From contig NSHR01000030.1 in assembly GCA_002737115.1 (NCBI GenBank), forward strand, positions 1 to 49,255: a stretch of 49,255 bases of DNA, read 5' to 3'. This DNA is from Gemmatimonadota bacterium. Its GTDB lineage: Bacteria; Gemmatimonadota; Gemmatimonadetes; Gemmatimonadales; Gemmatimonadaceae. Below the pieces are notes generated by a model, which did no database searches, was not told where the DNA came from, and saw nothing but the letters and a program-made list of their open reading frames with translations. The position numbers and the translations under genes were made by a program. Below, one piece after another: positions 1 through 49,255 of the stretch. Positions within the stretch are counted from its first letter, which is position 1; each line of letters begins with the position of its first letter.

Positions 1-746
1 CCAAACCCTTGGCTTTTGTGCTGCGAGCGGCTCTCGGCCGCGATCTCGTAGTAGCTGCGTCCCAGCAGCGCGTCGTACTCACCCACGTTCACGCGCAACG
101 TGGCGGAATCGGGGGCCTGTCGCGCGCTGCGATAAAATTTCTGCGGCGTCCACGGCAGCCCGAAGCCTTTCACCGGAAAGCGCACGGTGTCGGCCGCCAG
201 ATCGTACGCTTCACGCGCCAGGATACCCGAGACCTGATGATGTCCATGCCCATCGCGCGGCGTGCCGCTGAAGAACGCCACCATCACATGCGGACGGAAC
301 GCGCGCACCACGCGCACCACGTCGCCAAGAATGGAATCCTTGGGCCAGTGCGTGTAGGTCTCTTCGGCGTTCTTGCTAAAGCCGAAGTCGTAGGCGCGCG
401 TGAAGTACTGCCGGCCGCCATCAATACGGCGCGCCGACAATAGTTCTTGGGTGCGGATCGCGCCGAGCGCTTCGCCCAGTTCGTTGCCGATCAGATTCTG
501 TCCGCCGTCACCGCGCGTGAGCGAGAGGTACGCCGTTTCCACGTGGCGGCCCTTGGCCAGCCACGCAATGATCGGTGTGTCTTCGTCGTCGGGGTGTGCA
601 GCCACCGTGAGCACGCGACCGGTGGTGCCAACGCTGGCGAGGGTGGAGCCCAAGGCGGCGGCGCCGCGGTCGAGCGTCACGTTCTGCGCCGATATAGCAC
701 GCCCACCAGCGACAAGCGCCGCGGCAATAGCCGCGGCGCTCATCAT
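1..746 (-). CDS. PIG-L/LmbE-like deacetylase, N-terminal part (runs off window start)
   Basis: Reverse-strand translation from ATG at 746: MMSAAAIAAALVAGGRAISAQ... signal-like, then VLTVAAHPDDEDTPIIAWLAKGR (AHPDDE motif) and RPHVMVAFFSGTPRDGHGHHQVSG; absent from the ORF track because it has no stop in the window. Confidence 0.88.
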   Translation of the reverse strand, partial: MMSAAAIAAALVAGGRAISAQNVTLDRGAAALGSTLASVGTTGRVLTVAAHPDDEDTPIIAWLAKGRHVETAYLSLTRGDGGQNLIGNELGEALGAIRTQELLSARRIDGGRQYFTRAYDFGFSKNAEETYTHWPKDSILGDVVRVVRAFRPHVMVAFFSGTPRDGHGHHQVSGILAREAYDLAADTVRFPVKGFGLPWTPQKFYRSARQAPDSATLRVNVGEYDALLGRSYYEIAAESRSQHKSQGF

Positions 747-778
747 TGTCTGGTGAATTCTGGTGCGCCGAAGCGCGT

Positions 779-3592
779 TCACTGACCCACCGTCATCATT
801 GTGCGCTCCGCGGCCACTTCGCCGGTATCCATGACCATCGCAATGATGCGGGCCTGTTCGGCCTGGTGCGCATCCATGTAGCCTTCCGCCGGGCTCGCGC
901 GCTCCGGACGACCCACATAGCGCACACCCACCGACGCGCCCGCCGACGCGCGCAAACGCGGCTGCACGTATGTCCACGCGCCCTGATTCTTTGGCTCTTC
1001 CTGCGCCCACACGACCTGCTCGATCACGGGATATAGGTCCATGATGCGCATGATCTCTTCGTGCGGCCACGGGTATAGCTCCTCAACGCGCACCAGCGCC
1101 ACATTCGGATTGCGCGTGGCCGCCAGCGACATGTCGTAATACAGTTTACCGGTGCAGAACACGATGCGACGCACCTCGTCGCGATGCTGCGACGCGATGG
1201 GATCGTCGATCACCGACTGGAAGCCGCCCTGCGACAGCTCGTCCAGCTTCGACGCCGCCTGCGGCAAGCGCAGTAGCGACTTGGGCTGCATGCAGATGAG
1301 CGGACGACGCGAGGTCCGCAGCGCCTGACGGCGCAGCAGGTGGAAGTACTGCGCCGGCGTGCTGCAGTAGGCCACCGTGAGGTTGCCTTCGGCACACATC
1401 TGCAGGAAGCGCTCAAGACGCGCGCTGGAATGCTCCGGCCCCTGTCCTTCATAGCCATGCGGCAGCAGCAGCACGACGCCGCTGTCCTGTCCCCACTTGG
1501 CGCGGTCGGCCACGATGAATTGGTCGATGATCGGCTGCGCCACGTTCACGAAGTCACCGAACTGCGCTTCCCACAACGTGAGGGCATCATTAGCGACGGT
1601 GCTGAATCCGTACTCAAACGCCAGCACGGCGGTCTCCGAGAGCGCCGAGTTGAAAATCTCGAACACCCCCTCGGCGCCCGGTAGATGGGCGAGCGGCGCA
1701 TACTTGCGGCCGTTCTCGCTGTCGCTGAGCACCGCGTGACGATGCGAGAAGGTGCCGCGCTCAGCGTCCTGACCGGTGAGGCGCACCGACATGCCGTCGA
1801 GGAGCAGCGTACCGAACGCCAGCGCTTCGGCGTGGCCCCACTCGATACCACCCTGCTCGCCCATCGTCTCCCGACGACGCTCAAGCTGCTTGGCCAAGCG
1901 CGGATTCGGCTTGAGATCGGCCGGCCACGTGAGCAGCGCGTCGTTCACATATCTCAGCTGCTCGACCGCCACGTTGGTGGCAACAGCCTTCGGCGCAGAC
2001 ACCGGCTCGGCTGGCCACGGCGCGTGCTGCTCACTGCCCAGCAGCGACTGCTTGAAGCGCGCGTGGATGTCGGCGTAATTCTGCGACACCGCCTGCTCGA
2101 TCGCGGCCGCTTCAGCCTCGGTGATCACGCCCTCGGACACCAGCCGGCTCGCCCACACCTGCGGCACCGTGGGATGCTGGCGGATTTGCGCGGAGCGCGT
2201 GGGCTGCGTGTACATCGGCTCGTCGCCTTCGTTGTGGCCATGACGACGATAGCCCACGAGGTCGATCAGCACGTCTTTTTTGAACGTGGCACGATAGGCG
2301 CACGCCAGACGCACCGCCGTGATGCAAGCTTGTGCATCATCGGCATTGACGTGGAACACCGGGATCTCGAAGCCCTTCGCGAGATCCGATGAGTAGTGCG
2401 TGGAGCGGGCATCGATCGGGTCGGTCGTGAAACCGACCTGATTGTTGACGATGATGTGAATCGTGCCGCCCGTGCGATACGCATTCAGGTGCGAGATGTT
2501 GAGCGTTTCGGCTACGACACCCTCGCCCGGAAACGCCGCATCGCCATGAATGGCCACCGGTACCACCGCGAGTTCGTCGCGTTCGCCTAGGCGACCCGGC
2601 ACACGTTGCAACGCGCGCACCATGCCTTCGATGACCGGGTTCACCACTTCGAGGTGCGACGGATTGGGGGCCAGACGCAGCGTGACTTCCTTGCCGTCCA
2701 CGTCCCGCGAGCCAACGAAGCCCATGTGATACTTCACGTCGCCCGTCGCGTTGCCGTCCACGTGATCGTGACGACCCTCGAACTCGGCGAAGAGGCTCTC
2801 GAACGGCTTGCCCATCACGTTCGTGAGCACATTGAGCCGGCCGCGATGCGCCATGCCGATCACGATCTCGCGCGCACCGGAGCGTCCCGACTCGCGAATC
2901 ACTTCGTCGAGCATCGGAATCAGCGTATCGGTGCCTTCCACGGAGAAGCGCTTGTAGCCCTGATACGCCCGACCAATGAAGCGCTCCAACCCGTCCACCT
3001 GATTCAGGCGACGCAGCGTGTCCTTCTTTTCATCGGGCGTGAGATCGCGCGTGAGCACACCATCGCGGAACGCACGCATGAACCAGTCGCGCTCTTCATC
3101 CACTTCGAGGTGCCACACTTCCCAGCCAACGCGACCCGCGTACACCTGTCGCTTTCGCGCGATCGCGTCGGCGGCGGTGGCAAAGCGATCATCACCCAGT
3201 GCGGCACCGGGAATCGCCCGTAAATCGGCCTCGGTCAGCCCCCAGTACTCGGGGCTCAGATCCTCGGCGCCGGGAGGCGGCGTGCCGAGTGGGTCGAGCT
3301 GCACGGCGTAGTGACCGTAGCTGCGGATGGCCTGCTGCAGCGAGGCGGCGGCGGCCACTTTCCTGAGGAAGGCGACGTCGTAGGTGGCACCGCTGGCCGG
3401 GGCAGACGAAGGCGCCGTCGCCCCCTGCCCGAACAGCGACTCGGCGATGCGGAAGTACTGGCGCCACGTCTCGTCCACACTGGCGGGGTCGTGACGATAA
3501 CGCTCGAATTGTTCGGCAAAAATGCCGTCGTTGAAAACGCTCGTGATGGCAGCGGTCATATTCTTCGAATGTAATGGCGGGTTCTCGTGCAC
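779..3592 (-). CDS. sucA: 2-oxoglutarate dehydrogenase E1 component
   Basis: 937 aa; GMAHRGRLNVLTNVMGKP, IHGDAAFPGEGVVAETLNIS, VGYRRHGHNEGDEP motifs; likely start is the internal MTAAITSVFNDG. Confidence 0.96.
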   Translation of the reverse strand: MHENPPLHSKNMTAAITSVFNDGIFAEQFERYRHDPASVDETWRQYFRIAESLFGQGATAPSSAPASGATYDVAFLRKVAAAASLQQAIRSYGHYAVQLDPLGTPPPGAEDLSPEYWGLTEADLRAIPGAALGDDRFATAADAIARKRQVYAGRVGWEVWHLEVDEERDWFMRAFRDGVLTRDLTPDEKKDTLRRLNQVDGLERFIGRAYQGYKRFSVEGTDTLIPMLDEVIRESGRSGAREIVIGMAHRGRLNVLTNVMGKPFESLFAEFEGRHDHVDGNATGDVKYHMGFVGSRDVDGKEVTLRLAPNPSHLEVVNPVIEGMVRALQRVPGRLGERDELAVVPVAIHGDAAFPGEGVVAETLNISHLNAYRTGGTIHIIVNNQVGFTTDPIDARSTHYSSDLAKGFEIPVFHVNADDAQACITAVRLACAYRATFKKDVLIDLVGYRRHGHNEGDEPMYTQPTRSAQIRQHPTVPQVWASRLVSEGVITEAEAAAIEQAVSQNYADIHARFKQSLLGSEQHAPWPAEPVSAPKAVATNVAVEQLRYVNDALLTWPADLKPNPRLAKQLERRRETMGEQGGIEWGHAEALAFGTLLLDGMSVRLTGQDAERGTFSHRHAVLSDSENGRKYAPLAHLPGAEGVFEIFNSALSETAVLAFEYGFSTVANDALTLWEAQFGDFVNVAQPIIDQFIVADRAKWGQDSGVVLLLPHGYEGQGPEHSSARLERFLQMCAEGNLTVAYCSTPAQYFHLLRRQALRTSRRPLICMQPKSLLRLPQAASKLDELSQGGFQSVIDDPIASQHRDEVRRIVFCTGKLYYDMSLAATRNPNVALVRVEELYPWPHEEIMRIMDLYPVIEQVVWAQEEPKNQGAWTYVQPRLRASAGASVGVRYVGRPERASPAEGYMDAHQAEQARIIAMVMDTGEVAAERTMMTVGQ

Positions 3593-3630
3593 ACAGGTGA
3601 GCAGTGCACTCCGTAGCCCGCGGCGTTCGC

Positions 3631-4949
3631 TCAGTGCGTCACGGGCAGCACGAGGGTGAACACCGACCCCTCACCGGGGCGCGACACGACCTCGATGCGT
3701 CCGCCAAGCATGGTGGCGAGGCGGCGCGCGATGTAGAGCCCCAAGCCGGTACCCCGATGCCGCCCGGCCGGCACGTTCTCGATCTGGGAGAAGGGGCGAA
3801 ATAGGCGCTGCATGTCGGTGGACTCGATCCCGATGCCGGTGTCGCGCACGGCGAACCGGACCGTGGTCGCGCCATCGGCCAGCGGCGATCCGCGGGTGAC
3901 GCGCACCGACACGGCGCCCTCTTCGGTGAACTTCACCGCATTTTGGCAGAGGTTGAGCAGGATTTGCCGCACGCGGTCCTCGTCGGTGTGCATCGACGGC
4001 AACCCCGGCTCGAGGTCGATCGAAAACTCGATCCCTTTTTCGCGCGCCAGCGGTTCGATGAACGGGTGGAGCGAATCCAGCACTTCGGGCACGCGCACGG
4101 TGGCGTGGCGTGCCGTGAGCCGGTCGGCCTCAAGCGAGGCGTAGGTGAGGATATCCTCGATGAGTGAGCCCAAGTGCCGCCCGACCGTGCGCAGCCGCAT
4201 GACCACGTCCTGCTGTTCGGGCGACAGCGGGCCGAGGATCTGGTCCTCCAAGAGTTCGCTGTACCCCTCGAGTGCCGTTAGCGGGGTGCGAAGCTCGTGC
4301 GATAGGGTCGCTAAGAGGCTGGTTTTGGCAGCGTCAGCCGAGCGGGCGTCTTCCAGCAATCGGGCCTTCCAGAGCGCCAGCGCGGCGAGGTCGGCCATGA
4401 CGCCCAGTCGTTCTTCGTCGGCGTCGTCGAACTGGGGGTGACCGGTGTCTCGCGAAATGGACAGCACGCCGAACAGCTGCCCGTTGGCCAGGAGCGGAAG
4501 CAGTAGAATCGGTCCGATGCCCAAGCGTGGCAGTAGCTCGGCGAAAAAGGGGGAGCTGGCGTCGGGCGAGAGGATCGTGATCGCCCGCAATTCGTTGGCG
4601 ACCCGTCCGGTGACCGTGCCCTCCAAGGCGAAGGTCATGGACAGCAGGTCATTTGCTCGACCGGAGCAGGCTACATAAACGCCATTATCACCACTTAATT
4701 CCGCCACTGCAGCGCCAGTCGCTTGTCCACGTACCATGGAAAGCTCACATAGTGTCCGTAGCACGCTTTGCGAGTTCGTTTCGGCCGCCAAGGCGCGGGC
4801 TGCCTGGCGGAGCGTGCCGAGCTCCTCTGTTTTCCGATAATCGGAATACAGGAGGTCTTCCGTGCGGGCGGGAAAGTGCGCCGGATCGTGAGGACTGTGC
4901 GAACTGTGCATCTGGGAACTCTGCACCGTCGCACGTCGCTTGGGGAGCG

Positions 4950-4959
<10 letters not shown>
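3631..4959 (-). CDS. GAF-domain sensor histidine kinase
   Basis: [18 protein letters not shown]-box, [14 protein letters not shown]-box, DTGIGIE G-box; N-terminal GAF-like region; exact start uncertain (MHSSHSPHD also possible). Confidence 0.93.
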
Positions 4960-5135
<176 letters not shown>

Positions 5136-5147
5136 CGGCCGCGCGGG

Positions 5148-5543
5148 CTAAAGGGCCGCCGGGACGTACTCGACGTCCCGAAGCCCTTCGAAGTCGGCGT
5201 CCTGCGTCCACACCGTCGCGCCAAGTTCACGCGCGGTCGCGTACACGATACTGTCGGCCAGCGGCAGCTTGTGCTCAAGGCTCAGCGACGCCGCACGTAA
5301 CGCTAACGTCGCATCGAGATCGATGACACGACCTTGTTGCATCACGGCGATCGCCTGGAGCGCGTCACTCTCTCCGCGCTGGCGCGCGATCACCTTAAAG
5401 ACTTCCAGCAGGCAGATGGCCGGCGTCACGAGCCGCCGCTCGTCTTCGATGGCAGCGGCAAACTTTCCGGCATTCGCCGCGTCGGCGAAATAGGCGAGCC
5501 ACGCCGACGAGTCGACCACATTTAATTTGGCACGAGTGACCAT
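5148..5543 (-). CDS. PIN-domain toxin (VapC-like)
   Basis: 131 aa, VVDSSAWLAYFAD..., LPLADSIVYATARELGATVWTQDADF; downstream of AbrB-like antitoxin. Confidence 0.88.
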   Translation of the reverse strand: MVTRAKLNVVDSSAWLAYFADAANAGKFAAAIEDERRLVTPAICLLEVFKVIARQRGESDALQAIAVMQQGRVIDLDATLALRAASLSLEHKLPLADSIVYATARELGATVWTQDADFEGLRDVEYVPAAL

Positions 5544-5552
5544 GGCGCAGCC

Positions 5553-5759
5553 CTACTCGCGATCAGCGTCACGATCGACAGCTGTGTCGATGCCGCGCAC
5601 GAATCCGCGCAGACTCCGCGCGGTCCGCAATGGGATCAGCTCGACGCGATCTCCGTACACGATGGCCTGAACCTTCTGGCCAGGCTCCAGCTGGAGCCGC
5701 TCGCGAACGCTCCGCGGAATCACCACCTGATACTTGGGCGAAATCGTGACCACGTCCAT
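5553..5759 (-). CDS. AbrB/MazE-type antitoxin
   Basis: MDVVTISPKYQVVIPRSVRERLQLEPGQKVQAIVYGDRVELIP, SpoVT/AbrB swapped-hairpin motif. Confidence 0.92.
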   Translation of the reverse strand: MDVVTISPKYQVVIPRSVRERLQLEPGQKVQAIVYGDRVELIPLRTARSLRGFVRGIDTAVDRDADRE

Positions 5760-5778
5760 TTGGACCTCCCAGTGTCCG

Positions 5779-5817
5779 TATCGATCGAACTATCGTCATA
5801 CGAAAGGTAGATCGATA
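5779..5817. promoter_or_regulatory. Candidate operator of the AbrB/PIN module (TATCGATC-N23-GATCGATA)
   Basis: 8-bp inverted repeat 5779-5786 / 5810-5817 directly upstream of the antitoxin start at 5759. Confidence 0.4.
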
Positions 5818-5836
5818 GCGGATTGAGGGCAACGCC

Positions 5837-7408
5837 CTACTTCATCACCGGCGTCGCCCCGCCCGGCCACAGCGGCCCCAACCCCGCCATCAGCTCGGCG
5901 ATCACGCCGATGCCGTCCCACAGATTGCCGATGCGCAGGTTCTCGTTGGGCGCGTGCTGACTGTTGTCGGCGTTCACCGTGGGCACCGTAATTACCGTGG
6001 CGCCGAGCTGCTCCACGAAGTGAAACAGCGGGAGCGACCCACCCAGCATCGGCATCACGAACGGCTCGCGACCGTAGGCGCGAGTCATCAGCGTTTGTAC
6101 CGCGCGCACCGACGGCAGCGTGGACGCCACGCGCACGCTGGTGTAGCCACCGCCGCAGCCCATGTACGCCAAGTGAGCGCGATCGGTGCTGCGCGCGGCG
6201 GCATTGGGGTCAGTAGCCACCGTGTAGCCCAACGACACGAGATGACGCGTAACTAACTCGCAGATGCGCGCGGGCTGCTGATCAGGCACCAAGCGGAAGT
6301 CGATGGACACGCTGGCGCTGGTGGGCACGGCGTTGGCCGCGCCACCACCCACTTCACCCGTGCGAATGCCACGGATGTTGAGCGCGGGGAGCATGATGCG
6401 CTCGCCCAAAGCGGCGTTGTTCGCTTCGGTGCGCGCGAGCCCCAGTGAGGTGCGCAGCGAGTCGTCGGTATTCGACAGCGCCTTGCCCAACGCGCGATCG
6501 CCGTCGGCAATGGCCGGCACGTCGTCGTAGAAGCCGGCGATCTTGATACGGCCGTCCATGTCGCGCACACTCGCAATGAAGTGCGCCACCGCCACGCCGG
6601 GGTTGGGCGCCCAGTTGCCGTAATGTCCGCTGTGCAATGCGCGGTTGGGGCCATAGAACGTGACGTCGATGCCCATGACGCCGCGCACGCCGAGCACGAG
6701 CTGTGGCGCACCGCTCACATGGGCGGGGCCGTCGACGAACAGCCATGCGTCGGCCGCCAGCACCGCCTTGTGCGCCTTGAGCAGGTCGCCCAGGTGCGCG
6801 GAGCCGGCTTCTTCTTCGCCTTCCAGGAAGAACTTCACATTCACCGTGGGCGCCTTCTTCGCGGCCTTGAGCGCGTCGAGGGCGGCCAGCATGGCGATGA
6901 TCGGGCCCTTGTCGTCGCTGGCCGAGCGGGAGCGGATGCGCACGGCGGGATCGATGGTGTCGCCCTTGGCCGGCATGGCCACAGCGTCAGTGGCCACGCT
7001 GTTTTCGTAGCGGCGCAGTTCGGGGGTGAAGGGATCGCCGTTCCATCCGCCCCCGGCCACCGGCTGTCCGTCGTAGTGCGCGTACATCACGATGGTGCGC
7101 GTGGCCCCGGGCGCTTTCAGCTCGCCGAACAGGGCGGGACTGCCACCGGTGGGTGCGCGCAGCGGCCGCATGGCGACACCACGCTTGGCGAAGGCCGCCG
7201 TCAGGAACTCGACGTTGCGACGGATGTTCGCGCTGTCGGAGGCCACGTTGGGGATGGCCATCAGGGCGAACGCTTCGTCGAGGATCTCGCGCTCGTGGGC
7301 CTTCCGCCATGCGTCGACGGCGGGGCGGAGCTGCTGGGCCGCGAGGGGGGCCGCGGCGAGCGTGGCGAGGGCGATGGACGCCACGAGAGTACGATGTAGA
7401 GAGGCCAT
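5837..7408 (-). CDS. M20/M28-like dipeptidase with signal peptide
   Basis: MASLHRTLVASIALATLAAAPLAAQQ signal; MYAHYDGQPV, DDKGPIIAMLAAL, EGEEEAGS motifs; ORF-track start at 7540 lies inside the palindromic repeat and is probably not used. Confidence 0.92.
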   Translation of the reverse strand: MASLHRTLVASIALATLAAAPLAAQQLRPAVDAWRKAHEREILDEAFALMAIPNVASDSANIRRNVEFLTAAFAKRGVAMRPLRAPTGGSPALFGELKAPGATRTIVMYAHYDGQPVAGGGWNGDPFTPELRRYENSVATDAVAMPAKGDTIDPAVRIRSRSASDDKGPIIAMLAALDALKAAKKAPTVNVKFFLEGEEEAGSAHLGDLLKAHKAVLAADAWLFVDGPAHVSGAPQLVLGVRGVMGIDVTFYGPNRALHSGHYGNWAPNPGVAVAHFIASVRDMDGRIKIAGFYDDVPAIADGDRALGKALSNTDDSLRTSLGLARTEANNAALGERIMLPALNIRGIRTGEVGGGAANAVPTSASVSIDFRLVPDQQPARICELVTRHLVSLGYTVATDPNAAARSTDRAHLAYMGCGGGYTSVRVASTLPSVRAVQTLMTRAYGREPFVMPMLGGSLPLFHFVEQLGATVITVPTVNADNSQHAPNENLRIGNLWDGIGVIAELMAGLGPLWPGGATPVMK

Positions 7409-7481
7409 TCCTGAAGTTGTGAGCAAGATGGCTGCTTCGACAGGGGCGCGGCGACCGGGGCCGCGCTGACGGTCGCGAGCT

Positions 7482-7602
7482 CTTTGGTTCACGCGAAGGG
7501 CGCGAAGATCGCGAAGAGACGCGAAGAACAGCAACAGCATTTTTCTCTTTTGCTATTCTTCGCGCCCTTCGCGGCCCTTCGCGATCTTCGCGCGAACCAA
7601 AG
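7482..7602. repeat. Long palindromic CGCGAAG repeat element, copy 1
   Basis: 56-bp arms 7482-7537 and 7547-7602, imperfect inverted repeat, 9-nt loop; CTTTGGTTC ends and iterated NNCGCGAAG units. Confidence 0.9.
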
Positions 7603-7649
7603 GCCTATCCCCTCAAGCGAACCTCAGCCGCAGCGCGCTGACGTTTACC

Positions 7650-9764
7650 TCAGAACTCGGCGCTCACCGTCGCAAACAGCGCCCGCGCCGGCAGCACGAA
7701 GTAGCGCACCGTCCCCGACCCCGACACGGCACCACTCGCGAACTTCTGCGTATCGCCGAGGTTCGCCCCGCGCACCGTGAGCGCATAGCGGCCGAGCGTA
7801 GCCCGCGCCGATGCATCGAGCGTGTAGTAGTCGGGCAGCACGCGATCGGCACTGCTGGTGTTATCGAGATACGCCGCCGACTGATAGCGGCCCTCGACGC
7901 TCAGCATGAAGCGGTTCGTCGGCGATACTTCAATGCGATGCGACGAGATGAACGCCGGCGTGAGCAGAGGCGTCACGTTGCGTCGCACCACCGGCGTGCC
8001 ACGCGACGAATCGGTGAACTGCGCGATGCGGTTCTGACTCCAACTCGCATTTCCCGCGAGCAGCACCCGCCGAATGCCGCGATACGATGCATCCACCTCG
8101 ATGCCACGCCGATAGCTGTTGCCCACGTTCCGCCGCAAAATCGAACCCGACGCCGTGGGTGCTCCAATGCGCGCGATGTCGTTGCGGAAATCCATGCTGT
8201 ACAGATTCGTCGACACATCCATCGTGGCGCGCGACCACGTGAGCCCCAACTCGGCGTCGCGCACCGACTCCGGCTTCACGCGCGTGAAGTCGCCATAGTC
8301 GGCCACGTTTCCGCTGTTCAGGTCATCGTCACCGGCAAAGAGATCATTGCGCGCCGGTTCGCGGCTCGTGATGCCGTACGACGCGTACGTGGAAAGACCC
8401 GTGGCCAGCTGGTACGTGACGCCGGCCTTCGGATTAAAGAACATCCAATCAATGCTGCGCGCGTCGATGCCGGCGTTGGCATCGGGCTGGTAGCGGAACG
8501 TCGCGTAGCGCCCCTGCAGGTCGGCAAACCAGCGGGCCTTTCCGGCGTCGAGCGACAGCTTGGCAAAGGCGCTGGCGTCCTGCTTGTGGCCGGTGTTGTC
8601 GTACAACGTGGTGGAGGGCTGGAAGTAGCCGCGATGCGCGCGCTGGTATGTGTTGGCGTTAATGCCGGTATTCATGCGCAGCGCGCCGCGCTCCACGTTG
8701 TATGCGCTCGTCACGCCATACCACGTATGCGCCAGATTGAAGCGATAGCGATCGGGCAACGCGATATAGTCGTAGTTGCCGCTGGCCGAGTTGCGGTACA
8801 CCGTGGTGCTTGCCGACCCGCCGTTCTGCAAGGCGCGCGTATACGCCAGCGACACCATCTGCTGGCCGAACTTATCGCGCTCGTCGGGCTGCAACGGATT
8901 GTAGCGACGATTCTCACGTAACTCGTCGAGCGTTGCACCAGTATACGAGAGCGTGTCGGCCAGCAGCCCCACCAGCGTGGTCAGCTTGACCACATCGCGC
9001 GCGCCGAACCACCCGGCGCCCACGAAGGCCGAGCGGCCCAGCACCCCACTGTGATCGCGGTACCCGTTGGTGCGCAGCGCACTGGCCCGGCCGTACACCG
9101 CGAATTTGCTGTCGGTGAGCCCCGAGTTGAACGACGCGCTCACGCGTTGCGCGCCGAACGATCCCATCTGCAACTGCACGTCACCACCGGCATCGGCGCG
9201 CGCCACCGGCATCGTTTCGAAATTCACACTGCCAGCGAACGACGCCGTGCCAGCCGTGCTCGTGCCCACACCGCGCTGCACCTGCACCGACTGCACGTTC
9301 GACATCAGGTCGGCCAGATTGGCGAAGTACAGCACCTGATCTTCCATGTCGTTCAACGGCACGCCGTCGAGCGTGATGTTGATGCGCGTCTGATCGATGC
9401 CGCGCAGTCGCAGGTAGCTGTAGCCCCAGCTGGTGCCGGTTTCGGTGTGCGACGTTATGGAGGGCGCCGCATTCATGAGCAGCATCGGGACGTCCTGCCC
9501 GAAGTGCCGCTGCGTGATAGCGGCGCGACCGATGGTGGTTTGCGAGATCGGCGCCTGTTCGTTAGCACGGATAGCGCGGACCAACACGCCTTCGACACTG
9601 CGCACGGAGTCGGCCTTGGCCGCGACCTTGGCGCTGTCGGAGCGGGATTGCGCGCCGAGCGAGGCAGCGGCAATAGTCAGGAGGGTGGCGCTGAGCGCAG
9701 CGCCGAGGGTAGCGACACCAAGTCGCGGCGCGCGCCATGGGCGCGCGATTGCGTGCGGATACAT
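7650..9764 (-). CDS. TonB-dependent receptor, probable thiamine/TPP uptake
   Basis: 704 aa; plug domain (DVPMLLMNAAPSITSHTETGTSWGYSYLRLRGIDQTRINITLDGVPLNDMED) and C-terminal beta-barrel ending ALFATVSAEF; preceded by TPP riboswitch. Confidence 0.93.
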   Translation of the reverse strand: MYPHAIARPWRAPRLGVATLGAALSATLLTIAAASLGAQSRSDSAKVAAKADSVRSVEGVLVRAIRANEQAPISQTTIGRAAITQRHFGQDVPMLLMNAAPSITSHTETGTSWGYSYLRLRGIDQTRINITLDGVPLNDMEDQVLYFANLADLMSNVQSVQVQRGVGTSTAGTASFAGSVNFETMPVARADAGGDVQLQMGSFGAQRVSASFNSGLTDSKFAVYGRASALRTNGYRDHSGVLGRSAFVGAGWFGARDVVKLTTLVGLLADTLSYTGATLDELRENRRYNPLQPDERDKFGQQMVSLAYTRALQNGGSASTTVYRNSASGNYDYIALPDRYRFNLAHTWYGVTSAYNVERGALRMNTGINANTYQRAHRGYFQPSTTLYDNTGHKQDASAFAKLSLDAGKARWFADLQGRYATFRYQPDANAGIDARSIDWMFFNPKAGVTYQLATGLSTYASYGITSREPARNDLFAGDDDLNSGNVADYGDFTRVKPESVRDAELGLTWSRATMDVSTNLYSMDFRNDIARIGAPTASGSILRRNVGNSYRRGIEVDASYRGIRRVLLAGNASWSQNRIAQFTDSSRGTPVVRRNVTPLLTPAFISSHRIEVSPTNRFMLSVEGRYQSAAYLDNTSSADRVLPDYYTLDASARATLGRYALTVRGANLGDTQKFASGAVSGSGTVRYFVLPARALFATVSAEF

Positions 9765-9769
9765 CGATT

Positions 9770-9853
9770 GGACTCCCTACGCCGGTACGAGCCGGATCAG
9801 GTTCTACGGGACTCTCTCAGCCAACGCGCACTAGCGGCGCCGGCACCCCGGTC
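9770..9853 (-). ncRNA. TPP riboswitch (THI element)
   Basis: Reverse strand ...GACCGGGGTGCCGGCG...GGCTGAGAGAGTCCCGTAGAACCTGATCCGGCTCGTACCGGCGTAGGGAGTCC matches thi-box signatures (GGGGTGCC, GCTGAGA, CCGTAGAACCTGATCCGG, CCGGCGTAGGGA). Confidence 0.95.
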
Positions 9854-9868
9854 ATGTGCAGAGAACTT

Positions 9869-9874
9869 TAATTA
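9869..9874. promoter_or_regulatory. Palindromic TAATTA, candidate shared -10 element of divergent TonB receptor and pnuC
   Basis: Self-complementary hexamer ~15 nt from the riboswitch 5' side and 12 nt from the pnuC ATG; no convincing -35 seen on either strand. Confidence 0.35.
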
Positions 9875-9886
9875 GCTTTCCGTCTC

Positions 9887-10519
9887 ATGACCAGTACGGA
9901 GTTCCACCTCCTGTCCGAGCCCTGCGCGTGGCTCTCTGCGCACGGGAGCTCCTGCCCGGAGCTCTTCGGCTTCATCACGGGCGTGCTCAACGTCTGGCTG
10001 ATCACGCGTGAGAACATCTGGAGCTGGCCGCTGGGCGTGCTCAACGCCGGGTTCTACATCGTCGTGTTCGCCCGCACCGGACTCTACTCCGACACCGGGC
10101 TGCAAGCGGTCTATCTGGTGTTGTCGTTGTACGGATGGTGGCATTGGTTGCGCGCTGGACCAGGCCATCACGCGGTGGTCGTCACGCGCACGCCGCGTCG
10201 CACGGCGCTGCTGATGGTCGCCATCGCGCTCGTGTCGTGGGTCACGCTGGCCACGATCACCCGTCGCCTACCTGGCGCCGCCCTACCATGGCTCGATGCG
10301 GCGCTCGTATCGATCAGTCTCGTGGCGCAGTACATGATGACGCGCAAATTGCTCGAGAACTGGCTGCTCTGGATCGCCGTGGACGTGGTCTACATTGGTC
10401 TGTTCATCAACCGGCAGCTCCCGCTCACGGCGATGCTGTATGCCGTGTTTCTGGTGCTCGCCATCATCGGCTACGTGCAATGGCATCGATCGGCGGCGCG
10501 GACACAGCGCACCAGATGA
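9887..10519 (+). CDS. pnuC: PnuC-family transporter (PnuT-type thiamine transporter by context)
   Basis: WSWPLGVLNAGFYIVVFARTGLYSDTGLQAVYLVLSLYGWWHW; multiple TM segments. Confidence 0.93.
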   Translation: MTSTEFHLLSEPCAWLSAHGSSCPELFGFITGVLNVWLITRENIWSWPLGVLNAGFYIVVFARTGLYSDTGLQAVYLVLSLYGWWHWLRAGPGHHAVVVTRTPRRTALLMVAIALVSWVTLATITRRLPGAALPWLDAALVSISLVAQYMMTRKLLENWLLWIAVDVVYIGLFINRQLPLTAMLYAVFLVLAIIGYVQWHRSAARTQRTR

Positions 10520-11046
10520 GCCGCGAACTTACCCGTATCGTCCTCACGGGCTCGGAGTCGGTCGGGAAAACCACGCTCGGCCTCCAGTTGGCCGCGCGCT
10601 ATGGCCTCACGTGCGTGCCCGAGTTCGTGCGCGACTATGCCGCCGCCAAGGGCGCGCCGCTCGACGATGGTGATCATGGCCCCATCGCCATGGGGCAGAT
10701 GGCGCGGGAAGACGCGCACATTGCCGCCGCCATTGCCCGCAGCGACACGCTGCTGCTGCAGGACACTGACCTGATCAGCACGGTCGTATACTGCCATCAC
10801 TACTTCGGCCGCTGCCCTGCGTTCATCGAGCAGGCGGCCATGGCGCGCCGCGCCGCGCACTATCTGCTGCTCGAGATCGACGTGCCGTGGATCGCCGACG
10901 GTATCCGCGACCGCGAAGCACGTCGAGTCGACGTGCAGACCCTCTTTCGTAACACGCTGGCGCGATTTGACGCGCCGGTTACCGTTGTGCAGGGCACGTG
11001 GGAGACACGTTTTGCCACGGCTGCCGCACTGATCGACGCCTTATAA
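10516..11046 (+). CDS. NadR-like P-loop kinase/ATPase
   Basis: MSRELTRIVLTGSESVGKTTLGLQLAARYGLTCVPEFVRDYAA, Walker A; ATGA overlap with pnuC. Confidence 0.88.
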   Translation: MSRELTRIVLTGSESVGKTTLGLQLAARYGLTCVPEFVRDYAAAKGAPLDDGDHGPIAMGQMAREDAHIAAAIARSDTLLLQDTDLISTVVYCHHYFGRCPAFIEQAAMARRAAHYLLLEIDVPWIADGIRDREARRVDVQTLFRNTLARFDAPVTVVQGTWETRFATAAALIDAL

Positions 11047-11078
11047 TCCACCGATCTTCTTTAACAGGACACACCACC

Positions 11079-11519
11079 ATGGCTGACAAGACGCAGAACT
11101 TCGCCAATCACGCGCGGTTCATGCCCATGTTCCATTTCTTCGCCGCTCCGCTCTCGATGATTTTCCTGATCTGGAGTGCGTGGCGGGCGATGACGATCCG
11201 AGATGTCGAGACGCATTACCTGCTGGTTGGTGCGCTGGCCCTGTTCGGGGCGGTCTCGATATCGCGGCTCTCGCCGATCCGCGCGCAGGATCGCTTGATC
11301 CGCCTCGAAGAGCAGCTGCGCTATGCCCGCCTGCTGCCGGCTGATCTCGCCGCACGGGCAGAGGCCGCCTTCTCGCCGTACCACTACATCGCGTTGCGCT
11401 TTGCGAGCGACGCCGAGCTGGCCTCGATGGTCGAGATGGTGGTGAAGAATCCGGCGCTCAAGGGCAAGGAGATCAAGAGTCAGATCAAAACCTGGCGCCC
11501 TGATCACTTCCGCGTGTAA
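11079..11519 (+). CDS. DUF6526 family membrane protein
   Basis: MADKTQNFANHARFMPMFHFFAAPLS...ALKGKEIKSQIKTWRPDHFRV. Confidence 0.8.
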   Translation: MADKTQNFANHARFMPMFHFFAAPLSMIFLIWSAWRAMTIRDVETHYLLVGALALFGAVSISRLSPIRAQDRLIRLEEQLRYARLLPADLAARAEAAFSPYHYIALRFASDAELASMVEMVVKNPALKGKEIKSQIKTWRPDHFRV

Positions 11520-11528
11520 GTGTCCGGC

Positions 11529-11560
11529 GGTGTCGCGCGCACGTCTACGCGCGCGACACC
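11529..11560. terminator. Hairpin between convergent genes; 12-bp perfect stem GGTGTCGCGCGC/GCGCGCGACACC, 8-nt loop
   Basis: Perfect inverted repeat 11529-11540 / 11549-11560; stop codon of the reverse-strand gene (11545-11547) lies in the loop; no U-tract. Confidence 0.6.
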
Positions 11561-12729
11561 AGCACTTCCACCGGGAACCCACCGTTCGCGGTGCGAAGTA
11601 CCGCATCAAACGTGAGCCGCGTCTGCGCCGCCAGCGCACGATCGGGCACCAGCATGCCGAGCTGCCATCTGCGGCCGCCGGCGCGCACCACATCGCCCAG
11701 TCGGGCGTATAGCGATCGTAGATCGGCCCCATCACTGATGCGCAGGCCATACGGCGGATTGGTCAACACCAGTCCCGTCGCACCGATCGCCTCGAGCGAC
11801 GTATCCGACAGCGGCCCCTGCTCGATCACGAGATCCTGCAGTACCCCCGCGCGCTCGGCGTTGGCCACGGCGGCCTTGCACGCACCGGCATCGCGGTCAC
11901 GCATTACGATCGGCGCGCCCACCGACGGCAACTGTTCCGCCCTCGCCGTCGCGCGCACCTGCTCGTGCATCGGCGCGTCGGCCCCCGGCCACAGCTCCAT
12001 CGCGAACTCGCGTCCCAATCCCGGCGCCATACGACGCACGCGCAGCGCCGCTTCGATACCGATCGTACCCGATCCGCAAAACGGGTCCACCAACGGCACC
12101 TCGCCGTTCCAGTCACAGGCCGCGAGCATCGCCGCCGCCAGCGTCTCGCGCAGCGGTGCCTTCGCGATGGCCTGCCGCCAGCCGCGTCGGTGCAGCAGCG
12201 CCCCCGAGCTGTCGGCGCTGATCGTGCATCGGTCGTGATCGAAGCGCACCACGATCAACTGCGTGTTGCCGTCGTCGTCCTCCTCGTCATCCTTGGCTCG
12301 GCCGAGTGCCTGCGAGCCCGTGATGCTGTTCGTGATCCCGCGCGCCACCCGCTCGGCCACCGCATCCGAGTGATACAATCGCGACTTGCGACACGTCACG
12401 CGCAATCGCACCGCCGCGCCGGGCGAGAGCACGAGATGCCACGGCACACGCGTCGCCATCTTCTCGAGCGTCGCGAAATCGCGCGCCTCGAACTCGGCCA
12501 AGCGCACCAGCACACGGCTGGCCATTCGCGACCACAGGTTCACCGTGAACAGCTGTTCGGCGGTGGCGTTGAACGACACGCCGGCCGGGCTGACGTCGCG
12601 CGGCGTAATGCCCAGCGCAACGCACTCGGCGGCGATGAGCGGAGCGACACCGGGAGCGGCGATCGCAAACGAATCAAAACTCGCCAGAGCGACCGGGGAC
12701 CGGTCCTTCGCCTCCCGCATCGATGACAT
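11545..12729 (-). CDS. THUMP-domain class I SAM RNA methyltransferase (RlmL/RlmK-like)
   Basis: DPFCGSGTIGIEAALRVRRMAPGLGREFAMELW and LTNPPYG motifs; start inferred at MSSMREAK. Confidence 0.9.
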   Translation of the reverse strand: MSSMREAKDRSPVALASFDSFAIAAPGVAPLIAAECVALGITPRDVSPAGVSFNATAEQLFTVNLWSRMASRVLVRLAEFEARDFATLEKMATRVPWHLVLSPGAAVRLRVTCRKSRLYHSDAVAERVARGITNSITGSQALGRAKDDEEDDDGNTQLIVVRFDHDRCTISADSSGALLHRRGWRQAIAKAPLRETLAAAMLAACDWNGEVPLVDPFCGSGTIGIEAALRVRRMAPGLGREFAMELWPGADAPMHEQVRATARAEQLPSVGAPIVMRDRDAGACKAAVANAERAGVLQDLVIEQGPLSDTSLEAIGATGLVLTNPPYGLRISDGADLRSLYARLGDVVRAGGRRWQLGMLVPDRALAAQTRLTFDAVLRTANGGFPVEVLVSRA

Positions 12730-12731
12730 TT

Positions 12732-13370
12732 TCAACCTCTCGGTGACCCCAACGGTGTCCGCGGCCCCCGCTTGCGCAGCATCAGGCGCAGGGCAAACAG
12801 CACGGTAAAAACCGCGGCATAGAGTATCGGCTCGGCGAGATCTTTCTTCACTGCCCAGAGGAAGTGCACGCAGCCGGCCACCGCCGACAGGTACACTAAC
12901 CGGTGCAGCTGATTCCACCGTTTGCCGCCCAGTCGCCGAATGGACGCCTTGGTCGACGTCACGGCGAGCGGAATCATGAGCACGAACGCCAGCATCCCCA
13001 GCGTGATGTAGATACGCTTGAGAATGTCCTCAGTGATCGCCGGCCAGTCAAAGAACTGGTCGAGCACGGTGTAGACGCTGAGGTGCCCGATCGCCCAGAA
13101 GAACGTGGCGAGGCCGAGAAAGCGACGCTGGGCCAACAGCCAGCCCCAGCCCGTGAGGCCCATGAGCGGCGTGATCGCCAGCGACCCGGCGAGGAAGCGA
13201 AGCGTCCATTTCCCAGAGGCGTGCTCAAGCGCTTCGATTGGTTCGGCGCCTAACTGATCCAGCAGCAACTGCGCCACGAGCACGATGGCGGGCACGATGA
13301 CCAGCAGCCAGAGGGCAGGACGGATCAGGCGCCGAATCGGGGATTCGGCGCGCACGAGCATCGACCGCAT
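12732..13370 (-). CDS. msrQ: Heme-binding membrane subunit of periplasmic methionine-sulfoxide reductase
   Basis: ASGKWTLRFLAGSLAITPL, GHLSVYTVLDQFFDW, WNQLHRLVYLSAVAGCVHFLW; adjacent to msrP. Confidence 0.93.
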   Translation of the reverse strand: MRSMLVRAESPIRRLIRPALWLLVIVPAIVLVAQLLLDQLGAEPIEALEHASGKWTLRFLAGSLAITPLMGLTGWGWLLAQRRFLGLATFFWAIGHLSVYTVLDQFFDWPAITEDILKRIYITLGMLAFVLMIPLAVTSTKASIRRLGGKRWNQLHRLVYLSAVAGCVHFLWAVKKDLAEPILYAAVFTVLFALRLMLRKRGPRTPLGSPRG

Positions 13371-13378
13371 GGCAGAGC

Positions 13379-14320
13379 TCAGTAGTACTTCCGCAGATCC
13401 ATGCCGCTGTACATCGACGCCACCTGTGTCGCGTAACCGTTGAACGGCAGCGTTGGGATCTTGATGAACTGCCCGATCCGACGCTCCTTGGCTTGGCTCC
13501 ACCGCGGATGATCGACCATCGGATTCACGTTGGCATAGAAGCCGTACTCGCTGGGATTGGCATCATTCCAGGTCGTGTTGGGCATCTTGTCGGTGAACTT
13601 GATTTTCACGATCGCCTTGATGCCCTTGAAGCCGTACTTCCACGGCACCACGAGCTTGAGCGGCGCCCCGTTCTGGTTGGGCAGGGCCTTGCCGTACATG
13701 CCCGTGGCCAACAGCGCCAGCGGATTGTTGGCCTCGTCGAGACGCAGCGCCTCTTTGTACGGCCACGGCAGCACGGCCCGGGCCTGACCGGGCATCCGGC
13801 GCGGATCGTACAGCGTGGTGAACTCCACGAACTTGGCACCGGGCAGCGGTTCGCATCGGGCCACGACGTCCTTGAGTTGCACGCCCTGCCACGGGATCAC
13901 CATCGACCACGCTTCCACGCAGCGATGGCGGTAGACCCGGTCCTGCACCGGCAACTTGCCCACGAGCTCGTCGAATGCGTACGGACGGGGCTTCTTGACC
14001 AGCCCCTCCACGTTCACGGTCCACGGCATCGGCTTGAAGTCTTTCGCCTGATCCTTCGGATCCTCCTTGCCGGTCCCGAACTCGTAATAATTGTTGTAGC
14101 TGGTCGCGTCTTCCTCGGGCGTCAGCTTGTCGTCCTGCTGCAGCCCCGGGAAGGCGCCCGCTGTACCGCGATCGAAGCGCATGGCCTCGAGCGCCGACGG
14201 CGCCACCAGTCCGCTCAGCGCCAACGCCCCGGCCGTGCCGATGAAGGCCCGGCGGTTCTGGTAGACGGTTTCCGGCGTGATGTCGGAAGACGGGATGTCG
14301 TCGGGACGGCGAATCAGCAT
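13379..14320 (-). CDS. msrP: Periplasmic methionine-sulfoxide reductase, molybdopterin catalytic subunit
   Basis: Tat-like RRAFIGTAGALAL; YRHRCVEAWSMVIPWQGVQL; KYGFKGIKAIVKIKF; start inferred at MLIRRPDDIPSS. Confidence 0.95.
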   Translation of the reverse strand: MLIRRPDDIPSSDITPETVYQNRRAFIGTAGALALSGLVAPSALEAMRFDRGTAGAFPGLQQDDKLTPEEDATSYNNYYEFGTGKEDPKDQAKDFKPMPWTVNVEGLVKKPRPYAFDELVGKLPVQDRVYRHRCVEAWSMVIPWQGVQLKDVVARCEPLPGAKFVEFTTLYDPRRMPGQARAVLPWPYKEALRLDEANNPLALLATGMYGKALPNQNGAPLKLVVPWKYGFKGIKAIVKIKFTDKMPNTTWNDANPSEYGFYANVNPMVDHPRWSQAKERRIGQFIKIPTLPFNGYATQVASMYSGMDLRKYY

Positions 14321-14436
14321 GGGCGTCGGTGTCGGAGTAGAGGGTGCATACATTCTAGCGGCGAGCACGTGGTTCGGTTCCCTTAATTTATCGCCGGATT
14401 GCGGTCTGGTCCGGTCCCTTCCTGCGATTCATCCCC

Positions 14437-15420
14437 ATGCGATATACCACGCTCGGCTCCACCGGGATGTCCGTCTCCCGTCTCTGCCTCGGCTGCATGA
14501 GCTACGGCACCCCCAGCTGGCGCCCCTGGGTGCTCAGCGAGGAGGACGCCCGCCCGTTCTTCCGGCGCGCCATCGAAGCCGGTATCAATTTCTTCGATAC
14601 GGCCGACATGTACGCCCTCGGCATGAGCGAGGAGGTCACGGGGCGTGCGCTGCGGGAGTACGGGCGCATGGACGAGATCGTGCTGGCCACCAAGGTCTAC
14701 CAGCCCATGGCCCCCGGCCAGAACATGCGCGGGCTCTCCCGCAAGCACATCGTACAGGGGTGCGAGGCCAGCCTCCGGCGTCTGGGCGTGGACACCATCG
14801 ATCTGTATCAGATCCATCGCTTCGATGCGCACACGCCCATCGAGGAAACGCTCGCCGCCCTCGACCACCTCGTGCAGTCGGGCAAGGTGCGCTACATCGG
14901 CGCGAGCTCTGGCTGGGCATGGCAGTTCGCGCGCGCCCTTGGCACGTCAGAGCTGAACGGCTGGTCACGCTTCGTGAGCATGCAGAATCACTACAACCTC
15001 CTCTACCGAGAGGAGGAGCGTGAGATGATTCCGCTGTGCGAATCGGAAAAGATCGCCGTACTCCCGTGGTCGCCGCTGGCCCGCGGCCTGCTGGCCGGCA
15101 CGCGCAACGCCCTCGACGATCGCACGTCCACCACGCGCGCCACGCACGATGCCTACGCGGTGGGGCTGTACGAAGGCGAAAAGGATTGGGAGATCGTGGA
15201 CGCCACGCGCGCGATTGCCGCCGAACGCGGCGTGCCGATGGCGCAGATCGCACTGGCATGGCTGTTATCGAAGCCCGCCGTCACGGCCCCGATCATCGGC
15301 GCCACCAAGATGTATCAGCTCGACGAAGCGATCGGCGCTATCGACATCGTGTTGTCAGCCGATGAGATCACGCGACTCGAAGCGTCGTATCGCCCGCACG
15401 CGGTGAAGGGGCACGAGTAG
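14437..15420 (+). CDS. Aldo/keto reductase
   Basis: MRYTTLGSTGMSVSRLCLGCMSYGTPSW..., INFFDTADMYALG, AWLLSKPAVTAPIIGAT. Confidence 0.96.
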   Translation: MRYTTLGSTGMSVSRLCLGCMSYGTPSWRPWVLSEEDARPFFRRAIEAGINFFDTADMYALGMSEEVTGRALREYGRMDEIVLATKVYQPMAPGQNMRGLSRKHIVQGCEASLRRLGVDTIDLYQIHRFDAHTPIEETLAALDHLVQSGKVRYIGASSGWAWQFARALGTSELNGWSRFVSMQNHYNLLYREEEREMIPLCESEKIAVLPWSPLARGLLAGTRNALDDRTSTTRATHDAYAVGLYEGEKDWEIVDATRAIAAERGVPMAQIALAWLLSKPAVTAPIIGATKMYQLDEAIGAIDIVLSADEITRLEASYRPHAVKGHE

Positions 15421-15432
15421 GCTCAATCCATT

Positions 15433-15462
15433 CAAGGGGTCTTCAACGACGCTGACCCCTTG
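15433..15462 (+). terminator. Candidate terminator hairpin CAAGGGGTC-N12-GACCCCTTG
   Basis: 9-bp perfect stem 15433-15441 / 15454-15462, 13 nt after the aldo/keto reductase stop; no U-tract. Confidence 0.5.
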
Positions 15463-15558
15463 CACCTTGCCGTTTAACGTTCCAATGGCCACTTCACTTG
15501 GTGCCGCGCGCCTTGCGTCCGCAGTGTGCGCCGGTTCCCCTTGCATCCCATCTCGCCC

Positions 15559-16296
15559 ATGTCACTGCGTAAACTCGCGTTTCTGTCGCTCTTTCTCGTC
15601 GTGGCGTGTGATCAGTCCGTCACCGACGTGCCAAAGGATGAGGCCATCGCCTGGCCCGTCGACAACTTTTCTGCCGTCACGGGCCAGTCGCCGATCGACA
15701 TCCCCTCGAGCACTACGCTCAAGTTCCGGTCGGGTGACCCCGTCTTCGACTATCCATCAGCCGTCGACCTCACGTCCGTTGCCAACACCGGCGAGTACCT
15801 GAAGGCGACCGCCGGCGGTGACGCCGGCATCGTGATCGGAGGAAAGCGCTATCGGCTGGCGGAGTTCCACTTTCATCGCGCCAGCGAGCACGCGGTGGAC
15901 GGGGCCTACGGGGCGATGGAAGTACACCTCGTGCACATCGCCGGCGACGGCTCGATCGCAGTGATTGGCGTGCTGTTCCGGACCGGTGCGGCCAACACGG
16001 CCATCGACGTCCTGTGGAACGCGGTGCCGACGACGCCGCGCACGAGCCGCGCACCTGCCGGCGCCTTTGATCTCCGTGGGCTGCTGCCGTCGTCCACATC
16101 ACCGTACTACACCTACAGCGGATCGCTCACAACCGACCCGTTCTCCGACCGCCTGACGTGGATCGTGTTCAAGCCGACCCTAACAATGTCGGCGGCGCAG
16201 GCATCGCGGTACGCCGACCTGTTCAAGGAGCCCAACGCGCGCCCCCTGCAGTCGCTCCGCGGCCGCGCGATCTACGAGCGCATCGGCAGTCCGTAA
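15559..16296 (+). CDS. Alpha-class carbonic anhydrase, predicted lipoprotein
   Basis: MSLRKLAFLSLFLVVAC lipobox; QSPIDI; AEFHFHRASEHAVDG...MEVHLVH zinc-ligand pattern. Confidence 0.94.
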   Translation: MSLRKLAFLSLFLVVACDQSVTDVPKDEAIAWPVDNFSAVTGQSPIDIPSSTTLKFRSGDPVFDYPSAVDLTSVANTGEYLKATAGGDAGIVIGGKRYRLAEFHFHRASEHAVDGAYGAMEVHLVHIAGDGSIAVIGVLFRTGAANTAIDVLWNAVPTTPRTSRAPAGAFDLRGLLPSSTSPYYTYSGSLTTDPFSDRLTWIVFKPTLTMSAAQASRYADLFKEPNARPLQSLRGRAIYERIGSP

Positions 16297-16314
16297 CCAT
16301 GTAGTCCTCGGCGC

Positions 16315-16345
16315 GGCGGCCCGGACGGGAGTGGTCCGGGCCGCC
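16315..16345. terminator. Hairpin between convergent genes; 12-bp perfect stem GGCGGCCCGGAC/GTCCGGGCCGCC, 7-nt loop
   Basis: Perfect inverted repeat 16315-16326 / 16334-16345 between carbonic anhydrase stop (16296) and ABC permease stop (16421). Confidence 0.65.
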
Positions 16346-16420
16346 TGCCCCCCGATGACGAGGGCGTGAACAGGCAACGCAGGACCAGCGAGACACCATT
16401 TGCCCAGAGGGCGGTCTCAC

Positions 16421-17554
16421 CTAATCCAGCGTCTTGGAGAAGCGCCGCACCGACACCACCAGCAACACGAGCGCCGCCGCTGACAGCACGCCGAGTTGCG
16501 TCCACAGGTCGCGCATACCCACGCCTTTCAGCAACACGCCGCGCAGAATATCCAGAAACCACGTGAGCGGCAGCAGCGCGCCCACCCACTGCGCCGGCTC
16601 GGGCATGGCGGCGCGCGGGAAGATGTAGCCCGACAGCAGGATGTTGGGCAGCATGAAAAAGAAGCTCAGCTGCATCGCCTGCACCTGACTGCGCGCCACG
16701 GTGGAAATGAGCAGCCCCACGCCGAGACTGGCCACAATGAACACCAGGGCCAATGCATAGAGCAGCCCGATGCTGCCCATGATCGGGATGTCGAAGAAGA
16801 TCACACCCAGGGCGAGAATCACCGACATCTGCACATAGCCCACCAGCACGAACGGGATGAGCTTCCCGAGCATCAAACTCGTGCGACTGATCGGCGTCAC
16901 GATGAGCTGCTCGAGCGTGCCGCGTTCTCGCTCCTTCACAATCGCCGTACTCGTGATCAGCGTCATCGTGATCGTGAGCAGAATGCCCACAATGCCCGGC
17001 ACGATGAACGTCGCGCTCTTCTGCGCCGGGTTGTACCACGGACGCACACGAATCTCGACCGGCGGTCGAATCTTGTACTGCGTGGCCAGCAGCTGCGCCC
17101 CGCGGGCCTGCGCCGCCAACTGCGCGCCCGCGATCGCCGCGCCTGAGCTCTGCGGATCAGCGGCATCGATGAGCATCTGCGCCACGCCGGTGCGACCACC
17201 ACGAATGTTGCGTTGATACTCCGGCGGAATCACCAACGCCACGCGCGCTGCGCCACGCTCAATCCATCGCTTGGCCGCTGCACGATCAGGCACCGCAGCC
17301 ACAAACGTGAAATTATCGGTGTTGGCGAGCACTTGAATCAGCGCCCGACTCTCGCTGGTACGCGATTCATCCACCACCACCGTTGGCAATCGACGCACGT
17401 CGGTTTGGATCGCGTAGCCGAACAGCAGCAACTGCATGGCCGGCAGCGCCGTCATCATCGCGAAGGTGAGTCGATCGCGACGCAGCTGCAGGAACTCCTT
17501 CCACAGCATCGGCCACACCGTCCACCGTCGCACCCGCTCAACGAACGCGCTCAT
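16421..17554 (-). CDS. ABC-2 type exporter permease
   Basis: 377 aa; IVPGIVGILLTITMTLITSTAIVKERERGTLEQLIVTPISRTSLMLGKLIPF. Confidence 0.95.
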   Translation of the reverse strand: MSAFVERVRRWTVWPMLWKEFLQLRRDRLTFAMMTALPAMQLLLFGYAIQTDVRRLPTVVVDESRTSESRALIQVLANTDNFTFVAAVPDRAAAKRWIERGAARVALVIPPEYQRNIRGGRTGVAQMLIDAADPQSSGAAIAGAQLAAQARGAQLLATQYKIRPPVEIRVRPWYNPAQKSATFIVPGIVGILLTITMTLITSTAIVKERERGTLEQLIVTPISRTSLMLGKLIPFVLVGYVQMSVILALGVIFFDIPIMGSIGLLYALALVFIVASLGVGLLISTVARSQVQAMQLSFFFMLPNILLSGYIFPRAAMPEPAQWVGALLPLTWFLDILRGVLLKGVGMRDLWTQLGVLSAAALVLLVVSVRRFSKTLD

Positions 17555-18351
17555 GACTGCCTCGGTGTGGCCGTGCGACCCGCCACCAGCGCCGCATCGG
17601 CTTCATCACGCTGCTGCAGCATCACGAACACGTCTTCCACCTTTTCGGCATTGAACTGCTTCACGATCTCCGCCGGCGTACCGAGACCGATCAAGTGCCC
17701 GCGCGACAAAAACGCGAGCCGCTGACAGCGCTCGGCTTCGTCCATGTAGTGCGTGGTGACCAGAATCGTCGTGCCCTCGCGCGCCAGCTGATAAATCGTT
17801 TCCCAGAACGTCCGACGCGCCGCCGGATCGACACCGGCCGTGGGCTCATCGAGAAACACCAGATCGGGGCGATGCGCCGTGGCGCACGCGAGCGCGAGCC
17901 GTTGTTTCCAGCCGCCGCTGAGTGTGCCCGCGCGCTGCTGCAATCGCGAGCCGAGCCCCAATGAGTCCACGTGATCGGCCAGTCGCCGCTCGCGGTCATG
18001 CCCCACCAGTCCATACACCGACGAGTAGAAGCGGAGATTCTCCGCTACGGTGAGTTCATCGTACAACCCGTAGCGCTGCGACATGTACCCGATGCGTCGA
18101 CGCACACCTTCCGTGTTCGTCTCCACATCGAGACCGGCCACTTCCGCCGAACCACTGGTGGGCACCACCAGCCCGCACAGCATGCGAATCGTGGTCGTCT
18201 TGCCCGACCCGTTGGGCCCAAGCAAACCGAATACCTCGCCGCGCGCGATCTCGAGATCGAGCCCGGCCACCGCCACCAGTTCGCCGTAAGCTTTCCGCAG
18301 CGCGCGCGTCCGTACGACCGCGTTCCCAACGGCGTTCACCAGCGCACTCAC
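17551..18351 (-). CDS. ABC transporter ATP-binding protein
   Basis: LLGPNGSGKTTTIRML, LSGGWKQRLALACA, LVFLDEPTAGVD; ATGA overlaps with both neighbours. Confidence 0.97.
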   Translation of the reverse strand: MSALVNAVGNAVVRTRALRKAYGELVAVAGLDLEIARGEVFGLLGPNGSGKTTTIRMLCGLVVPTSGSAEVAGLDVETNTEGVRRRIGYMSQRYGLYDELTVAENLRFYSSVYGLVGHDRERRLADHVDSLGLGSRLQQRAGTLSGGWKQRLALACATAHRPDLVFLDEPTAGVDPAARRTFWETIYQLAREGTTILVTTHYMDEAERCQRLAFLSRGHLIGLGTPAEIVKQFNAEKVEDVFVMLQQRDEADAALVAGRTATPRQS

Positions 18352-19295
18352 TTGGTGGGGCGTGGCAACAGTACCGAAATCGGCATGCCGGCGCGCAGTC
18401 GTTGCGTCGTGTCGGTGAATTCCACCTTCACGCCGAACAGCAGATCTGAACGCTCCTTATCGGTGAGCGCGACGCGGGGCGTGAACTCGGCCCGCGTGGC
18501 GATGGCAGCAATCCGTCCGCGAAACAGCGTGGAGTCTCCATCAAGACGTGCCGACAGGGAATCGCCCGGATGCAGCGTGGGCAACACGAACTGCGACACA
18601 TAAATGCGGGCCCACGGGCGCGACGGCTGCGCCACCGTGATCGCGCTCTGACCGGCTGCCATCACTTCGCCCGGCTCCACGTTACGGCTCGATACCACCC
18701 CCGCCACCGGCGCGACGAGCACCAGGTCATTCGCGGTGGCGCGCCACCCTTCGGCGGCCGCCTGTGCCCCACGCGCCTCGGCGATGGCCGCCTGACGCCG
18801 CTCCGGGCGCGCGCCGTCCTGAATCAGCCGCAGCGCCTGGCGGGCGGCATCCCGACGGCCGGCCGTCACCCGCACCGAGGCCCGGACCGCATCGAGCGAG
18901 GCCCGACTCACGTCGCCCTTGGCCGCGAGTGGCTCGAGTCGCCCGAGATCGGCCGCCGCCCGATCGGCATCCGCCTCGGCGGCCCGGAGTTCGGCCTGAG
19001 CACGGCTGATCTCGGCCGGGCGGGCGCCACGCGCCAGCTCGCGCGACGCTTCCTGCGCGGCAGCGGCCCGGGCCTCGGCTTGCGCCGTGGAGCTGGCCAA
19101 CGTCGGCGTGGTGAACAACACCAGCGTGTCGCCGGCTTGGACTTCGTCCCCCTCCTGCACCAACACGCGAAGCGCGCGGGCCGGCTGCAGTGGGCCGACG
19201 TCCACTTCGACCATCTCGAGGGTGCCAACGGCCATGTCGGGCGCCGACGACCGTGCACAACCGCCAAGGAGCAGAAGCGTCCCAAGCGCGACCAT
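18348..19295 (-). CDS. HlyD-family efflux adaptor, lipoprotein-like
   Basis: MVALGTLLLLGGCARSSAPD lipobox-like; biotinyl/lipoyl-like hairpin; VAPVAGVVSSRNVEPGEVMAAGQ; start inferred. Confidence 0.92.
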   Translation of the reverse strand: MVALGTLLLLGGCARSSAPDMAVGTLEMVEVDVGPLQPARALRVLVQEGDEVQAGDTLVLFTTPTLASSTAQAEARAAAAQEASRELARGARPAEISRAQAELRAAEADADRAAADLGRLEPLAAKGDVSRASLDAVRASVRVTAGRRDAARQALRLIQDGARPERRQAAIAEARGAQAAAEGWRATANDLVLVAPVAGVVSSRNVEPGEVMAAGQSAITVAQPSRPWARIYVSQFVLPTLHPGDSLSARLDGDSTLFRGRIAAIATRAEFTPRVALTDKERSDLLFGVKVEFTDTTQRLRAGMPISVLLPRPTK

Positions 19296-19393
19296 CGGGA
19301 AAGCACGCACAATCACGGAATCACTCGCGAAGAGAGACACACACCGAACCGGACACGCTTGACCGGCCGACCACGGCAACATTGCATTCCAAT

Positions 19394-19885
19394 ATGCCTC
19401 ACGCCACCCCACCAACCCCTATAGAAGCGCCTTCGTCCGAAGAGGGTGCGTTGCCGGCGTCGCTGGCCCGCACCCTTCGGCAGTTCCGTCTGCTTGAGCG
19501 GGAAGACAAGATGCAGGCGCTCCTGGGATGGTCCAAGAAGCTCGAGCCGCTCCCCGATCGGTTCGCGGGTCTCGATCGGACCGCGTTTACCGTGCCCGAA
19601 TGCCAGACGCGAGTCGATATCTTCCCCGAACGTCACGACGACGGTACGATCCACTTCTACGCCGACGTCAACGCCCGCCAATCGCCGACGGTGGCCGCGG
19701 TTCTCGCGATCACCTTCGCGGCCGTCAACGATCAGCCGCCGTCCGTCACGCTGGCGCTCCCGTCAGATTTCGTGCGACTGCTGATGCAGGACATCGGACT
19801 CGGCGCCCGCGAATCCGGCCTCTCCGCCATGGTTGCCCGTCTCACGCGGTTCGCGGCGCAGAGTGAGACGACGGCGTCGGCATAG
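19394..19885 (+). CDS. SufE-family Fe-S assembly protein
   Basis: REDKMQALLGWSKKLEPLPDRF, VPECQTRVDIFPERHDDGTIHFYADVNARQSPTVAAVLAI. Confidence 0.93.
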   Translation: MPHATPPTPIEAPSSEEGALPASLARTLRQFRLLEREDKMQALLGWSKKLEPLPDRFAGLDRTAFTVPECQTRVDIFPERHDDGTIHFYADVNARQSPTVAAVLAITFAAVNDQPPSVTLALPSDFVRLLMQDIGLGARESGLSAMVARLTRFAAQSETTASA

Positions 19886-20040
19886 CGCGTGTCGCCGACT
19901 CCGTACCCCATACTTCCTCCTCCAGACTGTTTTATGCCGACTACCATCACCGTCCGGATGCACGGGTCGCTCGGAATGTCTGCCGAAGTCGCCGCGCCAT
20001 TGAGCGCGCCGCTCGACGCTCCGGCTCGCTGAGCGCGGCG

Positions 20041-20823
20041 ATGCGGTTCGTGCGAACGCTGCAGCACTGGTGGGCTTGGACGGTGACTGCTCTCGTCGTG
20101 ATACTCGGCACGCCGGTCGTCGCCCTGATTTATGCGGTCACGGCCCCTTTCGATCCGGGTCGCTATGCCGCCGGCCGCGCCTTCCGTTTGGTCGGTGTCA
20201 CGGCGCTGCGCCTCAATAGCCTTTGGCGCTTCCATACCCGCGGTTCGCTAGCGGATGCCCGACGCCCGTACGTGGTCGTGGCCAATCACGAGTCGTACGC
20301 CGACGTGTTCCTGATCAGCTGCTTCCCGTGGGAAATGAAGTGGCTGAGCAAAGACACGATGTTCAAGCTGCCGTTCATGGGCTGGATGATGCAGATGGCC
20401 GGCGACATCAAGCTCGTGCGCGGTAATCGCGACTCCGCGGCCGATGCGATTCTGCAGTGTCGCGATCGACTCAAGAAAAACGTCTCGGTAATGATCTTCC
20501 CCGAGGGCACGCGCTCGCGCTCGTGGGAGATGCTGCCGTTCAAAGACGGCGCCTTCCGCTTGGCCATCGAGTCCGGCGCCCCGATTCTGCCGATCGCCGT
20601 CGCGGGCACGCGTAACGCGATGGCGAAGGGGAGCTTCCGCTTTTTGCCGGCCCGCGCGATCGCACAGCTGCTCGAACCGATTCCTACCACGGGGATGACG
20701 CTCGCCGACGTCGGCACGCTCAAGCAGCTCACCCGTGAGCGCATCGAAGCGGGCCGCCGTTTGCTCGCCGCCGAGCTGGGCATTCGCGTCGGCGACGACG
20801 CGACGACGGTTCCGACGGCCTGA
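20041..20823 (+). CDS. 1-acyl-sn-glycerol-3-phosphate acyltransferase-like
   Basis: VVVANHESYADVFLI (NHxxxxD) and IFPEGTRSR motifs. Confidence 0.95.
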   Translation: MRFVRTLQHWWAWTVTALVVILGTPVVALIYAVTAPFDPGRYAAGRAFRLVGVTALRLNSLWRFHTRGSLADARRPYVVVANHESYADVFLISCFPWEMKWLSKDTMFKLPFMGWMMQMAGDIKLVRGNRDSAADAILQCRDRLKKNVSVMIFPEGTRSRSWEMLPFKDGAFRLAIESGAPILPIAVAGTRNAMAKGSFRFLPARAIAQLLEPIPTTGMTLADVGTLKQLTRERIEAGRRLLAAELGIRVGDDATTVPTA

Positions 20824-20830
20824 CCTCGCC

Positions 20831-21865
20831 ATGACCATGGCGGCGCCGACCAACGAGCTCGCGCTCGACGCGCTGCTCTCGGCGCCCGACGACGACACCG
20901 TACGTGCGCTCACGTCGATCCCGGGTGACGTGATCATTCTCGGTGCGGGCGGCAAAATGGGCCCCACCGTGGCCCGCATGGCGCGCCGTGCCATCGCCGA
21001 TCCGTCGCGCCGCGTGATCGCCGTGTCACGCTTCACCGACGACCGCGCCGCAGTGGCGCTGAACGACCATGGCGTGGAAACCATCCGCGCCGATCTGGCC
21101 GATCCAGCGGCCGTGGCGGCGCTGCCCGACGCGCCGAACGTGCTGTGGATGGCCGGCCAGAAGTTCGGCGCGACCGGCGATCCAGTGGGCACGTGGACAC
21201 AGAACGTCGTGGCCTCCACCCTCGCGGCGCAGCGCTATGCCGGTTCGCGCACGGTGTGCTTCTCCACCGGCAATGTGTACGGGCGTCAGCCGGTATCCCT
21301 CGGCGGGGCCCGCGAGCACGATGCGCTCGTGCCCGACGGTGAATACGCAGCCTCATGCATCGGCCGCGAGCGCGTATTCGAATCCATCGCGAAGCGCACG
21401 CGTACGCCGCTGCTACTGTATCGCTTGTTCTACGCCTGTGACCTGCGCTACGGAGTGGTGACCGACATTGCGCACAAGGTGCTGCATGGTGTGCCGGTGT
21501 CGCTCGAGACCGCCTTCGTGAACGTGATCTGGCAGGGTGATGCGAATCGGCTCGCCTTACGTGCGCTCACGCAGGCCGCGGTACCCGCCGCCGATGACAC
21601 GGTCGCGATGAATGTCACGGGGCCTGTGGTCGCCGTGCGCGAGATCGCTGAACGCATCGGTGCCATCGCCAACCTGTCGCCGGTGTTTGCCGGCACGCCG
21701 AGTGATGACGCGTTGATCGCGAATATCGACCGACTGTCCGAGCGACTGCCATACACGGCGTTGCCGCTCGATACGCTGTGCGCATGGGCTGTACAGTGGA
21801 TCCGCGACGGTGGTCGTTTGCTGAACAAGCCCACCAAGTTCGAGGTGCGCGATGGTCGATACTAG
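20831..21865 (+). CDS. NAD-dependent epimerase/dehydratase-like protein
   Basis: VIILGAGGKMGPTVARMARR Rossmann motif; FSTGNVYG; start inferred at MTMAAPTNE. Confidence 0.9.
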   Translation: MTMAAPTNELALDALLSAPDDDTVRALTSIPGDVIILGAGGKMGPTVARMARRAIADPSRRVIAVSRFTDDRAAVALNDHGVETIRADLADPAAVAALPDAPNVLWMAGQKFGATGDPVGTWTQNVVASTLAAQRYAGSRTVCFSTGNVYGRQPVSLGGAREHDALVPDGEYAASCIGRERVFESIAKRTRTPLLLYRLFYACDLRYGVVTDIAHKVLHGVPVSLETAFVNVIWQGDANRLALRALTQAAVPAADDTVAMNVTGPVVAVREIAERIGAIANLSPVFAGTPSDDALIANIDRLSERLPYTALPLDTLCAWAVQWIRDGGRLLNKPTKFEVRDGRY

Positions 21866-22937
21866 GCGCGGCGCGGTCGACGCTTTCGACATGCGCCGTC
21901 ACTTGAACATTGGCCAGGTGATTCCGGCGCATCCCTTGGCGTTGCTGCCCACGCGCGGCATGGACGAACGGCACCAGCGGGCGCTCACACGCTATTACGT
22001 AGCGGCGGGAGCCGGCGGGATGGCGGTCGGTGTGCACACCACGGGGTTTGCCATTCATGACGCCAAGATCGGCCTGTACCGACCGGTGCTGGAACTCGCC
22101 GCCGAAACGGCCAACGAGGCGCTCGCGCGTGATCCGCGCGCCTTCGTGCGTGTGGCCGGGCTCATCGGCGACACGGCCCAGGCCGTGCGCGAGGCGCAGA
22201 TCGCACAGGCGTTGGGCTATCACTGCGGCCTGTTATCCTTGGGTGCATGGCGCGACGCGACCGAGCCGGCGATTCTCGCGCACTGCGCGCGGGTGGCCGA
22301 GGTGATGCCGCTGTTCGGGTTCTATCTGCAGCCGGCGGTGGGCGGACGGCGATTGTCCTACGCGTTCTGGCGCGAGTTCGCCGAGATCCAGAACGTGGTG
22401 GCGATCAAGGTGGCACCGTTCGATCGCTATGCGACGCTGGATGTGGTGCGCGCGCTCGCCGACGCGGGGCGCGACGACATCGCGTTGTATACGGGCAACG
22501 ACGATGCGATCGTGCCTGATCTGGTCACCGATGTGCCGGTGGTCAGCGGCGGCCGCGCGTACACGCGCCACTTCGTGGGCGGACTGCTTGGGCAATGGGC
22601 GGTGTGGACGTCACGCGCGGTCGAGATGCTGCGCGAGATTCAGCGGTGGCGCGCGTCGGGGGCGGATACGATACCGCGTGAGTGGCTCACTCGCGGCGCG
22701 GCACTCACGATGGCCAACGCGGTAATCTTCGACGCGGCGCACGGCTACCAGGGCTGCCTGCCGGGCATTCTCGAAATACTCCGCCTGCAGGGACTCGTGC
22801 GCGGCACGTGGACCTTCGACACGCACGAGCAGCTGTCGCCGGGGCAGGCCGAGGCGTTGGCGCGATTGTCGGAGCAGTATCCAGACTTGACCGACGATGC
22901 GTTTGTGTCGGAACGGCTGGATGAGTTTCTGGCGTGA
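21852..22937 (+). CDS. Dihydrodipicolinate synthase-family protein
   Basis: VIPAHPLALLPTRGMDERHQRALTRYYVAAGAGGMAVGVHTTGF; overlaps preceding gene by 14 nt. Confidence 0.88.
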   Translation: MVDTRRGAVDAFDMRRHLNIGQVIPAHPLALLPTRGMDERHQRALTRYYVAAGAGGMAVGVHTTGFAIHDAKIGLYRPVLELAAETANEALARDPRAFVRVAGLIGDTAQAVREAQIAQALGYHCGLLSLGAWRDATEPAILAHCARVAEVMPLFGFYLQPAVGGRRLSYAFWREFAEIQNVVAIKVAPFDRYATLDVVRALADAGRDDIALYTGNDDAIVPDLVTDVPVVSGGRAYTRHFVGGLLGQWAVWTSRAVEMLREIQRWRASGADTIPREWLTRGAALTMANAVIFDAAHGYQGCLPGILEILRLQGLVRGTWTFDTHEQLSPGQAEALARLSEQYPDLTDDAFVSERLDEFLA

Positions 22938-22957
22938 TGCGTAAATCGCTGAACTGA

Positions 22958-23458
22958 TTACCGCGCCACCGGCAACAGCTTCCCATGCCAGCTCTCGACG
23001 GCAGCGCGCTCAAAGCCGGCGCGATACGCACCGACCGTGGTAATCGTCGTGTCGAACACGTGCGTCTCCGGCACCACCGCACCACCCGCCGCAGCCTCGC
23101 GAAACACCGGTCGCGCCCCCGACACCACGGTGCCAGCCGCATCGCGCCAATACACCGTGCCGCCACCGACTAGCGTGGTGCCCACGAGTGATTCGATGTC
23201 GCGGAGCACATGAAAGAGCCCGTCGATCGAACAGCCCGTGGCACCGGTGGCCGCTTCGTCCACGCCGATCACGAGGAAGCGATCGTCGCGCCATTCGCGA
23301 GCACAGACCAGCGGGGCGCCATGCGCGCGCCAGTTGGCGAGGTGGGCGTCCACGGTCGATAAGAGTGACTGCGCCGCGGCACCGACCACCGGTGCCGCCG
23401 CGCCAAATACCCATGCCCTTGAATCATCGGGCAACGCCTCAAACCCCACGACCGGCAT
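22958..23458 (-). CDS. Conserved hypothetical protein
   Basis: MPVVGFEALPDDSRAWVFGAAAPV...VESWHGKLLPVAR, good coding properties; function not recognised. Confidence 0.78.
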   Translation of the reverse strand: MPVVGFEALPDDSRAWVFGAAAPVVGAAAQSLLSTVDAHLANWRAHGAPLVCAREWRDDRFLVIGVDEAATGATGCSIDGLFHVLRDIESLVGTTLVGGGTVYWRDAAGTVVSGARPVFREAAAGGAVVPETHVFDTTITTVGAYRAGFERAAVESWHGKLLPVAR

Positions 23459-23463
23459 GGTGT

Positions 23464-24426
23464 TTACTCCGGGTTCTTGGAGCCGGGAAGCTGCAACATC
23501 GGCATCGCACCACCAGTTACCTGCGGCATCTGCCCGTTCCAACGCTTCGCCATCTCGTACTGCACCAGTGTGTTCGTGATGCTCTTCGACAGCAACTCGT
23601 TGGCGCGCGCCTGTGCTTCTGCTTCGGCGGTGATCGCCTTGGCGCGGCCGGCCGCCTTGATGCTGTCACCCTGCGCCTGGAACGTGTTCTTCTGCAGCTC
23701 ATTCTGCGCCGTGAGTGCCTGCTGCTGCATAACATTCTTGAGCGAAATTGCGTCCATGACCGCTTTGGGCGCGCGGAACTCATTCAGCGTGAACTGCCGC
23801 ACGACGATGCCGTACGGGTCGAGTCGCTTCTGCAGGTTGGCCTGCGTGCGCGTTACGACTTCCGCCTTCTTCGGACCGAGAATGGCCGCGATCTCCTCGT
23901 TGCCCACCACTTCCTGCAGCGACTGACGGATCGCCTGTCGGATGTAGCCATGCGAGATAGTCTCCACATCAGTGCGGAAGGTCTGATAGAGCTGCGGCAC
24001 CTTGTCGCCACTTAATTCAAAGCTCATCGACACGTCGAGTGACAACGGCTGCCCCTCCACCGAGTTCACGTTGATTTCGTCGTTGTTCGGAGAGCCCTCG
24101 GTGCTCTCCCGCGTGAGCACCAACGTCTGCATGAACGTGGGATACTCCTGGATCTGCGTCATCAGCGGATTCCGGAGGTGGAAGCCGGGGCCCAACGGCG
24201 TGGGATCCACACCGCCGCCGCCACGATGAATCACGATGCCCACGTGGCCGGGTTCGATGTAGGCCACCGAGGGTCGCACCAGAAAGAGCAGCACCATCAG
24301 CACCACGAGCCCAGCGGCGAGCTTCATGAACGTCCCGCTATCACCACCGCCACCGGGGATGCCATTGAGGGGATTGCGCAAGGAACTCCGCAGTTCGTCG
24401 AACGTCGAATCAATTGGTGTGGCCAT
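23464..24426 (-). CDS. SPFH/prohibitin-family membrane protein
   Basis: TM segment then YIEPGHVGIVIHRGGGGVDPTPLGPGFHLRNPLMTQIQEYPTFMQTLVLTRES; start at MATPIDSTFDEL. Confidence 0.93.
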   Translation of the reverse strand: MATPIDSTFDELRSSLRNPLNGIPGGGGDSGTFMKLAAGLVVLMVLLFLVRPSVAYIEPGHVGIVIHRGGGGVDPTPLGPGFHLRNPLMTQIQEYPTFMQTLVLTRESTEGSPNNDEINVNSVEGQPLSLDVSMSFELSGDKVPQLYQTFRTDVETISHGYIRQAIRQSLQEVVGNEEIAAILGPKKAEVVTRTQANLQKRLDPYGIVVRQFTLNEFRAPKAVMDAISLKNVMQQQALTAQNELQKNTFQAQGDSIKAAGRAKAITAEAEAQARANELLSKSITNTLVQYEMAKRWNGQMPQVTGGAMPMLQLPGSKNPE

Positions 24427-24568
24427 GGACGGCCTCCTTATAGCAATGAGGACACAACGGTTCACCGGTCGGCAGCCGTACGAGATCCTCTTCGCGCTGC
24501 AGCCCGTGAACAGGGCACGTGAGATCGGCTTGGCGATCAAGGCGCTTGCGGTTGGCCGTCTGCCGAAT
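24410..24568 (-). pseudogene. Unlisted small zinc-ribbon ORF without a canonical start (possible frameshifted C-terminus of the upstream TM ORF)
   Basis: Reverse frame reads IRQTANRKRLDRQADLTCPVHGLQREEDLVRLPTGEPLCPHCYKEAVHGHTN*; CxxH...CxxC; no ATG/GTG/TTG upstream before an in-frame TAG. Confidence 0.5.
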
Positions 24569-24671
24569 CCGGCGGCCAAATGGGGTAAAGCCCTAGCGCC
24601 GTAACGAAAAGAGCGCCGACGACCGCCAGCAGGGCGATGAAGAGGGCGCTCTCGAGCATGATGGCGTTCAT
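24537..24671 (-). CDS. Small single-TM protein (44 aa)
   Basis: MNAIMLESALFIALLAVVGALFVTALGLYPIWPPDSADGQPQAP; below ORF-track length cutoff. Confidence 0.55.
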   Translation of the reverse strand: MNAIMLESALFIALLAVVGALFVTALGLYPIWPPDSADGQPQAP

Positions 24672-24756
24672 ATAGGTACTGAATACTACGGTGCGCGCGT
24701 CGGGAAAGTGTCATCAATCGGCACGACGTGGCGTCCACGCGGCCATGACATACCTG

Positions 24757-24781
24757 TATCTTGTTGTGCTACAACGAGATA
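24757..24781. promoter_or_regulatory. 25-bp near-perfect palindrome TATCTTGTTGT-GCT-ACAACGAGATA
   Basis: 11-bp arms with one mismatch, between the TIGR01777 epimerase stop and the small TM/SPFH cluster; operator or hairpin. Confidence 0.5.
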
Positions 24782-24836
24782 GGCGTGTTTGTGCGGCGGG
24801 AGCTACGGCTGTTGTAGTGGCTGTTGCTGTTGCCGC

Positions 24837-26243
24837 CTACTCGCCCAGCTCAAACCGCAGCATCGACTCAAGATCAGGCAACCGCCACACAAACCCCGCC
24901 TCGCGCAGCACCCGCGGCTCCACGCGCTGACTGGCCAGCACGGTGAGATTGGCCATCTCCTCGCCCAGCAACAACCGCAGCGCGAACGCCGGCGCATGTG
25001 CGATCGTGGGGCGACCCAGCACCGCCCCGAGCACCTTGGTATACTCGGCGTTCGTCACCGCCGCAGGCGCCACCAGGTTGACCGGTCCACGAATATCGTC
25101 GCGCATGAGGCAGAAGTGGATCGCGCCGATTTCATCGTCGAGTGCGATCGGACTGATCCATTGCGAACCCGGCCCAAGTGTGCCGCCCGCACCATAGCGA
25201 AAGAGCGGCGCCTGCGTGCCGAGGGCGCCACCGGCCGCACCCTGCACGATGCCCGTACGCAGGTGCACCACGCGAATACCGGCCTGCTCCGCGGGCGCTG
25301 TACTCGCCTCCCAAGCACGACCGACGTCGGCGAGATAGTCGTTACCAAACGCACTACGCTCGCTGAGGAGTTCGTCACCACGACTGCCGTAGATCCCGAT
25401 GGCCGAGCCACTCAGCAGTACGCTCGGCCTACGCGACAGCTGCGCGAGCGTGTGCGCGAGCAGCGACGTGCCTTCCACCCGACTGCTCTTGAGCGCGGCG
25501 CGGTGCGCGCTCGACCAGCGCGAGGCGATCGATGCCCCAGCCAGATGAATCACGGCATCGACGCCTTCGAGCGCACGCGGATCGAGCTGACCGCGCTCGG
25601 GATTCCACTGTACATCATGACTGCCCGGCTTCGGCGCGCGGCGGCCGATGCGAATCACCTCGTGGCCACCGGTCGACAGAAACGCCGCGAGCTGCGTGCC
25701 GATGAAACCGCTCGCGCCGGTGATCGCAATGCGCAGACGCGGTCGGACGGCGAACTCGGCATGCCGCGCCAGGTCGCCAAGCATGACCGCGTGCCGGTAC
25801 GCGAACACGCGAGCCAACGTGCGCTGCGTGTACGTGCCGGCGACCGTGCTGCCCAAGCCGCCGAGCGGAAGTGCGTAGCGGATATGGTCGTCGAGCATGC
25901 TCGACTGCGCATCGATCGGCGCGAAGCCGTGCGTATGCTCCCACGCCGCAAACGGACCCTTGCGCATCACGTCGCGGAACTGCCGGTTCGCGATGTAATC
26001 ACGATGCTCGAGGGTCCACGTGGTGGGTACCGGGCCGGCGTGCACCTGCAGCACCACCTTGGCCCCGTCGCGAATGCCTCCCGTGTGCTCGAGCACCTTG
26101 GGGCGATCCCATGGCGGAGACAGCCGCTCGAACGCGCCCGCCCGCTCATGCCACGCGAACAGCGCCTCGACGGGCACGGGGGCTTGCACCTGCTTCCGGA
26201 ATTCCTGCATCGACACGATACGCTCCACTGCGGCGACCCGCAT
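24837..26243 (-). CDS. TIGR01777-type epimerase with N-terminal SRPBCC domain
   Basis: IAITGASGFIGTQLAAFLSTGGHEVIRIGRR; SGSAIGIYGSRGDELLSE; N-terminal ligand-binding-like region. Confidence 0.93.
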   Translation of the reverse strand: MRVAAVERIVSMQEFRKQVQAPVPVEALFAWHERAGAFERLSPPWDRPKVLEHTGGIRDGAKVVLQVHAGPVPTTWTLEHRDYIANRQFRDVMRKGPFAAWEHTHGFAPIDAQSSMLDDHIRYALPLGGLGSTVAGTYTQRTLARVFAYRHAVMLGDLARHAEFAVRPRLRIAITGASGFIGTQLAAFLSTGGHEVIRIGRRAPKPGSHDVQWNPERGQLDPRALEGVDAVIHLAGASIASRWSSAHRAALKSSRVEGTSLLAHTLAQLSRRPSVLLSGSAIGIYGSRGDELLSERSAFGNDYLADVGRAWEASTAPAEQAGIRVVHLRTGIVQGAAGGALGTQAPLFRYGAGGTLGPGSQWISPIALDDEIGAIHFCLMRDDIRGPVNLVAPAAVTNAEYTKVLGAVLGRPTIAHAPAFALRLLLGEEMANLTVLASQRVEPRVLREAGFVWRLPDLESMLRFELGE

Positions 26244-26258
26244 GCACCAGCCCCTGCG

Positions 26259-26912
26259 CTACCAGCCGCCGGCGTCTTCGAGATCGAGGACCCGCCAGCA
26301 GTACCAACTGGCAACGCTTGCCCAGGGGCGCCAGTTCCGCGCCACCTTCTCCAACCGGTCCGCCTCCGGCAGCGCCCGCATGCGATAAATCCGCTGCGCG
26401 CCTTTACGCACACCGAGATCGAGCACCGGAAGCACGTCCGGACGTCCGAGCCGAAACATCAAAAACATCTGTGCCGTCCAGCGGCCCACGCCGCGCACCG
26501 CCACCAGGGCGTCGATCACCGCCTCGTCGTCCATGGTGTCGATCACGTCGAGCGGCAGTCGGGCATCCTCGACATGGCGCGCCAGGTCGACGATCGCGCG
26601 CGTTTTCGCCCCGGACAGCCCACAGGCGCGCAGCGTGTCCTCATCCGACGCCAGAATCTGCGCCGGGGTCGGGGCATCACCGCCGGTGCCATGGCGATCC
26701 TTGAAGCGCCCGTAGATCGTGGACGCCGCCCCACCGGACAGCTGTTGATACACGATCGCCCGCGCCAGATGATCGAAATGCGTGCCGTCGGCGCGCGGGA
26801 GCATCGTGCACGGGCCCACGCGTTCGATGGCCACCGCCATCTTCGGGTCTTGGGCACTGAGCGCCGCCGCCGCCTGGGCAAGGCGACGGCGCGTCAGTCG
26901 GACGATGGTCAC
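26259..26912 (-). CDS. DNA-3-methyladenine glycosylase 2 family (HhH-GPD)
   Basis: FDHLARAIVYQQLSGGAASTIYGRF; LSGAKTRAIVDLA; LVAVRGVGRWTAQMFLMFRLGRPDVLPVLDLGVRKG. Confidence 0.95.
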   Translation of the reverse strand: MTIVRLTRRRLAQAAAALSAQDPKMAVAIERVGPCTMLPRADGTHFDHLARAIVYQQLSGGAASTIYGRFKDRHGTGGDAPTPAQILASDEDTLRACGLSGAKTRAIVDLARHVEDARLPLDVIDTMDDEAVIDALVAVRGVGRWTAQMFLMFRLGRPDVLPVLDLGVRKGAQRIYRMRALPEADRLEKVARNWRPWASVASWYCWRVLDLEDAGGW

Positions 26913-26919
26913 CGTCGGA

Positions 26920-27531
26920 TCACATCGTCAACGAAAACATCACGTGCGCCTTCGGGGTACCGGGGAACATCAGCCACGGCTTCGTATCCGATGGCGTCGT
27001 CGAGATACCCGTGGTCGCCGTGGTGGCGAACGGGATGTACACGACGAACAGCGGGTTGCCCTGCTTCACCGTGCCCGACGCCACATCGAAGGCGTCTTTC
27101 TTGCCGAAGATCTGATACAACGACGCCGGTGCCGTCGGCATCTTGATCTTTCCCGCCTTCACTTCGGCGAAGCGCACCGTGTCGACCTGACTGCCTTTCA
27201 CGCCAGACACGCGCAGCGCGCGGCCGCGGGCCATGAACGGGTCCATCGAGTCGTGGTAGCAGGACACATGGAACTGCTCCTCGGCGGGATCATCCGCCAG
27301 ACACATCATGCCGTTCTTGGTGGGGCGAAGCCAGTCGAGCTTGCCAGCCGCTTTGTAACCCATCACGCCAGCGCCGTCGCGCAGTTCCTTCGGCAGCGCC
27401 TGGATCGCGGCCGTGATTTGCTCGGCGACGGGCGGCGGCGTCTGCGCGCCAAGCGCGGCACCGCCAAGCACGGCAGCGGCAAGGGACAAGGCCGCAGCAC
27501 AGGTGACGACGCAGCTGGATCGAAACGACAT
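26920..27531 (-). CDS. Secreted hypothetical protein
   Basis: MSFRSSCVVTCAAALSLAAAVLGGAALGAQ signal peptide; function not recognised. Confidence 0.8.
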   Translation of the reverse strand: MSFRSSCVVTCAAALSLAAAVLGGAALGAQTPPPVAEQITAAIQALPKELRDGAGVMGYKAAGKLDWLRPTKNGMMCLADDPAEEQFHVSCYHDSMDPFMARGRALRVSGVKGSQVDTVRFAEVKAGKIKMPTAPASLYQIFGKKDAFDVASGTVKQGNPLFVVYIPFATTATTGISTTPSDTKPWLMFPGTPKAHVMFSLTM

Positions 27532-27707
27532 GGTTCTAGCTCCCGAAAAGGACGGAGAAAAGTGACCGTTGTGATTACCACCGTGCCACATATTCTACGT
27601 CGGAGATAGCCACCGACACAAATACCGCGCCCGGGGCGCTGGTGCGCTCTGCTACGCGGGTTACGCCCAACTCCGTACCAGGTTCCCCGTCCTCCTTACT
27701 GTTCTTC

Positions 27708-28439
27708 ATGATTGACGTCATCGAATACACCAAGTTGTACGGCGACACCGTGGCCGTACGGTCGCTGTCGTTTCGCGTGGCACCGGGCGACGTGCTCGGT
27801 CTGGTCGGTCCCAACGGGGCCGGCAAGACCACGACCCTGCGCGCTCTCGCCGGCATTTTGCAGCCCACGTCGGGGAGCATTCGCATCGCCGACATCGATC
27901 TGCACACCGATCCCGTGGCGGCCAAGTCGCGACTCGCGTTCATCCCCGATGAACCGCAGCTGTTCGACTATCTCACCGTCACCGAGCATCTGCAATTCGT
28001 GGCGCGCCTGTATGGCGTGCACGACGCGGCGCCGCGCATTCCCGTGCTGCTCGAAGAACTCGAGCTCACCGCCAAGAAGGACGCCCTGCCCACCGAACTC
28101 TCACGCGGCATGAAGCAGAAGCTCGCCATTGCCTGCGGCCTGTTGCATCGGCCGTCGGCGTTGCTGCTCGACGAGCCGCTTACCGGACTCGATCCGGTCG
28201 GCATCCGGCGCATGAAAGAAACGATTGCGGCGCGCGCCCGTGAAGGCGCCGCAGTGATTCTCAGCTCGCACTTGCTGCATCTGGTGGAAGAGCTGTGCAC
28301 GCGCCTGCTCGTGATTCGCCAAGGGCGGGCGGTCGCGTTGGGCACGATCGCCGAAATCGTGGCAGCGCGCCCCGAACTGGCCGGCCGCTCGCTCGAAGAG
28401 ATGTTCATCGCGCTCACCGGCGACGACGCGGTTTCGTGA
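27708..28439 (+). CDS. ABC transporter ATP-binding protein
   Basis: LVGPNGAGKTTTLRALAG, LSRGMKQKLAIACG, LLLDEPLTGLDP. Confidence 0.96.
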   Translation: MIDVIEYTKLYGDTVAVRSLSFRVAPGDVLGLVGPNGAGKTTTLRALAGILQPTSGSIRIADIDLHTDPVAAKSRLAFIPDEPQLFDYLTVTEHLQFVARLYGVHDAAPRIPVLLEELELTAKKDALPTELSRGMKQKLAIACGLLHRPSALLLDEPLTGLDPVGIRRMKETIAARAREGAAVILSSHLLHLVEELCTRLLVIRQGRAVALGTIAEIVAARPELAGRSLEEMFIALTGDDAVS

Positions 28440-28441
28440 GC

Positions 28442-30184
28442 ATGCCTCAACCGCCGGCCCCCGTGCCGGCCATGCTGTTTCTGTATCGGCGCACCGCGGC
28501 GAATCGGCTGCGTCAACAGGTAGCACGCGCCAAGAGCCCGCGCTATCTGGCCGCCGTCGTGATGGGCATGCTGTACATCTGGTGGGCGCTCTTCCGCAAT
28601 GCGCAGCTCGGTAGCGGACCGCTGGCCAAGCTCGTAGAAACCGACATCGCGGTGCCGATCGCCAGCGCCTTCCTGCTGCTGTCAGCGGCGCGATGGTGGC
28701 TGTTCGGTGGCGAACGCAGTGCGCTCGCCTTTTCTCAGGCGGAAGTGCAGTTCCTATTTCCGGCGCCCGTGAGCCGACGACAGTTGGTGCACGCGAAGCT
28801 GATGCGCATGCAACTCGCGATTCTGCTCAACACGCTCATCTTCAGCGTGTTATTGCGCGGTGGCGGTGGCAGCGTGGAAGGTTGGCAGCGCGGCCTGTCG
28901 CTGTGGATGCTCTTCTCTACGCTCGCGTTGCATCGACTGGGTGCCTCGATCGTGCATGCGAATGCCATGGAGCACGTCGGTACGGCGCGTCGCCGGCTCA
29001 TTGTACCGCTGCTCGTGTTCGGGGCCGTGCTGGCGGCCGTGATGTTTGGCGTGGTGACCGCGTGGCCGCTGCTGCGGGTCGCCAGTCTGTTGGGCGTCAA
29101 GGCCGTGCTGCTCGCGATCACCGACGCATTACGCGCGACGGTCCCAGCGGCCGCGTTGTGGCCGGTGCGCGCCGTGCTCGAGCCCGTGTTCCTCGGCGGT
29201 GGAACCAAGTGGCTCGCCGCCATGCCATGGGCCGTCATGATCCTCTCGCTGCACTATCTCTGGGTGGTGCGCCTCGACAAGGCGTTCGAAGAAGCCGCCC
29301 TCGAAGCCACCCAGCATCGCGCTGAACGACAGCGTCGCCTCCGCGCGTCGCAGATGGGCAACTCGCGCTCGCGGAAGGGCAAGCTGGCCATCGTGCCGTC
29401 GCTGGCGCTCACCGGTCGTCCGGAAATGGCGATCGCCTGGAAGAACGTCGTGGCCGCGCTGCGGGGCGGAGCGTGGCGCACGCAGCTGCTCACCTTCACC
29501 ATCGGGCTGGCCGCACTGGCCGCCGTCACGCGCTCGGCCTCTGATCGCGCCGGCGATGTCTTCATGGGCGTGACCTTCGCGTGGGGCGCCATGCTGCTGT
29601 TTATCGGGCCGCTCTGGATGCGCTTCGACCTGCGGCTCGACTTGCCGCGCTTGGCCATGCTGAAAACGATGCCGCTGCCCGGATGGCGGATCGTGGCCGC
29701 GGAGATCGCGGCCGTGACCGCGCTGCACTCGGTCACCGTGTGGTCGCTGATGGTCGTGCCGCTCGTGATGTTCCTGCAGGAGCCCGCCCTGCTCGCCGAA
29801 AGCGGGGCCACGATCCCGATCATCGTGTCGGTGGCCGTGGGCGTACCGATCTTCAACGCGCTCATGTTCACGATCCAGAACGGCACCGCGCTGCTCTTTC
29901 CCGCGTGGGTGCGCCTGGGCACCGAAGCGCGCGGCTTTGAAACGATGGGGCAGAACCTGCTCACCACCGGCGCCACCACGCTGGTCGCCGCCGTCGCCCT
30001 CGTGTTCCCGGTGGGGCTGGGTGCCCTCGTCCTCTGGATCACGAACGACTGGGGCGGCTGGTCGGTGCTGGTCGCCACGATCATGGCCTCGGCCGTGGTC
30101 ATGGCCGAACTCTGGCCGCTCCTGCTCTGGCTGGGCGGCGTGTTCGAAAAGATCGATGTAAGCGAAGTCGCCACCTCCACCTGA
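28442..30184 (+). CDS. ABC exporter membrane protein
   Basis: 580 aa with many hydrophobic segments, start MPQPPAPVPAMLFLYRR immediately after the ATPase gene. Confidence 0.87.
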   Translation: MPQPPAPVPAMLFLYRRTAANRLRQQVARAKSPRYLAAVVMGMLYIWWALFRNAQLGSGPLAKLVETDIAVPIASAFLLLSAARWWLFGGERSALAFSQAEVQFLFPAPVSRRQLVHAKLMRMQLAILLNTLIFSVLLRGGGGSVEGWQRGLSLWMLFSTLALHRLGASIVHANAMEHVGTARRRLIVPLLVFGAVLAAVMFGVVTAWPLLRVASLLGVKAVLLAITDALRATVPAAALWPVRAVLEPVFLGGGTKWLAAMPWAVMILSLHYLWVVRLDKAFEEAALEATQHRAERQRRLRASQMGNSRSRKGKLAIVPSLALTGRPEMAIAWKNVVAALRGGAWRTQLLTFTIGLAALAAVTRSASDRAGDVFMGVTFAWGAMLLFIGPLWMRFDLRLDLPRLAMLKTMPLPGWRIVAAEIAAVTALHSVTVWSLMVVPLVMFLQEPALLAESGATIPIIVSVAVGVPIFNALMFTIQNGTALLFPAWVRLGTEARGFETMGQNLLTTGATTLVAAVALVFPVGLGALVLWITNDWGGWSVLVATIMASAVVMAELWPLLLWLGGVFEKIDVSEVATST

Positions 30185-30275
30185 CATCGCCCTTCCGGTG
30201 CGATCGTTTGGTGCCTAACCTGCCATGCCGGGGTATGTCCCCGCATGCAGCATTCACGAACCATGTACATGAGCC

Positions 30276-31058
30276 ATGCCGGCTGACGAATTCAAAGCGC
30301 CCGACGACGACACGCCCGACGACACGCCCGACTCCCCGGCAGACGAAGGGGTCGAGGGCGATGACGACGGCGAAGACGACGACGAGGACGACGAGGAGGA
30401 CGACGAGGAGGACGAGGACGATGACGCCTACGGCGTCACCGACAGCATTGGCACCGGTGATGTCGATGGTGAGGAGAAGCCTGCCGTCTTCGTGACCACG
30501 CGCGAGCCGATCGCGCTGGCCGTGTCACGTCTGGACGATCCGCGCGCCCCGGAATCGTCGGCGCTGGCCGCCTACATCGACGGCCGCATGGTCGCCCGCA
30601 GCGCGATGCCGCCGGAAGCCATCGAACGCCTCGTCGATCTCAAGCTCTTCGAAGAGCCGGTCGCCCTCGGCCTGTTCGCCTTCGAAGATGACCCGGGGCT
30701 GCAGTGCCGACTGTTCGCCCTCGTACCGCGTACGTCACTCGACTCCGACGCGCACTCGTCGGAACCGTGGAAGGCCAGCGTCCCGAGCTACGAAGCGATG
30801 CGCGACGCCGACGACGACATGGACGACGACATGGACGACGACATGGACGACGACATGGACGACGACGAGGACGACGACGACGAGTCACCGTACGAAACGA
30901 TCCTCCTCGGCCACATCGTGCGCTTCGCCAAGGACCGCAAGTATCCGGACAACCTGGCCGAAGAAGCGGTCGACATTCTCACGCGCATCATCCATGGGGC
31001 CGAGCCGCTGGAAGACGCGGATCGAAAAGCCATCGACGACTTGCTGGGATCGCTGTAG
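30276..31058 (+). CDS. Highly acidic low-complexity protein
   Basis: Two Asp/Glu-rich stretches (DDDGEDDDEDDEEDDEEDEDDD and DADDDMDDDMDDDMDDDMDDDEDDDDE) around ordinary-looking sequence. Confidence 0.82.
   Translation: MPADEFKAPDDDTPDDTPDSPADEGVEGDDDGEDDDEDDEEDDEEDEDDDAYGVTDSIGTGDVDGEEKPAVFVTTREPIALAVSRLDDPRAPESSALAAYIDGRMVARSAMPPEAIERLVDLKLFEEPVALGLFAFEDDPGLQCRLFALVPRTSLDSDAHSSEPWKASVPSYEAMRDADDDMDDDMDDDMDDDMDDDEDDDDESPYETILLGHIVRFAKDRKYPDNLAEEAVDILTRIIHGAEPLEDADRKAIDDLLGSL
30810..30869 (+). repeat. 12-bp tandem repeat GACGACGACATG (four perfect units plus one variant)
   Basis: Units at 30810, 30822, 30834, 30846 and variant GACGACGACGAG at 30858; in frame, encodes DDDM repeats. Confidence 0.95.
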
Positions 31059-31081
31059 GAGTGCTTTCGGAGTGCTTTCGG
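31058..31081 (+). repeat. 11-bp tandem duplication GGAGTGCTTTC x2 at stop codon
   Basis: 31058-31068 and 31069-31079, begins on last base of TAG (31056-31058). Confidence 0.85.
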
Positions 31082-31092
31082 CGAGGCCGTAA

Positions 31093-31283
31093 ACTGCTCG
31101 TTCGCGCGAAGCTCGCGAAGGTACGCGAAGGCACGCGAAGAACAGCCAACAACGCTTGTGTGCTGTTCAGAAAAGAAAATGCCTCACCGTCGAAGCGATC
31201 CGACGGTGGGGCATGTTGTCGTACGCTCTGCTGTTCTTCGCGTGCCTTCGCGGCCCTCCGCGAGCTTCGCGCGAACGAGCAGT
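31093..31283. repeat. Long palindromic CGCGAAG repeat element, copy 2, with internal hairpin
   Basis: 56-bp arms 31093-31148 and 31228-31283 (ACTGCTCGTTCGCGCGAAGCTCGCG...); inside: ATGCCTCACCGTCG (31179-31192) pairs with CGACGGTGGGGCAT (31201-31214). Confidence 0.92.
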
Positions 31284-31385
31284 TACCGAGCCCAGTCAAT
31301 CACACCAGCGCTGGCGCAACGCGAAGCATCCAGCTAACTGTTGCCTCACGTCTCACCACCATCCCACCTCCAGCCTCCCCCAAGC

Positions 31386-31871
31386 ATGCGCATCACTCGC
31401 CTGTTCGCCGCCATCGCCATCGCCACGCTCGCCGTGACCACGCCCCGCGTCTCCGCGGCGCAGCTGGCCGACACCAAGATGCTCACCGCTGACGCGGTGA
31501 AGAGCCTGCTCGCCAGCGCCGAAGCCACCGCGAAGCAGAACAAGTGGAACGTGGCCATCGCCATCACCGATGCGGCCGGCGACCTGCTCGGCTTCCTCAA
31601 GCTCGACAACGCCAGCACCGGCTCCGTGCAGATTGCACAGGGGAAGGCCCGCACCGCCGCCCGCTTCGGCCGGCCCACGAAAGTGTATGCCGACCGGATT
31701 CTCACCGACACGCTGACGTTTCTGTCGGTCGACGGACTCGTCGCCCTGCAGGGCGGCCTGCCCATCATCGTGGGCGGCAAGGTGATCGGCGCCGTCGGGG
31801 TGAGTGGAGCCACCAGCGCGCAGGATGAACAAGTGGCCGCCACCGCGATCGCCGCCGTCATCAAGCCGTAA
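31386..31871 (+). CDS. GlcG/HbpS-family secreted protein
   Basis: Signal peptide then LTADAVKSLLASAEATAKQNKWNVAIAITDAAGDLLGFLKLDNA...GGLPIIVGGKVIGAVGVSGATSAQDEQVA. Confidence 0.94.
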   Translation: MRITRLFAAIAIATLAVTTPRVSAAQLADTKMLTADAVKSLLASAEATAKQNKWNVAIAITDAAGDLLGFLKLDNASTGSVQIAQGKARTAARFGRPTKVYADRILTDTLTFLSVDGLVALQGGLPIIVGGKVIGAVGVSGATSAQDEQVAATAIAAVIKP

Positions 31872-31891
31872 GCGAAACCCTCACGCGCGAC

Positions 31892-32092
31892 TTATCGCCG
31901 CTCGTCGTGTCCGCGAAAGCCGAGGCGCTGATTCACCGCGCGTCGTTCATCGAGCGTCATCCGCGACCACGCCCCGATTTCCGCGAGCGTGCGGCGACAG
32001 CCCCGACATTCCTGGCCCACGTCGAGCAGACACACCTTGAGGCACGGCGACGTGGCCGGGAACTCGGACAGCGGCGGCACCCGATCGTTCAC
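31892..32092 (-). CDS. DUF1289 family protein (GTG start)
   Basis: VNDRVPPLSEFPATSPCLKVCLLDVGQECRGCRRTLAEIGAWSRMTLDERRAV; GTGA overlap with FKBP stop. Confidence 0.87.
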   Translation of the reverse strand: MNDRVPPLSEFPATSPCLKVCLLDVGQECRGCRRTLAEIGAWSRMTLDERRAVNQRLGFRGHDERR

Positions 32093-32625
32093 GGCGCTGC
32101 CTTGACCGCGTTCCACGCCGGGCACGACGGCGCCTGGCCCGCGGGCCGTGGCGGGCCGTCGGCGCGCGGCAGCGTATCCGCGACCTGCATGAGCTCCACG
32201 TCGAAAATCAGCGTGGCCCGCTCCGGAATCACCGGCGGCCGCCCCTTCTCTCCATAGGCGAGCTGCCACGGAATGATGAGCCGGCGCAACCCGCCCACGT
32301 TCATCCCCTGAAAGCCCAGATCCCATCCCGCAATCACGCGGCGGAATCCCTGCGGAAAGCTGATCGGATCCTTCACCCGGCCGGAATTGGTGGTATCACG
32401 CGACGAGTCGAACTTCTTGCCGTCGGTGGTCCACCCCGTGTAGTGCGCATACACACAGCGCCCCGCCGTAAGCGCAGTCCCCGCCCCGGTAGTGACCTCG
32501 ATCGCGCGCAGGGAAAAGAGCTCCTCCACCCTCCCCTCCACCAACGGAATCGGCAACGCAAAGCGAGGCGCCCCAGCACACCCCACCATCATCGCCGCCA
32601 TCGCGACCCCAAGCAGTGTTCTCAT
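32089..32625 (-). CDS. FKBP-type peptidyl-prolyl isomerase, lipoprotein-like
   Basis: MRTLLGVAMAAMMVGCAGAP lipobox; VYAHYTGWTTDGKKFDSSRD, FPQGFRRVIAGWDLGFQGMNVGGLRRLIIPWQLAYGE. Confidence 0.94.
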   Translation of the reverse strand: MRTLLGVAMAAMMVGCAGAPRFALPIPLVEGRVEELFSLRAIEVTTGAGTALTAGRCVYAHYTGWTTDGKKFDSSRDTTNSGRVKDPISFPQGFRRVIAGWDLGFQGMNVGGLRRLIIPWQLAYGEKGRPPVIPERATLIFDVELMQVADTLPRADGPPRPAGQAPSCPAWNAVKAAP

Positions 32626-32659
32626 GACTGAACACTAAGAACTCAGTTCTGATTTGTGA

Positions 32660-32683
32660 CCCACCACCCACCACCCAGTACCC
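32660..32683 (-). repeat. Canonical G-quadruplex motif on reverse strand (GGGTACTGGGTGGTGGGTGGTGGG)
   Basis: Four GGG runs with 4-nt loops. Confidence 0.75.
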
Positions 32684-32700
32684 ACGGCCAAGAGCCGAGA

Positions 32701-32728
32701 GCCCACAGCCCACAGCCCACAGCCCACA
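32701..32728. repeat. Heptamer tandem repeat GCCCACA x4 (reverse strand TGTGGGC, second G4 motif)
   Basis: Perfect 7-bp period 32701-32728 followed by GCCCCC. Confidence 0.9.
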
Positions 32729-32800
32729 GCCCCCTCTATCCTCCGCCCTCCTCTCCCCTCAATTTGAAAAACGACCCAACCCCTCCAAATCCCCTAGGCC

Positions 32801-33988
32801 ATGCCCCGTAGCTTCGTCCGCCCCCTGCTCGTAACGCTGTTCACCGCGCTCGCCCCCACGCTCGCCCCCACGCTCGCCCCCACGCTCACCCACGCGCAGG
32901 ATGCCCCCCCGGCTCGCCGCGGGGTCGTGATCACCGATACCGCCCGCGCCCGCGCGCTCTTCGTGAGCAAGGACCCCGCCGACCTCGCCGGTTGCGGCGC
33001 CAACTGTGACCGCGACATCAAGGCGCGCATCGCCACCGACAGCGCCTACGAAGCGCGGGCCAAGGGCGTGGTGGAGTTCAAGAAGGTGACCTACAAGAGC
33101 CGCGCCGACGGCCTCGAGATTCCGGCCTACCTGTTCGCGCCGCTCGTCAAGAATCCCGCTGGTCATGCCGCGCTGGTGTGGGTGCACGGCGGCGTGCACT
33201 CCAACTGGGGACTCGGCATGTGGCCCTTCGTGCGCGAGGCCGTGCAGAAGGGCTACGTCGTGATCACGCCCAACTATCGCGGCAGCACCGGCTACGGCAA
33301 CGACTTCCATCGCAAGATCGATTACGGCGGCATGGAAGTGGACGACGTGTACTCGTCCATCGACTACCTGAAAACGCAGTCGTATGTCGACATGGATCGC
33401 TTAGGGATGATGGGCTGGAGCCACGGTGGCTTCATCACGTCGCTCAACCTCACGCGTGAGGGGCAGCCCTTCCGCGCCGGCGTGGCGATGGTGCCGGTCA
33501 CCAATCTCATTTTCCGCTTGTCCGATCACGGCCCGGGCTACCAGCGCGATTACGCGGCCGAGGAAGGGATCAAGGGGCTGCCGTTCGAGAACGTGCCCGA
33601 GTACATCCGCCGCTCGCCCACCTTTCACTTCGACAAGCTGAACGTGCCGCTGCTGGCGCACGTGGCCACCAACGATTGCGACGTGTACTTCCGCGAGAAC
33701 CAGCAGTTCATCTACACGTTGCGCGCGCTCAAGCCCGATCTGTCCGAAACGAAGATCTACGTGAACCCGCCGCAGGGCGGTGGTGGATGCGGCCACACCT
33801 TCAATCGCCGCGTGAACGCGTCGAGCACCGAGCGCGACGACACGCCCGAGCAGATCGATTCGTGGAACCGCGTGTGGACCTTCTTCGAGTGGAACCTGCG
33901 CCCGAAGAGCGTGTACCGCGTGGACAATCAGGAGTGGATGCGCGATCCGCGCGTGGCGAGCCCGCGTGGGCCGGTGCCGCCGCAGTAA
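32801..33988 (+). CDS. Secreted S9-family prolyl oligopeptidase
   Basis: VWVHGGVHSNWGLG, NYRGSTGYGNDFH, MMGWSHGGFIT (GxSxGG); signal peptide containing TLAPTLAPTLAPTL repeat. Confidence 0.95.
   Translation: MPRSFVRPLLVTLFTALAPTLAPTLAPTLTHAQDAPPARRGVVITDTARARALFVSKDPADLAGCGANCDRDIKARIATDSAYEARAKGVVEFKKVTYKSRADGLEIPAYLFAPLVKNPAGHAALVWVHGGVHSNWGLGMWPFVREAVQKGYVVITPNYRGSTGYGNDFHRKIDYGGMEVDDVYSSIDYLKTQSYVDMDRLGMMGWSHGGFITSLNLTREGQPFRAGVAMVPVTNLIFRLSDHGPGYQRDYAAEEGIKGLPFENVPEYIRRSPTFHFDKLNVPLLAHVATNDCDVYFRENQQFIYTLRALKPDLSETKIYVNPPQGGGGCGHTFNRRVNASSTERDDTPEQIDSWNRVWTFFEWNLRPKSVYRVDNQEWMRDPRVASPRGPVPPQ
32849..32884 (+). repeat. 12-bp tandem repeat CTCGCCCCCACG x3 in signal-peptide coding region
   Basis: Perfect units at 32849, 32861, 32873. 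Confidence 0.9.
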
Positions 33989-34061
33989 GCAGAATGTGTG
34001 GTGCCGCCGCCGGGTATACTCTCGGCTCTCTACTGAAATTTCTTCCCTACGAGAACGTCAC

Positions 34062-34979
34062 ATGCGTCGTCTATCCGTTGCCGTCATTGCGTCGGTCATC
34101 ACCAGCACGTTGGCCGCATCCTCTGCCCTCGCTCAAGGCGAATACGCCCTGCGCACCGCGTTCGAAGGCAAAACGGTCACCGTCAAACTGGACATGCCGG
34201 GTACGAGCCGCGGCGTGGACGTGTACCCCCAGGAAGCCATTCCGGTGTCTTTTCGCGACGTCGCCGATCGCACCAAGGACTTCACGGTCGCGCTCAAGAT
34301 GGGGCAGCAGGTGATGGTCACGAAGATCGTCGTCAAGCGCGACCTCATTGAATTCCAGCTTGGCGGGGGCGGATACGGCACGCTGTTTGACAACGCCGGT
34401 TCCGACATCTCGGCGTCCCAGGCCGGCGAAAGCCAGCGGGAACGCGCCCTGCGGGACTCGGTCAAAACAGCACCAAACGCGGCGAAGAAAAAGGCCTTCG
34501 AGCGGGAACTGAACGACACACGGTCCGCGCGCGAACGGGAAAACACGCAAGCGCGTGCGCAGGCGGCACAGGCGAACGAGTTGCGCGAGGTCAACTTGCG
34601 ATCGAAACGTTCAGTCAGCGGCAGTCGCTTCAACATCCGGTACAAGCCCGCCGTGCCGTCGGACGCGATGACCCCCGCGGGCGTGATGCAAGCCCTTGCC
34701 GCCTATATCGATTTTCCGGGCGTCGCGATGACCAGCGCGCCCATGGCGGCGGACAACGCTGGCAGTCGGCCGGCGGCCGGCGGCAGTGCGCTCGCGTCGG
34801 TGCGTCAAGGCCTGTTGCTCGCTGACGTCGAGGCGCTGCTCGGCCCCGCCAATACGGCCAGCGAATCGAAGGAAGGCGTGCTCACGCTCATGAAGCGCAG
34901 CTATATCCACGACGGCAAGAAAGTGGTCGCGTCGTTCGTGAATGGGGTGCTGATCGATTACGCGATCGGGCCGATCTGA
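34062..34979 (+). CDS. Secreted hypothetical protein
   Basis: MRRLSVAVIASVITSTLAASSALAQ signal; central charged helical region; C-terminal YIHDGKKVVASFVNGVLIDYAIGPI. Confidence 0.85.
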   Translation: MRRLSVAVIASVITSTLAASSALAQGEYALRTAFEGKTVTVKLDMPGTSRGVDVYPQEAIPVSFRDVADRTKDFTVALKMGQQVMVTKIVVKRDLIEFQLGGGGYGTLFDNAGSDISASQAGESQRERALRDSVKTAPNAAKKKAFERELNDTRSARERENTQARAQAAQANELREVNLRSKRSVSGSRFNIRYKPAVPSDAMTPAGVMQALAAYIDFPGVAMTSAPMAADNAGSRPAAGGSALASVRQGLLLADVEALLGPANTASESKEGVLTLMKRSYIHDGKKVVASFVNGVLIDYAIGPI

Positions 34980-35031
34980 TGGCGCGAACGGCGTTGGTGT
35001 GGACCGGCGCCGCCGCAGGAAGCAGGAGCAA

Positions 35032-35463
35032 CTAGCGCCCGATGCGCTCCACCCACGGGAGCGCATCGAAGCCGGCATCGAGACTCATGAGACGGCGCAC
35101 GCCGCGCCGTTTCATGATCGCGGCATGTACGGCATCACGGGCCGACAACGACGTCACCCTGAGCATGAGTGTCTTGGCTTGCTCTACGTCTGCCAGCTCG
35201 ACAGGAAAGATCTCGTCCACCACACCGTGGAGCGCGTCGAACGCCGATTGTATCGCGTCGGGGCGACGAATGGCGAAATAGCGGTGGAGGATTTCCTGAA
35301 AGACCTCGGCGTCCGTTACCAACCGATCGCCGCGAGCAATCGCGTCCTCAAGCATGCGCCGCACGGTCTCCTTGTGCGGATGCGGCGCCCCGATGAGATA
35401 CATCGGCACGTTCGAATCGATGAAGACCGTGCTCTCCGGCTCGAGCAATTCCCGGCTGATCAT
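35032..35463 (-). CDS. PIN-domain toxin
   Basis: VFIDSNVPMYLIGAPHPHKETVRRMLEDAI, LSARDAVHAAIMKRRGVRRLMSLDAGFD. Confidence 0.92.
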   Translation of the reverse strand: MISRELLEPESTVFIDSNVPMYLIGAPHPHKETVRRMLEDAIARGDRLVTDAEVFQEILHRYFAIRRPDAIQSAFDALHGVVDEIFPVELADVEQAKTLMLRVTSLSARDAVHAAIMKRRGVRRLMSLDAGFDALPWVERIGR

Positions 35464-35738
35464 GCGCCGGAGCCCGGCGATTCATCCACGCCGTCCAGCA
35501 GATAGCCGGACTCGATCTCCGTGAGCATGCTGGGCAACGAGCCTACCGGATACCCGCCCTGCGCCGCCTCGCGAACCACCGACAGTTTTCGACGCGGATC
35601 AGCCGCCGGAGCATCCCGGCGCGCCGCCCGCAGCGCCTGTCGCACCCATTCGGCCACCGTCATCCGCTGACGTTCGGCCACCCGGCGAATCTCGGCGAAT
35701 TCGTCGTCTTCGAGGAGGACCTGCAGGCGTTGAGTCAT
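35460..35738 (-). CDS. Ribbon-helix-helix antitoxin
   Basis: MTQRLQVLLEDDEFAEIRRVAERQRMTVAEWVRQALRAARRD; ATGA overlap with PIN toxin. Confidence 0.9.
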   Translation of the reverse strand: MTQRLQVLLEDDEFAEIRRVAERQRMTVAEWVRQALRAARRDAPAADPRRKLSVVREAAQGGYPVGSLPSMLTEIESGYLLDGVDESPGSGA

Positions 35739-35773
35739 GTAATGAGTCTATACTACTCATAATAATGAGTCTA
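35731..35773. promoter_or_regulatory. Candidate RHH operator array (AATGAGTCTA direct repeats + ACTCAT inverted copy)
   Basis: AATGAGTCTA at 35741-35750 and 35764-35773, ACTCAT at 35755-35760, TGAGTCAT at 35731-35738 over the start codon. Confidence 0.5.
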
Positions 35774-35831
35774 CGATGGAAGCTCACAATCTCAGCCGCA
35801 CGTGGAATAGACCGCCAGCCGATTGCGAGTA

Positions 35832-35847
35832 TAGTCTGACCAGACTA
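35832..35847. promoter_or_regulatory. Candidate Phd operator: 16-bp palindrome TAGTCTG-AC-CAGACTA
   Basis: Perfect 7-bp arms, 11 bp upstream of antitoxin ATG at 35858. Confidence 0.55.
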
Positions 35848-35857
35848 GACTGATGGT

Positions 35858-36145
35858 ATGCCTGACGAATACTCGCTCTACGAAGCCAAGGCCAAGCTGT
35901 CGGCGCTGGTGAAGCAAGTACGGGAAGGACGTACCGTCATCATCACCGTACATGGCCAGCCAGCCGCCGAGCTACGGCCCATCGATCCCGCCACACGACC
36001 GCACACGCTCGAGGAGCGGGTCGCGGAGTTGAGCTCGCGTGGCGTGCTGTTGCCGCCGAAGCGACCCGCACGCAGCGATACTGTGTATCCCGTGGGCCCA
36101 CGAAAGGCCGGCGCGCTTCGTCGCTTTCTCGACGAGCGCGAATGA
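35858..36145 (+). CDS. Phd/YefM-type antitoxin
   Basis: YSLYEAKAKLSALVKQVREGRTVIITVHGQPAAELRPI. Confidence 0.94.
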   Translation: MPDEYSLYEAKAKLSALVKQVREGRTVIITVHGQPAAELRPIDPATRPHTLEERVAELSSRGVLLPPKRPARSDTVYPVGPRKAGALRRFLDERE

Positions 36146-36522
36146 GCACGGCGTACATCGACAGCTCCTGCGTTGTCGCCGCGGCGTTCGGCGAGTCCGG
36201 CGCCAAACCGATGCTCGCGCGACGCCGGAGCTTTTCACTTGTCGTCTCATCCACGTTGCTCGAGGCTGAAGTGTTCAGCGCACTTCGGCGCGAACAGTGC
36301 GAGATCACCGACGCGTTTCACGCCGACCTGTCGCTCATCGCGCCCGACCGCGCACTCTCCGACGAGATCGCGCGCGTGCTAGAGGCCGGATATGTGCGCG
36401 GCGCCGACTGCTGGCATCTGGCCACCGCCCTGTACCTGTCACCCGATCCGTCCGCGCTCACGTTTCTCACGCTCGATCTGGCGCAGCGTAACGTCGCGAA
36501 AGCACTGGGATTTCAGACGTAA
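36142..36522 (+). CDS. PIN-domain toxin (VapC-like)
   Basis: AYIDSSCVVAAAFGE, YVRGADCWHLATALYL, FLTLDLAQRNVAKALGF; ATGA overlap. Confidence 0.93.
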   Translation: MSTAYIDSSCVVAAAFGESGAKPMLARRRSFSLVVSSTLLEAEVFSALRREQCEITDAFHADLSLIAPDRALSDEIARVLEAGYVRGADCWHLATALYLSPDPSALTFLTLDLAQRNVAKALGFQT

Positions 36523-36694
36523 GCGACTCCCGCACGTCACGCTCCCGCGCCGCGCACGTGCTTACGGAGGCTGAGGTACGCGGTTTACCGATTTATAGAC
36601 AAAATAAGAGCGCGCCATGACCGTTTCGCTCGTAAACTGAGAACACCTCGCACGCGACCAACGCACCACCACCTCGGCACAACTCGCTTCCCAC

Positions 36695-37660
36695 ATGACG
36701 CCTCACACCGTGAAATCCGCCGGCATCGCTGCTCTCGTCTGCGCTGTCGTTGCGCTCCGCCTCGCCACGCCGTCGGCGGCCCAGCCGCCGTCGTCGCGCA
36801 CCGCGAGTGGTTTGCAGCGCTTGCTCGATGCCGAGTTGGCTCGAATACCCGGCACGGCGGGCGTGTGGGTGAAGCACTTGACCACGGGCGAAGAGGCGGC
36901 GGTGAACGCCGACCGGGTCTTCAACAGCGCGAGCGTGATCAAGATCCCGGTAATGCTGCTGGCGTTCCAGCTCGCCGACCAGGGCAAGCTGTCACTGACC
37001 GAGCGCATCACGATCCAGGCGGCTGATGTGCGCGGCGGCTCGGGCGTGTTCCGTTATCACGATGCCGGACTGCAGCCCACGCTTCGCGACGTGCTGCTGC
37101 AAATGATCATCACGAGCGATAACACCGCGACCGACCTCGCGATCGGGAAGGTCGGCGGCATCGGCCCGGTAAACGCCATGATTAAGCGTGCGGGTTACGA
37201 TCCCCTGCAGCTCACGATGACGACCGGTGAGCTGTTCGCGAAGTATGGAGCGCTGCAGGCAACCCAGCGCGACGACAAGACGATCAACGATCCGGCATTC
37301 TGGCTGGGCAGCATGACCCCACGCGCCACGGGGCGCATGCTCGAGGACATTCAGCGGTGTAGCGATGGCGCACGGCCCGCGGTGGCGTCAAAGGCGGCGT
37401 GCGCCGACATGCTGCAAATGTTCAGAGCGCAGCAATCGGGCGCGCGTCGGTTGCCGCATTTCCTCGCGGTGCCGGTGGGCCACAAAACCGGTGACTTTCC
37501 GCCGGTGCTCGCGAACGATGTGGGCATCATCTACGCGCGAAGCGGCCCGATCGTGGTCGCGTTCTTCCTCAACGGCATCCGCGGCTCGTACGCTGAGGCC
37601 GAGGATCACATTGGGCGCGTGGCGCAGCTGATCGTGGAGTACTTCGACGGCGTGGAGTAA
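36695..37660 (+). CDS. Class A beta-lactamase-like serine hydrolase
   Basis: Signal peptide; SASVIKIPVM (SxxK), ITSDNTATD (SDN), GHKTGDF (KTG). Confidence 0.92.
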   Translation: MTPHTVKSAGIAALVCAVVALRLATPSAAQPPSSRTASGLQRLLDAELARIPGTAGVWVKHLTTGEEAAVNADRVFNSASVIKIPVMLLAFQLADQGKLSLTERITIQAADVRGGSGVFRYHDAGLQPTLRDVLLQMIITSDNTATDLAIGKVGGIGPVNAMIKRAGYDPLQLTMTTGELFAKYGALQATQRDDKTINDPAFWLGSMTPRATGRMLEDIQRCSDGARPAVASKAACADMLQMFRAQQSGARRLPHFLAVPVGHKTGDFPPVLANDVGIIYARSGPIVVAFFLNGIRGSYAEAEDHIGRVAQLIVEYFDGVE

Positions 37661-37682
37661 ACGCCGCCACTACTTGCGGCGT
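37661..37682. terminator. Hairpin at convergent junction ACGCCGC-N8-GCGGCGT
   Basis: Perfect 7-bp arms 37661-37667 / 37676-37682; reverse gene's stop codon (37670-37672) lies in the loop. Confidence 0.5.
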
Positions 37683-39091
37683 GTCGCGACTTGGCGTTGG
37701 CCGCCGGCTTCCACGACCAGTCGTTCGATGCCTCCTGCATCACCTTCGAACGTGACCGCAATCTTGCTGCCGCGCAGCAAGAAACGCGTGGCGGTCACTG
37801 GCAGCAACTCAGTGATGGTCGACTGGCCGTTCTGCTGAAACGCGAGAGCCCGACCGATGCGGCTGACGGTGATGGTCGCCCCACCGACACTGTAGCTACC
37901 CACATAGCTGGTGAGCAGCGTCTCGGCGACGGCGATGCCTTTCGTCTCGGCACGAGGGATGTAGTTCTCGCCGCGCAAGAGTTTGAGCGCGGCATAGACG
38001 ATCTCCGATTGCACGGGCGGGGTCCCATCGGGAAGGAAGTCGGAATTCGTCATGTAGTACACGCCGACCTTCGCATCGAGGTCGCCGATCAGGAACGCGC
38101 GCTGTCCCGCGATCGCGCCGCCGTGGTGGATGAGCGTGTGCCCGCTCGCGGTGTCATGCACCATCCAGAATCCAAATCCATAATCTCCACCGAAGCGCGC
38201 CGTGTGCATCTCGTGCACGGACGCCTCTGACAGGATGCGCTTGCCCTGAAAGACGCCGCCGTTGAGCTGCGCAATGAGGTAGCGAGCCATGTCCGCCGCC
38301 CTGAGATAGATGTCACCGGCAGGATAGACGTCGAAGTGCACCTGCGCCACCGGCGCTGGTTTGCCGAAGGTGCCGCCGGCGCTGTACGGAAGCGCCATGC
38401 GTTCAACCATCTCAGGCGATGGATAGACCGGATGCGGCGTGGTCACGCCGAGTGGCATCAGGATGTTGTCAACCATGTACTTCTCGTACTCGACGCCGGA
38501 GATCTTCTGCACGAGCAGTCCTGCCGTCCCGTACGCAAAGTTGTTGTACTCCCACTTCGTCTCGGGGGCACGCACCCAGGTCAGTGCGGATGTAAAACCC
38601 TCGAGGGTGCTCGGTAGTCTCCGACCCCAGATTGGTTGCGTCTCCGCGCCGTTCTTCAGGCCAGACCAATGGGAGAGAATGTGCGTGAACGTGACCGGCG
38701 TGGAGCTCGAATCCTTCACCTTGGCATCGCCGAGGTACCTATTGATCGGCTCGTCCAGCTTGAGCTTTCCCTGCTCGGCGAGTTGCATCACGGCCGTTGC
38801 CGTGACCGACTTGAACGAAGATCCGGTGCTATAAATCGTCTCAGTGGTCGCCGGCGTCTTGGTGCGCATGTTGGCGTACCCGAACGCTGCGGTCCAAACG
38901 ATCGAGTCGCCGCGCACCAGCGCGATAGACATCGACGGAATGCCATTGTCGCGCAATGTCTTCTCGACCAGGCCGGTCAACACCGTTTTCGTTTTCTGGA
39001 GATCGAATCGGCCACTCTGCGCGAACGCCGGCGATGCGGGCACGATGAGAAGCGCGAGGATGGCGAGCCGGCCAGCGGGCAGCTGTTTCAT
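37670..39091 (-). CDS. Beta-lactamase-fold serine hydrolase (class C / D-peptidase-like)
   Basis: STGSSFKSVTATAVMQLAEQGKL (SxxK), YNNFAYGTAGLLVQ, LIHHGGAIAGQ (HxG); C-terminal DUF3471-like domain. Confidence 0.92.
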   Translation of the reverse strand: MKQLPAGRLAILALLIVPASPAFAQSGRFDLQKTKTVLTGLVEKTLRDNGIPSMSIALVRGDSIVWTAAFGYANMRTKTPATTETIYSTGSSFKSVTATAVMQLAEQGKLKLDEPINRYLGDAKVKDSSSTPVTFTHILSHWSGLKNGAETQPIWGRRLPSTLEGFTSALTWVRAPETKWEYNNFAYGTAGLLVQKISGVEYEKYMVDNILMPLGVTTPHPVYPSPEMVERMALPYSAGGTFGKPAPVAQVHFDVYPAGDIYLRAADMARYLIAQLNGGVFQGKRILSEASVHEMHTARFGGDYGFGFWMVHDTASGHTLIHHGGAIAGQRAFLIGDLDAKVGVYYMTNSDFLPDGTPPVQSEIVYAALKLLRGENYIPRAETKGIAVAETLLTSYVGSYSVGGATITVSRIGRALAFQQNGQSTITELLPVTATRFLLRGSKIAVTFEGDAGGIERLVVEAGGQRQVATRRK

Positions 39092-40794
39092 TGAGCCGCG
39101 CCCCGTGCTGCGCTTGGTGCCGCGGCACCGGGTCCACGCAACACGTGCCCGGGCTTGGCCCCGGTGTGCGTGCCGCGATCGATTACAAGCACACCGTTTA
39201 CCAGCACGTACTCCACACCACTGGCGAGTTCCGTTGGCTTCTCGTACGTCGCGCGATCGTTTAGCGCCTCGAGATCGAACACGGTGACGTCGGCCCAGGC
39301 ACCAACGCGAATCACTCCGCGATCAGACAGTCGCATGCGCGTGGCCGGCCACGACGTCATCTTGCGCACGGCCTCCTCGAGCGTGATCACCTTCCGCTCC
39401 TTCACATATCGCGAGATGACCCGAACGCTGTTGCCGAAGCCTCGCGGATGTGGAAACGCCGACGGATCCTCGACACCGACCTGCGCCACCGCTCCCGCAT
39501 CGCTGCCGATGCTCGTCCACGGGAAGCGCAGTGCCGTCTCGATGTCGGGCTCCGACATCATGTGATAGACCGCCATCACGCGCGCACTGCCCTGCATGAC
39601 CAAGTCCCACGCGGCATCGGGCGGTTCCTTGCCCATCTCCTTCGCGATCTGCGCGATCGACTTGTTGCGGTACCGCTCGTTGGCGGGATTCTGCGCATTC
39701 ACCAGCACCACACCGTCCCAGCCGCCGGCCGCCTCGATGATGTTCCACCATCCCGGCGAGCCGGTGAGCACTTCGCCCTTGAGTCGCGCGCGCGTGATCG
39801 GATCGGCGAGACGGGCCCGTAGCGAATCGCGCCCACCCTCGAACGCCCAGCTGGGAATGGTTGCCTCGAGTCCGGTGCCACCGGCCGTGTACACATACAG
39901 GTCGGCCGCCACATCCACATTGCGCGCGCGTGCCGCCTCGACCACCTGACGCACGGAGTCCATCAGGATACCCCAACCCGGCTGGTGCGCCACCTTGAGA
40001 TGGAACACCTCGACCGGCAGCCCCGCACGTTCACCGATCTCGATAGCCTCGCGCACCGACTGCACCACCTCCTTGCCCTCGCCGCGTATATGGCTCGCAT
40101 ACACACCGCCGTACTTCGCCGCGATCTCGGCCACCGCGACCAGTTCGTCCGTTTGCGCGAAGCTCGACGGCGGATAGATCAGCGCCGTGGTCATGCCCAT
40201 CGCGCCGGCACGCATAGCGGTATCCATGATCGCCCGCATGCCATCGAGCTCCGCACGATTCGGTGCGCGCGACGATTGTCCCAGCACCGCGGTGCGCGCT
40301 TGCGCTTCGCTGAAGTAGCTGCCGAAGTTGATGCTGATGCCCTGCCGCTCGAGCGTGGCGAAGTACTCGGGAATCCGCGCCGCCGCCACCGGAGTGCCGC
40401 CTTCGCCGCCAATGGCGGTGGTCACGCCCATGCGCAACTTGTTCTCGGCGAGCCCGCCGCGCGGCAGCACACTGCCCGACTGGTCCATCATGTCGATCCA
40501 GCCCGGCGACACATACTTCCCCGTCGCGTCAATCTCGCGGCGCCCTCGGCCGGTCACGCGTCCAACGCGCACAAACCGGCCGTCGCTGATGGCCACGTCG
40601 GCCAGAATCCATGGATTCCCCGACCCGTCGAGCACGCGGCCATGGCGAATGACCACGTCGTACACGCTGTCGACGTCGGCCAGCGACGCAACCGGTTGAA
40701 GCGCCGGTTGAAGCTGGCGCGGTGAGCCCGAGGTGCCGCCAGGAAGCGCGCAACCGGCAAGGAGCAGGCACGTTACGAGACGATACATGGTCAT
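39088..40794 (-). CDS. N-acyl-D-amino-acid deacylase / D-aminoacylase family amidohydrolase
   Basis: YDVVIRHGRVLDGSGNPWILADVAISDGRFVRVGRV; GKYVSPGWIDMMDQSG; ASHIRGEGKEVVQSVREAIEIGERAGLPVEVFHLKVA. Confidence 0.94.
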   Translation of the reverse strand: MTMYRLVTCLLLAGCALPGGTSGSPRQLQPALQPVASLADVDSVYDVVIRHGRVLDGSGNPWILADVAISDGRFVRVGRVTGRGRREIDATGKYVSPGWIDMMDQSGSVLPRGGLAENKLRMGVTTAIGGEGGTPVAAARIPEYFATLERQGISINFGSYFSEAQARTAVLGQSSRAPNRAELDGMRAIMDTAMRAGAMGMTTALIYPPSSFAQTDELVAVAEIAAKYGGVYASHIRGEGKEVVQSVREAIEIGERAGLPVEVFHLKVAHQPGWGILMDSVRQVVEAARARNVDVAADLYVYTAGGTGLEATIPSWAFEGGRDSLRARLADPITRARLKGEVLTGSPGWWNIIEAAGGWDGVVLVNAQNPANERYRNKSIAQIAKEMGKEPPDAAWDLVMQGSARVMAVYHMMSEPDIETALRFPWTSIGSDAGAVAQVGVEDPSAFPHPRGFGNSVRVISRYVKERKVITLEEAVRKMTSWPATRMRLSDRGVIRVGAWADVTVFDLEALNDRATYEKPTELASGVEYVLVNGVLVIDRGTHTGAKPGHVLRGPGAAAPSAARGAAQ

Positions 40795-41963
40795 GCCGTC
40801 CAGATCTGCGTGAGCACGCGACGGAAATTGCCGCCGAGAATGCCCTCGATATTCGCGTCGCTGTACTTCCGGCGGATGAGGCCTTCTGCCAGATCAAACA
40901 TGCGCCGGGGATGGTTCAGCCCCTCGATGTCGATCTTTTCCCGGAAGCCATAGCTGCCTTTGTAGCCAGCGCGCAGCTGCTTGTTGAGCTCCGCCGGCAT
41001 GGCGTCATACCCGTACAGATCGATATCGCTGCCAACGCCGAGATGCTCTGGTCCGATCAGTTTCGACACGTGATCGAAGTGGTCGAGCGCATGCTCGATA
41101 GTGGTCGGCTCCTTGTCGCGCACGAACATACGTACGCCGGTAATGCCGATCACGCTGCCGCTCTTCTTGACCGCAAGGATCGCTTCATCGGTCTTGTCAC
41201 GCGGATGTCCATTGGCGAGCACGCGGCAATTCGAGTGCGTGATCAACACCGGCTTCTTCGAGAGCTCGAACGCATCGAGGGTGGTGCGATCGCCGCAATG
41301 CGACACATCGATCGCCATACCGACCTTGTTCATGCGATCGATGATGGCCGCGCCGAAGTCGCTGATGCCCTCGTCGCGACGCTCCGTCGCCCCGTTGCCG
41401 ATCAGATTGCGGCTGTTGTAGGTGAGCTGCGACACCCGCTGCCCGAGGTTGTAGAAGAAGTTCACATCGTCGGGACGACGGAAGTGCTGCGCGTTCTGCA
41501 AACCGAGGATCACCGCAATCTTTTTCGAGGCCTTCACACGCGCGAAGTCTTGCATCGAGTCGATCCGCATGAGGCGCTCGTCGCTTCCGGCGATGAAGGC
41601 ATTCCATCGCGAGAAGAATTCGAGCGCCTGCTCGTACGCGTTCGCTCCGCCAAGTCCGACGGCAGGGTGGAATACGTTGATACCCGAGTCGAGGAAGACC
41701 TTGAACTCCGCCTCGGTGAACGTCTCCGGATTGGCCTCCCACTTTGCCTGATCAGGGAAGTTCAGCGTGAACACGCTCAGCATGTCGATCACGAGCGAGC
41801 GCTGCACAAGTGAGATGGCGCGCGCGGAGTATTGCGGCGCGGGTTGCCCGAAGAGTTGGTAGCGACCGAGGTTGATCATCGGGGCTGCGACGGTCGCTAT
41901 GCCCACCGCGGCGGCCTGCACCAGCAGGGTGCGACGGGAGATCGAAGGAGTCTGGTCTGCCAT
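40791..41963 (-). CDS. Membrane dipeptidase (M19) with Tat-like signal
   Basis: SRRTLLVQAAAVGIATVAAPM; VIDMLSVFTLNFPD; MAIDVSHCGDRTTLDAFELSKKPVLITHSNCR; HLGVGSDID. Confidence 0.94.
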   Translation of the reverse strand: MADQTPSISRRTLLVQAAAVGIATVAAPMINLGRYQLFGQPAPQYSARAISLVQRSLVIDMLSVFTLNFPDQAKWEANPETFTEAEFKVFLDSGINVFHPAVGLGGANAYEQALEFFSRWNAFIAGSDERLMRIDSMQDFARVKASKKIAVILGLQNAQHFRRPDDVNFFYNLGQRVSQLTYNSRNLIGNGATERRDEGISDFGAAIIDRMNKVGMAIDVSHCGDRTTLDAFELSKKPVLITHSNCRVLANGHPRDKTDEAILAVKKSGSVIGITGVRMFVRDKEPTTIEHALDHFDHVSKLIGPEHLGVGSDIDLYGYDAMPAELNKQLRAGYKGSYGFREKIDIEGLNHPRRMFDLAEGLIRRKYSDANIEGILGGNFRRVLTQIWTA

Positions 41964-41971
41964 AGGAGGGC

Positions 41972-42268
41972 TCAGCGCGCTGGGGCGATGCGGGTGAAGG
42001 TGTGGCCAAGGAGTTGGAGCGCGGCAATGCGACCGTTGCCATCCGGCTTGAACGTGATGCTGCCTTCGCCGTTCTGGCGATGGACCCAGCGCGCGTGGAA
42101 CGTCTCGTACTGCCAGTGCGAGAGGTCACCATCGTACGCGGAACCGAAGCGGGCAACGGCCGCCGGGGTCGCCGGCCCGAGTTGCGCGTGGGCAGCCGTG
42201 GCGGCGAGTGGACCAGCGCCGGCAAGCCAGCAGGCGGCGAGGCCGGCGGCAGAACGTCGTAGAGGCAT
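41972..42268 (-). CDS. Small secreted protein resembling a stand-alone DUF3471-type domain
   Basis: MPLRRSAAGLAACWLAGAGPLAATAAHAQ signal; SHWQYETFHARWVHRQNGEGSITFKPDGNGRIAALQLLGHTFTRIAPAR. Confidence 0.75.
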   Translation of the reverse strand: MPLRRSAAGLAACWLAGAGPLAATAAHAQLGPATPAAVARFGSAYDGDLSHWQYETFHARWVHRQNGEGSITFKPDGNGRIAALQLLGHTFTRIAPAR

Positions 42269-42369
42269 GGCGTGGCCTTTGTATACAGGATTGAACACTA
42301 AGATCGCGCCAACGTACGGCCTCTCGGTGCTCACAGCAAGACGTCGTGCCCTACCGCGCGGTTAGCCGC

Positions 42370-42397
42370 CTCACCACCAGCTGCTCACTACCAGCTG
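42370..42397 (-). repeat. 14-bp tandem duplication spanning the gntR stop codon
   Basis: CTCACCACCAGCTG (42370-42383) and CTCACTACCAGCTG (42384-42397), one mismatch; stop codon 42388-42390. Confidence 0.8.
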
Positions 42398-43149
42398 CCG
42401 CGCTCGCCGTGCGTGCCGATCACGCGCGACAGTCGCTGCGCCGCGTTGCGCCAGTTGTTCTCCACCGCTTGCCGCGTCGCCTCGGGGTCACCCGCTTCGA
42501 GGCACTGGTTGATCACCTCGTGCTCCGCGACCGAGGTCGAGATCTCGACCACCAAATAGTTCACGTACAGGCGCGCATAGCGCTCGGCCTGCGGCTTGAT
42601 GGCATCGTGCAGCGCCAGCAGCCGCGCCCCCGCGCCCGCTTCCACGTACGCGCGATGGAACGCATTGTCGAGGTCGAACAGTTGCGGTGGATCGGCCGGC
42701 GTGGCGCGGCCCACCGACGCCAGATCAGCATTCAGTGCACGCAGACGTGTCACGAGCTCCGCCCGCTCCACCGCCGGACGCTCGGCCGTCGCGCCCGCAG
42801 CCATCCCTTCCAACTGTCCCACAATCTGGAACAACTCCATCGCATCGCTCTGCGTGAGCGGGGCCACCGTGAGCCGACGCTCCTTGGTCCGATCGAGGGC
42901 AACGACGTAGCCCTCCTGCTGCAGGCGGTGCAGCGCGCTGCGCGTTGGCGTGCGGCTCAAGCCCAGCCAATCGGCAAGATCGCTCTCGATAATGCGGCTG
43001 CCGGGCGCCAGACGACCGTGCACGATGAGCTCACGCAGCTGGTCGTAGGCACGGCTCACACTTTCACCACGACCGCCTGCCCCCTCAGCGGGTGCGTTCA
43101 CGGGCGCGTTCGCGGCGTTGGTTGCTTGATCGACTGCCATTAGGGGCAC
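42388..43149 (-). CDS. GntR-family regulator with FCD domain
   Basis: AYDQLRELIVHGRLAPGSRIIESDLADWLGLSRTPTRSALHRLQQEGYV; C-terminal FCD-like helical domain. Confidence 0.94.
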   Translation of the reverse strand: MPLMAVDQATNAANAPVNAPAEGAGGRGESVSRAYDQLRELIVHGRLAPGSRIIESDLADWLGLSRTPTRSALHRLQQEGYVVALDRTKERRLTVAPLTQSDAMELFQIVGQLEGMAAGATAERPAVERAELVTRLRALNADLASVGRATPADPPQLFDLDNAFHRAYVEAGAGARLLALHDAIKPQAERYARLYVNYLVVEISTSVAEHEVINQCLEAGDPEATRQAVENNWRNAAQRLSRVIGTHGERGSW

Positions 43150-43221
43150 GGACCGTCAGAAAAAAATGGGCGGAAAGCACTTCGTAGAGAGCGCAATCTA
43201 CATCAGCAAGACCGGCCACCG

Positions 43222-43389
43222 TCAACGCATGCGTTTCAGCAACCACTCCGCCACCGCGCCCACCACTTCCGGCTCCACGCGCGGATTCACCAGCTTCGTG
43301 TAGTTCCCGGGGAAGCCCACCGGATCATGCACGAACAGATGATTCATCTCGGGGAAGACTTTGCTGGTGACATCCTTGTTGCCGGCCGC
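43222..43389 (-). pseudogene. Truncated C-terminus of alpha/beta hydrolase
   Basis: Reverse frame: AAGNKDVTSKVFPEMNHLFVHDPVGFPGNYTKLVNPRVEPEVVGAVAEWLLKRMR*; hydrolase-like sequence stops upstream. Confidence 0.65.
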
Positions 43390-43508
43390 CGCGGCCGGGA
43401 GCGCGATTGAACTAAGGCACGAGTGGGCATTTCGCAGCCAGGCGCTGAACGATCCGCGTGACCATGCATTCGACGTATGGTACAGTCAGCCGGCGTCGGG
43501 TCGAATTT

Positions 43509-43556
43509 CTGTTCTTCGCGCACCTTCGCGCACTCCGCGCCCTTCGCGTCAAGCCG
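43509..43556. repeat. Solo half-arm of the CGCGAAG palindromic repeat, copy 3
   Basis: CTGTTCTTCGCGCACCTTCGCGCACTCCGCGCCCTTCGCGTCAAGCC aligns with the right arms of copies 1 and 2; no facing arm nearby. Confidence 0.75.
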
Positions 43557-43573
43557 TTGCCGTTCAAGCCAGC

Positions 43574-43930
43574 CTACGGATGCGCCGCACTCACCCCGTA
43601 CGCCGCCTGCAAATACGCCGTGATGTCGTCCGCGCCCGTGCAATACCGCCGCCCCGTGTCGGGACTCTCACGTAACAGCGCCGCGTGCTCCGGGCGCGGA
43701 TCCAGCACCACCAGCACCGGACAGTTCTGATACGCCTGTCCCAGCAGCGCCACGATCGCCGCGCGGGGCCGCGGCAAGTCGACATACGTGACCGTGAGTT
43801 GCGTGCGGAGCCGCGGGAAGTAGCTCAGCAGCCCCTCAATGCGCGCGCAGTCGGTGCAGTGGTACGCGCCCGGGCCAAGGGCCGGGTCGGCGAAGTCGGC
43901 GCGCAAGAGGAACAGTTGGTCGTGTGGCAT
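43574..43930 (-). CDS. DUF3088 family protein
   Basis: MPHDQLFLLRADFADPALGPGAYHCTDCARIEGLLSYFP...VLDPRPEHAALL. Confidence 0.87.
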   Translation of the reverse strand: MPHDQLFLLRADFADPALGPGAYHCTDCARIEGLLSYFPRLRTQLTVTYVDLPRPRAAIVALLGQAYQNCPVLVVLDPRPEHAALLRESPDTGRRYCTGADDITAYLQAAYGVSAAHP

Positions 43931-43982
43931 GCGAGGAAAGCTAACCGCGGCGGCGGTGACGCGACTTCAAGCGGTCACAGCA

Positions 43983-45155
43983 TCAGCGCGATGGGTCGTC
44001 TTCGTTGTGGTGCGTTTCGGGAACACGATACTTCATGCCCTCGTCTTCATAGAGCGACAACGAGAGCATCATCTCGAACTGGCCCTTATATCCCTTCGGC
44101 ATCAGCGCGGGTAGGTATTTGCTCAGCAGCTCCTGACTACGGTTAGTGACGCGCAGCAGGGGAATGGCATGGAAGGTGACGGCGGGCGGGTACCGCAGCT
44201 GATCGGCGAGTTCGTCGCCCACGAGGGCGCGGGAAATCCGATAGATCATCTTGGTCATCCGACGCCGATCGGCCGGTGTTTCCATGCCCGCCAGAATCGC
44301 GGCGCCGTTGATGAGCGCGTGCACCATGTGGCACGACTCAATGCTCGGCGGCGGTTCGCACAGGTTGCCGATCGCATTGATTTCGAGCGCATTCTTCTCA
44401 TTTTCGAACAGCATCTCGGGAACGATGCCCATGAGTGAAGCGGAATAGCGCCAGATCATCATGAACGCGGCGCTCTCATCGTCAGTGACCTTCGCACCAA
44501 GGGTACGGGCGTACTTGAGAAGCACGGACGAAAACGTGGAGGCGCCGTACGCGATGTGGGCGGCGCTCAGCGGGCTTCCCCAGGTGTCGTAATCCCACTC
44601 CTCGGCACTGGTGAGCAGAAACCGCATTTGCGCGTGAATCATGCGGATCCGGACCGATAGCTTCCACCCGTCGGCGTCTCGAGCCAAGCCTCCAGGCAGG
44701 AAGATCTCCGCGACATGCCGGTTGTTCTGCTTGAGCCGACGCACGCCCTTGTCGATGATCATACCGGTAATGCCGAACGACTTGCTGATCAGCGTGGAAA
44801 ACCCCTCGATGAGCACACCGGCGACGAAGGCAGCCAGGAACATGTTGGAGTTGCGGTAGAACCCCCGCGAGCCGAGCAGAGAAAAGTCGTGATCGTACCA
44901 GTCCGGGACCTTGTCCATACTGGCGAAAAACTCACGCACGTTCTCCGGCGCATCAGGGATCGCCATCGGGCCACCCTCGATACCGGCCTGCATGATCGCC
45001 CCGCGCCGCGCACCGCCGAGCGCGTGTAGTGTGCGGACCACGTCGTCGGCAGCCGGATCACCCAGATGCACGTGCCGCATGTACAGATCGGCTTTCGGCG
45101 CGTCGAATGCGCGAGCCCTGGCGTACGATTCGGTGTATGCACTCGGGATGATCAT
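43983..45155 (-). CDS. MpaB/DUF2236-family oxygenase-like protein
   Basis: VPDWYDHDFSLLGSRGFYRNSNMFLAAFVAGVLIEGFSTLISKSFG; RIRMIHAQMRFLL. Confidence 0.87.
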   Translation of the reverse strand: MIIPSAYTESYARARAFDAPKADLYMRHVHLGDPAADDVVRTLHALGGARRGAIMQAGIEGGPMAIPDAPENVREFFASMDKVPDWYDHDFSLLGSRGFYRNSNMFLAAFVAGVLIEGFSTLISKSFGITGMIIDKGVRRLKQNNRHVAEIFLPGGLARDADGWKLSVRIRMIHAQMRFLLTSAEEWDYDTWGSPLSAAHIAYGASTFSSVLLKYARTLGAKVTDDESAAFMMIWRYSASLMGIVPEMLFENEKNALEINAIGNLCEPPPSIESCHMVHALINGAAILAGMETPADRRRMTKMIYRISRALVGDELADQLRYPPAVTFHAIPLLRVTNRSQELLSKYLPALMPKGYKGQFEMMLSLSLYEDEGMKYRVPETHHNEDDPSR

Positions 45156-45562
45156 GACGCTGCCGGCTTTGCACGCTCCAGCAGGCGCCCGAGCAAGCCG
45201 GGTGTCGAGGTCGCGGAGCGACTGACCGCCTTGATGGCGGACGCGCGGTCCTTGGCACGATGGAAGAGCACGTTGAAGCCGGCGATTTCGAGCGCCAGAC
45301 CGACCGTCGTGCCAACGCCGAAGATGGCGGGACGGGCCTTTTTCTTGTCGAGGCGCTTGAGGAGCATCATGAACTCCCGCAACCCGGCGCTACTGATGAA
45401 CTCGAGCCCCGTCACGTCGAGCACGATCTCGACATCATCCTCAGTCAGATGCTCAACCAGAAAACGACTGAACGCGGCGGCCGAGTTGCCGTCCAAGCGC
45501 CCCGCGGTGACCACCACCGCGGCATGCCCTTCTCGATCGAGTCGTACGGTGAAGTCTGTCAT
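45152..45562 (-). CDS. STAS-domain anti-sigma factor antagonist
   Basis: VEIVLDVTGLEFISSAGLREFMMLLKRL; ATGA overlap with MpaB-like gene. Confidence 0.92.
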   Translation of the reverse strand: MTDFTVRLDREGHAAVVVTAGRLDGNSAAAFSRFLVEHLTEDDVEIVLDVTGLEFISSAGLREFMMLLKRLDKKKARPAIFGVGTTVGLALEIAGFNVLFHRAKDRASAIKAVSRSATSTPGLLGRLLERAKPAAS

Positions 45563-45746
45563 AGCTGGGAGGTGAGGGGAGGCCAATAGATGGTGTTATA
45601 CTTCGACTTCGCTATGCAAGTGTACGGACCCGCGCCCAAACCAACGCAGGATGAGCGCAGGATGGGCCCAGCACCATAAGTTCGTGATCATGCCCGCTGC
45701 CTGATCGGCACGCCACGCTCACCGTAATCTGCCGGGTATCTTAACC

Positions 45747-46715
45747 ATGATCAACCGCCGCGATTTCCTTGGCCTCTCCGCTGGCCTCGGTGCCACGCTC
45801 GGCCTCTCGCCCCGACTGCTGGCCGCCCTTAGCCGCCTTCCCCAAGGACAGCTGCTCCAGCGCGCCATCCCCAGCACCGGCGAGATGATCCCCGTGATCG
45901 GGCTGGGCAGCTCGGCCACCTTCGCCACGGTGGCGCGGGCCGAAGACGCCAGCGCCCTCAAGGCCGTCTTTCAGGCCATGGCCGATCGCGGCGCCCGGGT
46001 GTTCGACACGGCGCCGAGCTACGGCGCGTCCGAAGTGGTGGCCGGCGGCATCGTGAACGAGCTCGGCATCGCCAGCAAGCTCTTTTGGGCCACCAAGGTG
46101 AACGTGGCGGGTCGCGGTGCCGGCGCAGCCGATCCGGCGGCGGCGCGCGCGCAGATCGAGAAGTCGTTGGCGATCTTCAAGCAGCCCAAGATCGATCTCA
46201 TTCAAGTGCACAACATGGGCGACCCGGCCACCCAGCTGCCCATCGTGCGCGAGTTCAAGAAGGCCGGCCGCGTGCGCTACGTGGGCATCACCACCACGTT
46301 CCCCAATCAGTACGCGCAGCTCATCGAGGTGATGCGCAACGAGCCGCTCGATTTCATCGGTGTGGACTACGCGGCCGATAATCGCGACGTGGAAGAGGTG
46401 ATCCTGCCGCTCGCCATCGAGAAGAAGATCGCGGTGCTGGCCTACGCCCCGTTCGGCCGCACCAGCCTGTTCCGTCGTGCCGCGGGCAAGGAGTTGCCGG
46501 CCTTCGCTAAGGAGTTCGACGCCACCACGTGGGCGCAGTTCTTCCTCAAGTTCACGCTCTCGCATCCGGCCATCACGGCCGTCACGCCGGCCACGAGCCA
46601 AGCTAAAAATATGCTCGACAACATTGGCGGCGGGATCGGTCGACTGCCCACCGCGGCGCACCGCCAACAGATCATCGAGTTCGTGGACGCACTCCCCGCG
46701 CTGCCGGGGCGTTGA
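45747..46715 (+). CDS. Aldo/keto reductase with Tat signal
   Basis: MINRRDFLGLSAGLGATLGL; MIPVIGLGSSATF; ARVFDTAPSYGASE; IDLIQVHNMGD. Confidence 0.95.
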   Translation: MINRRDFLGLSAGLGATLGLSPRLLAALSRLPQGQLLQRAIPSTGEMIPVIGLGSSATFATVARAEDASALKAVFQAMADRGARVFDTAPSYGASEVVAGGIVNELGIASKLFWATKVNVAGRGAGAADPAAARAQIEKSLAIFKQPKIDLIQVHNMGDPATQLPIVREFKKAGRVRYVGITTTFPNQYAQLIEVMRNEPLDFIGVDYAADNRDVEEVILPLAIEKKIAVLAYAPFGRTSLFRRAAGKELPAFAKEFDATTWAQFFLKFTLSHPAITAVTPATSQAKNMLDNIGGGIGRLPTAAHRQQIIEFVDALPALPGR

Positions 46716-46719
46716 TCTC

Positions 46720-48060
46720 ATGATCTTCCCATCAGGTGTGCTGGCGCGTATTCGCACCAGCATTGGCGCAAAGCCCGGCGAAGGCGCCGTCCTGCTCTGG
46801 GCCACGGCGTACTACTTCCTCGTGCTGTGCGCGTACTATGTGATCCGCCCGATTCGCGATGACATGGGGGCCGCCAGTGGGGCCGAGAATCTGGCGTGGC
46901 TGTTCAGTGGCACCATGGTGGGCATGCTGCTGGTGCATCCGCTGTATACGTCGCTCGTGTCAAAGCTGCGACGTCGCGCGTTCATTGCGTGGACGTACCG
47001 GTTCTTCATCGTCAACCTGATCGCGTTCTATCTCGTCTTCCGTTCCGTGAACGCCGAGCAGGCGATCTGGGTGGGACGCGTGTTCTTTATCTGGACGAGC
47101 ATCTTCAACCTGTTCGTCGTGTCGGTGTTCTGGTCGCTCCTCACCGACGTGTTCCATCCGAGTCAGGGCAAACGCCTCTTCGGCGTGGTCGCCGTTGGCG
47201 GCACCATCGGCGCCATGCTCGGCGCATCGATCACGACCGGACTAGTGGGCGTGCTCGGTCCGCTCAATTTGATGCTCGTGTCCGCGGTGATTCTCGAACT
47301 CGCCGTGCGCGCGTCGCACGTGCTCGATCGCGCCGAAGCCGGCATGCGGAGTGTCGAAGCAAAAACCGAGGCGGCGGCTTCACCGACCACGACGAACGTG
47401 ACGGCCGCGGATTCGTCACAGGACGTGATCGGTGGCGGCATGTTCGACGGCATCAAGCACATCATGTCGTCGCCCTATCTCATGGGCATCGCGTCGCTCA
47501 TTTTGTTCTACACGATCTCGTCGACGTTTTTGTACTTCCAGCAAGTTGACGTCGTGGCCCGCGTGTTCGGCGACGACAGAGCAGCCCGCACGCGCGTGTT
47601 CGGCGCGATGGATATTGCCGTCAACGCACTCACGCTGCTGGCGCAGCTGTTCCTGACCGGCCGCTTCATCAAGTGGCTCGGCATCGGCGCGGCGTTGGCG
47701 TTTCTGCCGCTCATCACCATGATCGGCTTCGGCGTCATGGGGTTCGTGCCGGCGCTCGCGGTGCTGATCGGCTTTCAAACCATTCGACGGGCCGGCAACT
47801 TCGCGATTCAGCGTCCGGCACGGGAAGCACTGTTCACCGTGCTCGGTCGCAGCGACAAGTACAAAGCCAAGAATTTCAGCGACACCTTCGTGTACCGGCT
47901 CGGCGATCAGGTCGGCGCGTGGTCGTACACCTGGATGGGCATGCTCGGCCTGAGTCTGTCGGGGCTGGCCCTGAGCATGGTGCCGCTGTCGATCGCCTGG
48001 CTGGCGCTGACCATTTGGCTGGGGCGCACGTACAGGGCGCGGGAGCAGTCGCCGAGCTAG
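46720..48060 (+). CDS. Npt1/Npt2 (ATP:ADP translocase)-like membrane transporter
   Basis: ATAYYFLVLCAYYVIRPIRDDMGAASGAENLAWLF; multiple TM segments; ORF-track start at 46477 is an out-of-frame extension across the AKR gene. Confidence 0.88.
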   Translation: MIFPSGVLARIRTSIGAKPGEGAVLLWATAYYFLVLCAYYVIRPIRDDMGAASGAENLAWLFSGTMVGMLLVHPLYTSLVSKLRRRAFIAWTYRFFIVNLIAFYLVFRSVNAEQAIWVGRVFFIWTSIFNLFVVSVFWSLLTDVFHPSQGKRLFGVVAVGGTIGAMLGASITTGLVGVLGPLNLMLVSAVILELAVRASHVLDRAEAGMRSVEAKTEAAASPTTTNVTAADSSQDVIGGGMFDGIKHIMSSPYLMGIASLILFYTISSTFLYFQQVDVVARVFGDDRAARTRVFGAMDIAVNALTLLAQLFLTGRFIKWLGIGAALAFLPLITMIGFGVMGFVPALAVLIGFQTIRRAGNFAIQRPAREALFTVLGRSDKYKAKNFSDTFVYRLGDQVGAWSYTWMGMLGLSLSGLALSMVPLSIAWLALTIWLGRTYRAREQSPS

Positions 48061-48102
48061 TCTCGCCGAGGTAGTCTCGCCGAGGTCGTCTCGCTGGCGT
48101 AG
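48047..48102 (+). repeat. 14-bp tandem repeat spanning the transporter stop codon
   Basis: Units AGTCGCCGAGCTAG / TCTCGCCGAGGTAG / TCTCGCCGAGGTCG / TCTCGCTGGCGTAG; TAG stop at 48058-48060. Confidence 0.85.
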
Positions 48103-48110
48103 CTTAGGGC

Positions 48111-48719
48111 ATGCTCACTTCATTCCGCCTGTCATCGCGCGTGCGCGCGGCCGCGCTCGTGGTCGCCACCGTGGCGGTGTCGGTCGCCGCCACGCGACGC
48201 GATACCACCAGCGCCCCCGCCGACCCCGCCGCCGAGTTCCTGGCGGCGCTTCGAGCTCACTGCGGCAAGGCCTTCGCCGGCCAGCTCGTCAACCCGCAGC
48301 CGGCCGACAGCGGCATGCGGGGGCAGGCGCTGGTGATGCACGTGCGCGGCTGTGGCGACACGGTGCGCGTGCCGTTTCATGTGGGCACCGATCGGTCGCG
48401 CACGTGGGTGTTTACGAAGACGCCCGCCAGCGTGCGGCTCAAACACGATCACCGGCATGCAGACGGCAGCGAGGATCAGGTCACGCAGTATGGCGGCGAC
48501 GCGCGCGCCGGCGGCACCGCCCAGTCGATGGCCTTTGCCGCCGACTCCTTCACGGCGGCGTTGCTCCCGGCGTCGCGCACCAACGTGTGGACGGTGGAGG
48601 TGACGCCCACCCAGTTCGTGTATCAGCTCACCCGAACGGGGAGCGACCGTCGATTTCGCGTGGAGTTTGACCTCACCAAGCCGGTGGCGGTTCCGCCGGC
48701 ACCGTGGGGAAGCAGATAG
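48111..48719 (+). CDS. Secreted hypothetical protein
   Basis: MLTSFRLSSRVRAAALVVATVAVSVAA signal; no recognised family. Confidence 0.8.
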   Translation: MLTSFRLSSRVRAAALVVATVAVSVAATRRDTTSAPADPAAEFLAALRAHCGKAFAGQLVNPQPADSGMRGQALVMHVRGCGDTVRVPFHVGTDRSRTWVFTKTPASVRLKHDHRHADGSEDQVTQYGGDARAGGTAQSMAFAADSFTAALLPASRTNVWTVEVTPTQFVYQLTRTGSDRRFRVEFDLTKPVAVPPAPWGSR

Positions 48720-48766
48720 GCCGAACTTATGGTAAAATGCCGCTATGCTGGTGTTTTACTGGTTCT

Positions 48767-49255
48767 TTACTGTGTCGATAAATGATCGATTAAGCGAATG
48801 GACTGCATCGCGGTGGGCGCGTATACGCACACCGCGTCGGCCCCGTCACTGAGCTGTACCGTCCCTTCCAGCGCCATCCCCAGCTTCTTCAGCAGCCGGA
48901 TCGACGCCGCGTTCTCCGGCGACACGATGGCCACGATGCGCGACAGATCGAGGGCGTCGCGCGCATAGGTGAGTGTGGCTGAGGCCGCTTCAAAGGCATA
49001 GCCCTGGGCGCGGTAGTCCGGCAGGAACGCGAAGCCGATGTCCACGTCGGGCAGCGTTGCGCGCCTCAGCAGCCCACAGATCCCGATCGGCACGCCGGTG
49101 TCCCGCCGCGCCACGCGATACAGGCCGAACCCGTGCGCGGCATACGACGCCATCGGCCCCGACTCGAGATAGCGCCGCGCATCGTCCAGCGTCCGCACGC
49201 CCCGATCGCCGATGTAGCGCAGCCAGTCGGGGTCGGTGAGCAGCGCCACGATAAA
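48767..49255 (-). CDS. GNAT N-acetyltransferase (5' end probably beyond window)
   Basis: VDIGFAFLPDYRAQGYAFEAASATLTYARDALDLSRIVAIVSPENAASIRLLKKLGMALEG; frame stays open to window end. Confidence 0.9.
   Translation of the reverse strand, partial: FIVALLTDPDWLRYIGDRGVRTLDDARRYLESGPMASYAAHGFGLYRVARRDTGVPIGICGLLRRATLPDVDIGFAFLPDYRAQGYAFEAASATLTYARDALDLSRIVAIVSPENAASIRLLKKLGMALEGTVQLSDGADAVCVYAPTAMQSIRLIDHLSTQ

Follow-up and report, generated by a model that had tools for sequence, protein, structure and literature searches.

Dispersed intergenic repeats which fold into stem-loops have been described as SLS families and are concentrated 3′ of coding regions (Petrillo/Cozzuto; PMC1590033, PMC2267715). 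The Gemmatimonas palindromes described here are alike in these respects, but add four-unit periodic arms, locus-specific interiors and a recurrent inversion of the interior. REP/BIME elements with their RAYT genes (PMC2817692) are likewise alternating intergenic inverted repeats with a high copy number in some strains. The Gemmatimonas family differs from them by its arms of ~60 nt with CGCGAAG units and without a GTAG-type start, and no RAYT gene is present in the genomes G029 or G000. While a REP is a short single hairpin with a GTAG/GTGG-type 5′ tag, the consensus here reads ...GGTTCACGCGAAGNNCGCGAAGGGCCGCGAAGGNNCGCGAAGAACAGC and the palindrome needs two arms.

A second group of related systems is defined by inversion. 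Small inversions between short inverted repeats have been described in chloroplast genomes (PMC2939885), and in yeast template switching between such arms was reported to homogenise the arms and to invert the spacer (PMC8604942). In both cases, as in Gemmatimonas, a spacer between hairpin-forming arms is recurrently flipped among relatives; here too the flanks of the flipped spacer are collinear. However, those inversions concern single sites with short spacers, and the arms measure 11-24 nt in chloroplasts and some 10-16 nt in yeast, whereas here a whole repeat family is concerned, with arms of 46-60 nt and terminator-bearing spacers of up to 83 nt. Invertons (PMC11892184) also contain a segment between inverted repeats which occurs in both orientations, here seen between species, but the Gemmatimonas element has no adjacent recombinase and no promoter was found in it.

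In the openly licensed literature we found neither a description or name of the CGCGAAG family nor an inversion of this kind across a whole family, and a literature search with the repeat sequences returned only an unrelated human satellite study. With a seed of 32 bp, a genome paper on Gemmatimonadota counted only 20 repeats for Gem. groenlandica (PMC11237797). We regard the family as a so far undescribed variant of the known intergenic stem-loop repeats, one with a recurrently inverted spacer. Our preferred reading, to which we give a probability of roughly 0.6, is that these are lineage-restricted, non-coding palindromes mainly at gene 3′ ends, whose arms enclose a locus-specific AT-rich or terminator interior, and that this interior inverts by way of the arms without a dedicated invertase.

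The palindrome at 31092-31284

The window, that is the whole stretch of 49,255 nucleotides analysed, is contig 23 of G000, a short-read metagenome bin of 2.05 Mb which is 57% complete. Its longest inverted repeat in an inverted-repeat search has arms of 55 nt at 31092-31146 and 31230-31284, which are 95% complementary and separated by a spacer of 83 nt. This confirms the palindrome noticed in a first-pass annotation, which had placed arms of 56 nt at 31093-31148 and 31228-31283; the outer end was off by one and the two innermost positions are unpaired. The left arm (31092-31146, plus strand; arm model match 31092-31147, 59.0 bits) consists of the outer tip AACTGCTCG followed by TTCGCGCGAAG-CTC-GCGAAG-GTAC-GCGAAG-GCAC-GCGAAGAACAGC. 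The right arm (31230-31284, minus strand; model match 31229-31283, 59.5 bits) is an inverted copy of it with three mismatches, and the outer tips ACTGCTCG and CGAGCAGT are as described earlier. Between the arms lies the locus-specific interior of 83 nt (31147-31229), whose orientation is opposite to that found in four congeners at this locus.

As RNA the palindrome is predicted to fold with -142.5 kcal/mol (z = -15.8), a stability reached by none of 200 shuffled sequences. An additional pairing of AACAGC with GCTGTT, proposed before, is not part of this fold, which pairs AACAGC with the right arm; GCTGTT itself is located at 31162-31167 and not at 31161-31166. An Rfam search of the window gave no match above the gathering score for the palindrome. 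The sole match in the window is a TPP riboswitch (RF00059, 9757-9860, minus strand, 62.4 bits).

A family of CGCGAAG-arm repeats

That the palindrome belongs to a dispersed family is borne out by a sequence-only arm model, which finds related arms across the window and in congeners. Each arm comprises four CGCGAAG units and has the conserved ends (GG)TTCRCGCG and GAAGAACAGC, the consensus being nGAnAGnCCGnTGG-TTCACGCGAAG-NN-CGCGAAG-GGC-CGCGAAG-GNN-CGCGAAGAACAGC. The units are 9-10 bp apart and thus lie on one face of the helix. Five arms are found in the window, with E-values from 2e-18 to 3e-12. Apart from the palindrome at 31092-31284 these are copy 1 (7476-7609), with arms at 7476-7534 (plus) and 7550-7609 (minus), and a single partnerless arm at 43509-43552 (minus; 42.1 bits, E 3e-12). 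The two palindromes had been thought to have exactly the same arm length. This is roughly true, but the unit spacings of copy 1 differ, so that its arms pair with gaps.

Arms occur in pairs as '+-' with 1-83 nt between them, in agreement with the variable interior length noted earlier, or as '-+' with 38-57 nt between them; single arms also exist. Clusters of the types '+-', '-+', '+-+' and '+-+-' are seen, that is, intergenic arms of alternating orientation. By this model the complete genome G029 has 52 arms, G024 has 24, G014 has 22, and G017 and G000 have 21 each, the last four being drafts of 57-93% completeness. The 25 other genomes of the genus have 0-4 arms each, and 17 of the 30 genomes searched have none. 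A tree built from a single flanking gene places the element-rich species inside one supported clade, together with poor species, and makes G000 and G017 sisters. The family is restricted to one Gemmatimonas lineage. Beyond the genus a phylum-wide pattern search gave few matches, of which the most numerous group, that of G093, proved to be a simple tandem repeat.

Dispersed copies, patchy abundance across the genus and the BIME-like alternation of '+-' and '-+' arrangements are what one would expect from a MITE or REP/RAYT-type repeat, spread by a transposase acting in trans and now decayed. This concerns the origin of the family and may coexist with our preferred reading. However, the elements remain at the same loci across species, and interiors resemble each other at corresponding loci of different species but are not shared between loci. 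Cargo in the sense of a mobile passenger, a possibility raised earlier, is not supported, as the interior stays at its locus across species and flips there. Target-site duplications, for which a check had been proposed before, were not detected: none is present at the window copy, and over 36 pairs the flanks give no signal (mean direct repeat 2.58 versus 2.86 for shuffled partners). Moreover, the Y1 transposase (PF01797) has no match in the complete and richest genome G029 or in the incomplete G000. The profile is present in G014, G024 and G025 and in the element-free G005 and G016, and searches with PF01797 and PF00239 revealed no transposase or serine invertase common to the rich genomes. 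We consider such an origin unlikely, though it is the most probable of the alternatives.

Inversion of the interior at the window locus

The palindrome lies between two genes on the plus strand. The upstream gene (30276-31058), which ends ~33 nt before the left arm, encodes an acidic protein with no Pfam match, and the downstream gene (31386-31871) a member of the HbpS-like haem-degrading protein family (PF03928, Pfam E 3.2e-35). This locus holds the element in five species, G000, G017, G029, G024 and G014; in G014 the locus was recognised as orthologous by its upstream gene and by ~330 nt located further downstream. G025 and G015 lack the element at this locus, and their empty sites are too diverged for a clean insertion point. 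Short direct repeats GAGTGCTTTCG adjoin the element (window 31058-31092); the window has two of them, G017 (L335) has three, and one copy persists in the element-free G025 (L091).

The interior of the window copy contains a 14-bp stem, ATGCCCCACCGTCG/CGACGGTGAGGCAT (31179-31214, minus strand), with halves at 31179-31192 and 31201-31214. Its one mismatch, noted before, would be a U-G wobble in RNA. It is followed on the minus strand by the T-rich tail TTTCTTTTCT (31169-31178). A GC-rich hairpin with a subsequent T tract is the usual appearance of an intrinsic terminator, and the interior probably represents one, as the first-pass annotation had proposed; a terminator scan calls a terminator-like site here on the minus strand only.

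In G017, G029, G024 and G014 the interior hairpin GCCCCACCGTCGGATCGCCTCGACGGTGGGGC and its T tract lie on the plus strand, along the upstream gene, and the window alone among the five species has the hairpin on the minus strand. Aligned with each of the four congeners, the window interior scores 41.5-56 when inverted and 8.5-15 when direct (p = 0.002 in each comparison). The predicted terminator swaps strands together with the interior, as the scans call plus-strand sites in the congener loci L059 and L083, and the flanks are collinear, the window matching G017 over 5.1 kb with 91% identity. Over evolutionary time, then, the enclosed segment changes its orientation. As G017 is the sister species of G000, an inversion on the G000 branch is the simplest reading, and the putative terminator in the window now faces away from its upstream gene. 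All these comparisons are based on one genome per species, mostly drafts, so that each draft orientation represents one assembled consensus.

A short-read bin and inverted arms are circumstances under which the flipped interior might be an assembly artefact of the metagenome bin. A redundant contig of G000, C70 (L331, 5188 bp), indeed ends within the interior of another element; it duplicates part of C10 (L332) with one mismatch and may derive from a variant strain or from a fork of the assembly in that element. However, the arms share no exact inverted match longer than 26 nt, which is below the larger k-mers usually employed by assemblers, and other genomes show inversions at other loci. An artefact therefore has very little probability.

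Inversion and turnover at other loci

At locus F the interior of G024 is flipped in comparison to G000 and G017 (p = 0.002). At copy 1 the interior of G000 is flipped relative to G017 (p = 0.002) and is oriented as in G020, a more distant species, and at locus L G000 is flipped relative to G024 (p = 0.017) and G014 (p = 0.005); as several species were compared per locus, the p-values are not independent. At locus G the interior of G014 appears inverted by eye, but is too short for significance, and the calls from short interiors at loci B, L and G are individually weak. The loci E, H and J show a single interior orientation among the compared species. In total the spacer appears inverted at three to five of about ten comparable loci, three firm or nearly so and two suggestive, a count which except for the window locus and locus F rests on alignments of short interiors.

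Invertons distributed over the genome would also produce conserved-end inverted arms around segments found in both orientations at several loci per genome. Here a site-specific recombinase acting on the arms would flip terminators within populations and thereby alter the read-through into neighbouring genes, and the complete congener G029 does encode one resolvase-family protein. However, no recombinase gene adjoins the window locus or lies in its flanks, and a search for serine recombinases gave no resolvase-family (PF00239) match for four of the five element-rich genomes, G000, G014, G017 and G024, all of them incomplete (57-93%). This makes a dedicated invertase less likely as the cause of inversion. 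Furthermore, arms and tips differ strongly between sister species, unlike a fixed recombinase site. We regard phase-variable invertons as improbable. Still somewhat less credible is the bolder form of this idea, in which one trans-acting factor recognising the CGCGAAG arms flips the interiors of dozens of gene-end palindromes throughout the genome in living populations, with variable read-through from cell to cell.

According to the preferred reading the arms themselves would suffice. When the DNA is single-stranded, two long, near-identical arms will pair with each other as a hairpin, and strand or template switching, or recombination over short homology, between such hairpin-forming arms could flip the interior. 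Exact inverted matches between the arms are only 14-26 nt long, but this is enough for template switching. An argument against it is that the arms are not generally homogenised, although switching would tend to homogenise them.

Locus F also illustrates turnover. The sister species G000 and G017 have both kept the flanking genes and the hairpin of the interior, but their arms differ: arms and tips of G000 resemble those of G014 and G024; in G017 the arms are of the TTGACGCG type and the tips are G025-like. At this locus turnover is thus quicker in the arms than in the DNA around them, which could be due to interspecies exchange or to replacement from another locus. The interiors can shrink or collapse, as only six bases are left in G029, and in G014 the interior has been lost together with most of the arm sequence. 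The empty sites of G015, G020, G027 and G028 are too diverged for a clean insertion point. In three element-poor congeners, G006 (L289), G026 (L284) and G004 (L283), the same gene gap or its vicinity contains other inverted or periodic repeats built from different units, for example GCTTCCGC in G004.

At locus K of G029 (L055:2022-2831) two different copies of the element enclose genes for a HicA toxin and a HicB-like protein; of these two elements G000 (L007/L334) retains just one and G017 (L346) just the other. We rejected hicBA as mobile cargo, since loss is as likely as gain. In another region of G029 (L058:2083-4920) two elements flank ~2.6 kb with genes for a sigma factor and a fasciclin-domain protein, while the window carries a single element at this place (7476-7609).

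Position relative to genes

Using a simple coding-potential gene call, 17 elements were assigned to convergent, 22 to tandem and 3 to divergent gene gaps, compared to 12, 56 and 25 element-free gaps, respectively, at the same loci (chi-square p = 3e-4). Most elements start some 10-55 nt past a stop codon, and the family sits mainly at gene 3′ ends.

As part of an RNA the element would form a hairpin at the transcript end or act as a terminator, in either direction at convergent genes. At loci such as the window locus the interior may set the direction in which the strong terminator works, and in the genome of the window its turning away from the upstream gene could affect read-through. This terminator role is read from sequence features. 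Recurrent flips of a putative terminator at the same gene end in close species represent a natural experiment on whether hairpins at gene ends insulate neighbouring genes, which also bears on how often bacterial palindromes turn their spacer. If inversion is frequent within populations, it would offer a simple, recombinase-free route to switchable read-through.

Evolution of the arms

The very stable fold and the placement after genes could also point to a structured RNA or a bidirectional terminator kept by compensatory base changes, and the first-pass annotation had raised the idea of covariation between arms. As a rule this does not hold. In 36 pairs the nine variable arm columns match their own partner no better (identity 0.431) than shuffled partners (0.445), and compensatory selection is accordingly not indicated. 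At the conserved positions it is the sequence itself that is kept, in inverted copies, and some arms occur singly without a partner. A structured RNA maintained in this way is therefore very improbable.

The outer tips had been reported to co-vary within a copy. Over the 12 tip columns of the 36 pairs the excess is weak (0.414 own versus 0.344 shuffled, sd 0.025), and the window copy, with nine contiguous matches, is the most extreme case; at the same locus in the four congeners most tips have one or two mismatches. Of the two causes named earlier, compensatory change is not indicated, while homogenisation of both arms is possible for the window copy, where alone it is suggested, as all 36 pairs together show no excess of homogenised arms.

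Conserved columns show a small excess (0.939 own versus 0.928 shuffled), which is at least partly a species effect. Arms start with TTCGC in 15 of 19 cases in G000 and with TTCAC in 35 of 39 cases in G029. That the same base has shifted the same way at many separate loci within a species points to homogenisation between these loci or to selection exerted by a shared factor.

Similar palindromes in other phyla

The CGCGAAG-arm design recurs in distant phyla. Palindromes with the same unit, periodicity and inverted pairs are present in the Chlamydiae MAG K940_chlam_3, Candidatus Viridilinea, a Sphingomonas MAG and others. Their ends differ (TTTAACC...), and the likeness is one of design. In the Chlamydiae MAG similar arms bound a repeated interior, which speaks for the transposon-like origin discussed above. 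The pairs of Chlamydiae bacterium K940_chlam_3 (L111, L127, L134, L137, L149, L169) have the ends TTTAACC/GGTTAAA and look like a MITE family; their interiors are partly common to several copies, some of them in opposite orientation.
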